Source: Deroplatys truncata | Taxonomy: Eukaryota; Arthropoda; Insecta; Mantodea; Mantidae | Length of the DNA stretch: 64,000 nt | Direction: 5' to 3' | NCBI GenBank assembly: GCA_030765065.1 | Contig: CM060990.1 | Location: forward strand, 415,347,198 to 415,411,197 | The notes under the pieces: model-generated | Told to the model about the DNA's origin: nothing | Databases searched by the model: none | What the model saw: only the letters and a program-made list of their open reading frames with translations | Made by a program: the position numbers and the translations under genes | Part shown: piece by piece, positions 1 to 64,000 of the stretch | Layout: every line of letters begins with the position of its first letter | Position numbering within the stretch: position 1 is the stretch's first letter

Positions 1-1374
1 AGTCCAAGAGATATGCAAACTTTTGAGTAGCGAATAGAGCTGAGAAAGCCTGGCTGAAGCAAGGATAACAGCACGATTGATATGTGGGCGCCGGGTAAGG
101 GTGGTGTCGAAAAACACTCCAAAATACTTTACTAGAACAGGAGAAGGTAATCAGGGAATACAGGTGTTATGGATATACAAGGATGGGGGTGAACGAATGG
201 TACGGAGAGAGAAAATATTTGCCTCTGTCTTGTGGGGGTACAGTGAAATGCACCAGGTAGTGTACCAGTGAATAAGAGAGGTCAAGGAAACCTGCAGGGC
301 AGCAGGAGCAGTAGGAAGATCGTGATGGGAGTAGTAAAGAAATGTGTCGTCGGCATATAACGCTACTTCTGCAAGCTCTAGGTGCGGAAGATCTGAAGTG
401 TAAACACTGAACAGAAGTGAAGCTAAGATGGAATCCTGGGGGACACCAACGCGAATAAATTTCAGTGAGGAGCATGTGCCACGTATACAAACGACGAACT
501 GTCGATTCGAAAAAAGTAGCAAAAACTTCCTGCAAGTACTGGTGAAGGCCTACACGAAAGAGTTTGAGCATAAGGCCATCGTGCCACACTTTATCAAAAG
601 CCTGGGCGACATTCATGAACGTGGTCGGTGTATATTGTCGATTTTCAAATCCATGAACAACGGCTTGAGTGAAACGGAATAGTTGGTGTTTAGCAGAGTG
701 ATCTGGTCTAAAGCTAAACTGAAATGGCCGGATAACATTATTCCGGAAGACAAACTGAGACAAACGACGATGAATAACCTTCTCAAGGAGATTGGAAGGG
801 TTGGGTACTAAACTATTTGGACGGTAACTTGACGGTAAATGCCGGGGCTTATTGAGTTTAGGAAAGACAATAATCTGAGTAAGTATCTAAGCGGCGGGAA
901 AGTAGCCGAGACGTAAGGCAGCGTTCATAATGGAAGAAAGGTAAGCCAGAGCCTTTTTGGTGAGTTTCTTTAATACGATGTTGGGAATCAGGTCGAGTCC
1001 AAGAGATTTCTTATTCGGAAGGCGGGAGATGAAATGCGACAACTCCCCGGGCTGGTAAAAGACATTCGGACAGGAACAGTGGATTGCGATTTAAAAGCAT
1101 GTTCTGTACGAAGGGATTGGGAAGTAGGAACATCAAAACCAGAATCAGGAGTAAATGTTTGCTCGAAATGTGAAGCCAGAACCTCACATTTGTCAAAAGA
1201 AGACGTAATAAGTGTATCGCCATGATGAAGGCTACAAACAACGGTGGTTTTCCAAAGAATGCTTCAAGTCGTTTGTGGAACATGTGGTCATCTGGAGAAA
1301 GAGTGGCTAGGTGGCGTTGAAAGGTTTGGAAGCGTGGTGTTCGAGTTCCAGTTTCACACGACGTATACGCCCAA
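1..1374 (-). pseudogene. Jockey-like LINE, reverse transcriptase part of ORF2 (broken, runs off the left edge)
   Basis: Minus-strand reverse transcriptase of a non-LTR retrotransposon, downstream of its endonuclease. The frame at 763-167 shows the palm motif AFDKVWHDGL. The frame at 522-151 shows GVPQDSILASLLF followed by ALYADDT, the catalytic YADD box. These two pieces of one RT domain lie in different frames, so at least one frameshift separates them, and another separates them from the endonuclease. The Gly of the usual GVPQGS motif is Asp. The element continues past base 1, so its 3' end and tail are not visible. The RT would copy element RNA at a nicked target, but this copy cannot encode it. 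Jockey clade is judged from the endonuclease and gag that accompany it. Confidence 0.85.
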
Positions 1375-2355
1375 TTAATCTGACGGAGCCAAGGTTGCCA
1401 TTCCCGCTGCCAGTGACGCCGAATGTGATTCTTCATTTGACTGAGGACAATAAGAAAGGGGGGTAGTTGGGATGGAAAAGGGCATTGAGAAGAGACCGTG
1501 GAATAGCGTAGGCTGGAGCAAATGGCATCTGTAAAATGCATCAATATCTTCCGGAGTGACAATGTGATAGGAGGTTGACAGAGGCGCATTCAGCCGTTCT
1601 TGAAAAGCATCCCAGTGCACGTAGCCATTAATGAGCCGTGGTGGCGGAGGAATGAAACCCAGACCAAGGGAGAAAGCAGCTAAGATTGGGCAGTGGTCAG
1701 AATTCAGCTCGGTTAGAGAGTTCATATAAAGTCGTAAACCCTGGTTTCTATAAATGCCAATGTCAATGATATCCGGAGATACCTTGGGATTGGTAGAATA
1801 ATGAGTGGGATCAGAAGGAGCCAGAATATTGCAGAGAGAACTGCTGAGAAATTGTTGGAGACGACGGCCATTGGTGTTAGTAGTTCTACATCCCCAGGAG
1901 GTATGCTTACAGTTCAGATAGCGTAATAGAAGAATGCGGCCACGATCAGGAAAAAGAAATGAAAGAAAATGTGTGTTGAGGTTGTAATTAGAAGGTTTAT
2001 AGGCACCGATGAGGACCAGATGGTGAAGTTTATCATCAGGAGAGTGAAGTTTAATACCAACAACTTCTAATGCTGGGAAATCAGCGAGAAAGATGGCGCT
2101 ATGATGGAGCCGACGTCTCACAGCAAGGGAAACACCCCCTGAGGCCGTTAAAAATGCTCGATCGCGCCGATAAACGTGATAACCAGGAAGAGTAAATTGT
2201 TCATTGGAAAGAAAATGAGTTTCCGTGACACAGGCGATATCTATGTTATGCATTGTGAAGAAAGAGATAAATGAAGCTCGTTTGCTTTGAAGGCCATTGG
2301 CGATCCATTTGAGGAGAGTGAGACTATTAACAGAGCGGCGATTAGGGAGTACCAT
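1375..2355 (-). pseudogene. Jockey-like LINE, apurinic-type endonuclease part of ORF2
   Basis: A 326-codon minus-strand frame starting at ATG 2355. It reads as the N-terminal endonuclease/exonuclease/phosphatase domain of a jockey-clade ORF2. Visible signatures are VTETHF with the catalytic Glu (residues 43-48), YLNCKHTSWGC (146-156), DPTHYSTNP and SPDIIDI, and NSDHCPIL near residue 219. Members of the family normally carry GDLN before the KH motif. Here the Asp is Tyr (residue 146), so target nicking is probably lost. The frame breaks in the linker before the RT domain. The gag ORF lies just upstream on the same strand, the usual order of a LINE. Confidence 0.88.
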
Positions 2356-2391
2356 TGATACTAATACTTGTCACGTATGTATGAACAATGT

Positions 2392-3904
2392 TCAGAAGTT
2401 GTGGCAAATAAGGTATAAGAAAAGTACGAAGGACAGCAAATAGTTGTGTGAACAGATCAGTAAACCAGGCCCAAGAACGTGAATCACCAGAGGTCTTGCA
2501 GCAGGCAATGAGGCACTCGGACGAGAGGAAGGAGAACGCAGAAAGCCAGAAAATGATCTGCGTGCAGAAGAGCGAGATGAAGCCTGGTCGGGAGATAGCG
2601 TCTGCTGTTGTTTCTGTTGTTGCTGCTGATGGGACGAACGGAGCTGATGCTGTGAGGTAGAGATATCCCGAGGCTGCCGAGGCAACTCTGACGGAGCAGG
2701 CTGCGGGGACGTTGTGGTGAACGTTGTGGCGAAAGTGTCCCCTGAATGGAACGTTGCTTGAATTTCAAATAATGAGGACAGTCACGATAATTTGCGGGGT
2801 GTTCTTGATGGAAATTGACGCTCTGTGCTGGCGTGGTAGTAGGTTTAGCACACTTTGAGTAATGATTTTCACCCAGACGGCGAAAACAGCGGGACCCTAT
2901 CTGGCAATAGTTTTTCGTGTGACCATAGTTTTGACATCGAGTACACTGTGCTAAGTCTGCATTGCGGCGGCAGGGTTCCACAGTCACCACACTGTAGAGT
3001 AAACGGGTGAAATTGAGAATACCTCTGCCCGAATAATCGTTCAACAACTCGACGGCACAAAGAGGAATAGCTTGTTTAGCTCTGTTGAATAAGCTAGTGA
3101 CTTTTTGAACAGGATACTGCTGAGATCACAGTTCATCGTATATTTCTTTATCACTGAGAGAGAAGGTACATTTCGAATGTTCACAGAAAGAAATCTTATC
3201 CACTGGATTTCTATATGTAAAATATTCCTGCTTGATGCTTGTGAAATAGCGAGTGAGATTGCGAAAATCAGAAGAGGTAGAGGAATATAACTTAACAATA
3301 GATCCACGCAACTCAGTATGAAACTCGGACGTAACATGTTGCTTAATGTCATGCAAGAGTAATTGATAATTGTGTACATTACGTAGACATATTGGTGGAA
3401 TGCGCTTCTTAGATGTGGAACAGCCGGAGGAGTATTTTCCGGCGCAGTATCATCTTCCAAAGTCTGAAGACGATTATGCGTAGGAATGGCATAACGTGGA
3501 GCATTTGACGTTTGTGAAGGCGCTGCTACACAAACACGTTTATGTTGTCCTGCCGGTGGTGAAGAGGGCGGAGCGGAGCGCACAAGGCTGGTAGATGTGC
3601 TGGCACAGAGGCCGTGTAATAGGGAATAATCCTCCATGTGGATATCATTGGAAGCTTTTGCAGAATGGGTAGTCACAACACACATTGGAGAAGACAGAAG
3701 CACAGTGGTAGACACGGGTAGCGCGGAAGCAGATGGTGTAGAGGTAACAGTTGGAGACAAACTCGACGGTGAGGAATGAGCTAAGACGGGCTGGTGTGAT
3801 ACAGTCGGAGCAAGTTGAGGAACAGACACATGTTCCTGATCGGCATTAGCATAAGCTAAATCAATAGCCGAGCGAAGAAGCTCGCCTGTATTACGTTCTG
3901 GCAT
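2392..3904 (-). pseudogene. Jockey-like LINE, ORF1 gag with zinc knuckles (broken)
   Basis: Gag-type nucleic-acid-binding protein of the same element. The ATG at 3904 opens a Ser/Pro-rich N-terminus. One frameshift near 3.36-3.42 kb moves the reading into the frame of 3356-3126, which ends in a nonsense codon. The same frame resumes at 3047 and shows the zinc knuckle CTRCQNYGHTKNYC (CX2CX4HX4C), then a degenerate second Cys/His cluster (CFRRLGENHYSKC). Another shift near 2.68 kb leads into a Gln-rich tail ending near 2392. Order and spacing to ORF2 fit a jockey-type LINE. The DNA from 3905 to about 4080 is the probable 5' UTR. Confidence 0.82.
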
Positions 3905-4080
3905 GAGAGCGGTATAAGGCACTTGTACGATAACTACACTTAAAAATGTAAGCGAAAACAGTAATTGACGTGAACACACGCAATAACACACGCGAATGTA
4001 GAAATAAACACTGAAAAAGGAATTACGTTCCTTCGAGAACTGAACGCGAACGCACAGAGAGAGGTGTAAACACGACCTTC

Positions 4081-4881
4081 TTTCGTGATAGCTGACAACC
4101 GACTTTTCTTCAAATTGTTGATTGTGAAGGATATATTATACTATGTTACTCAATTTCTTATTACCGCTGCTGTTAAATGTAAATAAGCAAATCAAACTAA
4201 TGAATTCTGAATAGGAATGTAGAACATAAGATACTGTAATGTTCTAAACATTCACGTGATATGTAATCAGAATCCGTTATGAAGGTGACTTTAAAGATGG
4301 CATTACCATGACCTGGGACTAATACACTATTGAGCTTACAAATTGAAGGATTGCGCTGCCAGCTCTGGATAAGAAATAACTAGTGTGCAGGGCAAATCAC
4401 AGTCACATTTCTGCTTAAGCTTTATTTATTCACTTCCAGGAACGGTAGAAAAGCGTATTTGTTCTTCAGATATACGGAAACAGCTAACAGTGAACATTCC
4501 CATTTGTGAACTCATTTTCTGAAATATTTTCCTTTTGAAAAGCGCCATTGAATCACGAGATAGCACTCCTATACATTTGCAGAAGTCAAATATATCTATG
4601 AAATCACCTGTTAACACCTGCAGGGATAGCTCACTCGGTAACATTGCTGACTAGAGTGAAATAGTGCTGTGATCGATTGTCTCTGTAAAAATTCTTCTTC
4701 TGTTTAAGAAGAGAGTTGCATGTATACACGAATAGCATTAGTAATTTTAATTTCTGAATAATCCAGAAGGTAAAAAGACATTTAGCTTTAGTGCAATAAA
4801 GTCACTTCTAAAAAGGGTTTATTATGCTGCTTAAATTTATTGCGTAGGAACACCTGCAATGTTGTTCATCGCCTTAAGAAG
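4081..4881. other. Intergenic, nothing recognised
   Basis: AT-rich DNA between the LINE 5' end and the first long SINE. No open frame longer than 72 codons and no recognisable repeat. It ends at the left copy of the SINE target-site duplication. Confidence 0.6.
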
Positions 4882-4890
4882 TTAGCTTAC

Positions 4891-5451
4891 ATACCGAGCG
4901 GGATTGCTCACGCGATTACGTCTGTGGCCCGCATTCGGGAGGTCCCGGGATCGATCCCTGGCGACCGCCCACTCTGGCTTATGCGTTTTTTGTGGGGTTT
5001 CCGGGTCGGCAGGCGAATTTATCTACCACGGCTCTCCTTCTCATTTCCTGTGACAATCATCTTCCTTGTTATCTGTTTCAGGGTTTTAGGACCAGGCGGC
5101 GGGTTACGCCTGGGCCGTGGCTTGCGCTCTGTAAAGGTTTCTTCCCTGGCGACGTTGCGGTACAGTTCAGTTAGGGCTCTCCTCAGCGTGAAACTCCGCT
5201 CCGGAGGGCCCTGGAGATTGGTGGCTTTTGGGTAGGGACCGTGCGGCGTCGGTTGCGTTCTGTCTGGAAACGTTAGGGATCCCGTCTGTGCTTGCTCCTG
5301 TCGGAATCCAGATCTGGTTGCCCTTAAGATCTCTCCCCTCATCCTTCCCTCCCAGTGGCCATGTTGGAAGCATAAAGGGCCGCCTGGCCTGCGTGCAGTG
5401 CTCTGCCCCGTTTCCGGAGGCCCCTCCGTAATACGTACCTTTATCCTTTGC
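4891..5451 (+). mobile_element. Long tRNA-derived SINE (family 1), intact ends
   Basis: The head is tRNA-like: GGGATTGCTCACGCGATTACG resembles an A box and GGGATCGATCCC a B box, so RNA polymerase III promotion is expected. A GC-rich body of about 480 bp follows, with blocks shared by the other copies (TGTTTCAGGG, CTCTGCCCC, CCTCCGTA). The direct repeat TTAGCTTAC lies at 4882-4890 and 5452-5460, marking retroposition by a LINE endonuclease. Open frames inside it are incidental. It is unusually long for a SINE. Confidence 0.82.
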
Positions 5452-5460
5452 TTAGCTTAC

Positions 5461-5825
5461 TTTAAGTCACGAAGGGCAGCTATCACACATGTATTATTAA
5501 CAGATGCACTTTGAGTAGAATCGCATTGCATTCTACCTGAATATTGTCAATATCCATACAAAACTATAATATTTTGGAATGAGAAGACTTTCCCTAACAA
5601 TAGCTATGGCCCTATACAAGTATTTTGTCAAAATGTGTGCAGAAGGTTCCACCCAGAATACACGGCATCTAGATATAGTGGACGTGTCCACGTCAAGAAA
5701 AGATTTATAGGTTAGGAGGTTCTGTGTCGCAAATAGAGACACTTGCCTTCCCAAAAATAAGTTTACATCCTGAAGAATACAATGCTCTCCAGTATGCGAT
5801 TACTGCAGCCAGAGTTAACTATAGG
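5461..5825. other. Intergenic, nothing recognised
   Basis: AT-rich stretch between the SINE and the mariner relic. No repeat or coding similarity seen. Confidence 0.5.
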
Positions 5826-7111
5826 AAGGTCACTCTGAAGGTTTTAGAATGAGCAACAATGAGTAGTGGTAAGTCAAAGCAGCTTTGTCTAACTTCAGAT
5901 TGAAGGTCAGATAGCAAAATGTGCAAGTCTGGATGCGCTCCAACAATGTGCATCTTCAGCACCACGCGTGTATGTATAGCAGGTGTTGCTACGCCATACG
6001 CTAGGATGGATCTCAAGCGAGAGCATTTCCGTGCTATGATTTTCTAAGACTTTAAAGTCGATTTAGGGGAGAGAAAATGAATTTAAAGACTGTATCATGC
6101 GTTTGGAGATCTTTGCCCTTTGCAATCCACCATTTATCGATGGTATGCAGAGTTTAGAAGAGGAAGGGATTCCCTCGAATATGAAGACCGAGAAAAACGG
6201 CCAGCTACAACAATAATGGATGAAAATGTGGTGAACGTAGACCGCATTTTGCGAGAATATCATCGTTGCACATATGGTTAGATTTAAGAAGACCTAAATG
6301 TTGGATTGGCAGCAGTGAAAACAATCCTGAAAGAAAAACGACGTCAGAAAACTCTACAGTCGCTGGATCCCCCACCACCTTACAAATGAGCAGAAACTAG
6401 CATCTGTGCAAAGGTGCTAGGAAATGATTGAAAAATTCAATGGGGGAAAATCCAAAAACACATTTAACATTGTAACAGATGACGAAAGCTGGATTTACCA
6501 GTATGATCCAGAAACCAAACCACAGTCATCGGTCTGGGTCTTCCCAGAATAAGATTCTCCGACAAAAGTGAAGCGAACGAGAAGTGTTGGCAAGAAGATG
6601 ATCTGTTCCTTCTTCTCAGCAAGTGGCCACATTGTTATGATTCCGCTTGAGTGACAAAAGGTGTTACACCAGATAGTATACCACAAAATGTCTGCAACAA
6701 GTGTTCAATAAACCGAGAAAAAGCGTCCCAAGACTGGTCTGTGTGGAATTTTGTTGCATTATGCCAATACCTCTGCCCACACTGCACAAGAAACAACCCA
6801 ATTTCTGCAGGAGTCAGATATTTGTCCAATCTTACCTACAGTCCAGATTTGGCCCCATGTGACATTTTACTATTCCCAAAAATCAAAGAAAAGCTCCGAG
6901 GTCATCGATTTGTGTCACCGGAAGCCGCAGTAGCTAGTTACGAAGAATGTATTTGCACTCTCTCCAAAGAAGAATGCCGCTCATGATTTGAGGAATGGTT
7001 TGCAGGGATGAGTCGGTGTATAGAATGCAATGCAGAATATTTTGAAAAGATGCAATGATCAGATCTAAGCGTCCATTATTGCGTCCGTTCTCAAAACTTT
7101 TAGAGTGACAA
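5826..7111 (+). pseudogene. Mariner (DD34D) transposon relic
   Basis: Imperfect inverted ends: GGTCACTCTGAAGGTTTTAG at 5826 and AAAACTTTTAGAGTGACAAT at 7092. Between them the plus strand reads, through many stops and frameshifts, as a mariner transposase. Recognisable parts are a HTH-region segment around 6130-6200 (YAEFRRGRDSLEYEDR), a PTKVKR segment with SVGKKMICSFF near 6560-6610, and the C-terminal YSPDLAPCDILLFPKIK at about 6836-6890, which carries the third catalytic Asp. The transposase would cut and paste the element at TA sites. This copy is long dead. Confidence 0.83.
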
Positions 7112-7439
7112 TGTGTATTTTCAGCAGATAAATAATATTCTATAAAACGTTGAAGTAAATGCTCGCATTAAAACATTCTAGACAAGTCTTCAAGAGTATA
7201 AACATATACTTATTTCTTTAAAATCCAATTTAACGATTGTTATGAATGGCATCCGCAGACCTGACTTAATTTTTCATGTTTATTGCACATATGTACGTTT
7301 GTAATAGGCTTTATGTGCATCAAAGCTTAACCTTTAAATCATTACATAAACATACATTACTGTTCACTGGCTTTGTTTACTGCAGAATCTGTCTTGTATC
7401 TATACACTCGCTTATCCCAGCGATGCTTTGAGGTTCAGT
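7112..7439. other. Intergenic, nothing recognised
   Basis: AT-rich DNA without recognisable genes or repeats. Confidence 0.5.
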
Positions 7440-7600
7440 AGATGGTCTCAATTATGTCTTAGGTCCCTAATAGCCCATATCTCAACTCGATCGAGGACGT
7501 TTGGGCTGAAGTTCAGCGTAGGATGAATGGCATTCTGGTAACAACTTATATAATATGCCACAAAAGTTGTGGGGAATGATACAAGAGGTTTGAAGTTTAT
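7440..7600 (+). pseudogene. Tc1-like transposase C-terminal fragment
   Basis: Plus-strand translation with frame breaks gives SIEDVWAEVQRRMNGI. This corresponds to the SPDLNPIEnvW block around the third acidic residue of Tc1-type transposases. A MIQEV-like segment follows. No inverted ends or upstream catalytic motifs were found, so it is an isolated scrap. Confidence 0.6.
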
Positions 7601-8700
7601 TAATTATATCGCGTGATTTTATGTAAGGAATATTCACCTTCCTGAGATAAGTACAGGTAGTAGATAAGGATATCTTGCATGATGACAATGGATTGGCTAT
7701 TTATTAAACAAATAAAGATTACCACAAAGCATTTGCATTTATCATTAATTATTAAGCAGTTTCATTCATTAAACGATACATATACTTGTGACTGTTTAAT
7801 AAACTCACCTTTTTGAATTGGAATATCAATTGGTGCTATGAAAGGTAGCTGTTAGAACCACTCCCTGACTTGACATGACCTGACCTTCCCTTCCATTGTG
7901 GGAGGAGTCCTCTGTGAACTTTGGCTGCCTTAGGGCTGTGCAAATGTTTGCTTCATGGCGGGACAATATGGTGGTATAGTGCTACTTGACGGTAAAACGA
8001 ACACCATCCCTACAGATTATCAAACATTTGCGTGAGGTTGTGCAAATACTGCATTTTCACTTGCCCAGTTTGCCTGGAGCGCAGGAAAGCAAAACAGAAC
8101 TACATAAAACTATTTTGGGCAGGCTCCGGCACTCAAGAAACGCATAGCTAAGGGCAGCTAAGCCCTTTACCTGTTTTATTTCTTAATGTGACAGAAGGTA
8201 TAGCCGTTTGGTTGTGCTTCTTTCTGTATCAATATACGGCTAGTAATAATTTAGGTAGGGAAAGGTGTTACTTGTCAGAGATTATTTCTAGTCTTTAAAA
8301 CCTACATATTTACATTTAAGAACCGAATATTTAGTATTATTTATAGTCTTACAGTTTTATTTTGTTTGGTATTACCGAAATTTTAAGACATTATCTCACA
8401 ACGTTTCAACTCCATCGAAATTAATTATCTAAAGAAAAAAGCAAACCTTTTGAATAAAGAATCTCACAATTTAAGTTTACATAATTCCACTATAGGTAAA
8501 GATGGCGATGAGTGTAATACATTATCTACAGAATTAGAAAACAAGTCAGTACATACGTTAGAAATGACAAATGTTTTAAACGAAAATTAATGAATAGCTC
8601 ACATTTCTAATAGACTGGGCAGTTCGGAAAACCCTTACGCCGGAACTTATAAACGCACAAATATTTCGCATGCTTGACTTCGGCCGTCGTCCATTGCAGT
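7601..8700. other. Intergenic, nothing recognised
   Basis: AT-rich sequence with no frame over about 70 codons and no recognisable repeat. Confidence 0.5.
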
Positions 8701-8717
8701 CTTATTTTAAGCGCTTC

Positions 8718-9245
8718 TTAATTATCTTCAATATCCTTCAGGATTAGTTTATTCAATGCTTGTACCCTCGTCCAAAACCCTAATAGGTAGCCATGATCAA
8801 TATTGTTAAACGCCCAATCAAGGTATAAAGCTATAATGCCTGCACTTTCATGAGGATTAGCATCAAGGTAGAAAGTCGTATCGTAGTAATTCCAAGTTCT
8901 ACGTGATCTGCTTCCCAAGCACACCACATTTTTGCTCTTTCCCGATAATCTCACTTAGCGCTGGGCGAGGCGCCTCCCTAACAACTTGGCAAACATTTTA
9001 CCGTCAGCGTTCAAGAGTATAATAAACCTATACTGTGGGGAGAGAGTTTGGAGCAGACTTTTTTGGAGTTAACACGATAACACCTCCATTGAAGCCCATC
9101 GAATCACTCGGCGTGTCCGGTAGCTCTCATAAATACGGGCATGTGGCAGCTCTATAAATTTCCAGTAGAGATTTTAAAACTCATATCCAAAACCACCCGC
9201 GATTTGGAGGGACCAATCCGTATTGCAAATATCTCCTCAGAGGTG
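8718..9245 (-). pseudogene. Non-LTR reverse transcriptase fragment
   Basis: On the minus strand the segment around 9010-8950 reads LLNADGKMFAKLLGRRLAQ. This resembles the RPISLLNtDyKifAKLLanRL block of non-LTR reverse transcriptases. It is followed by GKSKNVVCLG and, at about 8870-8770, by ALYLDWAFNNIDHGYL, which matches the catalytic palm motif (LDxxkAFDrvdH). The upstream end near 9245 is weakly supported. No YADD box, endonuclease or poly(A) tail is seen. It is an old truncated LINE scrap from a lineage different from the jockey copy at 1-4 kb. The L1/Tx1-like assignment is tentative. Confidence 0.55.
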
Positions 9246-9959
9246 GAGAGCTCTCCTAATAGTGAGAGCGTTGTATTCCTCCACATTTCGGAACCAGTTC
9301 TGGTACAATAGGTAAGTGTAGGAGGCGGAAATGCATCTGTTATATGTCTTGTTCAAGGTGAGTGTGTTTTCGGTTTGCTATGCTTTTACAGTGAAATCGT
9401 AAAAACGACCATTGCTAGAAGTGTAGATGTGTTTCGAAAATTTGTGAAACTAAATGTAAAATAATCCACATCTGACCTGTCTTGGCCGGAACGTAATTGG
9501 CTACGTTTATTCGGATTTCTCCCTTTTTAAATAATTTTCATCTGACGTTGCCACAACTGTATTGTTCATTGTGGTGTAAAATGTGGTAAAATTTTCATAA
9601 TAGGGAAATTTATATTATTATTTATGTAATTGTTAGCTTAGAACGTTTTACTCAGCTTGTAAGATTTTTTAAATACAAAGTCATAAATGTGGGTAATAGT
9701 ATGAATAATATGGTGCTAACTGCAGCAGAACTTTGATGCTTTAAATAATACCCAATTATTCTAAAAACACCGAGCAAAGTTAGATTTGTCGATCGCAAAA
9801 TAATTGAGTAACAAATGAAATAATCGCTAATATATATTTGTTTCGTTTAACTTAATATACCTCTCATAAACTGCGTTTACTAAGACGCATTATTTAGAAA
9901 CTACTCTACTAGTTCATTCCCTCTCTGTCTCTCTCTCCCATTTTCTCTCTCTATCTCTC
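9246..9959. other. Intergenic, pyrimidine-rich at the right end
   Basis: AT-rich DNA with no genes recognised. The last ~60 bases are a CT-rich microsatellite-like stretch that served as the insertion site of the following SINE. Confidence 0.5.
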
Positions 9960-10499
9960 TCTTAACGAGCGAGATGGATCTACGGTAGCGCGTAAGGCTT
10001 ACATTCGGAGGTCCTGGATTCGATTCCCGGCGATCGCCCACTCTGACCCGTGGAATTTTCGTGGGTTTCCTGGGGCAACAGGCCAATGCTGGGTTGGTTC
10101 CTCTTCTTCCACGACTCTCCTGACCCCACAATTTCCTTCGCGGTCACTTGTTTCAGAGCTGTAGGACCAGGCGACGGTGTTCAGCGTGTTGCGGCTGGAA
10201 GGTGGATGTGCACCATGTGGAGGTTTCTTCCTAGCGACGGTCGGGATTGCTCAGTGAGGGTCCGCTCCCAGTGTGGGCCTCTTCGGGGGACCGCCGGGGT
10301 TAGGGACTTGTGATTGGGGTTGGGCGGCGTCGGATGCGTTCTAACTGAAACCTTTACGGACCCCGGCCATGTTTGCACACATCGTCATTTGGATCTGGTC
10401 GCTCCTCATCCCTCCCTCCCAGGTGCCACGGTAGAAGCACAGAGAGCCCTGGAACCTATACATCCGGTGCTCTGCCCCTCTATTCGTCTGTACCTTTAT
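9960..10499 (+). mobile_element. Long tRNA-derived SINE (family 1)
   Basis: The tRNA-like head has GATCTACGGTAGCGCGTAAG and the B box GGATTCGATTCCC, followed by the standard segment GCGATCGCCCACTCTGACCC. The body of about 450 bp resembles the other family-1 copies and ends at a pyrimidine-rich 3' end. The repeat CTATCTCTC at 9951-9959 and 10500-10508 is a probable target-site duplication, though it lies in low-complexity sequence. Confidence 0.75.
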
Positions 10500-10509
10500 C
10501 TATCTCTCC

Positions 10510-11239
10510 GCCTCCATTGCTTTGCATCCACCAATCCGCAAAGAGTTTACTGTTGTAGTTATTTTTTACTCGCTGTCCTTCATGCCAAACCTTCAGAAGT
10601 ATTTGTCTTTCGCGAAGGCCAGGAACAGAAAAGTTGTACTGAACTGCAACTTCATCCACCTACTACTGGCTACCTACCGTCCCTTGTCGCAAAACTGGCG
10701 TAATTGTATGTGTTGGTGACTATGCTTTACAGCTCCTAACATTTTGTTGAGTGTACTGCTCACAATTTAACTACAGTGAACGAATATACCAATGCAGAGC
10801 GTCACAATCACGCCACATGAATGCCGCCTTTGAATGCAATGCAGTCATGCGCGGTGGTCAGAGGGGTTCGCACGAAACTGGGCAGGTTTAAGGGATCCCA
10901 GGCTTGGTCGCTATTAGAGGTCTGCATTTTCATGAAAACGATCGACCGTGACTCACCGGGCTACAGTCGATTGCCACGTAAGGCAGCCGAGACAGGTTTA
11001 GCCGAGCGCGTGAATCCGCTCCAAGCAACCGTGGTGCTGCTGCTCTCTGGTGCGTCCCAGTTGTAATACAACTAAAGGCGAGTAGTATTTCGGCAGAGCC
11101 GCGCACTGGCACAATACTATATTCAAGAGCAGGTACGTACAGACGGCTCCAAATGTTTTCCGTGCCACGTGTTTGTAACCGCGGAGCATCTTATCGAGAG
11201 GTTATGCCAGGTGTCTTAGCTCATACCTGCTCTACAAGG
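10510..11239. other. Intergenic, moderately GC-rich, unidentified
   Basis: Contains a less AT-rich block (about 10,800-11,150) with overlapping short frames of up to 81 codons. I see no domain. The right end abuts the outer boundary of the left arm of the large inverted repeat. Confidence 0.4.
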
Positions 11240-11679
11240 TTATGGGATGTAATATGGCTAAAGATAACATCATTCCAACACATTTCCTATAGACTTGGCT
11301 GTCAGATAGTAATAACTGTGGGAAAAAAATACAGCAATAAAATTACAGTACAGCGACATAAGTATTTTTTTGGAATTTGATGCATCGTATCATTATATCA
11401 TAAGTGAATGTTAAAACAAAATGGTTTGGTTTTCAATATTCACTACTTTCTCTACCCACTATCAACTAACATGTCTTTATTTGTCATAATATCCTCATAA
11501 AGTATGATTTTTTCGTACACTTTACCTTAATCGTGACAACAAATTAGGCCATAAATTATTTCAAGTTACAGTTTAACTTTTTTCACTATTTGGTTGCATG
11601 CAAGATATTGTAAGGACAAACAGCCGCTTATCTATACCACAACTCGTCTTTTTACTATCTACTACTTACCCATAATAAG

Positions 11680-12490
11680 AAGGAAAAGTATTGTATTCCA
11701 CTCAAAAATTCAATATCGAGATTCACATGAAATACACGATTTGAGACCCCCTGAATCCAAAGAAAGAATTTTTACTTTCTCAACCATGCACTTACAGTAA
11801 GCAGACAAAGTATTGTATTCCACCCAAAAATTCAATAACGTGATTCACTGGAAACAGACGTTTTGAGACCGCCTGAATCACAAAAAAAAAAACATTTTAG
11901 TTTCCCTGCTACGTAGTTATAAGAAGCAGAGAAAGCATTGTATTCCACCCACAAATTCTATAACGAGATTCACTGGCAATACACGTTTTGAGACACCCTG
12001 AATCCAAAGAAAGGATTTTTACTTTCTCTACTACGTAGTTACAGTAAGTAGGGGAAGTGTTGTATTCCATCCAATAATTCAATAACGAGATTCACTGAAA
12101 ATACGCGTTTTAAGACCCATTAATCCAAAGATAGCATGTTTACTTTCTCTACTACATAGTGTTAGTAAGTAAAGGAAGTATTATATTACACCCAAGAATT
12201 CAAAACATGATTCACAGGAAACAAGGCCCCCTGCGTTTTAAGATCCCCTGAATCCAAAGAAAGCATGTTTACTTTCCCTACTACGTAGTTGCAGTTAGTA
12301 GAGGAAGTATTGTATTCCATCCAAAAATTCAATAACGAGATTCACCGGAAATACACGCTTTGAGACCCTTGAATACAAAGAAAGCATTTTTTAGTTTCAC
12401 TTCTATGCACTTAGAGTAAGTAGACGAAGTATTTTATTCCAGACAAAATTTAATGTAATTTTACCAGAAATCATGTTTGAGACTTCCTGA
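11680..12490 (+). repeat. Tandem array of ~120-bp hairpin-bearing units (about 7 copies)
   Basis: Each unit contains, in order, AGTATTGTATTCCACCCA, AAAAATTCAATAACGAGATT, a TTTTGAGACCCCCTGAATCC-like block and ACTTTCTCTACTACGTAGT. The segment ACTTTCTCTACT, a ~14-nt loop and AGTAGAGAAAGT can fold into a 12-bp stem. Units differ by several substitutions, and the most divergent lie at the ends. The inverted counterpart is at 61,430-62,240. No coding potential. Confidence 0.88.
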
Positions 12491-12529
12491 ACCCAAAGAA
12501 CTCATTTTTAGAAAAAGGTTTTGTATGTA

Positions 12530-12581
12530 TGTTTGTGTGTGTATGTGTGTGTGTGTGTGTGTGGTGTGTGTGTGTGTGGAT
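12530..12581 (+). repeat. (GT)n microsatellite
   Basis: Interrupted GT dinucleotide run. The inverted counterpart in the right arm is an (AC)n run at 61,341-61,387. Confidence 0.9.
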
Positions 12582-12589
12582 CCGTGAAC

Positions 12590-13120
12590 AGCATAACTCA
12601 AAACAAAAAGTCGGTTAAAAACTAAACCTAGTGTTTAAGTTCAACATCTTTCAAGGATACGACACAAAGCTTCTGAAGAAAATCCTTCACTCAAAATTAC
12701 CCTTTATATTGAACATCTTTCGAAACTTCTTATTTTTTTCAAAAATGCCCATAACGATTTTGATTAAAATGATATGCTTAAGCTATTTTCATGTTATATA
12801 AAATATATCTTTAATTTTCTAGGAATGGTCTGTAAATTCGTCTTTATTCTGAATGACTTTTGATAATTAGTAAACCATAAGAGAGACAGAAAAAAATCTT
12901 AGTGCCCAACAAATGTAAATGTTGTTAAAGCACGAAATTTATGTCAAATAACATTTTTATGGTGTTAACCTATTCTGAAATATTCTTTGTTATTAGTTTG
13001 AATTTTCAAATACTTTACCTATACTTCTCGCAACTGAAAATCGCCATTGTTTTTCTTTCTTTCTTTCTATCGTTCATTGTTTCTTTCTTTCTTTTTCGTG
13101 TTCGTACAAACAGAACAGCA
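12590..13120 (+). repeat. Module B, first copy
   Basis: A ~500-bp AT-rich module beginning GTGAACAGCATAACTCAAA, with TCAACATCTTTCAAGGATAC, CGATTTTGATTAAAAT and TCTTTATTCTGAATGACTTTT blocks. It recurs at 13,870-14,400, 50,180-50,720 and, inverted, at 59,430-59,960 and 60,850-61,340. It ends in a TTTC microsatellite (13,047-13,100). A SINE then interrupts the module at CATTTCAAAGCT. No protein similarity recognised. Confidence 0.75.
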
Positions 13121-13126
13121 TTTCAA

Positions 13127-13665
13127 AGCTATCACGTGTATGGCCCGCATTCCGGAGGTCTTGGGTTCTATTCCCGTGACCGACCTTCGTGAACCATGGG
13201 TTTTTTTCAGCGGTTTTTCCCGGATCGCCAGGCGAATGCTGGGAAGGATTCTCTTATTTCTGAATTTCCTGTCGCTCCATTACCTTTCATCCGTTGCTCT
13301 CTTTTTGGGTTGGAAGTGTCGGCGATGGTGTTTCGGTGCAGTGTGGCAGGGTAAAAGGATACTCTTTGTGACTCTCTCCGTTCCTCGGCTTTCGGTGGCT
13401 GCCGGGGATCTTCGAACGCCCTTGAGTGGCGTTGGACCCCTCTGTGTGGATTGGGGTCCCCGATCTGCCTGTCCGTCTGGCGGGGAGCCTCTATCTGGAA
13501 AATTGGGGACCCTGCAATTCCTGCGCCGTCACTCCTTGTTCCGGCTGCCCGGTGTCTACTCTAGCCTCATCCTTCCTCTCGGGGACGCCTCCTCGTGGGG
13601 TGTAGCACAATATCCTCTATGTGGATCAGTGCCGAGGCCCCTCTGTAGCCAATCCAACCATAGCT
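13127..13665 (+). mobile_element. Long tRNA-derived SINE (family 1) in the left arm
   Basis: The head has GTATGGCCCGCATTCCGGAGG and the B-box region GGGTTCTATTCCC. The body carries GGTTGGAAGTGTCGGCGATG and CCTCATCCTTCCTCTCGGGG, shared with other copies. The target CATTTCAAAGCTATCACG is partly repeated at the 3' side (AGCTATCACAC near 13,661). The orthologous insertion is at 60,200-60,750 in the right arm, so insertion preceded duplication of the arm. Confidence 0.8.
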
Positions 13666-13869
13666 ATCACACATCGATCAGCTTTGAGGGGCTTGTCTGT
13701 CACTTTAGCTTAATAGGTTCTACTTATACCTACAACGAAACGCGTAAATAAATAATGAAGGTTTATGTGTATTAACATGAAGCAGATGCAAGAATAAGCT
13801 TTGTAAGAATAGTTTGCAGAAGAGTGAGTAGAGAAAGTCAGGTGAATACAACAATTTTTTTAGAAAAAG

Positions 13870-14400
13870 CTCCGTATCCCTGCGTGTCAATGAACAACAT
13901 AACTCCAAAACGAGAAGCTGTCAAGTACCAAACTTGATATTTAAGTTCAGCATCTTTTAAGGATAGGAAACGACGATTTTCAAGAAAATCTGCCCCACCC
14001 CAAACAACCCTTTACGTGGAAAAATTTTCGAAATTTGTTTTTTCTCAAAAATGGCTAGAACGGTTTTGATTAAAATATTCCCTGTTTAAGATATCTTTAT
14101 GACAAACGAAATATATATTTTGAATTTTCTGAGAGGAGCCTCCCTTTATTCTGAATTACTTTTGTATAATTGGCAAACGGTAAAAATGGATAATGTTTTA
14201 CTACACAAGAAATGCAGACCCCGTTAAAGCACACAGTTTGTCATACATAGATTTTAAAAAAATAATTATTTCCCAGATATTTTTGTGATTGGTTTGAATA
14301 CTCTTTGTAACTGAGAAGTCGCTATTCGTTTTGTCTTTATCCCGGTGATACAAATAGCATTGCATTTCAAAGCTTCGCGTTATGACATACTTTTTGAAAA
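13870..14400 (+). repeat. Module B, second copy
   Basis: Repeats the sequence order of 12,590-13,120, with matching CAACATAACTCCAAAACGAG, TTCAGCATCTTTTAAGGATA, GGTTTTGATTAAAATATTCC and AGGAGCCTCCCTTTATTCTG blocks. It ends at GCATTTCAAAGCT without a SINE insertion, and so shows the uninterrupted module end. The inverted counterpart is at 59,430-59,960. Confidence 0.72.
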
Positions 14401-14479
14401 TGGAACTATCGCTTTATCTACGTATCCAAAAACGAAATTTGTAAATGTGAACCTTCTCTTTTGGTATTAAATTTACGTC

Positions 14480-14690
14480 CTTTAACCGGGTAGGCTATTA
14501 CGGAAAGTGAAGGAAGGAAGTTGTTAAAATGACGCTCAAATGTCCCCGAGGTTCTTAGAGCTGTCTGACATTGATCTTCTCAGGATAAGGGAAAACCCCG
14601 AAAAAAACTTTATACAGATAACTAACTCTAAACGAGATTCAAACTCGGTACCTCTTCAATGTGAGGCAGACCCCCACACGATAGAGATGG
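14480..14690 (-). mobile_element. tRNA-related SINE (family 3), left-arm copy
   Basis: In reverse complement the element starts GTGTGGGGGTCTGCCTCAC and has a B-box-like GAGTTTGAATCTC. It continues with CGGGGTTTTCCCTTATCC and ends with GCCTACCCGGTTAAAGGAC. The inverted partner at 59,155-59,375 keeps GGGTTAGAATCTCG in the same place. The A box is weak. Classification as a SINE rests on the pol III B box and the arrangement. Confidence 0.6.
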
Positions 14691-15057
14691 GTTAAATGTG
14701 AATTGAACGTTTATCTAGATTATCAAGAATTAGATAGAAAAATAAAGTTTAGTAAAAATAATTTTAGAATGGTGAGAATAGAAAGTTACGTGAATGCAAC
14801 ACATTAGATTTTTCTCGTGGTAATGCAAAGAGAGTGGAATTCCAAAGGCACCACATAAAACTTTGACTATCATTTTAGCTGCTGTATTATTCTTATACTT
14901 ACGAGGCTTGTAAGAGTGTAATGAAAGTTTATCTCAATTAACAAAAAGTAACTAATTGTTCATTCACACAAGTCGTGTATAGGACAAGGTTTGAAATGTA
15001 GAATCAGAATGAAAAACTGAATGCCATAGCCGAGATTTGGACTACGGATCTTCTAGG

Positions 15058-15625
15058 TTCCGTCCAGGTGGCGCCGCGGTAACGCGTGCGACTCGCATTC
15101 GGGAGGTCACTGGTTCGCTTCGCCGCGACCACACCTCTGACCTATGGGCTTTCCCGGGGGTTTTATCGGGTAGCCAGGCGAATGCTGGAGTGGTTTCTCT
15201 TAGCCCCCGAATTTCCTGTCCCTCCATATCGTTCCATTCTTAATTTCATTCATCCTTAACCCCGTTAGGTCTGTCTGGAGTTGTCGGCGATGGTATTTCT
15301 GTGCAGCGTGGCAGGGAAAAAGGATGCTCTTTGTGGAGCCTTATGCATCTCTCAGCCTTCGGCTGGTATACGGTCTGCCCCTTGGGGGCGTTGGACCCTC
15401 TGTGTGGGGCTGGGTCCTGGTTTGCCTGCCCAACTTTCGGAGCGTCTCAATCTGGAAAATGTAGGGGCCCTGTCATTGCTGTGCTGTCACATCTGGTTTG
15501 GCCGCCCGGTGTCTCTTACCTCCTCCCTCCCTTCCGGGGGCGTCCCCCGAGAGGCACAGACGCAATATCCTCATTCACTGGATATATGACGAGTCCCCTC
15601 CGTTATACATTCGATTCCATGCTAG
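15058..15625 (+). mobile_element. Long tRNA-derived SINE (family 1), left-arm copy
   Basis: The head is GTGGCGCCGCGGTAACGCGT with TGGTTCGCTTCGCCGCGACC as the B-box region, followed by the common body with GTTGTCGGCGATGG. The partner in the right arm is 58,183-58,740 in opposite orientation. The flank GCCGAGATTTGGACTACGGATC is shared by both arms, showing one ancestral insertion. Confidence 0.8.
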
Positions 15626-16800
15626 ACCAGGGAAGAGAAGCATTTTAAGAATTCAGAACGTGAATCATAATACAAAGTATCTATGTCTAGCACCGTATGT
15701 TATTTTCAAAGGTCTTTTTTTTTCTTTCTTTCTCCCTTTTCTTTCTTCATATTTTTAATTTGCAAGCTAGTTTACTTTTGAAAGCAATTGAATTTTCGGA
15801 ATAGAGTGTTTTCAAATGAGGAACCAATTGCAACAAAAGCACATCAACCGTTTTGCATTAACACTTTCGTCTCACTATTTTGAAAATTTAGCTTATATGT
15901 TATCCTAATTGAATAAAGCAGCTATGTAGAAACTGCATATTTTGCGCTAAACGTTATTTCCTCATATCTATTAACATTTTGTCCTTTTAGATACAATAGC
16001 GGCTTGTATTTTATGTCCACTATATGGTTGGCGCGGTTTTTCTCTCTTTGTATCGTGAGTGTGTGTAAGGGGGAATTATTCTTCAAATAAAACAATCTTT
16101 ATTCGTTTTTCAGTAATAAACGCAAAATATATCTCATGTTGAAGAACATTGAATGTTGCACTTAATTGCGCTGAAACACCTTCAACATTTTGACATTAAT
16201 ATTACCTTTGCTTCCGTAATTTTAAAACGCTACTTGAATGTTATCAGAATGAATGTGCCAACTGTATGGAGCTACATATTTAGCGCTAAACGTTGTGATC
16301 AATCTCTATGAAAATTAAAAAGCAAAATAAACTTATATTAAGATAAGAACTACCCTCTCCTGTCAGTGTTCGTATGGAATAGTCCATTGCGTGGTCATTA
16401 TGAATCTATTATTATTACTAGCAACAAACGTTAAAAACAAGATATACGTTATGTGAAACTTGTTTCTCAAGAAAATTACTGAACAATGCATCTAAACTTC
16501 TGTAGCATCCGCATAAATAGTGCAATAATTGCTTTTTAAACAAAATATTATGTAAAAAAAATGTTAATTTATTTCGCTTGTATAGTTTTAGTAGAGAGAA
16601 ATGTGTTTGGTTAGGTCTTTTTTCCTTTTAGGTTCAGGTCGCTGAATTATACGAGAATGCGCAAAAGTAAAGGTGACCTTTGAGACGCAACCGGCGCTTA
16701 CTGTTGGCTATAGCCAGGCATGACTAGTCGAGAAGACATTCCTTTCTCCTCTTCCTCTACATCCCCTGGTCCACCGGAAAACATTTGGAGCCTTCTGTAG

Positions 16801-17690
16801 TACAGTAAATCTAGAGATTTTACTGGAAGGTGGCAAAATTTGGGAGAGATGAATTATAAAGCAGTTGCATTTTTTTTATAAGCTACAGCGATTCATTTAA
16901 TCATTATAACGTTATTATATACCCAAATCGTTATTTATTACATAACCAGTTTATCGCTCGTGCATAACCTATTATCTGGATAATTCGACATTCTACATTA
17001 TAATTGTTTATTTGTGTTTATAGTTTTAAGTCTATTAACTGCGTAGATCATATCGGACGTATAGCAGTTTTGAATATGCTTAAAAATTAATTGTTTCTAT
17101 AAAAGAACATATTTACAGAAATCACATCTAAAATGAGGATGTTTAGTGAATTCAAAATCTAAACAAATCTCCGGTGTATTTTACCAGGTATAAATAAGAA
17201 ATTAAATCGGCTTGAACATAGTCTTTCCACGTCAAGCAGTGCGGAAAGGATTACTTTTAAAATAAAAGCGTTCGTTATTAAACAATGTAATTATATCGAA
17301 TAATCCTTATTGTTCCCAGCAATACCGTTTATATTTGCAAGATTTTAAATAAGCGTATTATATAGTAGGTATAGGTATATAGTTTTCGATGCTACTGAAT
17401 GTTGGTAATACTACTACATTACTTATTAAAACAAAGAAAGCATATAGTATCACGTTATACGCGACTTTAGAATAGTCTTAAATATGTAGCCCATGAGCAT
17501 TGCAGAACAAACTCTGATACATTTATTACTGCCTGTCTATGTGTACAAATATAAACAAAGAAGGAAGAGGTAACAGAAAAAGTTGAACCATAAACTTTAC
17601 TTAGATAATATTAATTGTAGTAGCAATTATTATGGAACGGTTCTTCAGAACAATAATTAATACTTCATCTTGTGGAATGTATAGGGTCTT
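16801..17690. other. Intergenic, nothing recognised
   Basis: Very AT-rich DNA between the inner edge of the left arm and the next transposon. No frames of note. Confidence 0.5.
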
Positions 17691-18918
17691 TCAACACGAG
17701 TGTCCTATCTTTAACATGTGATAGCTGCCGTTGTTATTGAGCTACAGTAGTCATTTTTTTCCTGTGGTTACAATTGTTATTGACAAATAGCCATGTAGCG
17801 TTATAGCATTCAGAAACGCGTAGAAATTGTGAAAATTTATTATCAAAATGGATCATCTGTTCGCCAAACCTTCCGTGTATTGCGTGAAGTTTAAGGTATA
17901 CATAATCATCCCTGCGAGAGAACGATTCGGCGTTTGATCGATAAATTTAAAAGAAGTGGTTCTGTCAGCGATCAAAGAACGCCTGTACGTAATCGACGTA
18001 AGCGCTCCAACGAAAACATATGCGCCGTTCGTGAGAGTGTACGCGAGAACGGAAACAAATCAATTGCTCTTCGAGCGCAAGAATTGGGGCTTTCGCCGAC
18101 CACAACTTGGCGAATTCTGCATCTGGACTTGAAGTTTCACTCTTACAAAATGGTGTTAACTCAAGAACTAAAGCCTAACAACCATAGGTTGCGCCGTGTA
18201 TTCGCTGACTGGGCTATGGAGCCATTGGAAGCTGACCCAGATTTTGTTCAAAAAATCATCTTCAGCGACGAAGCCCACTTTTGGATGCATTGTTGTATTA
18301 ACAAACAAAATTGCCGCTTTGGAGCAATCACAATCCAATGCAGATTCAAGAACGACCACTTTATCCCCAAAAGGTTGCTGTGTGGTGTGGATTTTGGTAT
18401 GGAAGCATTGGTCCATATTGTTTCCAAGATGAAGATGGAGAAGCTCTAACTGTCAATGCAGAAAGATACCGGACTCTTATAAGGGACTATTTTTGGCCTC
18501 AATTGGATGGTATGGATCTCAGAAACATCTGGTTCCAGCAAGATGGTGCCACAGGTGGTGGTGGTGATGTCAACTGGCCCCCGAGGTCATGTGATTTAAC
18601 GTCGTTGGATTACTTCCTGTGGGGTTATGTTAAATCTCGAGTTTATGTCAACCAGCCAGAAACAGTAAATGATCCTATACATAACATCACGCGTGTTATT
18701 CGTGAAGTTGGGCCTAATTTACGTTCTTCTGTGATTGAAAACTGGGTCAAGCGTATACGCGCAACCCAACGAACTCGCGGCGGTCACTTAACTGATGATC
18801 TCTTCCACACGTAATGACATTAATTGTGTTCCAAAATAAAAAAGAAATAAACCTCTATACATTATAGAACGTGTTTTATTTAAGTTCAAAGATAGGACAC
18901 TCTTGTTGAAAGACCCTA
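17691..18918 (+). mobile_element. Tc1/mariner-superfamily transposon with intact inverted ends
   Basis: A 1,228-bp element bounded by TA duplications (17,689-17,690 and 18,919-18,920). Its inverted ends begin TAGGGTCTTTCAACA and extend through a GTGTCCTATCTTT block on both sides. It carries one broken transposase gene. The ends look complete, so it could still be mobilised in trans by a related source. Confidence 0.93.
17792..18814 (+). pseudogene. DDE/D transposase of the 17.7-kb element (broken)
   Basis: The likely start is ATG 17,792, but its second codon is TAG. The HTH-type N-terminal region continues as YSIQKRVEIVKIYYQ. A frameshift leads into the frame 17,934-18,449 with the first catalytic motif IFSDEAHFW (about 18,257-18,283). 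A one-base loss near 18,315-18,320 shifts into the frame 18,311-18,814, with KVAVWCGFW and WFQQDGAT (second Asp). Between QQDGAT and GDVNWPPRSCDLT about 20 residues usual in the family are missing. The third motif is LTSLDYFLWGYVKSRVY. There are at least three independent kinds of lesion, so it is inactive. Confidence 0.88.
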
Positions 18919-19439
18919 TACCGCAACGGGTAGGTCTTTTATGTTAATTATAAATAAAATTGATTCCCCAATACTTAAGCGTCATTCTTATAACTAAACA
19001 ACATTTATGATCATAAATGATCACTATTGCAAGTAACAACCTTTTCAAGATGATAGAGACGAAAGTCTGACAACTCTGTTTACGAAAGCAGGTAAGATTG
19101 GGTATTGAGAACAGAGATGGACTGTTATATGTCAGTACTGTATAGCCGTATTTTACTGCGCGCAGACTGAATTAGGGCTGGAGACGCAACGGTTCTGAGA
19201 AGCGTAGTAGCGAATCAGTTTTAGCGCTGACATAAATCGGACTGAAGCATTAATTATTCTCGATGTTGAAACGAAATTCGCATGTATTTCTCCAAACACG
19301 TTTTATAGTGCGCATTCTATGTAATTTAGAACAGAAGCAAGTAGTATAACTGTTTTTGTGTGTTTTATATACACAAATATGATGTTACTAATCATGTGCA
19401 TTAATGGTAATAAAATATTAATATATTGCTGCTACCGTT
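18919..19439. other. Intergenic, nothing recognised
   Basis: AT-rich DNA without recognised features. Confidence 0.5.
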
Positions 19440-21010
19440 ATGAATACCGTCACTACTACAAAAACCACTACCCATATCCCTTCAACTACCACCACCCAGA
19501 TGCAAAATGTAGAACAGGCACTCAGGTGATTTAATTTGTTTTTGGAACACACACAGCTCCGAGATGGCGAAGAAGAAGGTCCGCTCTGCCGCCGCTCCTG
19601 CTAAGGCAGGAACCTCTTCGTCTCCTCCAGCACCCGCCGAGGAGATCTCGCCGTAGCCGCCGCTGCCTAGGGCAACCTATGCCGCAACCGCCGCCAGCCA
19701 ACGCCGCTTCGCCGCGACTGCCTCGGCAGTCGCCGCGTCACTCACCGGCATCCACGCTGCCGATTCTGGGCACTTCCCAGCCACCGCAGAGCCAGCCTGT
19801 GCCTCAAGGGAGGTACAGTGCCGTCGTCCGTGGGGTCCCGAGGGACCTACCAGCCAGGTTCCTCGTCACCGCAGCCCACCAGCAGTGGCCTTCAGCCTTG
19901 AAGGCCACCAGGATCCACGGAGCACAGGGACCCACATCGCTCGTCAGGATGGAGTTCGCAGATCCTGGCGACTACGAAGCTGCCTTGAGGGCGGGCCTGC
20001 CCCTGTTAGGGCGGTGCTTACGCATCGAGGCCAGCCGAGTGGAACGCCAGGTTCCCTGCAGACGCTGCTGTGCCTACGGGCACAATGAGACGTCCTGCGC
20101 AGCTCAACCCAGGTGCCACTACTGTGGAGCAGCCTGCACCACCTCATCGTGTACCCAGCACGACCTTCGCCGCCGACGCCGCTACTGTGCGACCTGTGGA
20201 GGGTCATCACACTTCACCGGCCAGGCGCTCTGCCCCCTGCATCCCCGCAGGAAGGCATCGCCGACGCCGCCAGCACCTACGCCGCAGATAGTGACATCTC
20301 CACAGCCACCGCCTCCAGCACCATCACCAGCGCCGACACCAGTACCACCAACGCCGATACCAGCACCTTCACTCTCGCCGATCATCGAGGAAGTCCAGGG
20401 CCTACGCGACGCCGTTCAGGATCTCCATGCGGAGTTCCTGAACATGACGACGAAGCTAACAGCCCTGGAGGAACTCATCAGGGAACTTCAAACATCATCA
20501 ACTGCCCAACAGGTTTTCCTGGCTGGGCAGTTCGACAGCACCTCTTCAAGACTCACAGCCATCACCGAAGCCATCCGGGTCTCATCTCTCAGCCACCGGC
20601 CGAAGACGGACCCGGCCAAAGTCGCGAGCTTCTTGCAGCAATGCAAAGAGTTCAACCAGCAACAGGAACATCATCGTCAGCACCCTCCTAAATCCTAACT
20701 TCCATTCACTTCCTAAACCCTCGCCATTCCCACTAGTGTTGCAGTCAGGTTTCATGGCTGCAACCTAGTAACTACCTTTACCCGCTCCCGCCCACAGGGC
20801 GGCAGCCAACAGCCTTCAAGTACTAACGCGGGTACTATGCGGGACCGCGCGAAGCCACGCCATTCCACTTTTCCTTCTTCCTTTTTTCCATCCGGTGGAG
20901 GAGTTTTTAGTGGGTATGCCGACTATTGGTGAGTCCCACACTCTCAGTCCCGACTCCCATCGGGGCTGGGGTCAGTGATTAAATCATTTTCTCCTTCACT
21001 CGAAAAAAAA
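19440..21010 (+). mobile_element. Gag-only retroposon (non-LTR type) with 3' UTR and short A tail
   Basis: A GC-rich island in AT-rich surroundings. It contains a gag reading frame followed by a ~300-bp UTR with GTCCCGACTCCCATCGGGGC (a potential hairpin) and ends in a short A run near 21,004. No endonuclease or reverse transcriptase follows the gag. It is therefore either an internally deleted LINE or a non-autonomous family that borrows the RT of a partner. The 5' boundary is approximate. No target-site duplication was identified. Confidence 0.65.
19679..20698 (+). CDS. Gag-like protein with three zinc knuckles
   Basis: A 339-codon open frame. Residues 1-45 are Pro/Ser-rich. Residues 45-118 look like the RNA-binding domain that precedes zinc knuckles in LINE gag proteins (YSAVVRGVPRDLPARF). 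Knuckle 1 is CRRCCAYGHNETSC (127-140, CX2CX4HX4C). Knuckle 2 is CHYCGAACTTSSC (146-158) and knuckle 3 CATCGGSSHFTGQALC (170-185). A long Pro-rich linker follows (about 190-235), then a helix-prone, coiled-coil-like segment (about 236-300). An upstream ATG at 19,564 opens another frame that meets TAG after about 30 codons, so the original start may have been lost by frameshift. The family likely packages element RNA. Confidence 0.75.
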   Translation: MPQPPPANAASPRLPRQSPRHSPASTLPILGTSQPPQSQPVPQGRYSAVVRGVPRDLPARFLVTAAHQQWPSALKATRIHGAQGPTSLVRMEFADPGDYEAALRAGLPLLGRCLRIEASRVERQVPCRRCCAYGHNETSCAAQPRCHYCGAACTTSSCTQHDLRRRRRYCATCGGSSHFTGQALCPLHPRRKASPTPPAPTPQIVTSPQPPPPAPSPAPTPVPPTPIPAPSLSPIIEEVQGLRDAVQDLHAEFLNMTTKLTALEELIRELQTSSTAQQVFLAGQFDSTSSRLTAITEAIRVSSLSHRPKTDPAKVASFLQQCKEFNQQQEHHRQHPPKS

Positions 21011-21939
21011 GCTTCTGTGAAAAGAAAGAAAAAAATTAGTATCGCAAAGCTTTAAATGCTCTTCATCACATTTACTTGCACTTGCGAAAATTCAAACGTA
21101 CAGCATGAAATATTTAAAAGAAACTGTTGATGTAAAATATAAATGTATTTCGAACAAATTGTGTATTCTTTCGTTAACATACATTTTTTTCTGCAATCAC
21201 GTGTTTTGCCTCCCCCTTTGTTTTCAGTTAAATGCAATCCACTAACAGTAAAATGGATTTCATATACTATTCCCAGAAAATTCAAGACTTACATTTTATT
21301 TTCGTGTCAATATCTCAAACATATGGCATTTGAATCAAAATCGCCATTCTTGAGAAAATAAAATATAAGGAATGTTGTTCCATGTAAACAATATTTTGGG
21401 AAGGAAGGAATTTTGAAAACTTTGATGCCACATCCGTGTAAGATGTTGGTCTTAAATATATGTGTCCATATTTATCCAACTTTTCCTTTTTGAGTTCTGC
21501 TGTATACATTGGTGGACCATTTAAGTTGAAACTGTAGTATATCTCCAAAACTAAGCGTTGTAGAAAGAAATGTCTTGAATAAAAGTTGCTTGATATTATG
21601 CGGGAAAGTAAATTCCATTAGTCGGTTTTGTTTGGAGGACATTATGATGGTCATCTTACGGTCAATATAATGCTTTTAAATGGGAACATAGAATTAGGGT
21701 CAATTTAAAGGAGTTATGATTATATTGTTAGATTTTAGAGAGCATCAGCGGCAGACAAGCATGAGAACTTTATAGCCGAATATTTCCAGATATTTTGTCT
21801 TTGTTGAACATTATTTGGATACTTTGTTGGAAGATGTGACACTAGACATTCGTCAGGGCATGACCTTTCAAAAAGTTGGCCATGCAACGCAAGGCGTGCC
21901 GCACGCCGCACATAGGGGATATTGAATAGGAAATATACC
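21011..21939. other. Intergenic, nothing recognised
   Basis: AT-rich DNA. Short frames of up to 87 codons show no domain. Confidence 0.5.
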
Positions 21940-22236
21940 AAATTAAATTGAGTTTTATTTATCAGGCTCTTTAACTGCTGTGGTTCTGAATGTGCCATTC
22001 TATACTGGGTGTAAAAGACCGATAATTTTGCTCGGAGGCCTCTTTATCAGGCTTGAGGTTCTTTTACGTGCCGTAAATCTACGACACGGGACCACCGGCT
22101 TTGCTTCCCTTCCGAAGGATGACATACTAAGAATTTTTACACCCGAAAAACCCATCGCCCTCCGCCGGGTTTGAACCCGCGACCTCGAGAATTAGAGGCT
22201 AGCATGATAATCACTACACCACCGAGGACGATAGGA
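21940..22236 (-). mobile_element. tRNA-derived SINE (family 2)
   Basis: Read in reverse complement it starts CCTCGGTGGTGTAGTGATTA (A-box region). It continues with GGTCGCGGGTTCAAACCCG, a near-perfect tRNA T-arm/B box. The head resembles a tRNA-Asp/Glu type. The body includes a CCTTCGGAAGGGAAG hairpin-like block, TTTACGGCACGTAAAAGAAC, and a 3' part ending near ATAAATAAAACTCA. A second copy is at 46,597-46,875. An anticodon stem with an intron-like gap is absent, so it is not a functional tRNA. Confidence 0.78.
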
Positions 22237-25200
22237 AATATCCCGGTCATCAAGCTGGACTGCATAGAGTGGCCACCGAGATTCCCGAATCTTATTCCCA
22301 TGGGCTGTTTTCTCTGAGGCTACATCAGAGATCACGTTTACCGAGAATTACCTCTACAGAAATCACCTCACAAACAGAATTCGTGCAGCAAATGCAACTA
22401 TAACACCTGTAATGTTATGTAGGGTGCGAGAAGGTCTAATGAGGAGGGTCGCAAGTACATAAATCAGGATGGAGCTTATTTTGAACATCCTCTTTGAGTT
22501 TTCAGTTCATCACAACAGAAGCCCCTGCAGTGACCGGAGAGTAGGTCACTAATCTACTGCTGAGAATCTCTCCGAGCCACCCAGTGCATTCTGCGCTCAA
22601 TCTTGTCTTGTAGAACAGTCTAGTTCATCTCCTATCCTGCTTGAGTAGCTAGGCGCAAGGGGAAATGGAATCTGCGTATATCTGCCCATAACGCCATTTA
22701 AATCAAGAAATGAAGATTATATAGTTTCTTTTATTCATTTTAAGCACTGTGTGGTGGACGAAAAAATATTTCAACAAATGAAACCAAGGTTTTTAAACCT
22801 TTGTAACTGTGTCAGAATATCACTCGAAAATATTTAAAAAAACTGATATCCTCTCTTATCTTACATAATGTAGCAATTAATTTAAATGATCGTCTTGATG
22901 TTGATGAGCATTAAGTAGGAGAAACAATTATCCTTATAACGAAAGATACAGGAACCTGGTGATTAAGAAGCGGGGACAGTTCAAATGCAGCGAAATGTTA
23001 AAGTGCATGTCATCAGTAAGAGAAATATCTCAAAGTAACCATTATAAAAACATCACAAATGAAACACAATGCCATTACAAGTACCTTTCTAAAAATCAGA
23101 AGAATTGTACTAAATAGATTCGAACGCTCACATGCACTCTTACGATAACGTATCCTATGTCTCATATATTAACAAAATATATGTGTGTATAATTCACATT
23201 CGTTTATTTGCTTTTGACTTTGGTTTTGCCATATCCGTTTTGCTTTAGGGTTTAGAAGTGGGTTTGGGGAAATTTATTTCCTTTATACTTTGCTACAGAT
23301 CTTCAGCTGCTTTGGTGAATTCAGAACTGGAAAGTTGCTTAACATTATTATCATATTTCTCTTTTGTTTCCATTTCAATTTTGTTTATTTACAATCGATG
23401 TAAAAAATATTCATTACAATTCTTAGGCTCAGAGGGGAATCTTTTTCCGGTTTCATGTGCTGCTACTATTCTTGCCCTACATATTTTGGTAGGTGTTATT
23501 TTATTTTTGCCCACTCTGTTATTATTCTGGGAGATAATTCCTTATAAAGTTTCTGGTTTTACTATTGCTGAATATTTAACACTTCTTTTTAATCTGGCAA
23601 AATCAGGACAGGCTTTCGGTAGTAAACTGGAATAGTTTTGTAATATCCAGAATCCCCAACACTTTGTTCCCTTTATCTATTTATTTTCTTAATAAGGGTG
23701 GATATAGCGTTATTTAACAGTTCTTAAGCTGATCAACTACTACTTCATATCAATTTACGTTATAAATTTCCTCAGTCAGCGTAGCCTATGCTTTTCCTTT
23801 TTACTTTAACAGGTGAAGATGTTAGTGATTTGTCAAGTACGACCATCTCATCCAATAAACTTGTATCCAAATGTTTTGCTGTTCCATTTTCAATATCTAA
23901 ATTCTCTTCTCCTTATGATGGTATAGCTATAACAAATATTACACTATTGTTGTTCGGTGTTACATTGGCATGACATAGGTTTATATTGTCAAAACCGCAG
24001 CACTATCAATAGGTTTGTACCAACAACAACGTTGTCCATACACTGTAACGGAAATATCTTATCTGACATATCCGTATCTCCACCCTGAATATGGAAAGTA
24101 TGTAAGGTATATATTAAAACTAAATATTTCCTATACTCTAACGTATGGACAATTACATTCTAATCTTCTCCATCGTTTTAGATACCAAAGTTAAGGGAAG
24201 TATTGCATTCGATATCGAGTTTTCCCTTATACCACAAAGAAAGATTTCCATAGAAAATATTAGGAAATTAAAGCATAATACGGAAAGGATGTTTCTGACT
24301 CAACATTACCTATCTGAACGCTTTAATGTTTAAGTTAGCAACACTATGTGGTGGCTTGGTTTTTGTTTATATAATTTCCAACCGACCTGGAATTTACTTC
24401 CTACATTCAGAAAAAGCTTGTTTAGCTCGTTTTTAGCGAATTCCAAATTCACACAGTTTTTGCTATTTAGCTTTCACTTCTTATATTCGCTTCATCCTGT
24501 AGTCTTAACATTTTCTCCCGGTTTTTGCTGCTTTTGATTTCGAACGGAATATTACGCTTAAAACATTACCGCATTTAAGTTATAACCAAGTTCCCTCTGC
24601 TAAGGCCTTTAATTAAAACTAGTTTTAGTGGTCTCCTCAGTACACATGACAGAACATTAGAATTCAACAAGTAAACATGATCGTACAGAATTACATGCAA
24701 AAAATACGCCAATAATTAAAGACTTATTATTAATATTTAGGTAATTCTTCAGCTCAGTTTAAAAGGAATTTAAACTAAACATATGAATTAATGTATGAAT
24801 AAACAAATAAAAAACCAATAAATAAATAGAAACATCCTATTGTACCAGGTTTGAATCATCCATCCTCGAGTCCAGTTCATTTTTGGAGTGCTAGCCCTCT
24901 CCTTTGTTAAGCTTCCATACAACGAAACCTTTCTATATTATCATACTTTCAGATCTATATAAACTGATTGGTTTCTAGGTTTTTTGCTTTATAATTAATT
25001 CTGGTTAAGCACAATAAGACATAAATGTATTAACAAGAAACGTATTACTATACATGTGTATATGAGAGAGAGAGGGGGGAGATGGGGGACAGAGAGTCTT
25101 AATGTGTGCGCATTTAAATCAGGTTATTGATTCTCTCAAAACATGGTTGATTTCTGCACTTTATTGATGATAGGACAGAAATAGCACGAAACGTGATGTA

Positions 25201-25994
25201 GCATCACATGCTTGCAATTGGTTTCACATTCTAATGGGTAATCTGCAGAGCATGAGCTGTAGCGTAAACGAAAATACCACTCCTCACCTATAAATACGTC
25301 TACTCAACACAAGATATTTCTGTGTTCATCTCGCAAGCATTTCATGTTGTGCTGCAGCCATGCCAATCTCTTAACCTTTACGAAGCATCCTTCCAGCGAT
25401 AAACTTCTGCTGGTAAAAGGATGAAGGGAAATGAAAAGCAAAATGAAGGCGTTAAAGCTACTTACACTTAGCATAAAACTTCCGCACTTGTAAGGTCAGA
25501 GCTAAGAAGGGGCTTGAGCTTTGAATTCTAAAGTACAAGAAATGCACAGAGAATAAAGTGGATGTTAAATCAATTAATTTTATATGGGATTTATAGCCGC
25601 AATAAGTTTGTTTGCAGTCAAATGGCCTTCCGTACGCTAGACTAAGAACAATAATGACAGTTTGGAAGTCTTGATTACTGGTATTCTATATCCATTATAT
25701 TTAGCCTGTTTAGCACATAAAGAATGTGATTGGCCGTTGACCGAAATACATCTACTGCTGCAACTGTCTCCCAGTGAATGCTAAGCTAGAAATAGTCTCC
25801 ATATTATTTGACAATTACCATAAGGGAAAATAATCAATTAACATGTTTGACTTACACAGGACTTGTTTACCGCTTTTAGGTGCCATTTTCTATGCTAAAT
25901 TTGGTTTAGTTACGATTAAGTGTAGTGCTAGTGGTAAGCAAAGCCAATAGCGTCAACATGCCTGAAGTAAACGAATATCCATTAAAGAGCGGTA
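22237..25994. other. Long AT-rich stretch, no element recognised
   Basis: About 3.7 kb with no repeat family I recognise. The longest frame (23,258-23,635 plus, 125 codons) encodes a hydrophobic peptide with two or three possible membrane segments. AT-rich composition alone can produce that, and no start context or family supports a gene. A GA-rich microsatellite lies at 25,060-25,095. Confidence 0.5.
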
Positions 25995-26430
25995 AAGCCA
26001 AGCGGAATGGCTCAGGCGGTAACGCCTGTGGCTCGCCTTCGGAATATCTCGGGTTCGATCCGAGCGACCTCCCACTCTGACCCATGGCTCTTTTTGGGGA
26101 TTTTCCCGGATCGTTAGGCAAATGCTGGAGTGATTTCTTTCATTCCCTGAATTTCCTGTTCACCTAATTAGTTTCATTAATTATTTTATTCAGGGTTTAT
26201 TTCAGGGTTAGAAGTGTCGGCGATGGAAACGTCTATATCTGGAAACTGTAGGGACCCTGTCATTGTTGTGCTGTCACTCCTGGTTCTGGCTGTCCGGTGT
26301 CTTCCATCACTTCATCCCTTCCTCTCGGGGACGCTCCCTCCTGGGGTGTCGGTACAATATCTTCATTTCCTAAATCGGTGCCGGATTCCCTCCGCATCAC
26401 AATCCAATCCAATCCATGAATGGCGAAAAT
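25995..26430 (+). mobile_element. Long tRNA-derived SINE (family 1), internally shortened
   Basis: The head is AAGCGGAATGGCTCAGGCGG with the B box CGGGTTCGATCCG. The body matches other copies (GGGTTAGAAGTGTCGGCGATG) but lacks about 100 bp of the middle. It ends near CCTCCGCATCACAATCCAAT. Confidence 0.75.
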
Positions 26431-26889
26431 CAAATAGTGCAAAATGTGATTAATTCTCTAATGCAGAGAGACCGCTCAGTGACAGTAAATAGTGCAGTGT
26501 AACTCAGGGCCGAATTTATAGGTGTTTTTATGTGGTCTGTGTTAGATATTGCAAAGAGTTTAAAGAAATACGTATGCTGAAATAAGCTCAGAACTGTGTT
26601 CGACAAAGTAGATGATTTTGTAAAGTGTGCTATCCGTTTCAATGCTCATGCTTTCTTTGTTGATAATGAACCACCAACAACAGACAACAGTTTTAAATGC
26701 AGTGAATAACGATTCAAATTTACCGGACTTCAAGAGGTGGACATTTCATACAGTGCTCTTAGAAGTATCGTGAACATAAAAAGAAGGTAACAGCGCTACT
26801 GTACATCTTGTCGAATCTGGGACAGCTGGAGCCAAATATCTGGCTCGAGATCTGCGTTTTCAATACCTGCATAAGCAGGCAATCCTGAT
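26431..26889. other. Intergenic, nothing recognised
   Basis: AT-rich DNA between two SINEs with no recognised feature. Confidence 0.5.
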
Positions 26890-27440
26890 TCATGACTCAG
26901 GTGGTAACGTCTGTGGCCCGTATTCGGGAGATCTTGGGCTTCATTTCCGCGGCCAACATTCCAGACCCATAGGTTTCTTCGGGGATTCCCCGGATCGCTA
27001 GGTGAATGCTGGAAGGCTCATTATATCTCTCGAATATACTGTCTTTCCATTTCACCTCTATTCTCATCTCACTTCTCCTTTCATCTGCTTGGTCTGTTTC
27101 AGAGTTGAAAGTGTCGCTGGGATACTCGGCGTTGCATGGCTGGCGAAAAGGATGCTCTATGTAGCACTTCGTCCCCGGAATGAGGGCGGTCTCCGAGTCC
27201 CGGGCTCAACAGTGAAATGTGGTAGCCTTCAGGGGGAAGCCGGTTGCACCAGCTACCATTCTGGGAGTTTCAATCTGTAAAAGGTAGGTGCCCTCCCCCC
27301 TGTCGTACCTCCTAATTTGATCGCCCTCTGTCTCCTCTCACCCCACCTCTCTCCTCGGGGCACCTTGTCAGGGGTATAGGCACAAAATATCTTGTAGGTA
27401 GAGTCCTATGTGCCCCTCCGTATCTATTCCGACTCCTACT
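26890..27440 (+). mobile_element. Long tRNA-derived SINE (family 1)
   Basis: The head is ATGACTCAGGTGGTAACGTC with a degenerate B box (TTGGGCTTCATTTCC). The body runs through TGTTTCAGAGTTGAAAGTGT and CTCCGAGTCCCGG, closest to the copy at 47,115-47,700. It ends next to the left inverted end of the Tc1-like element. Confidence 0.75.
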
Positions 27441-27549
27441 ACTATGCTCACACATAAAAACTGAAACACTCGAGTTCTCGTTTTCAAACTAAATATGAAA
27501 TAAGTAAATATTATATTGCTAAATGAAAAGCAAATAAAAATAGCAGTTA

Positions 27550-27605
27550 ACTTAATATCGGATGTGTTAAGCGTCTGCTTCTATTAATGCTCTCATTCTA
27601 CGGGG
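27550..27605 (-). pseudogene. Tc1-like transposase, C-terminal end (left of the nested insertion)
   Basis: Minus-strand reading from the insertion point gives SMPRRMRALIEADA and a stop. This is the standard C-terminus of Tc1-like transposases (SMPRRirAlIeAdG). It lies immediately outside the CATGGA duplication of the nested element. Its upstream part is at 39,601-40,562. Confidence 0.82.
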
Positions 27606-27611
27606 CATGGA

Positions 27612-27660
27612 AGTAGCATATATAGGGGGAAGCCGGCACAGTTTTTTGCGTCTATATGGG
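27612..27660 (+). repeat. Left terminal inverted repeat tip of the palindromic element
   Basis: Begins AGTAGCATATATAGGGG and continues into the GCCGGCACAGTTTTTT and GCGTCTATATGGGAAAGGA segments. The right tip (39,552-39,600) is the inverse with a few substitutions and small indels. Outside the tips only the 6-bp duplication is shared, which defines the element boundary. Confidence 0.93.
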
Positions 27661-29070
27661 AAAGGATAGGGAAAACGAGGGTATATGCGGCACTTTAAGG
27701 GGGAAAATGCGTTTATATGGGGAAGATAGGGACTATGAGGATCGATGCTAGGCTAAGACAGGGGTTGAAGGACTAGGGATGTGCTTTATATGTGAAGGTA
27801 GGGAATACGAGAAGAAGTGCTATGCTAGACAGGGCTTGAAGGGTAGAATATGACTTTTATATGGGAGAGCTACTAGACTATTCAGAGTTTGAAGGGTAGA
27901 GTATGGCTTTTTATATGAAGAGACGAGGAAAACGAGGGGAGTAGCTAGGTTGAAGGAGCGTTCAAGGAGGAAAATGAGTTTATATGGGAGAGATAGGGAA
28001 AACGAGGAGAGTGAGATATGCTTTATACGACAGAGATGGGGCATACGAGGGGAGGTGCTAGCGTAGACAAGATTAAGGTGCAGGGTATACGTTTATACGA
28101 GGAATATAGGGAAAACGGGGACAGGTGGTATGATAGACAGAAGCTGGGCCACTTCTACGTTTATATGGGAAAGGATAGGGAAAACGAGGGTAGATAGGGA
28201 ATACCAGGGCTGATGCTAGGCTAGTCAGATGCTGAAGGAGGGATGGATACGCTTTATACGAGAGAGATAGGGAGTACAGGGAAAGATGCTATACTAAACA
28301 GGACTTGAAGGGTAGAATATGGCGTTTTATATGGGAGAGATAGCGAACCGAGGAGAGTTATTAGGCTAGGAGGTTTGAATGATAGAGTAGGCGTTTATAT
28401 GCGAGAGATAGGGAATACGAGGGTCGATGCTAGGCTAGACAGGGCTGAAGTAGGGGAATGCGCCTTATATGAGAGAGGTAGGGGAATATGAGGAGAAGTG
28501 TTAGGCTAGACAGGGTTTGAGGTGTGGAATATGCGTTTATATGGGAAAGATAGGGGAAACGTGTACAGATAATAGGCTAGACAGATGCTGAAGGACGGGA
28601 ATATAGGCTTATACGGGAGAGATATGGAAATACGAGGTGAGATGCTAGACTAGACTGATGCTGAAGGAGGAGGGGATACGCTTTATACGGAAGAGATAGG
28701 GAATACGAGGAGAGGTACTAGACCATACAGAATTTGAAGGGTATAATATAGCGTTTTTATATGGGAGAGCTAGCAAACCGAGGAGAGGTATTAGGCAGGA
28801 AGGTTTGAATGACAGAGTATGCGTTTATATGGAGAGACGAGGAAAACGAATGTAGGTGCTAGGTTGAGAGAGTCTTCAAGGAGGAAAATGCATTTATATG
28901 AGAGCGGTAGGGAATACGAGGAGAGGTGCTAGTCTAGAGAGGGGTTGAGGAGTAGAGTATACGTTTATATGGGAGAAATGTGGAAAACGGGAGTGGTACA
29001 AGAATAGACAGTGGTTGAAGGAGGAGGAATGTAGGTTTATACGGTAATATAGAGAGTAATTAGATTATAA
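27640..29070 (+). repeat. Terminal tandem repeats of the left arm, ~20 units of ~70 bp
   Basis: A degenerate minisatellite with the consensus order GCGTTTATATGGGAGAGATA, GGGAATACGAGGAGAGGTGC, TAGGCTAGACAGGGTTGAAG. From about 28,325 the GTTTATATGG motif recurs every 68-76 bp. Many units differ by 10-20%. The mirror array is at 38,150-39,580. There is no coding potential. Its position next to the tip suggests a role in end recognition or replication, which is inference. Confidence 0.92.
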
Positions 29071-29261
29071 AACATTTCTCATCCAACGTTACAACACTTT
29101 TATATACTTTTTTCTAAACCTTACAAACTTTTATATGTTAAACAGCAGTGCGCGAGACGGAGAGGGACAAACTGTATATCGGGTTACAGTGAAGTATACG
29201 TCCTAACCTATTCCCACCTTGTATGTTCTGGATTTTCTCATTGTCTATTCATTCCTATCAT

Positions 29262-29455
29262 CATCTAACGTAACCACGTAACAAGACGTAACACAACGTA
29301 ACATAACAGCATGACAAGACGTCATACTAAGTAAAATAAGCACGTAACCACGCAACATCACGCGACATCTCGTAACCAGAAACGTCACACGACGTAACAA
29401 CACGTAGCAACTATGTAACCACGTAACAAAACGTAAGAACAACACGTAACCAGCC
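29262..29455 (+). repeat. ACGTAAC-type short motif array, left arm
   Basis: About twenty irregularly spaced copies of CGTAACA/CGTAACC-like words (ACGTAACCACGTAACAAGAC and variants) within ~190 bp, between the minisatellite and the polymerase gene. The mirror copy is at 37,755-37,950. It could be a protein-binding array or a degenerate satellite. Confidence 0.75.
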
Positions 29456-29907
29456 CATTGCTAAGGTAATCTAAGCTAATCCATCCTTCATAACTTAGAC
29501 AATAAGTACGAGAGCCTAGCCTAGATTAACCTGACCAATCCCAAACGTTCATCTCATCATCTATTCCACTCAGTCATCGTCTAACCTAATCTGGCTAACC
29601 AGAGATAACCTCAACTTTCTTTTAGTGAAATTGCAATGTTTTATTCGGGTTTTATTATTCGAGAGTTTTAATTGGAAAGTTTACGCCAACATACCTTATT
29701 TTAGTTCGTTGTAGGTGTCTCTCCCCTTTTTATCTAGGCTTGAGACTAGCACTAGGATTGCTCCTAATGGCAGGGTTACCACCTTCCCTTCCATCTTCTT
29801 CTTTCTTCATCAGGCGTCAGATAGTTGCATACACAGCACACGGATAACCTTCATTTTTTTAAGATTGTAGACTCACTAGAAAATCTTTATCTTTGACTTA
29901 CATTCTT

Positions 29908-31299
29908 TTAAGCGCTAGTTGTAATGGCGTAATGTCCATACGCATATATCGTTACTCCATCCTCAGCAATAACTCTTTTATCATCAAACGGAGTCAATGT
30001 GATTTTATTCACTTGCACTGTGGCAAGAGCATGCTCCCGAGACAGGATCAGATTCATGGGTGTTCTGATGATTTCTCCGGTTTTAAGACAGTCAGCATAA
30101 CTCTCAAATGTAATGTAATGATTACTTGCACTACGTTTAATGCCTTTAATCTTTTTTACCATTGAGCCATGGATATCTAGGGCATACATCTTAGGTCGTA
30201 GTCCGACAAAGCGCTGGATGATTTTACCATTAGCCTCATCTTTAAATTTTCCCAACACCTTCTTGTTTAGAGCTGAATAGCATATATGGTTGACAGGGTA
30301 ATCAGATGTATCTAGGTGTTCGAGAAAACGTAGCTTATCCTGGTACACATCTTCAGTCATCACACGATGAATGAACGAATCAGTGTCCATATACATGAGC
30401 TTCAGGTTTTCAAATCCATAATATGGCAGCAACACATCATAATGATAGTGGTACATTAATGTCTTGGAGATGTCCAACACACTCATACCGATGTATATAG
30501 GCTTGTTGAATACGATCTGACGAGAGGCCATATGTACAGAGGCTAGATTAGCAGCATATATGGTTCGATCGATAAACGTAGGCTTTGCAATTAACTTTTC
30601 CAGAGTCTTCTCATTTGTCACCAGTCGTATATCCATACGGTTACGAAGGTTTTCCATTGTTTTTCCAAACATGGCGTTGTTAAACAGTTTGTAGAGGTCC
30701 TTCTCAAAATCATTTGCAGCCTTTTGTCGTAGTCTGTTGTTAAATTCCACATACGGTTTTAACCACTGTGACTCACGGAATTGTAGCACACGATGAATTT
30801 TTGTTAACCGTAGTCCATGATTAAGTGCTTGCTTCAAAGCCATGTAATGTACTATATACTTCTTTCGAGGTCCAAGATGAGGTATCAGTTTCTTTGTACT
30901 CGAGTCCTTAGGCTTCATACACTCAGGCAGGAATGGTAAATCATTATGCAGATCGTGAAGTTCTGCAGGATACTCGATATCGACTTCTAATATATATCCA
31001 TGAGGATCATCTTCTTGTAGTCTTTCTAAGTCAATTTTTTCAGGTGATATCCACTCAAATCCACCATAAGGGAGGGCGTGACACATGGCCCACCCAGATT
31101 GGTTATTAGCGTCCTCATATGTAATGAATTGGGTTGGTCTCGACGGATCATACTTGTCCATGTAAGCGTTATTAGCCTCTGCATAACGGTGGGAGACTTG
31201 ACATGAACCTCCTCTTATACCGGATTCCACCATGAGCAATTGGTCATAATCCTGTAACAGTTCCAGCTGAATTCCTGTATACAGAACATGGCATCCCAT
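29908..31299 (-). pseudogene. Family B DNA polymerase, C-terminal polymerase half (left arm)
   Basis: A 463-codon frame carrying the polymerase palm and thumb of a protein-primed family B polymerase. The motif A region is YEDANNQSGWAM with Asp63. Motif B is KLFNNAMFGKTMEN (about 204-217). Motif C is YMDTDSF with Asp305 and Asp307. The Leu-Tyr normally found after the motif A Asp is Gln-Ser here. The frame is offset by one base from the N-terminal ORF, which it overlaps by 85 bases, so the product is not continuous. Its own ATG lies inside the conserved WDAM segment and is unlikely to be a natural start. Stop codons do not interrupt the rest. Confidence 0.9.
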
Positions 31300-33533
31300 G
31301 TAAGTCCTGGAGAGGTAAAATAATGGGCCGGATCGACTTTATGCGTTTTGAGGTTTTGATCTCTAAATGTCTCAAAGACATCAGCTAGAAGAAGTACATC
31401 AGATATTAAGTAGAGGTCGCTGTACTCGCCCAGGTTTCTTGCATTAAACAGCTCCCATACAGTTCTAGAATGATCGTAATCAGCATCACTAATTTCTTCT
31501 TCATTCAATTTATTGTAGAAGTAGTTCTTAGGAGGCAGGCAGGTTTCGTTCAAAACATCCCATGAAGTGACGTAATCATAGGGAAATACACCCTTACGTG
31601 TCATCAACATCATCTTGTCTTCTCCGATGTGTTTCAGTGTTTCAGGGTGCGATGTTAGATTCTTCACCAGCTTATCCAATCTTGTACTCAGGAACCGAAA
31701 ACTATCTACCAACCGAAGCTTTATATCTCCTACATACTTGGAGAATGATATATAGCTTTCTTCAGAGCTAGGAATTACTTCCACCCGCTCACTTGTACAT
31801 CCCAGCTCCTTAACAATGAAGTGTGAGTCATACCCGCTGAGGTTGTGCATGAAGACTGGAATATATTTAGGTGCTTTACATGCTAAATTACATTCATTAT
31901 GTAGACTTCCCCGATATTCACCACTGATGTGATCATGGTCGCGTACTTTATAGTTCTCTTCAGTAAAGGTTTTTCCACACAAGTAGCATACTGTAGAGGC
32001 GTTGAAATCCATCTGTTGTTGATTTGTAAGTTTCAGAGGCATAACAGATTTGTATATATTATTAATCTCCCTTGCAAGGAATGACAGGTATTCCATAAAC
32101 TTCTGAGCAGCATCAGCACCACGATATCCATCGGGATGCTTAGGAAGACCAGTTTCCAGATGCTCAACGTTGGTTGATGGTTTAACGTAAACGCAGAAAC
32201 TCATGGGAACATGCTGCTGATAAGGGGATGTATATGAAGTTTCAGGATCGTGTATGCATGTATGACATGGAGCGAGAATGCTTTCAAAGTCTGCATAGAT
32301 GACGTAAGGTAGTTTCAACATCCTTTCAAAATTTTTAAATTGTACAATTGATTTCTCCTTTGTAGGCATAACTACCCTTGCAACACCATGCTGATTACAG
32401 ATGGTGGCATGTTCTTGTAGTTTTTCCAGTCCACTTTGTCCATATCGATCGTCAAAATGTGTAAAACAACGCTTACAGGTATAAACACGTTCTTTATGCA
32501 TAGTTTTCTGACATCGAATAAGTTTTTCAAAATTCTTTATATAAACGTAGTGATGTCTCCCACTACTGTCACTCAATAGCAGGAGGTCACGGTGATCAGG
32601 TAGTTCAGTCTCAGCAACCTTTGTCGGATACACTTCATGCTTCTCATCCAGGCCGAAGACATTGATAGACATCCTGTTAAGCTTCTCGAATTTAGGTATT
32701 TGAGAAAGTGGCGTAGGGTAGGAAACACAGCTGAAGTCGTATTTATTTTGAAGTTGTTTGTATTTGTTCACACGCTGTGCATTCTTCCCTATGAATTTAG
32801 CTAATACAGAATACATGAAACATTTCTCATCGGCAAAGTTCTGGATGTTAAGGCAGGCTTTTCTTGCTTCAAAAGATGGCGGTAGTGGTATGTAGCTACT
32901 TCCTCGTAACGGGTTGTACTTGTTGATACGAAGTCGAACTCCTTCAACAGCAAGCAGAGCCCAGTTGCTACCCTTAAGCTGAGACTCCTCCATTTCAGTG
33001 ACCATCTTCTTCATTTTCGTTTCCAACATAGAGTCCAGATCCGTTTCTAGGACAACAGCTTGATTCCGTGTTTTAAATGTTTTGTCGCAGGTTTCTCCGA
33101 CACTGTTAACAAATCTACACTCAGCTAGCAGATTAATTTTCACACTTTTGTTAATACCAAGCTCTTTATATACAGCCTGGATTATCCGCTGTTTCGCCTC
33201 ATGCAGGTACATATTCAGGTCCTTAGCTGATTCACATCGTATAAAATATGATTTCAAGCGTCCATTGAATGAAGTTTCATAATCTTTCATGTCACAGTCA
33301 TTCATGATAGAAAATAACTCGTGCTTAGTGGGTTCTAATCTACGTTTCTTCTCAGGTCTGTTTATTTCACACGCATCTTCGTGTCGGCGACCCTTATAAC
33401 TGTCTTTGAAGGCTACATTACAATATTTACACTTTTTACAACGTAGCTCATGTCGTCTTTTGTCATATCCACGGAGGAACTTATTGCAGCATTTACCACA
33501 AGAATATCCTGAGGCACTAGGAATGATATCCAT
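31215..33533 (-). pseudogene. Family B DNA polymerase, N-terminal half with exonuclease and HNH insertion (left arm)
   Basis: A 772-codon frame whose ATG at 33,533 directly follows an in-frame TAG. Residues 12-55 hold two Cys/His clusters (CGKCCNKFLRGYDKRRH; KYCNVAFKDSYKGRRH) typical of zinc fingers. Exonuclease motif I is YADFESIL (413-420, Asp415/Glu417), motif II HNLSGYDSHF (563-572) and motif III YLISD (708-712). Between I and II sits CYLCGK with RDHDHISGEYRGSLHNECN (516-549), an endonuclease VII-like HNH fold. The frame ends 23 codons beyond WDAM because of an apparent one-base loss. The catalytic exonuclease residues are kept. A replicase for protein-primed copying is the expected role. 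Confidence 0.9.
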
Positions 33534-34245
33534 CTATGAGGAGTTATTCATTTTTCTTCTTGATATAATAAGGTATTAACCTTTCTTCAAGGAAATGTAC
33601 GCCTCTTTACCTTGATAACGCTTTAGAAGGTTGCTTATTTTCTAGGAGAAGAACGATGTGGCCACCTCGGAGATGATTAACAGAATGAAGTTCAATACTC
33701 AAGTTCGTTCTATTTATAGAGGAAGCACGAACTTTTTTGATCAATTATACTGAATATTAATACTAAAAACGGTGATGAAGCGTGTAAGCTCTTATATTTC
33801 AATTCGTGTTACACTGATGTTCGAGCGTCTCCGTATAGCTTCGTATGCTTAGAGAAAGTGTAAAGTATTGTGAAGATGTATCTATTGTTCGGGTATAATC
33901 GTACAGATTCGGAGAGCTTGACTCGTGAAGGTGATGAACGATCCGTTGACCGAGCAAGAGGCAAGCATTCCCTCTGCGAAACGAATCCTAGAAGCACAAA
34001 GATGCAAATGAAAGGAAATCGTGATAGCATATACCTCTCAGGCATTCGCCTGTAGACCAGGGAAAACCACGAAAATCCCAGGCTACAGTGAGTGTCCAAC
34101 GGGACTCGAACCAAGGACTCTAGAAGTACACGTGAAAGATATAAATGAAAAAGATTTAAAGGGAAAGGAAAACGGAATCGACGAGAAACCACCCAGACAA
34201 TCGCCTGCAGACCAAGACAAACCACAAAAAATATGACGTCGGTGT
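32963..34245. other. Asymmetric spacer at the centre of the palindrome
   Basis: The only part of the element not duplicated. 32,963-33,533 holds the first ~190 codons of the polymerase, absent from the right copy. 33,534-34,020 is AT-rich, with no coding similarity, and probably contains the polymerase promoter. 34,030-34,125 resembles an inverted tRNA-SINE piece (GGGAAAACCACGAAAATCCC; GGGACTCGAACC as an inverse B box). 34,198-34,235 partly repeats its CAATCGCCTGCAGACCA segment. Confidence 0.75.
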
Positions 34246-34259
34246 GAGCTCTGCTTGCT

Positions 34260-35932
34260 GTGGAAGGAGTTCGACTTCGTATCAACAAGTACAACCCGTT
34301 ACGAGGAAGTAGCTACATACCACTACCGCCATCTTTTGAAGCAAGAAAAGCCTGCCTTAACATCCAGAACTTTGCCGATGAGAAATGTTTCATGTATTCT
34401 GTATTAGCTAAATTCATAGGGAAGAATGCACAGCGTGTGAACAAATACAAACAACTTCAAAATAAATACGACTTCAGCTGTGTTTCCTACCCTACGCCAC
34501 TTTCTCAAATACCTAAATTCGAGAAGCTTAACAGGATGTCTATCAATGTCTTCGGCCTGGATGAGAAGCATGAAGTGTATCCGATAAAGGTTGCTGAGAC
34601 TGAACTACCTGATCACCGTGACCTCCTGCTATTGAGTGACAGTAGTGGGAGACATCACTACGTTTATATAAAGAATTTTGAAAAACTTATTCGATGTCAG
34701 AAAACTATGCATAAAGAACGTGTTTATACCTGTAAGCGTTGTTTTACACATTTTGACGATCGATATGGACAAAGTGGACTGGAAAAACTACAAGAACATG
34801 CCACCATCTGTAATCAGCATGGTGTTGCAAGGGTAGTTATGCCTACAAAGGAGAAATCAATTGTGCAATTTAAAAATTTTGAAAGGATGTTGAAACTACC
34901 TTACGTCATCTATGCAGACTTTGAAAGCATTCTCGCTCCATGTCATACATGCATACACGATCCTGAAACTTCATATACATCCCCTTATCAGCAGCATGTT
35001 CCCATGAGTTTCTGCGTTTACGTTAAACCATCAACCAACGTTGAACATCTGGAAACTGGTCTTCCTAAGCATCCCGATGGATATCGTGGTGCTGATGCTG
35101 CTCAGAAGTTTATGGAATACCTGTCATTCCTTGCAAGGGAGATTAATAATATATACAAATCTGTTATGCCTCTGAAACTTACAAATCAACAACAGATGGA
35201 TTTCAACGCCTCTACAGTATGCTACTTGTGTGGAAAACCCTTTACTGAAGAGAACTATAAAGTACGCGACCATGATCACATCAGTGGTGAATATCGGGGA
35301 AGTCTACATAATGAATGTAATTTAGCATGTAAAACACCTAAACATATTCCAGTCTTCATGCACAACCTCAGCGGGTATGACTCACACTTCATTGTTAAGG
35401 AGCTGGGATGTACAAGTGAGCGGGTGGAAGTAATTCCTAGCTCTGATGAAAGCTATATATCATTCTCCAAGTATGTAGGAGATATAAAGCTTCGGTTGGT
35501 AGATAGTTTTCGGTTCCTGAGTACAAGATTGGATAAGCTGGTGAAGAATCTAACATCGCACCCTGAAACACTGAAACACATCGGAGAAGACAAGATGATG
35601 TTGATTACACGTAAGGGTGTATTTCCCTATGATTACGTCACTTCATGGGATGTTTTGAACGAAACCTGCCTGCCTCCTAAGAACTACTTCTACAATAAAT
35701 TGAATGAAGAAGAAATTAGTGATGCTGACTACGATCATTCTAGAAATGTATGGGAGCTGTTTAATGCAAGAAACCTGGGCGAGTACAGCGACCTCTACTT
35801 AATATCTGATGTACTTCTTCTAGCTGATGTCTTTGAGACATTTAGAGATCAAAACCTCAAAACGCATAAAGTCGATCCGGCCCATTATTTTACCTCTCCA
35901 GGACTTACATGGGATGCCATGTTCTGTATATA
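34260..35932 (+). pseudogene. Family B DNA polymerase, truncated N-terminal half (right arm)
   Basis: Inverted duplicate of the left-arm ORF starting at the equivalent of residue 197. The first codon is GTG, an internal valine, so the copy has no start codon, zinc fingers or first ~190 residues. Exonuclease motifs I-III and the HNH insertion (CYLCGKPF, RDHDHISGEYRGSLHNECN) are all present. Several substitutions relative to the left arm are conservative (for example AP to TP and KY to KH after NLACK). The same frameshift follows WDAM. In addition CAG has become TAG, so the frame closes just after MFCI. Confidence 0.9.
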
Positions 35933-37300
35933 GGAATTCAGCTGGAACTGTTACAGGATTATGACCAATTGCTCATGGTGGAATCCGGTATAAGAGGAGG
36001 TTCATGTCAAGTCTCCCACCGTTATGCAGAGGCTAATAACGCTTACATGGACAAGTATGATCCGTCGAGACCAACCCAATTCATTACATATGAGGACGCT
36101 AATAACCAATCTGGGTGGGCCATGTGTCACGTCCTCCCTTATGCTGGATTTGAGTGGATATCACCTGAAAAAATTGACTTAGAAAGACTACAAGAAGATG
36201 ATCCTCATGGATATATATTAGAAGTCGATATCGAGTATCCTGCAGAACTTCACGATCTGCATAATGATTTACCATTCCTGCCTGAGTGTATGAAGCCTAA
36301 GGACTCGAGTACAAAGAAACTGATACCTCATCTTGGACCTCGAAAGAAGTATATAGTACATTACATGGCTTTGAAGCAAGCACTTAATCATGGACTACGG
36401 TTAACAAAAATTCATCGTGTGCTACTATTCCGTGAGTCACAGTGGTTAAAACCGTATGTGGAATTTAGCAACAGACTACGACAAAAGGCTGCAAATGATT
36501 TTGAGAAGGACCTCTACAAACTGTTTAACAACGCCATGTTTGGAAAAACAATGGAAAACCTTCGTAACCGTATGGATATACGACTGGTGACAAATGAGAA
36601 GACTCTGGAAAAGTTAATTGCAAAGCCTACGTTTATCGATCGAACCATATATGCTGCTAATCTAGCCTCTGTACATATGGCCTCTCGTCAGATCGTATTC
36701 AACAAGCCTATATACATCGGTATGAGTGTGTTGGACATCTCCAAGTCATTAATGTACCACTATCATTATGATGTGTTGCTGCCATATTATGGATTTGAAA
36801 ACCTGAAGCTCATGTATATGGACACTGATTCGTTCATTCATCGTGTGATGACTGAAGATGTGTACCAGGATAAGCTACGTTTTCTCGAACACCTAGATAC
36901 ATCTGATTACCCTGTCAACCATATATGCTATTCAGCTCTAAACAAGAAGGTGTTGGGAAAATTTAAAGATGAGGCTAATGGTAAAATCATCCAGCGCTTT
37001 GTCGGACTACGACCTAAGATGTATGCCCTAGATATCCATGGCTCAATGGTAAAAAAGATTAAAGGCATTAAACGTAGTGCTAGTAATCATTACATTACAT
37101 TTGAGAGTTATGCTGACTGTCTTAAAACCGGAGAAATCATCAGAACACCCATGAATCTGATCCTGTCTCGGGAGCATGCTCTTGCCACAGTGCAAGTGAA
37201 TAAAATCACATTGACTCCGTTTGATGATAAAAGAGTTATTGCTGAGGATGGAATAACGATATATGCGTATGGACATTACGCCATTACAACTAGCGCTTAA
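35909..37300 (+). pseudogene. Family B DNA polymerase, C-terminal half (right arm)
   Basis: Inverted duplicate of 29,908-31,299 with identical length and no indel. Motif A YEDANNQSGWAM, motif B KLFNNAMFGKTMEN and motif C YMDTDSF are unchanged, including the unusual Gln-Ser. A handful of amino-acid changes distinguish it from the left copy (for example GGFEW to AGFEW, SKT to SKS). It overlaps the upstream frame by 24 bases in a different phase. Confidence 0.9.
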
Positions 37301-37754
37301 AAGAATGTAAGTCAAAGATAAAGATTTTCTCGTGAGTCTACAATCTTAAAAAAAATGAAGGTTATCCGTGTGCTGTGTATGCAACTATCTGACGCCTGAT
37401 GAAGAAAGAAGAAGATGAAAGGGAAGGTGGTAACCCTGCCATTAGGAGCAATCCTAGTGCTAGTCTCAAGCTTAGATAAAAAGGGGAGAGACACCTACAA
37501 CGAACTAAAATAAAGGTATGTTGGCGTAAACTTTCCAATTAAAACTCTCGAATAATAAAACCCGAATAAAACATTGCAATTTCACTAAAAGAAAGTTGAG
37601 GTTATCTCTGGTTAGCCAGATTAGGTTAGACGATGACTGAGTGGAATAGATGATGAGATGAACGTTTGGGATTGGTCAGGTTAATCTAGGCTAGGCTCTC
37701 GTACTTATTGTCTAAGTTATGAAGGATGGATTAGCTTAGATTACCTTAGCAATG

Positions 37755-37950
37755 GGCTGGTTACGTGTTGTTCTTACGTTTTGTTACGTGGTTACATAGT
37801 TGCTACGTGTTGTTACGTCGTGTGACGTTTCTGGTTACGAGATGTCGCGTGATGTTGCGTGGTTATGTGCTTATGTTACTTAGTATGACGTCTTGTCATG
37901 CTGTTATGTTACGTTGTGTTACGTCTTGTTACGTGGTTACGTTAGATGAT
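37755..37950 (-). repeat. ACGTAAC-type short motif array, right arm
   Basis: Mirror of 29,262-29,455, here as GTTACGTGTTGTTACGTCGT and similar words, almost unchanged in sequence. Confidence 0.75.
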
Positions 37951-38149
37951 GATAGGAATGAATAGACAATGAGAAAATCCAGAACATACAAGGTGGGAAT
38001 AGGTTAGGACGTATACTTCACTGTAACCCGATATACAGTTTGTCCCTCTCCGTCTCGCGCACTGCTGTTTAACATATAAAAGTTTGTAAGGTTTAGAAAA
38101 AAGTATATAAAAGTGTTGTAACGTTGGATGAGAAATGTTTTATAATCTA

Positions 38150-39580
38150 ATTACTCTCTATATTACCGTATAAACCTACATTCCTCCTCCTTCAACCCCT
38201 GTCTATCCTTGTACCACTCCCGTTTTCCACATTTCTCCCACATAAACGTATACTCTACTCCTCAACCCCTCTCTAGACTAGCACCTCTCCTCGTATTCCC
38301 TACCGCTCTCATATAAATGCATTTTCCTCCTTGAAGACTCTCTCAACCTAGCACCTACCTTCGTTTTCCTCGTCTCTCCATATAAACGCATACTCTGTCA
38401 TTCAAAACTTCCTGCCTAATACCTCTCCTCGGTTTGCTAGCTCTCCCATATAAAAACGCTATATTATACCCTTCAAGTCCTGTATGGTCTAGTACCTCTC
38501 CTCGTATTCCCTATCTCTTCCGTATAAAGCGTATCCCCTCCTCCTTCAGCATCAGTCTAGTCTAGCATCTCACCTCGTATTTCCATATCTCTCCCGTATA
38601 AGCCTATATTCCCGTCCTTCAGCATCTGTCTAGCCTATTATCTGTACACGTTTCCCCTATCTTTCCCATATAAACGCATATTCCACACCTCAAACCCTGT
38701 CTAGCCTAACACTTCTCCTCATATTCCCCTACCTCTCTCATATAAGGCGCATTCCCCTACTTCAGCCCTGTCTAGCCTAGCATCGACCCTCGTATTTCCT
38801 ATCTCTCGCATATAAACGCCTACTCTATCATTCAAACCTCCTAGCCTAATAACTCTCCTCGGTTCGCTATCTCTCCCATATAAAGCGCCATATTCTACCC
38901 TTCAAGTCCTGTTTAGTATAACATCTTTCCTTGTATTCTCTATCTCTCTCGTATAAAGCGTATCCATCCCTCCTTCAGCATCTGACTAGCCTAGCATCAG
39001 CCCTGGTATTCCCTATCTACCCTCGTTTTCCCTATCCTTTCCCATATAAACGCAGAAGTGGCCCAGCTTCTGTCTATCATACCACATGTCTCCGTTTTCC
39101 CTATATTCCTCATATAAACGTATACCCTACTCCTTAATCTCGTCTACGCTAGCACTTCCCCTCGTATGCCCCATCTCTGTCGTATAAAGCATATCTCACT
39201 CTCCTCGTTTTCCCTATCTCTCCCATATAAACGCATTTTCCTCCTTGAACGCTCCTTCAACCTAGCTACTCCCCTCGTTTTCCTCGTCTCTTCATATAAA
39301 AAGCCATACTCTACCCTTCAAACTCTGAATAGTCTAGTAGCTCTCCCATATAAAAGTCATATTCTACCCTTCAAGCCCTGTCTAGCATAGCACTTCTTCT
39401 CGTATTCCCTACCTTCAGATATAAAGCACATCCCCAGTCCTTCAACCCCTGTCTTAGCCTAGCATCGACCCTCGTAGTCCCTAACTTCCCCATATAAACG
39501 CATTTTTCCTTTTGAAGGGCCGCATATATCCTCATTTTCCCTATCCTTTCCCATATAAACGCAAAAAAAACTGTGCCAGC
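38150..39580 (-). repeat. Terminal tandem repeats of the right arm, ~20 units of ~70 bp
   Basis: Mirror of the left array, reading here as TATCTCTCCCATATAAACGC and CTTCAACCCCTGTCTAGCCT blocks. Unit-by-unit differences from the left arm are few, so the arrays were copied as a whole rather than expanded separately. Confidence 0.92.
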
Positions 39581-39600
39581 TTTCCCCTATATATGCTACT

Positions 39601-40562
39601 CATGGATGTTATCAAATGCCTAGCCAAGTCTTCACGAGAGGCTACTTCCTCCGAAGCATCCTGTATTTGGTCCCACGAAACCTCGTTTGTCTTGCGTTAT
39701 CTTACACGCCAATTAAACACCAAAGCTTTCTTCACGTCTGCCACACATTTTCAATACGTTTTAAATATGGCGAGCAAGGAGGTCAATCAATTGCTATGAT
39801 ATGTTGCCTTGAGTAAGCTTGTTTGAAAACCGTTGACTTGTGTGGACAGGATGGTTATCCTGCTGGAATTAAATCATTCCATCGGAACATCCAGTCCTTA
39901 CGGAAGGAACCATAATTTTTCGAGGACGTATTTGTACTGCTGGCTTTTTAATGTGCCATCGCGCTACCACAACACACCTACACCATCTCGTAATATCCAA
40001 TCCCAACACGACACAGATACGCGACTTTGGCAATATATTTGTGCCCCGTGGTTTGCTCGTAGCGTTTTCATCTGGGGCGGTAAGTACCTTTCTCCCCATT
40101 TGTAGATGAAAATTTCACCTCGTCTGTGAATGTAACCCAATTCCAGTTATGGATGACATCTTCTTCTGCAAATGCGAGACGACATAATCTGTGATCGTCT
40201 GTAAGATCTCACCTCACCTTTTGAAGAAGGGGTGGTTCAGCTGTTTCACTGCCTCACGCTCGTTCACCAATTCACTAATTAGGTATTCATGCTTCCTAAT
40301 ATTCGTGTTACAAATTTGTCCCCTTTGACTCATTTTCAATGGTTATAGCTGCCGATCGAGCAAAGAGTCCTGCTGTAGTCAAACGACCCAAGGCTGTGTG
40401 ATTCGATCCAGGGCAATTAGAATTTCTTATTATTGTAGACACATGCTGGAAGGAATTGCTGTCTGACTCTTCTAGAAGTGCAGTGTCCTGCTGAGGAGTG
40501 GACAAACGTTTTCGACTCGGACGAGAGCAACGACGAACAATCCCTTCCCTGGATAACCGCAC
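39601..40562 (-). pseudogene. Tc1-like transposase, N-terminal and catalytic part (right of the nested insertion)
   Basis: The minus-strand frame 40,562-40,308 reads RPSRKRLSTPQQDTALLEES and then GRLTTAGLFARSAA, the paired-like DNA-binding domain of Tc1-type transposases. Further left, through stops and shifts, FTDEVKFSSTNG (first Asp, near 40,120), AGxPSCPHKS in the second-Asp region (near 39,850) and PYLKRIENVW (third-residue block, near 39,750) can be read. The coding sequence is interrupted at SM, where the palindromic element begins, and continues at 27,605. The gene was already decaying or has decayed since. Confidence 0.8.
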
Positions 40563-40894
40563 CTACGTCGTAGCCGTACATATAGGGACTTGCAGGATAC
40601 ACAGAGTATCCAGTAACGTTCACTACCGTAAGAAGAGATCTCCTTGTAGCTTCATCCTTACCTGTGCGCTCAGCCACAGAAAAATTCAGTATGATTGCTA
40701 ACATATCATGCTCCAAGGCTATGAAGTGCACGCATGATCAGGCCAGCGCCATTCATAGCTGAAGAATGAGACAGAGAGTTTGCACATCCATATTAATTCA
40801 AATATTTGGTTCAGTTGTTCACCTTACAATTCTTACTAATATTTTATGTATTTTGAAAACGAAAAGAGAAATTTGTTTGTGGTTCTTATGCATG

Positions 40895-41697
40895 TATGTC
40901 TTAAAATTGAAAGATGTCTTATGTATGGAAAACATACGGCATTGTCATATTTTTAATAAATTCAAGTTTAAATCAAAGAAACTCAAACGAAGGATTCAAC
41001 CCATGTTGTTCCAAGTACGAGACACATGCGTTTCACCGCCCGGCTACCATGCATACAAACCAACTGAAAGGCATCTTCCTACTTATTGCATAGCTTTGAA
41101 CGCACGGTGGGATTAAATCGTATATTGTAAATGCAGCGTCAGCGAATGCTTCCGATTTTTTTCGAATTGAACTCGACTGGCTGTTGCTCATTTATTTTGT
41201 GTTAGGCTGTGTGTTAGCGCTGAAATTCCGTCGCGTTTGTTTCTAATTCTCTTGGTCGGTCAGTTACAAAATGTTTGCAATAAATGTTCAAAAAGAAAAA
41301 GAAAAAATTGCCAACTTAGATACGCCTGTTGACTCATCCATTTGAAACGAATATTTAGTGAATTTTGAAAGTAAAGTAGCTTTCACGTCATCTATTAAGT
41401 CCTTGATGCCTCGTGAAATAGTGTTATTTTGCAAAGGATTAATTTGGATTGTCTATTAATTTTGTGGCTGTTCCATCCTGCAGAAATTAAACTATGGCCT
41501 TTGCACAAGACTTTGTATGGTTCTCGGCGATAGTATCGGCTTCACCAGCTTGAAGAACCTGGTAACTTACCAAGTATGACACACCAATGTGCTTTCGTTA
41601 ATTTTTTTTATATACGTTATAATTTTCTGGGCTTCCGCAAGTATACTCTTTCCACAGCTATTGGAGATGCTATAATGAAGGATTTGATGACTATTTA
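40895..41697. other. Intergenic, nothing recognised
   Basis: AT-rich DNA between the Tc1-like right end and the next TIR element. Confidence 0.5.
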
Positions 41698-43175
41698 AGG
41701 GTCGAATTCATAATCGTCGCTTATATCAAAAGTAAATGCTTAAGCAATAAGTATTTCCTTCTAATAAGGAAACGCTTATTACCATTTGGTATACATAGAC
41801 CGTATTCATGTGCTCATCGCTAAATGCTTACTTATTTCCGAAGCACATGTGGCAACATGGTTCAGCTGTTTCACTGCCAGCTGCCCGAAGGAATGTGTAA
41901 ACAACATGCAGGTGACTACATAGGCAGCCGTCATTTCCATATTCGTTGTTGTTTTGTTCACAACAGCTGTTGAGCACGTGGTAGAAGTTTGCTAGCTTTA
42001 AATGGTTTTATTAATTAGTTAACTTTAGTTTAAAATCAAGTAGATTGTAAGTGTAGTTTAGGGTTTGTAGTGTTAGTTTAACAGTTACATTAGCTAGGTC
42101 GAAAACATGCCAAAAGGAAAACGTTTCAGCGAGCGGAAAGAAAGCAACTAAAGAGTTGCTGCTGAGATACAAAGACATCGTAGAATGCAGGCAATCGGAC
42201 GCTATGTGATGTACAGGCTTAAGTGGTATTCATTCGTAGACTGTTTTAAAACTGAAAAACCACTTTCTAGCGTAAAGTGTTAGTAGCCAGAAGTATTTAC
42301 AACTATCTGCGCACTGAGTATATACATGCTTGCAAGCAAACTGCAAATGCAATTACCATACCATCTAGCAGTAAGCAGAAAAGCAAGGAAGCCAATTACT
42401 TACAATAGCTTGAACAGGTTTTACATGCGAAATCGGTAAACCTCTGTTCAAGATTTGGATAACCTAACGTATATTCGCGAATTAATGGTAAAGGCGCGTG
42501 ACTTGTTAAGTGATCCATTGCAGTCGTAGTGATTATACAAAATAGGCAATTTGATCGAGAAAAGCACTGCAGAGATGTACTTTATTTATTGCAGAAATAC
42601 TTCCGTGTTTTATTTTCAGGATTTTATTAAATGATTCTGAATAAATGCAGCGGAATCTCGTTTTCTAGGGAACTAATAATTTTGGAGAACATAAATAGGA
42701 AAACCTCTGAACAGAAAACATATGAATAGTGTCATCGCACTGAGATACATTCTCTTTTCAGGTAAGCCTGTCTCACGTTGCGACTTCATAACCTCTGTTA
42801 TTTAAGGTTGCGATGTTTAGCAGACGCATTAGATTATTACAAATGTGGCTTTGGTAAACCGATATCGCTTCTTAAATTCAGCATCCTTATACGTTTCAAG
42901 TGAATGCTGCAAATCACGCAAATACATTTATTAATACTCAGTAGAATTTCATTATGAAATTCAATATACTACACGAAATCTCTGTTATCTTTAATCTCCG
43001 TTGTAGGCAGTTGATGCAAGATGGCGTCAGCTCTCTTTTTGCAAATAAGCGGAGGTCGCAGCTTCCTTATATGAATAAGCATTTCCTTATTCGCCTGAAA
43101 AGGTAGCATCTGCGTACTGGAAATCGCTGCTTAAGGACTTCCTTGAAATAAGCGACAACTATGAATTCGACCCTG
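41698..43175. mobile_element. Non-autonomous DNA transposon with inverted ends
   Basis: The left end AGGGTCGAATTCATAATCGT continues CGCTTAT, and the right end in reverse complement reads AGGGTCGAATTCATAGTTGT then CGCTTAT. The inverted ends are about 50 bp, imperfect inside. The 1.48-kb interior has no intact gene. A short MPKGKRFSERKES reading at 42,107 may be the remnant of a transposase start. The ATTCATA core in the end resembles that of the element at 50.9-52.6 kb, suggesting a PIF/Harbinger affinity. The target duplication is not clear. Confidence 0.75.
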
Positions 43176-45890
43176 GGAGGATCCGGTTATCAGCTACCGC
43201 TCCATTGCACGAAACTTAACGATATTAAAAATTGAAATTGACGCACTAAAAACACTCGTAAATAAACAATGCTGATCTGTTTTGATTCTCAGCTGTATGC
43301 TGAATTATCAGTAACTGACTGGAGGAGCAAAGTAACGAGAAGTTTCAAAATGTAATAGAAACTTCAAACGTGCCAGTTTTTCTTTGCATCTGGTTTCGCC
43401 GCATGCTGTCTGCATGCTTTGTGCTTCCGGCTGCCACCACGTGGTTCCCGGCGGGCAAGGTTCACAACAAAGGAATAGCCGGACGACTTATGCTTTTGCG
43501 GCAGAGTTCGATTTCCTGTGTCACCTGCAGGAGGTGAATTATGCATCTCAATTACTTCTACTCGATTTTTACCGACACACGACTCATGGCCGCAGAAAAC
43601 TCATAAACTTGAAATCTGGTAATTTCTTTATTCTTCAAGTTCCTCAAGAAACAACAATTGATATTTCTGAAGGTCAGTTGGGAACCCCTGATTTATGATT
43701 ATCACATCTTCCGATGATAAACACTCTTCGTGCATCGATGTGATACACGGCAGCTTCCTAGCGGTGTATATTCGTAGGTTTATAAAATAGGATACTAGCT
43801 GATACCATCATTCCACACAAATTGTTGTTAAACTCGAATCGTGTAAACTTACTCGACTGACGTGAGGTTGAAGATGATGCCAAATTTCGAACTTTCAATG
43901 CCCCTACGTTCATGATATCTTTGTAAACAGTTTAGTAGGTTTGCCTTTAATTCTCTTTTGGATACTTCAGACGATCCTATTGCATTTCACATAAAGTACC
44001 TACTGATTTCCAATCTCTGCTACTATTGCATGCAGTTGAAACCTATTCTATAGCCGAATTATCTTCTTTGAACGGGTCATCATCACAACTACATTAATAT
44101 TAATTATAATCAAATACAAATAGCGCAAACACATGAATTAGCTAGGTCACCAGAATGCAGCATTATGGTAGTTTAATAATATTTCCCCATGTAAACAATG
44201 CACAAAGTGTACCCCATGGGCTTCTCGCTTGTATTGTAGGAGTTGCGGCGTTACTAACCACATAGCACTGGGTACTACCATCGCACGCATTCGTCCCGCT
44301 AACCTCTTCTCGCGACATAGTTTTTTAAACACGGAACTGCTTAGATAACAAATGCGGAAAACACTGCGAAAATGAAATGTAAATAACCATTATAAATAAT
44401 AGTATATGAAAACAAAATGTTAACATACCTAGTCTGATAGAGATTCTATTCCTTCCCGGTAAAAAGCCATCGTCACCTCCAATGTATAACAACATGATGA
44501 AACTTGCTTTGCCCTTGAGGTTTTTAGTCTGGTATTTAGTCCCGAAAGAAATGCTTGCTTTTTCCACGTAAAACTGAGTGTACCCACATCTTTGAATTTC
44601 TGTGGCTCTCATTTACGCATGTTTAGTCCAGAAAATACAGATTCTGCCCTTCTCGTGTGTTCGCACGAATTTCCCTAAGGTAGCCTCTTCCCCATAAGAA
44701 TATTTCCTCAAACTCTACAACTCGCTTTTTTGCGGAGTTCAAAACCTCTTTGAAGCAACAGTTTATGAGAGGATGTTTATTTGAAGGCATAAAGATCGAG
44801 GTTATCGTTCATAAACGCAAGCAATATCTTGATAACAGCTGGTTCATTATTGCAGAAGAAATAATGAACTCTGCATTGTACTGCATTCTGCACAGATTCG
44901 TAATATTGAGCGTCTAACACCGACTTTTGAGTTTCCTTGATTTTCCGAGCGTGGATGACTTCCCTTTATTTAACCTTCACTGCGTGAAGAATTAATGTTC
45001 AATGCAGATACACTGCATTCAGTACTCTGCACCCCCTGTCAAGTTAACATTATCCTTAACAGCTAACACGGAATACCTCTTATAGAGTTTGTAATAAACT
45101 TTCAGACCACGTCAGAATAAAAAAGTTTCTCGCCACTCCTTAAAGGCTTCTCTTTGCAATGTTCCACATGCGCGCGTGTTCGGCGGTTTACTAAACGTTC
45201 CCACCTCCGCGCATCCGGAACTTAACAGCAGAAGCCAGTCTGCGCATGTTGTTCGCTCAATTTCTGATAAAGTACAATGACTTATTTTGGACTCATTTTG
45301 AAGTAATTGAACATAAGAAAACATTTAACGTAGGCTTGTTATATACTACAGATGAGATCCAGTAGTTTTTGTTAGTACTTAGCGAACTATTTTGTGACCT
45401 ATGTACCATTTAGAAAGCGGCGTCAGCCCGTGAGCATACACTCAGTTTACTTTCGTACACGCTCCTTTGTTTACATCAGGAGCTACTCTTTAAAGTGAAA
45501 CCCATTTAGTCTTCGAATTGGAGTACATACACAAAACGCGGCGGCGTTTAACGCTGCAGCATGAGCAAGTGAAGTTTTCTCCCTTAGTGCAGTGCCGGTG
45601 TAAACTCGTAATCGGCGACATCAATATAATCTAAGAAGATCTGACGTTGTATGTGCACTCCTTGGAGAGAGTGTCCTTCTTAGCTATGAAAATGCTTTGC
45701 TAGTGCAAGGGGTACCACGCGGAATTGTAACGGTGAAGGTTCGTGTTCAATTACGATGCTGGACAATACTTCCGCACATGTCTATATTTCGAGAACTTTC
45801 TACAATAACATGGCGTTTGTTCAAATCCAAGTACATCAAATATTATAAATATTAATAACATTAAATATGTAGTCCCTGCTGCACACTGAG
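43176..45890. other. Intergenic, nothing recognised
   Basis: About 2.7 kb of AT-rich DNA. Frames of up to 104 codons (43,384-43,698) show no domain. Nothing supports a host exon. Confidence 0.45.
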
Positions 45891-46596
45891 AAACAATGCT
45901 TTTGATAAAGCGATATCTGGATATGGTGTTATTTTACGCGGAGGTGCGCAGAATGCAACAAGGGAACGTCACCTATACTGACAGAAATTTCAACTAAGAA
46001 GAATTCCTACGCTTTCAAAACTTCTTAGACTTAGGAATACTTTATATGACGTTTTCCCTAAAACGAGATCACCGTATCTGTGACCAGACAATGACAGAGC
46101 GAGTGATTCATAAGTCTTTCCTCACTCGCACTATAGTTACGTGGGAAATTGGCAGGCGTTCCCATATTAGCAAACTTTCCGCGCGGAGAATACAATATAA
46201 TGCAAAGTTTCATCCTCGCTCCACGTAATTACACCAGGAGCTACGCAATTCGTATCATGAACGAAGAGTGGCGCTCGCTACGTAGGATTGAGGAAGATCC
46301 ACGTTTCTTGTTAGCTGTGTTATTCAGAGACGAAACAGAATTCCAAGGCATAGGCAAGTAAATCACCACAAAATTCATTGTAAGAGTATTGTGAACCCCC
46401 ATTGGATGCGATAGACTGCCTTTTAGGTCCAATGGGTCATCAGATTTTCGGTTGGTATACTGACATACCACATTTTTATGATGGCCCTCATAGTGGAAAT
46501 CCCTGCGTCCACTTTTAACAACACGAGCAGTACACTCTGTTTTTAAAGTGTTGCAGACACGAATAGCAATGTGGTATCAATACGATGGGGCAACAA
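45891..46596 (+). pseudogene. DUF4817-type transposase relic, interrupted by a SINE
   Basis: The plus-strand translation with breaks includes a region resembling the N-terminal DUF4817 helix-turn-helix of insect DDE transposases (about 45,930-46,040). It continues with WEIGRRSHISKLSARRIQYN near 46,140-46,200, then EEDPRFLLAVLFRDETEF (46,290-46,345), where the first catalytic Asp is kept although the usual Thr before it is Arg. MWYQYDGATT near 46,572 is the second-Asp region. The match stops where a family-2 SINE begins. No continuation was recognised beyond it. Confidence 0.72.
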
Positions 46597-46875
46597 CTCC
46601 ACGGTCTAGGAGTACCATTCTAGCATCTAGTTCTCGAAGTCGCGGGTTCAAACCCGGTGGAGGGTGATGGATTTTTTCGGGCGTAAAAATCCTTAACTTG
46701 GCATCCTTCGGAAGGGAAGTAAAGGGTAGTCTCGTGTGATTTACGGCACGCAAAAGAACCTCAAATGTGATAAAGAGGCCTCTCAGCAAAATTTATGGTC
46801 TTTCACGCCCAATATATGTAGAATGGGACGCTGAAAACCATAGCTGTTAAAAAGCGTCCATAAATAATAAAACTC
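46597..46875 (+). mobile_element. tRNA-derived SINE (family 2)
   Basis: Same family as 21,940-22,236, in plus orientation. The head has CCACGGTCTAGGAGTACCAT and the B box GGGTTCAAACCCG. The body has CGGGCGTAAAAATCC and CCTTCGGAAGGGAAG, and the tail AATAATAAAACTCATTC. Its first bases replace the expected continuation of the transposase relic, so it inserted after that element. Confidence 0.78.
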
Positions 46876-47114
46876 ATTCGACCCGTTGCGTAATATATCA
46901 TGCCAAAGCCACCTACCAAAAGGTGGTTCGGACAGGTATGAACCAATAATCTAGCCAGCTCGTCCAACCAAGCCCCGTTAAACATTTTCTTATTGGGGGC
47001 CTACCTTAAAGACGTGTGTATCGGGAGTAGTCAGTAGCTCCTCAACATCTCAGGGAATGTATCATCTTGGCTTACTGCAACATCACACGGGCTATGATGC
47101 GACGAGATAGACTG

Positions 47115-47700
47115 GTGATACCGAGCGGATTGCCTCAGGCGGTAACGTCTGTGATTCGCATTCAGGAGGTCGTGGTTTCGATCCCCGCGACCGACCTTCC
47201 TGACCCAGAATTTTTTAGGCTTTCCTGGGGTCGCTAGGCTAATGCTGGGAAGGCTCATTACATCCCCGAGTGTTCTGTCCTTCCATTCCACCTCCATTCT
47301 CATTTCACTTCACCTTTCATCTACTTGGTTTGTTTCAGGGTTGGAAGTGTCGGCGGGAGTCTCGGCGATGCATTGCAGGGGAAAATAATGCTCTGTGTTA
47401 TTCTTCGTTCCCCGAAATGGTGACGGTCTCCGAGTCCCGGCCCCCATTACGGTGTGCAAGCCTGCAGGGGGAGGGGAGATGGTTGCACCATCTGCCATTC
47501 GGGGAGTTTCAATGTGTAAAAGGTGGGGACCATGCCCCCTGCCCTGTCGTGCCTCCTGGTCTGGCCACCTTCTGTCTCTTATCACCTCACCCCTCCCTCC
47601 TAGGGGCACCCTATCAGGGGTTTCGGCACAAAAGTTCTTGTAGGTCGAGGTACTAAGTCCTCCTCCGTACCTAGGCCTACTCCTACTTCTAGTCTGGTGC
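47115..47700 (+). mobile_element. Long tRNA-derived SINE (family 1)
   Basis: The head is CCGAGCGGATTGCCTCAGGC with the B box GGTTTCGATCCCC. The complete body carries TGTTTCAGGGTTGGAAGTGT, CTCCGAGTCCCGG and CCTCCGTACC. One of the best-preserved copies, closest in the body to 26,890-27,440. Confidence 0.82.
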
Positions 47701-48361
47701 TGATGGTTAGATTTAGGATATGCATCCGCCTATAGGGTTGACATTTCAAACACTTATTGAAACAGTTTGAGAGAAAAGGGTAAAGTTTATTAAACATCTG
47801 TCCATGATAGACTCCAGAATGACGTCATAGTCCTTGAGGTTGTATCTACCTGGGAATCAAGGATTAAAATATGAATTTTAGGCAAGTAAATTGGGAGTTT
47901 AGCATTATTTAGTTTATGCATATTGCTCCAGAACAATTTGCCTTTCTTTTGTATGCAGGAATATCTACAAGGAGTAAAATGTATTTATATGCCTTATGTT
48001 TTTCATTCCACATTAATCTAATGCTGTTAACTTTTATAATTTTAAATACAGGACATTTTAATATCAGCTTATGATTTAGGTGAAATGTGCATAATTAAAC
48101 TATCTGCTATAACTAATAGCACAGAAGAAACTTATCTATTCGGTGCCCAAATATCAGCCATAAGATTATCAAAAATGAAAACAAAACTTTTGCCTTCATG
48201 TGTCAATATTTGAGCATTGGTCTTTGGTGATAACATCCAGTACGTACACAGTTCAGCTAGCAGACTATGAACCATAACATACCGGAAGGCACTTAACAGC
48301 CACTTCGGCCGAAATAAATACGTATATTACTCATGGAAAATACCAGTTTAATGGGAAAATG
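47701..48361. other. Intergenic, nothing recognised
   Basis: AT-rich DNA with no recognised feature. It ends at the TA target of the mariner. Confidence 0.5.
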
Positions 48362-48363
48362 TA

Positions 48364-49693
48364 CGAGGCGCATCCAGAAAGTAAGTTTCTCGGTTTCGTT
48401 TCCTTTAAAGTAAACGTATTTAGCCGGGAAAATTGCGCACTCAGAACATATCTATGACATATCAATCATATGCCGGCCGGACACATCCCGCCTGGTATCA
48501 GTAGCGCGGCACCAGTGGCCCAAAATGGCGGCTCTTATTCGTTCTCCCGCCACCTGCGAGGTTCGATGAGTGATAAGGTACCCCCTTGTACAAAACATAG
48601 CGCCGATCGAAATTCCTCGTCAGCTCTGTCAGGTCTACGGGCCGAACATCATGAGCAAACGGATGGTGCGTCGCTGGTGTAAACAGTTTTCCGAAGGTCG
48701 TCAAAATGCCCATGATGAAGAGCGCAGTGGGCGACCGCCCTCGTAAATGATGACCTTGTTGAGCTGGTGCGTCAGTGCATCGTGGAGAACCGCCGCTTCA
48801 CGATTACGGAGCTCAGCAGCTATTCTCCGCAGATATCGCGATACCTGTTGCACGAAATTGTCACTAAGCACCTGCTGTTTAGGAATTTGTGTGCCAGGTG
48901 GGTGCCGAAATACCTGACACAGGAGCACAAAACGAAACGCTTAGGAGCAGCACTGACATTTCTGCAGCAGTATCATGATGACAGCGACGAGTTCCTCGAA
49001 AGGATCGCCACGAGCGATGAAACGTGGATTTCGCACTTTGCCCCGGAAACCAAGCAGCAGTCAATTCATTGGCATCACAGTGGATCTCCGGTCAAGGCTA
49101 AATTCAAACAGACCGTGTCGGTGCAGAAAGTGATGTGCATGGTGTTCTGGGACAGGAAGGGCATTCTGCTCATTGACTTCCTACCCAGAGGTGAAAGTGA
49201 ATGCTGACCGTTACTGTGAAACACTGCGGAAATTGAGACGTGCCATTCAAAACAAGAGGCGTGGAATGTTTACTGCAGGTGTTGTGCTGCTCCATGACAA
49301 TGCTCGTCTACATACAGCTCGGCGCACAGCAACTGTTCTGCAGGAGTTCGGCTGGCAGCTGTTTGATCATCCACCATACAGTCCTGATCTTGCTCCCAGC
49401 GATTTCCATCTTTTCTTGCACCTCAAGAAACTCCTGTTCTCTGGTCAGCGTTTTGATAACGACGAAGAGCTGAAGACGACTGTCACACACTGGTTCCATT
49501 CACAGGCGGCAGACTTCTGAGACATACGAATACAAAAGTTGATCCCCTGATATGACAAGTGTCTCAATTCTGTGGTGACTATGTCGAAAAATAGCTCAAA
49601 CATTGCTGTATCTGTTGCCAATAAAGTTTTTCATGTAACTATGTTTTCTTTTTTTAAACAAATTAGTGAACCTTACTTTCTGGATGCGCCTCA
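48364..49693 (+). mobile_element. Mariner transposon with complete ends
   Basis: 1,330 bp bounded by TA duplications (48,362-48,363; 49,694-49,695). The inverted ends are GAGGCGCATCCAGAAAGTAA and its inverse TTACTTTCTGGATGCGCCTC. It contains one transposase gene with frame breaks. Size, TA target and DD34D motifs place it in mariner. Confidence 0.93.
48570..49520 (+). pseudogene. Mariner transposase (broken)
   Basis: The N-terminal part lies in broken frames: MVRRWCKQFSEGRQNAHDEE is readable near 48,660-48,720. The main frame 48,767-49,207 has the first catalytic motif ATSDETWISHF. A shift near 49,190 leads to the frame 49,173-49,520, with HDNARLHTA (second Asp) and YSPDLAPSDFHLFLHLKK (third Asp), the DD34D signature. 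All three acidic residues are present, but at least two frame lesions prevent a single product. Confidence 0.88.
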
Positions 49694-49795
49694 TATCATG
49701 GTTTTACTCGGAATTATTCATTGTGTACGAATATAATGTATCAACTTAAAACATCTATTAATATATGTTATGCAACCTATAGGTAGTGCAGTTCA

Positions 49796-49882
49796 CCAAT
49801 TCACTAATTAGGTATTCATGCTTCCTAACATTCGTGTTACAAATTTGTCCCCTTTGACTTATTTTCAATAGTTATGTGTGCT
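49796..49882 (-). pseudogene. Fragment of the Tc1-like family seen at 40.3 kb
   Basis: A ~80-bp segment nearly identical to 40,265-40,345 (CACCAATTCACTAATTAGGT through TTTGTCCCCTTTGACT). It encodes the linker after the DNA-binding domain of the Tc1-like transposase. It shows that this family exists in additional broken copies. Confidence 0.78.
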
Positions 49883-50034
49883 GTTTCGTTGTAACTTTGG
49901 TATCTCAAGTCCTTGACGTAACACGGTGAATTATTTTGGTCTTTTCTGAAGACTACAATCTCCTTTTAACATTTACATGTACGCATTCTGCGCACCTTTT
50001 GGAACCTCAAAAGTCAATCTTTAATGTTAAAGAT

Positions 50035-50725
50035 TCAAGCACTTTTACTTTCTGTACTACGTACTTAATAGTAAGAAGTACAACAGTAAGCACCGTTGTA
50101 TTCCACCCATAAATTCCATACCGAGATTTCACTAAAAATACATGTTTTAAGGTCCCTGAAACCCAATAAAATTATTTTTAGAAAAAAACCCATGTGTCTG
50201 TGAATAGCATAACTAAAAACAAAGCTTGGTAAATACCAAATTTGGGGATTTAAGTACTGTGTCTTTCAAAGATGCAACACGAAGATTCTCAGGAGAATCC
50301 CTCAATCCAAAATAACCTTTACATGAAAAATTTTGTGTAATTTTTTATTTTATAAAAATAGCTCTAACAACTTTGATTAAAATACCATATGATTAAGATA
50401 TTTTCAACATAAATAAAACGCATACCTTGTATTTTCTGAGAATAGCCTGTTAAGTCCTCTTTATTCTGAATTGCTTTTGTACAATTGGTAAACCATTGTT
50501 ATAGACATAATGTTACTACACAAAATATGTCTATATCCCTAAAGCACACAACTTATGCCACAAATTTTCTTGTGGCGTTTACTATTTCCGAGATATTCCT
50601 TGTCGTTGGTTTGTATTTTCAAATACTTGGACTTCTCACAGTGGAATATCGCTATTGGTTATTTTTTTTCTCTAGGTTATGCAAAGAGAACGGAATTAGA
50701 GAAAAGCGCATAGTGATCCGTTTTT
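50035..50725 (+). repeat. Third copy of hairpin unit plus module B
   Basis: One ~120-bp hairpin unit (TTTACTTTCTGTACTACGTA; GTTGTATTCCACCCATAAAT) followed by module B (GTGAATAGCATAACTAAAAA; GATTAAAATACCATATGATT; CTCTTTATTCTGAATTGCTT). Homologous to 12,370-13,060 but with only one tandem unit. It lies outside the large inverted repeat, showing that this sequence is a dispersed family. Confidence 0.75.
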
Positions 50726-50901
50726 AAAAGCATTTACTCTCATTTAAGTCTACTGCATTCCCCTAAAATTCTTGTGCCTGCAAAGAAGTGTGTAATAAAA
50801 CTATTTCTGCAAATGCTTATCTAGATTAACATGCAATGGTCTTTATAATTTACAAAAGCTATTTTCTTATTACCGTTATATATAGGAGAACCAAAGATTT
50901 G

Positions 50902-52614
50902 GGGCGGTATTCATGGTCGATTTTGGTCCGGACCAACTTGCTACTTCCGGTGGATTTACAGCGGACCATCGATTTTCTTATTCATAGACCGGGACTTGCA
51001 TTGGTCCGAGGATCAAACGCCTTGTTCGGGACCAACTTTTGGTCTACCTCAGAGGGGTAGATTAAAGGCAGACCATCTTTACAAAATGGATGACTTTGGA
51101 GTAATGGGCGTGGCTGCTTGCGTAGAATTCGCGAAATGAGACGGTGGAGTAAACCTATCTACCAAAATTAGACACAATTGGAAAGTATGGCGAGCCTAAA
51201 CTTAAAAAAATACAGGTTTAGTAAAGCAAAGGTTAGAAGGCTGATAAAACGGATTCATACTAACCTATATGACAGAGACGATAACCGAGGTTTGAGTATC
51301 TCGATTGATACGATGGTAATAGCACTTCCATATTATGCAAGAGAAGAGTATCAAGAAAGCACCACTGACCTTAGTAAGGCGTCAGTAAGCCGCATTATAT
51401 CTAATGACTCATATGTCATTGCTAGATTTACCTTCGTTAAACCGGGATTACTATGCACTTTACGTAACATGACGGGATGTAATGCAAAGTTAATAAATTC
51501 TGCTACACTAAAGGTTTAATTAGGATGCGCTTAACGTAACGGGAATGAATCTTGATTGATTAATTGTTCTTCTATTACTTCGTGCTACTGCTTCAAGCCG
51601 ATTGGTTCTAATTGCCATGCCACATTAAATTTGAATAACGGGAAGGAAAAGCTCGACACTACCAAATTCTTAAGTTACGTCGTTAAAGAAGCCACGTTAA
51701 GACAACTCGAAATAGCTCCATTTAGTACAATTTATAAGATCTGCACGTTATGTCGCGTTGAGTTAAGTCACTTGGGTTAAGTTCGAAGTAATTCAGGCTT
51801 TACTTACGTTTTCTCGGCGAGGAGAGGAGGATTCCAACTCCCGGAAGGTTTATCATGTATTAGAATTTTCTCAGCGAATTATTTCGTATAATTACTATCA
51901 CACAATATTTATTTGGTTAAGATCCAGGGTGAGATTTCAATAACAGCAAATGTTCCTTCCTATTTAAATACGATTTGATTCTGAAATTTTAAGGTTAAAA
52001 GTTAATATTCCAGCAAGTTAAATTCTTATTGAAATGATTAACAATGCCATGAAACTGTGTACCTGGTGGAGAGAAACGTTTGCAAAAAGGGAGGGGTGGC
52101 AATAGGTTAGAATCATGCACAAAACTACTGCCTATATATGTATTATCTCCCTCCATTCTTCCTCCTCTTTTTCTTTTTCTCTTTCTTTTTTTCTTTAATT
52201 TCTTTTTTGCGTCTGCATTTGTCGAAACCGATTTGTTTTCAATAGTATTCACCATTTTTTGTATTAAGGAAAACAGGCATTTTCCTCCTCCAACCATTTT
52301 AATGCACGCTTTTAGGTTATTTTATTTGCTGAAGGCAAGGAGTGAGCACTGAACCGATTAAAAACAGCTGTGAAACGACCATAGAAAGTTAAAAACTAGG
52401 GAGTAAGAGTGGTTAGTTTACTACTCTATGGCAGTTGCGCAAGCGCAGAACTACCTTTCTTCGTCGTGTAACATTTTATTCTTGCTGATCCACGGCCTTT
52501 CTTGGTCCGAGACTTTTTATCGTCTATGAATATCAAACTCTTGGTCGGCCTTTCTTCCGGACCAAATGAGTCTGGAGATAGTCCAGACCTATGTGAAATC
52601 TATGAATACGGTCC
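50902..52614 (+). mobile_element. PIF/Harbinger-like transposon relic
   Basis: The ends are inverted: GGGCGGTATTCATGGTC at the left and, in reverse complement, GGACCGTATTCATAGAT at the right. GGTCCGGACCAA-type subterminal repeats occur near the left end and CTTCCGGACCAAATG near the right. The frame 51,178-51,519 (113 codons) reads RGLSISIDTMVIALPYYARE then LSKASVSRII, the N-terminal DNA-binding region of Harbinger transposases. No catalytic DDE part or Myb-like partner gene was recognised. TTT/TTA flanks are compatible with a decayed 3-bp duplication. Confidence 0.75.
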
Positions 52615-53399
52615 TTAGTGACTAAATGGTCGGCGTGCGAAGTTTGAACCACTGCGATCCATAAAGGGGGCACCAACCTAACAGGTACCACATAACTAAT
52701 CTTCGGAATACAAGCAACTGGTGGATATTTGAGGAAGAGTTGCCAGTTGTGAATGGAACCTAACAACTCAAGTATCACCGGATTCTAGTGACTTATCTGA
52801 TAATGACGGAAAAATGCCAAAGTTGTACTAGTTGTATTTTAGTAATCTTCGGGGAAAAAGTAACCTCTGCATCACACGCAGCCAACAATCAACAATAAGT
52901 GCATGTGCATTCCTCAATAGACATTCGGTGTTAGGTCGTGAGCGTGATGGTGGCCCAAAGTAGTGTTCACTAAGTTTAATCATCTAAGAGCGTATGCTGC
53001 CCTCCCTGTTAGTGAGTGATCTCCCTTTGTAAAATGTCGTCCCCCCCTTTCCAGTGGGGTTATCCCTTGATAGTGGCATGAGGTGATATTTTTCAGAGGG
53101 ATCAGCAGTAATGGAACTGTCATGACACTATTTAACAAATCTACACAGGAGAATAACATTAAAAATGTTATTATAAGTAATACATACTAGAACGAAAATA
53201 AAGCTTACCTCATTCATTTTCCTCCGTACATAAACGGAACCCTCCTCTCTCCATTTCGGGCAAATGTTTCTATGACAGGCTCATAAAAATGTCTTTGACT
53301 CTGAATTTTGTATAATAGAGACTTTTCGATCAATAACAATGAAAATTGGGAAAGACTGTTTTCGCACTGAGTGTTCCGTAGGTAACTCTACGCGTTTTA
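52615..53399. other. Intergenic, nothing firmly recognised
   Basis: AT-rich DNA with a C-run (GTCCCCCCCTTTCCAGTG near 53,040) that might be the terminus of the hAT relic to the right. The matching end was not found. Confidence 0.35.
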
Positions 53400-54935
53400 A
53401 ATCGGAAAACGTACGTTCTACTCTAGATGTACTCACTGGAATTGTGGTTATGAGGCAGCATAATTTATAAACTTTGGAAATGCTTCTTCTTTTAGCTCGG
53501 CGAATTTCAAAAACTTGCGATCTCAGTCAATGTCCTGTCTGAAAAGTCTGACAATCCATAAACAGCCATTAATTCATTTCGCAAATTTTAGAAATCAGAC
53601 AAATGTTTACAGGCTGATTTAAGAGATGTAAAAAAATCGGGAAATCTGATTTTGAACGATTCAAGCCTTTTCGAATAAAGCAGCTCAATACATTTTAGTT
53701 ATTCTAGATCACGAAATCGGTTTTCCATTTAGCTAATTATCGTGTCAATTATTTCGTTGTAAAGACGCAAATATTTCATTTTGGGATCGTCCAATCCTTC
53801 CGGACGTCGCTTTCTAGCTTCATTCTTAATCGTGTTACCTTCATCTAGTGTTGCATAGATATCATCAAAATTGTTTCAAGTTTCTTGAATGAAAGGAATC
53901 GTCTCTTTCACTTCCGTAATGCAATAATTTACATCAAAAGTCTTTGTCTGGAGATGTTGAATAATGTATCACTGAGAGCAATCTATGAATGAAAAGAAGG
54001 CGAAATCTTTCAATTATGCCAAATATACCCTACCACAAATAAACCCGTCACTATACCAGGGGTCTGGGTCATCAACAATATGCTTAAAAATGAGATCAGT
54101 TCTGTCCTATTTTCATGCACTGTATTCACAATCCTAGAGTTGTAATTCCAAAGCGTAACTGACATGGATGGAAACCTCCTCCTGACTTCCGATGCATTCA
54201 GTGCATTTACACACTTTGTTGAATAAGAAAGAAATGAACAAAAATCACTCAATGTCTTGAAAAATATTTTGCATTCCTTTATGAATTGCGCTGACTGCGA
54301 TAAAGTTAGGTTAAATCGTTGAGCATAACAGTGGACAAATAGCGCATTGGGAAATCCTTTCTTCACTGGTGCATGAAACGCATTTAAATGACTGGAAAAT
54401 GTTGCAGCCCCGTCATATCCTTGAATTTAGAGCTTCTTCTCAGACTCATATTGAAAGTCCGTAAGGATTTTATACACATGCTCACTTAACGCAACTGCAT
54501 TGCGATTATTGCTGACATCCGTAAAGCCTAAAAATTTCTCCTGAATTTCACCCTCGTTTACATAACGAATGACATTGGAAAGCTGAGATAATTTTACAAC
54601 AACCATCGTTTTGTCCAGCACTAAAGCAGTAAAATGTGCACATTTTACTTCTTTCCTTATTGTGTCTAGCATTACGTCACTAATACTTTCAATAACATAA
54701 TTTTGAATTCGATTTGACGGTCCTTTGAAACTTTTTGCGCTTTGTGTGTATCTGATTTGATGTCATACTGGACAGTGTGTGCAAGAACTCAATATAGTTT
54801 CTCCGATTTAGGGGTTTATTATGCTCATTTTGACCTCTGAAAGGTAGCTCTTGCTTTGCCAGTAAGCAAGTTACATCGATTAATCTCTTCATTATTTCTC
54901 TGTAAGAGTCAACTTCGGCATTGTGTATCAAAAAA
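53400..54935 (-). pseudogene. hAT transposase relic (zinc-finger MYM-type-1-like family)
   Basis: Minus-strand pieces in order: 54,931-54,689 reads RLIDVTCLLAKQELPFRGQNE. 54,672-54,427 reads ALVLDKTMVVVKLSQLSNVIRY and then FLGFTDVSNN (DUF4371-type region, where the family has LDETTDV). 54,366-54,010 reads FVHCYAQRFNLTLSQS and then WNYNSRIVNTV. These are typical of hAT-derived transposases of the ZMYM1/TTF type. Stops and shifts separate the pieces. Further left, decayed continuation to about 53.4 kb is likely but unproved. The DNA-binding N-terminus is not recognisable. Confidence 0.75.
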
Positions 54936-55660
54936 TCCCACCTGCGATGTTCACTTGGTTGAAAGCCTATCCTTGTTTTACCAAAGTTTTCAATTTCATT
55001 ATTGCAGATAAATGTGTCTGCGTCATGTCATGTGGAATTTGCTGTGTGAAAATTACTGATATCAGAGAAATCTACACTATTGCATACTCCTTGTCGGTTT
55101 CAAAAACAATACAAGGCTAGCAAAATAATTGATTTCTCGATTTAAATGCAGTTAGCCATTTTGAAGGTTTTTAGTATTTAATTTTGAAATTACGTACATA
55201 GTTTTTCATTTGTGTATTCGTAGAAACATTCGAAGAGGCCTACCTTTTACTATAATGTCTTGCTTTTCTGAAAACCCAAAGCTACAAACGAAGTACTCTA
55301 CGAAGTACTCTACGAAGTACGAGGTACTCAACAAACGATCCAAAACGTAACATTGTGACTGTTGGCAGGCATGACTGGCTGCGCTGCCGAATGAGGTTTA
55401 AGTTGATGTGAGATGCAGAGGGCTTGTATCCTGAACCAAGTCCCTCTGCATGAATACTAAGCAGCATAAAACACACACTATTCTTTTGATCCGTGTGACA
55501 CTTCACAGGCACACTTTCAGCACTTAACTCATAATGCACAAAAACAATAAACGTACTAACATTTTCTTTCTAACAAGAATAGATACACAAAAGTTGTTTA
55601 CCAGCGACCGCCTAACCGTGTGGTCTTTTTAACGTGGCAGGAGGAACACATGCAGTGCAG
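54936..55660. other. Intergenic with a short tandem repeat
   Basis: May include the 5' part of the hAT relic. At 55,287-55,330 TACGAAGTACTC-type words are repeated in tandem about three times. No other feature seen. Confidence 0.4.
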
Positions 55661-56782
55661 CTACTGTCCATTCCAAACCAGAGTTTCCTCTGATGTAAAT
55701 AGAAGCACGTGCTTCTGCTTGTCACGAACCCAAGAACACACTCTTACGCCAACGTAAATAGTTCCTTAATACATGTATTGCACACTGAAATATTAGAGCA
55801 GGAAAGGTATAGAACTGTACATTTTATTGCAGTTATCATAAAAACTCATTGCTAAAGATAATGGATACATACTAAACGTTAAGAGATTACAAAATATTAT
55901 TTTCGTCTGCTGTTACGCTAACGCCGAGAGTATCTTGCTTGTTCATACCAACTGTATGCATGACTGCCATTCTCTTGCGTATACAAGAAATGTAGCAATT
56001 AATCCCCAGAGGTGCTATCTGAGTACCGAATATGACTTTGCGTAACACAGGAAATATGATAAGCGAACAGTCATTCATAATACGCTAGCACACGTATGCT
56101 CAGCTCAGGTCAAATCTTGTTCTTGTGATTTAGTCAGTTGGTATTCGAGCTCACATGGCAGAGAAAGGTGCGTGTGGTGCGAATAAGCTGTTCAAAACAA
56201 AAGCGGCAAACTGTTAAAATGTGGCGAAAAACAAACAAAACTTAATATATTCAACTCACTATTAGAAAAATACCCTACACTTGCATTGGTGCATATTATG
56301 AACCAATGCCCGATTTTGCAGGCGTTTCAGTGAGAAGTGTAACCAAAACGCGCAGGGAATATAAACAGACATAATAGAACATAAAAAAGGAGAATAAAAT
56401 GTGGAAACTTATTTTGTGTGCGACAGGGGTGTGCAATTATGGATAAGCTTGCCATTATATTGGAGAGTAGATCTGATTCTAATATGGCATCTGAGTTATC
56501 TTCGGAGAATCCGGATTTGGGTGTTGCTCTTTTGCCCGAGGATTGTGATTAACGTAAGTAAAATGTTCATTTTCGCATGTTTATAAAATCGATTGTTACC
56601 TCTGGTTGCATTTTGAACTATGATTCTCACGCAGGGCGCCTTGTTACAGATTGAAACGATGTTCAACAAGCATTGAGAAGGGAGCAAGTGCCATTAAGGG
56701 CGGGATTGCGAACTACTTTCGCGCGGATAATACAAAGAGTTTGTTTACTGTGAGAGGCACTCTGGTTTGGAATGGACAGTAG
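55661..56782. mobile_element. Possible short DNA transposon with 24-bp perfect inverted ends
   Basis: CTACTGTCCATTCCAAACCA (and four more bases) at 55,661-55,684 is exactly inverted at 56,759-56,782. Weaker similarity continues inward (CCTCTGATGTAAA against CCTCTCACAGTAAA). The interior has no intact gene and no target duplication is evident. It is probably a non-autonomous transposon, but chance inverted pieces of another repeat cannot be excluded. Confidence 0.5.
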
Positions 56783-57079
56783 CCTTAGGCAAGCTGATTG
56801 GTTGTTACTGACGGCAAGGGATGATTAGAGTGTTGGCTAAGGTACAGGCACTGAGCGAAAGAAGAATATCATTTTTGTCAAAGTTAAAACATGAAATTTA
56901 ATAAAGCTTATATATAAGATTATGATACTTAGGGAACTAGTCTCGTCCTACTGGTCCACTGAACGTACGCCCCTGTTCCTTGACAATTGAAATCACAAAT
57001 CGCAAATTCACATTTCATTAAAATAGCAGATGGTCTCCCTATGTAAATAGCCGCCTCCACCTCACCTCTTCTGAGCGGG
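56783..57079. other. Intergenic, nothing recognised
   Basis: AT-rich DNA up to the inner edge of the right arm. Confidence 0.4.
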
Positions 57080-58182
57080 CAGTCTCCGATTGTACAGTGG
57101 GCTTCAAATACTTTCCGATGGGACAAGGGGTGTAGAGGAAGAGGGGGAAGAAATTTCTTCTCGACTAGTCATTCCTGGCTATAGCCAGCGTGCCGCTTTT
57201 GTCTCAAAGGTCACATTTACTTCTGTGTATACATTCAGCGACCTGACTCTAAGATGAAAGAAGACGAAACCAAATACTTTTCTCTTTACTAGAACTATTC
57301 AAGCGAAATAAATTAACATATTCTTTGCATAATATGTTGCTTAAAAGTCAAATATTGCACTCTTCATGCGGGTGCTACACAAGTTTAAGATTCAGTAATT
57401 TTCTTCAGAAACAAGGTTCGCATAATGTACATCTTGTTTTTAACGTTTGTTGCTAGTAATAAATAATAATATTAATAATAATAGTTTCATAATTATCATC
57501 AATATAACGTTCTACGCGTGCTCGGAGGGTATTTATTACCTTGAATATAAGATCGTTTTGCTTTTTAATTGTCATAGATATTGATCACAACGTTTAACGC
57601 TAAGTGTGTATTTCCATACAGTTGGCACATTCAGTTCTGATAATATTCAAGTAATGTTTTAAAACATAGCAGCAAAAGTAATATTAATGTCAAACTATTG
57701 AAGCAGTTTGGAAACAATTAGGTATACCATTAAATTTTCTTCAAAGTGAGATATATTTTGCGTTTGTTACTGAAAAACGAATAAAGATTGATTTATTTGA
57801 AACATAATTCTCCTTATATGCACACTCACAAGTGAAAAGAAGAAAAACCGTGCCAGTGGACGTAGAGTAAAAACACCTATTTAGGTATTGTATGCAAAAT
57901 GTGAATGGATACGAGGAAACAACCTTTAGCGCAAAATATGCAGTTTCTATATGGCTGTTTTATTCGTTTAGGATATCATATAAGCTAAATTTTCAAAATA
58001 GTGACCCGAAGTGTTAATGCAGATAGGTTGATGTGCTTTTGTTGCAATTGGTTTATTTGAAAGCACTCTTTTCTGAAAACTAAATTGCTTTCAAGTTTCA
58101 AACCTGAAGATGCCCCCCCCCCAAAGCTTTGTATTGCGATTCACGTTCTGAATTCTTAAAATGTTTCTCTTCTCTGGTCTAG

Positions 58183-58740
58183 AATGGAATGGAATGTGTA
58201 ACGGAGGGGACTCGACCCCGATCTAGTGAATGAGGACATTGTGTTTGTGACCCTCCCGGGAGGGAGGGACGAGGTGAGAGACACCGAGCTGCCGGAACCA
58301 GGATTGACGGCACAGCAATGGCAAAGTTTCTAAAATTTCCAGATTGAGACGCCCTGACAGTTGAGCAGGCAAACCAGGGACCCACCCCAAACAGAGGGGC
58401 CAACGCCCCTCAAGAAGCGGTCCTTATACCCTGGCAACCAGCTGAAGGCCGAGAGACGGATAAGGTTCCACAGAGAGACACCTTTTTCTGTGCCACGCGG
58501 CACTGGAGTACCATCGCCGACACTACCAATCCTGAAACAGACCTAACGGGGTTAAGGATGAATGCAATGAGGAATGGAACGATTCGGGGGCTGAGAGAAA
58601 TCATATCAGCATTCGCCTGACGACCCGGGAAAACTCTCGAAAAAAATTACCGTGGGTCAGATTTGGCAGTAGGCGGGAAGCGAACTAGGGATCTCTCGAA
58701 TGCGAGTCGCACGCGTTACCGCGGCGCCACCTGGACTTAA
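58183..58740 (-). mobile_element. Long tRNA-derived SINE (family 1), right-arm copy
   Basis: Inverse of 15,058-15,625, with head TAACGCGTGCGACTCGCATT and a B-box remnant at its right end. The shared flank (GATCCGTAGTTCAAATCTCG) shows the same insertion event as in the left arm. Confidence 0.8.
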
Positions 58741-59154
58741 ACTGGAAGATCCGTAGTTCAAATCTCGGCTATGACATTGAATTTTTCAATCTGATTCTAT
58801 CTTTCCAACCTTGTCCTACACACGGCTTGAGTGAAAGAGTCCTCTTGTTAATTGAGATGAAACTGCCATAACAAACTTCGTTGTAACTATAAGAAGAATG
58901 CAGTAGCTCAAACGATAGTCAGATTTTTATGTGTTGTCTTTGAAACTCCACGTTCTTTGCATTACCACGAGAATTATGATTAGGAAGAATTATATTTAAA
59001 TATAGATTAACTATTATCTTAAATTGAACAAACTAACGTGTTGCATTCACATAACTTTCACTTCTCACCATTCTACAAATTCTGTTTTCTAAATCTTATT
59101 TTTCTGTCTACTTCTTATAATCCAGATAAACTTGCAAATCACATTTAGCTCATC

Positions 59155-59390
59155 TGTGTGTTGTGGGGGTCTGCCTCACATTCAAGAGGTCCCGGGTTAG
59201 AATCTCGGTTAAAGTGAAATACCTGGGTAAAGTTTTTTCCAGGGTTTCCTCTTATCCTGAGAAGATGAATGTTTTATTCTAATTTCTAATGACCTCGGGC
59301 CCATTTGAGCATAATTTTAACCATTTCGTTCATTCACCGTCCCTAATGGCCTACCCGGTTAAAGGACTTCAATTAAATACCAAAAGAAAA
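59155..59390 (+). mobile_element. tRNA-related SINE (family 3), right-arm copy
   Basis: Begins GTGTGTTGTGGGGGTCTGCC, with the B box GGGTTAGAATCTC and the end GCCTACCCGGTTAAAGGACT. Counterpart of 14,480-14,690 and better preserved. Confidence 0.6.
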
Positions 59391-59429
59391 AGTTCACATT
59401 TACATGTTTCGTTGTAGTATATGTAGATA

Positions 59430-59587
59430 AAGCGATAGTCACATTTTCAAAAAGCATGTCATTATGTGATGCTTTGACATTCCATGCTGTTTATATGACC
59501 GCGACAAAAACAAAACGAATAGCGACTTCTCAGATACAAAAAATATTCAAACCAAAAACAAAAAATATCTGGGAGTTAGTTAATCTC

Positions 59588-59630
<43 letters not shown>

Positions 59631-59960
59631 AACTGCGTGCTTTAACGGGTCTGCATTTCTTGTGTATCAAAACTTTGTTTTAGAGTTTTCCAATTATACA
59701 AAAGTTATTCAGAATGAAGAAGGCTTTAGAGGTTCTTCTCAGTCAGTTCAAAATATATATTTCGTTTGTCATGAAAATATTTTAAACAATGAGTATTTTA
59801 ATCAAAATCATTAGAGCCATTTTTAAGAAAATAAACTTCGAAAATTTTTCCATGTAAAGGGTTGTTCAGGATGGGAAAATTTTCTTGAAAATCCTTGTCA
59901 CATCTTTGAAAGATGCTGAACTTAAATATCAAGTTTGGTAGTTAACCGACTTCTCGCTTT
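59430..59960 (-). repeat. Module B, right-arm copy 2, with (AT)n expansion
   Basis: Inverse of 13,870-14,400. It contains an (AT)n run at 59,590-59,628 absent from the left arm. Confidence 0.75.
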
Positions 59961-60199
59961 TGATTTATGCTGTTTACAGAGACGAACGCATATGGAGGTT
60001 TTGCCCTAAAATATGATGTGTTGCGTTCGCATGATTTTCTCTACTTACTCTTCTTACAAAGCTTATTTTGCACCTATGTCATTGTAATACCCATAAACCT
60101 TCATCACTTATCTTCACAATTCGTTGTAGGTATAACCAGAACATATTAAGCTAAAGCGATAGCCAAATTCCAAAGCTGATCGCTACGTGATAGCTTTGG

Positions 60200-60750
60200 A
60201 TAGGTTGGCTACAGAGGGGACTCGGCACTGATCCACATAGTGGATATTCTGCCTACGCCCCACAAGGGGGCGTCTCCGGGAGGCAGGATGAGGCGTGACA
60301 AGACACCGAGCGTCCGTAACCAGGAAAAACGGCACAGGAATGTCAAGGTCCCTAAGTTTTTAGATAGAGACTCCACGTCAGACGACAGGCAGACCGGCGA
60401 CTCCACCCAGCACAGAGGGTGTCCAACGCTCCTCAAGGAAGTTAGGATACTCCCGACAGTCAGCCGAAAGCTGAGGGACGGAAAAAGTCACAAAAAACGT
60501 TATGTTCCCCTGTCACACTGCACTGAAACACCATCGCCGACACTTCCAACCCTGAAACAGGCCAATGGATGAAAGATGAAGGGAAATTAGAACGGAGATG
60601 AAATTGAGGTCCGGAAATTCGGGGATGTGAGAATCCTTCCCAGCACTCGCCTGGCGACCCGGGAAAATCCCCCGAAAAAACCTATGGGTCAGGAATGTCG
60701 GCAGAGGAATCCAACCCACAACCTCCCAAATATGAGCCACAGACGTGATA
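60200..60750 (-). mobile_element. Long tRNA-derived SINE (family 1), right-arm copy
   Basis: Inverse of 13,127-13,665. ACGTGATAGCTTT flanks it on both sides (near 60,185 and 60,745), a probable target-site duplication. Confidence 0.8.
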
Positions 60751-60783
60751 GCTTTAAAATTCTGTTCTCTTTGTATGAGCACG

Positions 60784-60854
<71 letters not shown>

Positions 60855-60856
60855 AA
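60784..60856 (+). repeat. (GAAA)n microsatellite
   Basis: About 18 uninterrupted GAAA units. The left arm has only short TTTC runs at the matching place, so the run expanded here. Confidence 0.95.
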
Positions 60857-61338
60857 AACAATAGATATTTGCAGTTGAGGGAAGTATAAAGTATTTGAAA
60901 ATTTAAACTAATAACAAAGAAACTTTCAGAATAGGTAAATTATAAAAGTTATTTGACATAAAATAAAAATGTTATTTTACATAAATTTTGTACTTTAACA
61001 AGATCTACAGTTGTTGTGCGGTAAGATTTTGTCTCTCTCTTACGATTTACTAATTATCAAAAGCCATTGGCAATAAAGACTAATTTACAGACTATTCCTA
61101 GAAAATAAAAGATATACATTCTATTTATCATGAAAATAGCTTAAACATATGTATTTTAATCAAAATTCTTAGAGTCATTTTTGAAAGAATAAAAAATTTC
61201 GAAAAATGCCCAATGTAAAGGATAGTTTGGAGTGGAGGATTTTCTTTAAAATCTCAGTGTCGCATTCTTGGAAGAAGTTGAGCTTAAACACAAGTTCGGG
61301 TTTTAACCAACCTTTTACTTTTGAGTTATGCTATTTGT

Positions 61339-61340
<2 letters not shown>
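60857..61340 (-). repeat. Module B, right-arm copy 1
   Basis: Inverse of 12,590-13,040, with matching ATTTTAATCAAAATTCTTAG and GATTTTCTTTAAAATCTCAG blocks. Confidence 0.75.

Positions 61341-61387
<47 letters not shown>
61341..61387 (+). repeat. (AC)n microsatellite
   Basis: About 23 AC units. Inverse of the GT run at 12,530-12,581. Confidence 0.95.
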
Positions 61388-61391
<4 letters not shown>

Positions 61392-61429
61392 TGGACCATG
61401 GTCTAAAAATAAATTCTTTGGATTCAGGG

Positions 61430-62240
61430 TTCACAAACGTGATTTCTGGTGAAATTACGACATTGAATTTTCAGATGGAACACAATACTTTCTTTACTTA
61501 CTGTAGCTACGTAGTAGAGAAAGTAAAAATGCTTCCTTTGGATTCAGGGGTTTCAAAATGTGAATTCCGTTGAATCTGGTTATTCAATTTTTGGGTGGAA
61601 TGCAATACTTTCTCTACTTACTGTAACTACATAGTAGAGAAAGTAAAAATGTTTTGTTTGGATCCAGGGAGTCTCAAAACGTGTATATCCGGTGAATCTC
61701 GTTATTCAGTTTTTGGGTGGAATACAATACTTTCTCTACCTCCTGTAGTTACGTAGTAGAGAAAGTAAAAATGCTTTGTTTGGATTCAGGGGGTCTCAAA
61801 ACGTGTATATCCGGTGAATCTTATTCAATTTTTGGGTGGAACACAATACTTGCTCTACTTGCTGTAACTACGCAGTAGAGAAAGTAAAAACGCTTTGTTT
61901 GGTTTCAGGGAGTCTGAAAACGAGTATTTCCGTTCCGAGTATTAATCCCGTTATTAAATTTTTGGGTGGAATTCAATAACTCCTCTACTTACTGTAAGTG
62001 CGTAGTAGGGAAAGTAAATTCAATAGGGCTCAAAACGTATGTTTCCGGTGAATATCGTTATTGAATTTTTGGGTGGAATACAATACTTCCTCTGCTTACT
62101 GTAAGTGCGTAGTAGGAAAAGTAAAAATGCTTTCTTTGGATTCAGTGGGTCTCAAAAAGTGTGCTTCCAGTGAATCTCGTTTTTTAATTTTTGGGTGGAA
62201 TACAACACTTTCCCTACTTATTATAGGTAAATAGTAGAGA
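61430..62240 (-). repeat. Hairpin-unit tandem array, right arm (about 7 copies)
   Basis: Inverse of 11,680-12,490. Units read TTTTTGGGTGGAATACAATA, CTTTCTCTACTTACTGTAAC, TACGTAGTAGAGAAAGTAAA and GGATTCAGGGGGTCTCAAAA. The stem ACTTTCTCTACT/AGTAGAGAAAGT is conserved in most units. Confidence 0.88.
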
Positions 62241-62666
62241 CAGTAAAAATATGAGTTGTGGAATAAATAAGCGGCTGGTTGTCATTACGGCATCTTGCAT
62301 GCAACCAAGTAGGGAAAAGTGTAACTTAGATTGCAACTTTAAATAATTTCTGGCCTAAATTGTTGTCACGATGCACGGAAAAACCATACTTCATAAGGAC
62401 ATTATGAAAATAAAGTACATATGTTAGTTAATAATGGGTAGAGAAAGCAGTAAATATATAAAAAACCAAACCATTTTGTTTTAACACTTGCTTCTTATAC
62501 AATAATATGATGCCTCTAATTCCTAAAACTTAGCTTGCATACTGCTTATGTCACTATGTTATAATGTTATTGCTGCTTTTTTTTCACAGTTATTACATTC
62601 TTACAGCCAAGTCTAAGGGAAATGTGTTGGAGTGATATTTTGTTTAGCCTGTTACATTTCCGGTGT

Positions 62667-62990
62667 TGTTGCATTGCGCCGATGACCAAAATCCATTAGG
62701 ATCCGCCTAATGAGGGTCGTTAGGAAGGACCTGTCAATCACCGCGGTTTAAGGAAAAACTGGTTACTCAAATGGGACCACAGGTACAAGAAAGAGGACAG
62801 GCTTTAGTACATCAAGATAAACTTTAAAAGTTTATTTGCAGGAAAGGTTTTCGTTAAAGTGTTAAATGTATATCCAACATTTTCCTTGTCGATGAAAATC
62901 TTAAAAGTTAATTTGCAGGAAAGATTTTCGCTAACATTTTAAACTTATATCCGACTAGGTATTGGTATTGCGCCGAAGATCAAGACGTTC
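62667..62990 (+). repeat. Imperfect ~80-bp direct duplication
   Basis: AAAAGTTTATTTGCAGGAAA at about 62,826 is repeated as AAAAGTTAATTTGCAGGAAA at about 62,908, with ~60 bp of homology after each. GCATTGCGCCGATGACCAAA near 62,670 is echoed by GGTATTGCGCCGAAGATCAA near 62,964. Identity unknown. Confidence 0.65.
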
Positions 62991-64000
62991 TCAGACTTCG
63001 TCTTGCTTTTTATACTGTGTTTACTAATGAATATCTATTCCATGTACAGCAAACGGAAGCGCGAGTTGCGGGTTATTGAATTTTTCAAATGTCGCAAACT
63101 GCAGCTTACACACCGCTCAGAAATGGCGGAGTATACGTAAAAACTGAAACGCGCGTTTATTCTCTGAGGCATATAACGACGTGAATTACAAACTTGTTGG
63201 GGAACACGATTCAGCAAAAAAATTAATAAATAAATAAAAATTGCTAGGGAATATATTTTCGACAGGTTACACATGCTTAACCACTTGAATTAAACTTTCA
63301 GCAAAACTTAGGAATTCTTCCAGAGTTAACATTCCCGTTTTTACTTCCTCTAGATCGTAGGTAAGAAAGTATTGTATTCCAACCAAATGTTGCATTGCCC
63401 TTGCATATTACAGTATTCGTCTCAAAAGTGATGCCTCAAATCCTGCCTTACTAATGCTCAAAATGTTTGGCTAGAAGTAATTTCAAATGAAGCTACATGA
63501 CTTTGCTATATTTATTTCGCCATGCTCTTGCTTATGCAAGAAAGTCGGCATGTTTTCTCTACAACCTACCCGAGGCGAATTTTCACTCGAAAATACATGT
63601 TTTGAAGTCCCTGATTCAATTAATTTCTATATCTTACAAGAATGTGACATGAACATTTTCACAAAATTTTATCCACCCCAAACTACTTTTTCGTTATTTT
63701 TCATTTTGTTACAAACGGATGTTAACGATCTTGATTAAAGTACGAGGTACCATATGTTTGTGAATATTACAAAGCTGCATGTAACTGAGAAACCATTAGA
63801 GATAGGCAAAAACAATTTCAGGAAAAACGTGAATCTCATTAAATCTCATTGCCAAAATAATTTTTTCTTAGTGTCAAACACTTCATGCTATAATACATTT
63901 ATATCTTGTTAAGTACATTTAGCAAATATAGATTAAAAATTCGCAAACTGTTCATTTGTTTACCTCCATGATCTCATGACAGAAACACAGAGAAAGAGAG
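62991..64000. other. Intergenic with a degraded hairpin-unit/module B fragment
   Basis: No gene recognised. From 63,360 (GTAAGAAAGTATTGTATTCC) through 63,580-63,760 (ACTCGAAAATACATGTTTTG; GATCTTGATTAAAGTACGAG) a diverged copy of the hairpin unit and part of module B is visible. About 180 bp of unrelated sequence interrupts the unit. Confidence 0.5.

What the first reader, a model, noticed from the sequence alone, without database searches (positions are those of the whole stretch)
27612..39600. A 12-kb palindromic, polymerase-only mobile element
Seen: two inverted ~5.35-kb arms with identical tips, a 6-bp CATGGA duplication outside both tips, and a protein-primed-type PolB in each arm. No integrase, protease, ATPase or capsid gene is present. 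Known: Maverick/Polinton elements have 6-bp duplications, terminal inverted repeats, an AG start and PolB, but are normally 15-20 kb and gene-rich. Inference: a snap-back (fold-back) replication product of one terminus that then integrated as a unit, giving two identical ends. If other copies share the same palindromic layout, this is a distinct non-autonomous element class.
Basis: partly seen in the sequence, partly recalled or inferred. Interest (0 to 1): 0.9.

Follow-up and report, generated by a model that had tools for sequence, protein, structure and literature searches.

The report
Palindromic polymerase-only jumping DNA family
This 12-kb stretch is a worn copy of a large family of mobile DNAs that are built as mirror images, carry one viral-type DNA-copying gene in each half and no other recognised gene of their own, and insert as complete mirror images, a design that our literature searches did not turn up.

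Summary
Window 27612-39600 has inverted arms (27612-32960, 34245-39600; 98.8% identical), CATGGA duplicated outside both tips, and a Polinton-type PolB in each arm. It is not a one-off. The host genome (4.29 Gb) holds a large family with this layout: 15 of 15 copies whose two ends were read carry 6-bp duplications (12 exact). A young subfamily (493 tips, about 245 copies) is typically 17.17 kb; the one read through has 8,549-bp arms 99.99% identical, a roughly 70-bp loop and an intact PolB frame in each arm. The window copy is an internal-deletion derivative: its spacer/arm junction is private among scored hits. Away from the tips the two arms of one copy are each other's closest relatives, so they are homogenised. 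PolB shows purifying selection between copies and neutral decay between arms. Gene-rich Polintons with open integrase frames abound and could supply integrase in trans. Best model: a Polinton-derived replicon that kept its replicase, lost integrase and capsid, and spreads as a palindrome copied through a fold-back/hairpin. Each arm also has a candidate twister-P1 ribozyme downstream of PolB. The hairpin step and the helper are inferred; gene conversion after insertion also acts.

The parts
27606..27611 (.). left 6-bp target-site duplication CATGGA
27612..32960 (+). left arm of the palindrome (tip at 27612, AGTAGCATATATAGGGG)
   Evidence: 98.79% to the right arm; 38 other near-full-length tip rows in the genome, a capped list
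28192..29026 (+). subterminal tandem repeats, 73-bp period
   Evidence: GC skew +0.57 in 28001-29000, -0.51 in 38001-39000
29715..29782 (-). candidate twister-P1 ribozyme, 125 nt downstream of the PolB stop, same sense
   Evidence: 52.2 bits, E 1.7e-9, below the gathering score of 67.2; 95-98% identical in the young copy L049
29908..31299 (-). PolB, C-terminal piece (463-aa ORF)
   Evidence: matches PolB of a gene-rich Polinton
31215..33533 (-). PolB, N-terminal piece (772-aa ORF) with Endonuclease_7 match; frame broken near 31.28 kb
32961..34244 (.). spacer: in other copies this sequence is part of the arm; here only the left side keeps it
34244..34245 (.). private internal-deletion junction; TGAGC shared by both sides
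   Evidence: only this copy matches the 200-bp junction query end to end (1 of 43 rows; the rest match one side) (flanking sequence)
34245..39600 (-). right arm (tip at 39600)
34260..35933 (+). right PolB, N-terminal piece, 5' truncated by the deletion
   Evidence: DNA_pol_B_2 E 4.4e-12, Endonuclease_7 E 8.7e-6
35909..37300 (+). right PolB, C-terminal piece
37427..37494 (+). candidate twister-P1 ribozyme of the right arm
   Evidence: 46.6 bits, E 6.6e-8
38169..39018 (-). subterminal 73-bp repeats of the right arm
39601..39606 (.). right 6-bp target-site duplication CATGGA

Best explanation
The window holds an internally deleted copy of a multi-copy family of Polinton-derived elements whose intact form is a near-perfect palindrome of about 17 kb. 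Each half has a tip, subterminal repeats, a twister-like ribozyme, one PolB gene pointing outward and inner sequence; a short loop (about 70 bp in the one young copy read through) sits at the axis. SHOWN: the palindrome is the unit that inserts, with a 6-bp target duplication; arms of one copy are homogenised; PolB has been under purifying selection; no gene of a gene-rich Polinton other than PolB was found in the copies read. INFERRED: PolB copies the element from its two identical ends by protein priming. The displaced single strand is self-complementary and folds into a hairpin whose stem is the two arms paired with each other. Copying or repair of that hairpin makes the arms identical again and again. 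An integrase supplied in trans by the abundant gene-rich Polintons inserts the linear palindrome. After insertion the arms decay neutrally, are in part corrected against each other by gene conversion, and central deletions such as the one in this copy accumulate.
For: Family: 15 of 15 copies with both ends read have 6-bp duplications, 12 exact and 3 with one mismatch. Of 68 ORFs of 150 aa or more in the copies read, 59 match PolB; six others lie in copy P's records (nested insertion), two are antisense to PolB, one is in this copy's spacer; ten ORFs of a gene-rich Polinton give no match. Young subfamily: 493 tips, control 0; 47 pairs among the 100 places listed, 24 of them 17.00-17.20 kb long; 17 minus/plus PolB pairs and 6 single rows among 40 scored, 11 spaced 9,952-9,977 bp. 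L049/L050: arms 8,549 bp at 99.988%, TSD CATAAC, a 1,225-codon open PolB frame in each half. Arms of one copy are sisters in 9 of 9, 7 of 7 and 10 of 10 copies testable in three arm pieces. Young copies: 0, 0, 0 and 5 substitutions between own arms in about 950 bp, 2-10 between copies; 0-2 against 3-5 in 10 nt beside the loop, three copies. Codon positions: arm-arm differences 149/126/142, between-copy sites 116/71/255, Fisher p 4e-12. Helper: 38 Pox_A32 matches; 140 scored integrase matches, 134 without stops.
Against: No hairpin, terminal protein or extrachromosomal form was observed. In older copies arm differences are clumped (9 of 11; in B partly through tandem repeats), the outermost 600 bp do not pair the arms in 5 of 11 copies, this one included, and changes private to a copy but shared by its arms look neutral (46/35/50 over eight copies): all fit gene conversion in the chromosome after insertion. 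In one of four young copies (T1) the left tip is nearer to another copy (2 differences) than to its own right tip (5), and T2's arms differ by 8 gap columns. One of 14 PolB pairs from the window query stands in the other order (plus/minus, C1:177757588/177771093) and 12 of 40 rows are unpaired. No integrase is tied to these tips; the one gene-rich element examined showed no terminal repeats in the 20 kb read. Only one genome could be searched, with capped lists.
Confidence: 0.72

Rival explanations
1. The palindromic family is real, but arms are homogenised only after insertion, by ordinary gene conversion between chromosomal inverted repeats; replication needs no hairpin intermediate.
For: Clumped arm differences in 9 of 11 copies; in this copy 29 differences in the outer 750 bp against 32 in the remaining 4.6 kb; neutral pattern of changes private to a copy but shared by both arms; young copy T1 with a left tip nearer to another copy than to its own right tip.
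Against: One young copy has about 1 difference in 8,549 bp although copies of its subfamily differ at 2-10 of about 950 bp; older copies show that conversion in the chromosome is incomplete (arms 1.1-4.0% apart), so it alone hardly explains near-perfect arms.
Confidence: 0.22
2. One reading: this copy is a one-off snap-back product of one terminus of a gene-rich Polinton that then integrated.
For: Palindrome with one duplication outside both tips; gene-rich Polintons exist in the genome.
Against: Ten other older copies and four young copies have the same two-ended layout; the spacer is arm sequence elsewhere; the one gene-rich PolB compared is 29-57% identical in the matched pieces.
Confidence: 0.03
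3. PolB-bearing palindromes are inert passengers copied by other polymerases; PolB is a relic.
For: This copy and copy B have broken PolB in both arms.
Against: Third codon positions hold 255 of 442 between-copy variable sites, and the one young copy read through has open PolB frames in both arms.
Confidence: 0.02
4. Two independent insertions or an assembly artefact (palindromic chimaeric reads).
For: Palindromic chimaeras are a known read artefact (recalled).
Against: Different flanks on the two sides with a shared 6-bp duplication in 15 of 15 copies; arms differ at 61 sites.
Confidence: 0.01

Closest known systems
Polinton / Maverick transposons (polintoviruses)
   Same: PolB of the protein-primed type by homology, 6-bp target duplication, terminal inverted repeats starting AGT, length of the young form about 17 kb. 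Vertebrate Mavericks: mean 16,862 bp, 6-bp TSD, AGT-repeat ends (PMC8097293, passages read).
   Different: No integrase, ATPase or capsid-type ORF found; PolB present twice; inverted arms of 8.5 kb against terminal repeats of 46-1,447 bp in that vertebrate set.
Foldback (FB)-type elements and palindromic defective viral genomes made by snap-back copying (recalled)
   Same: Long inverted repeats built partly of subrepeats; palindromes that keep both replication ends.
   Different: Here the palindrome is the regular, inserting, multi-copy form and encodes a selected replicase.
Gene-rich Polinton of the same genome (L047/L048)
   Same: Homologous PolB with a weak Endonuclease_7 match.
   Different: Has rve integrase, Pox_A32 ATPase and PLA2-like ORF with a weak adenovirus protein-X match; PolB 29-57% identical; no match to our tips, no terminal repeats found, no twister hit.
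Twister motifs of retrotransposons
   Same: PMC7761336 (passages read) mentions truncated twister versions at the 5' end of RTE retrotransposons.
   Different: Here the motif lies downstream of PolB in a DNA element.

Membership tests
[quoted passage not shown]
   DNA_pol_B_2 E 4.4e-12 in the right N-terminal piece; homology to PolB beside an integrase. Protein priming itself not testable.
Polinton/Maverick | 6-bp target-site duplication | tested here: met
   15 of 15 copies, 12 exact
Polinton/Maverick | terminal inverted repeats with AGT-type ends | tested here: met
   AGTAGC or AGTAGG tips; vertebrate end motif (AGT)2 per PMC8097293, here the sixth base differs
Polinton/Maverick | RVE-type integrase | tested here: not met
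   Integrase of L048 has no tblastn match (E 1e-3) in the window copy, the ten other older copies, the left part of copy C, or L049/L050; it is found in the controls L048 and L060
Polinton/Maverick | packaging ATPase, protease, capsid genes | tested here: not met
   ATPase, PLA2-like and seven other ORFs of L047/L048: no match in the same copies; a protease query was not available
Polinton/Maverick | size 15-20 kb | tested here: met
   Listed young pairs 14.2-19.5 kb, mode about 17.17 kb; the window copy is 12.0 kb. Size range per PMC4028283 (passage)
Foldback-type element (definition recalled) | long, internally repetitive inverted repeats as the only constant part | tested here: not met
   Subterminal 73-bp repeats are present, but the constant part includes a selected PolB gene
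twister-P1 ribozyme (RF03160) | Rfam gathering score 67.2 | tested here: not met
   54.3, 52.2, 46.6 and 42.4 bits in four places, E 3e-10 to 1e-6; no gathering-level hit
twister-P1 ribozyme (RF03160) | conserved core and stems | tested here: met
   Full-length alignment to the model with one non-standard pair marked; 16-row alignment 95% mean column identity, too alike to test covariation
twister-P1 ribozyme (RF03160) | self-cleavage | not testable with these tools
   needs an RNA assay

The most novel reading that the evidence does not exclude
A separate class of transposon: a self-templating palindromic replicon that encodes only its replicase, twice, and rebuilds one half from the other through a hairpin in every cycle, so that its whole length behaves as a terminal repeat renewed at each transposition (as reverse transcription renews LTRs). 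It takes its integrase from gene-rich Polintons, and a twister ribozyme trims its replicase mRNA.
Probability: 0.4. Interest if true: 0.92.

Novelty: new variant of a known kind. Interest (0 to 1): 0.8.

Why it matters
Non-autonomous transposons usually keep ends and lose enzymes. This family keeps the replicase under selection and has lost integration and packaging genes. It gives hundreds of natural long palindromes with known insertion points, whose two arms allow dating of insertions and a direct test of hairpin-mediated copying of protein-primed genomes and of arm-to-arm gene conversion. It would also link a self-cleaving ribozyme to a Polinton-type element.

Tried and rejected
Assembly artefact: rejected, because the two flanks differ and share a 6-bp duplication in 15 of 15 copies. 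Spacer as cargo: rejected, it is arm sequence in other copies. Central sequence of copy P as cargo: its ORFs look like a nested non-LTR retrotransposon (recalled motifs; no family search run on them). Copy C's centre, unlike the others', was not identified. Gene-rich parent with these tips: not found. Of 38 ATPase matches, 11 on C1-C8 lie over 3 Mb from every listed exact young tip pair (two on C9 lie beyond the listed part), and 18 on C16 were compared with 55 listed tips: the nearest is 34.9 kb away, the next 406 kb; the lists are capped, the other ATPases were not compared, and the 140 integrase places were not compared except by eye on C1. Viral-contig scan with the PolB C-terminal piece: no relative. 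Solved structures with the same piece: nothing. tRNA gene at the axis: none; the MIR hits there are taken as inverted-repeat matches. Terminal repeats of L047/L048: none found. Literature: eight searches; none of the listed titles and abstract starts describes palindromic or PolB-only Polintons, but several searches had more hits than were listed (140, 78 and 6,796 papers). Passages were read of PMC7761336, PMC6431247, PMC4028283, PMC8097293 and PMC10120064.
Full report
WHAT IS IN THE WINDOW. Arms 27612-32960 and 34245-39600 are inverted copies, 98.79% identical over 5,353 columns with 61 mismatches. CATGGA is duplicated outside both tips. Each arm, from tip to centre, has 73-bp subterminal repeats, a noncoding stretch, PolB transcribed towards the tip, and inner sequence. 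Left PolB runs from 33533 to 29908; right PolB is cut at 34245. Both have the same break in the frame. Correction: the tips are near-identical, and the outer 750 bp hold 29 of the 61 differences.

IT IS ONE OF MANY. The window lies on contig C16 of a 4.29-Gb genome. A search with the outer 400 bp gave 42 rows, 40 of them near full length including the two of this copy; 40 is the scoring limit. Many stand in plus/minus pairs 8-18 kb apart. I fetched ten further copies with both ends (B, F, H, I, M, N, P, Q, R, S) and the left part of one more (C). All ten have inverted arms, and with the window copy all 11 have 6-bp duplications, 8 exact and 3 with one mismatch. In B the arms reach 8.2 kb; in S the loop is about 0.3 kb and is itself an imperfect inverted repeat. 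What the window copy calls spacer is arm sequence, found on both sides in B, F, H, Q, R and S, on one side in M, N and C, and not in I or P. The 200-bp query across its inner junction matched end to end only itself, 1 of 43 rows; the others matched one side, and the two sides share TGAGC. So this copy is an internal-deletion derivative; such central deletions are common in long palindromes (recalled).

ONLY PolB IS CONSERVED. Of 68 ORFs of at least 150 aa in these copies (and their short flanks), 59 match PolB. The nine others are six in the records of copy P, which carries a nested insertion, two antisense to PolB in L049/L050, and one in the spacer of the window copy. Ten ORFs of a gene-rich Polinton, integrase and ATPase among them, give no match in these copies, and do match their own loci.

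THE YOUNG SUBFAMILY. A degenerate tip pattern with up to 2 mismatches found 379 tips, reversed control 0, and showed a third tip type in pairs about 17.17 kb apart. A 39-base pattern for it, one mismatch allowed, found 243 + 250 tips, control 0, about 245 copies if paired. Only the first 100 places, all exact, are listed; they give 47 pairs of 14.2-19.5 kb, 24 of them within 17.00-17.20 kb, and 6 unpaired tips. One copy (T0) was read in two halves (L049, L050): arms of 8,549 bp at 99.988% identity, about 70 bp of loop, TSD CATAAC, a 1,225-codon open PolB frame (stop to stop) in each half and no other ORF of 110 aa or more except one antisense to PolB. Three more (T1-T3) were sampled at both ends and the centre; all three have exact 6-bp duplications and inverted centres; T2 and T3 share the loop core of T0, T1 has lost it. 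A PolB query gave 40 scored rows: 17 minus/plus pairs and 6 single rows, none in the other order; 11 of 17 spacings are 9,952-9,977 bp. The PolB query from the window copy gave 13 minus/plus pairs, one plus/minus pair and 12 single rows; the plus/minus pair was not examined.

ARMS ARE HOMOGENISED. In trees of arm pieces the two arms of a copy were sisters in 9 of 9 copies (arm 2300-3800), 7 of 7 (3800-5349) and 10 of 10 (1450-2290; bootstrap 89-100); copies lacking one arm in a piece were left out. In the outer 600 bp they were sisters in 6 of 11, and unresolved in A (the window copy), F, M, N and P. The frame break of the window copy is in both its arms and in none of 25 other aligned rows, three of which are second views of the same place and one of which (L015) has a larger deletion across the site. 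In young copies own arms differ by 0, 5, 0 and 0 substitutions in about 950 bp (T0 to T3; gap columns 2, 0, 8, 2), different copies by 2-10; T1's left arm is nearer to T3 than to its own right arm. Next to the loop, a 10-nt stretch differs by 0-2 within three copies and 3-5 between them.

SELECTION. By codon position, differences between the arms of a copy are 149/126/142, sites variable between copies and agreed by both arms 116/71/255 (nine copies, N, I and C dropped for a missing arm, M and P used in one piece only). So PolB has been kept by selection along the lineage and decays after insertion. Against a pure every-cycle model: changes private to one copy yet shared by its arms are 46/35/50 in eight copies (H, the deepest branch, is 20/12/41), close to neutral, and arm differences are clumped in 9 of 11 copies. 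Both suggest that arm-to-arm gene conversion also acts in the chromosome.

HELPERS. The genome has at least 38 Pox_A32 ATPase matches and at least 140 matches to one Polinton-type integrase, its own locus included, 134 without stops (scoring limit reached). One such locus, L047/L048, has integrase, PolB, ATPase and a PLA2-like ORF; another, L060, has the same integrase next to DNA matching that PolB's end. The PolB of L048 is 29-57% identical to ours in pieces. No tie between their ends and ours could be tested.

HOW IT MOST LIKELY WORKS. Shown: the palindrome inserts as a unit; arms are homogenised; PolB is selected. Inferred: protein-primed copying from two identical ends; a self-complementary displaced strand that folds into an 8.5-kb hairpin; copying or mismatch repair in the hairpin equalises the arms; integrase comes in trans. 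This also explains why little but PolB and the ends is needed in cis. The rival is chromosomal gene conversion alone.

A RIBOZYME. In each arm, downstream of the PolB stop (125 nt on the left) and in the same sense, lies a twister-P1 match: window 29782-29715 (-) 52.2 bits, E 1.7e-9, and 37427-37494 (+) 46.6 bits, E 6.6e-8, both under the gathering score of 67.2. Between the window copy and the young copy T0 the two bins holding it are 95 and 98% identical, the next bin outward drops to 55%, and PolB bins are 77-95%; among the older copies compared the whole region is 80-100% alike, so they show no such contrast. A 105-bp stretch around it was matched at 95-100% in 25 rows, after leaving out 13 loci that overlap others or the window. 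One paper search for twister ribozyme together with Polinton gave 0 papers.

NOVELTY. By sequence it derives from Polintons and shares PolB, 6-bp duplication, AGT ends and size, but it fails the integrase, ATPase and capsid features, so I do not file it as a Polinton proper. Published vertebrate Mavericks have terminal repeats of 46-1,447 bp (PMC8097293, passages); here they are the whole half-element. Eight paper searches listed nothing like it, in a library that lacks most subscription journals.

Noticed in passing
window 29715-29782 (-) and 37427-37494 (+); L049:2904-2970 (-): Candidate twister-P1 ribozyme downstream of PolB in each arm, very well conserved between the window copy and a young copy, below Rfam's gathering score.
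   Followed up: partly
contig C16 of the genome (707 Mb, 16.5% of bases): 35 of 42 tip rows, 29 of 40 PolB rows and 18 of 38 Polinton ATPase rows lie on C16, the contig of the window (binomial p 3e-21 for tips, 9e-6 for ATPases; rows of one copy are not independent and lists are best-first), while the listed young copies are spread over C1-C9. C16 may be a sex or low-recombination chromosome.
   Followed up: no
L053, L056, L059 centres: Arms near the axis hold a stretch resembling a tRNA B box (recalled); no tRNA gene was called. The loop core lies in either orientation relative to the chromosome.
   Followed up: partly
G000:C9:40755556-40759707 and C72:159850-165853: Two places where copies of the gene-rich Polinton integrase themselves stand as close inverted pairs; possibly further palindromic derivatives.
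   Followed up: no
G000:C1:177757588-177771694: Two PolB copies of this family in plus/minus order, opposite to the usual layout; not examined.
   Followed up: no
window 167-2370 (-): Non-LTR retrotransposon remnant: RVT_1 E 9.6e-15 and Exo_endo_phos_2 E 6.6e-10.
   Followed up: partly
window 48719-49204 (+): Transposase fragment, Transposase_1 E 4.7e-12.
   Followed up: partly
G000:C10:97836107-97836741: Two tips of the GGCGCAG type facing each other only 635 bp apart: a possible MITE-like miniature of the family.
   Followed up: no
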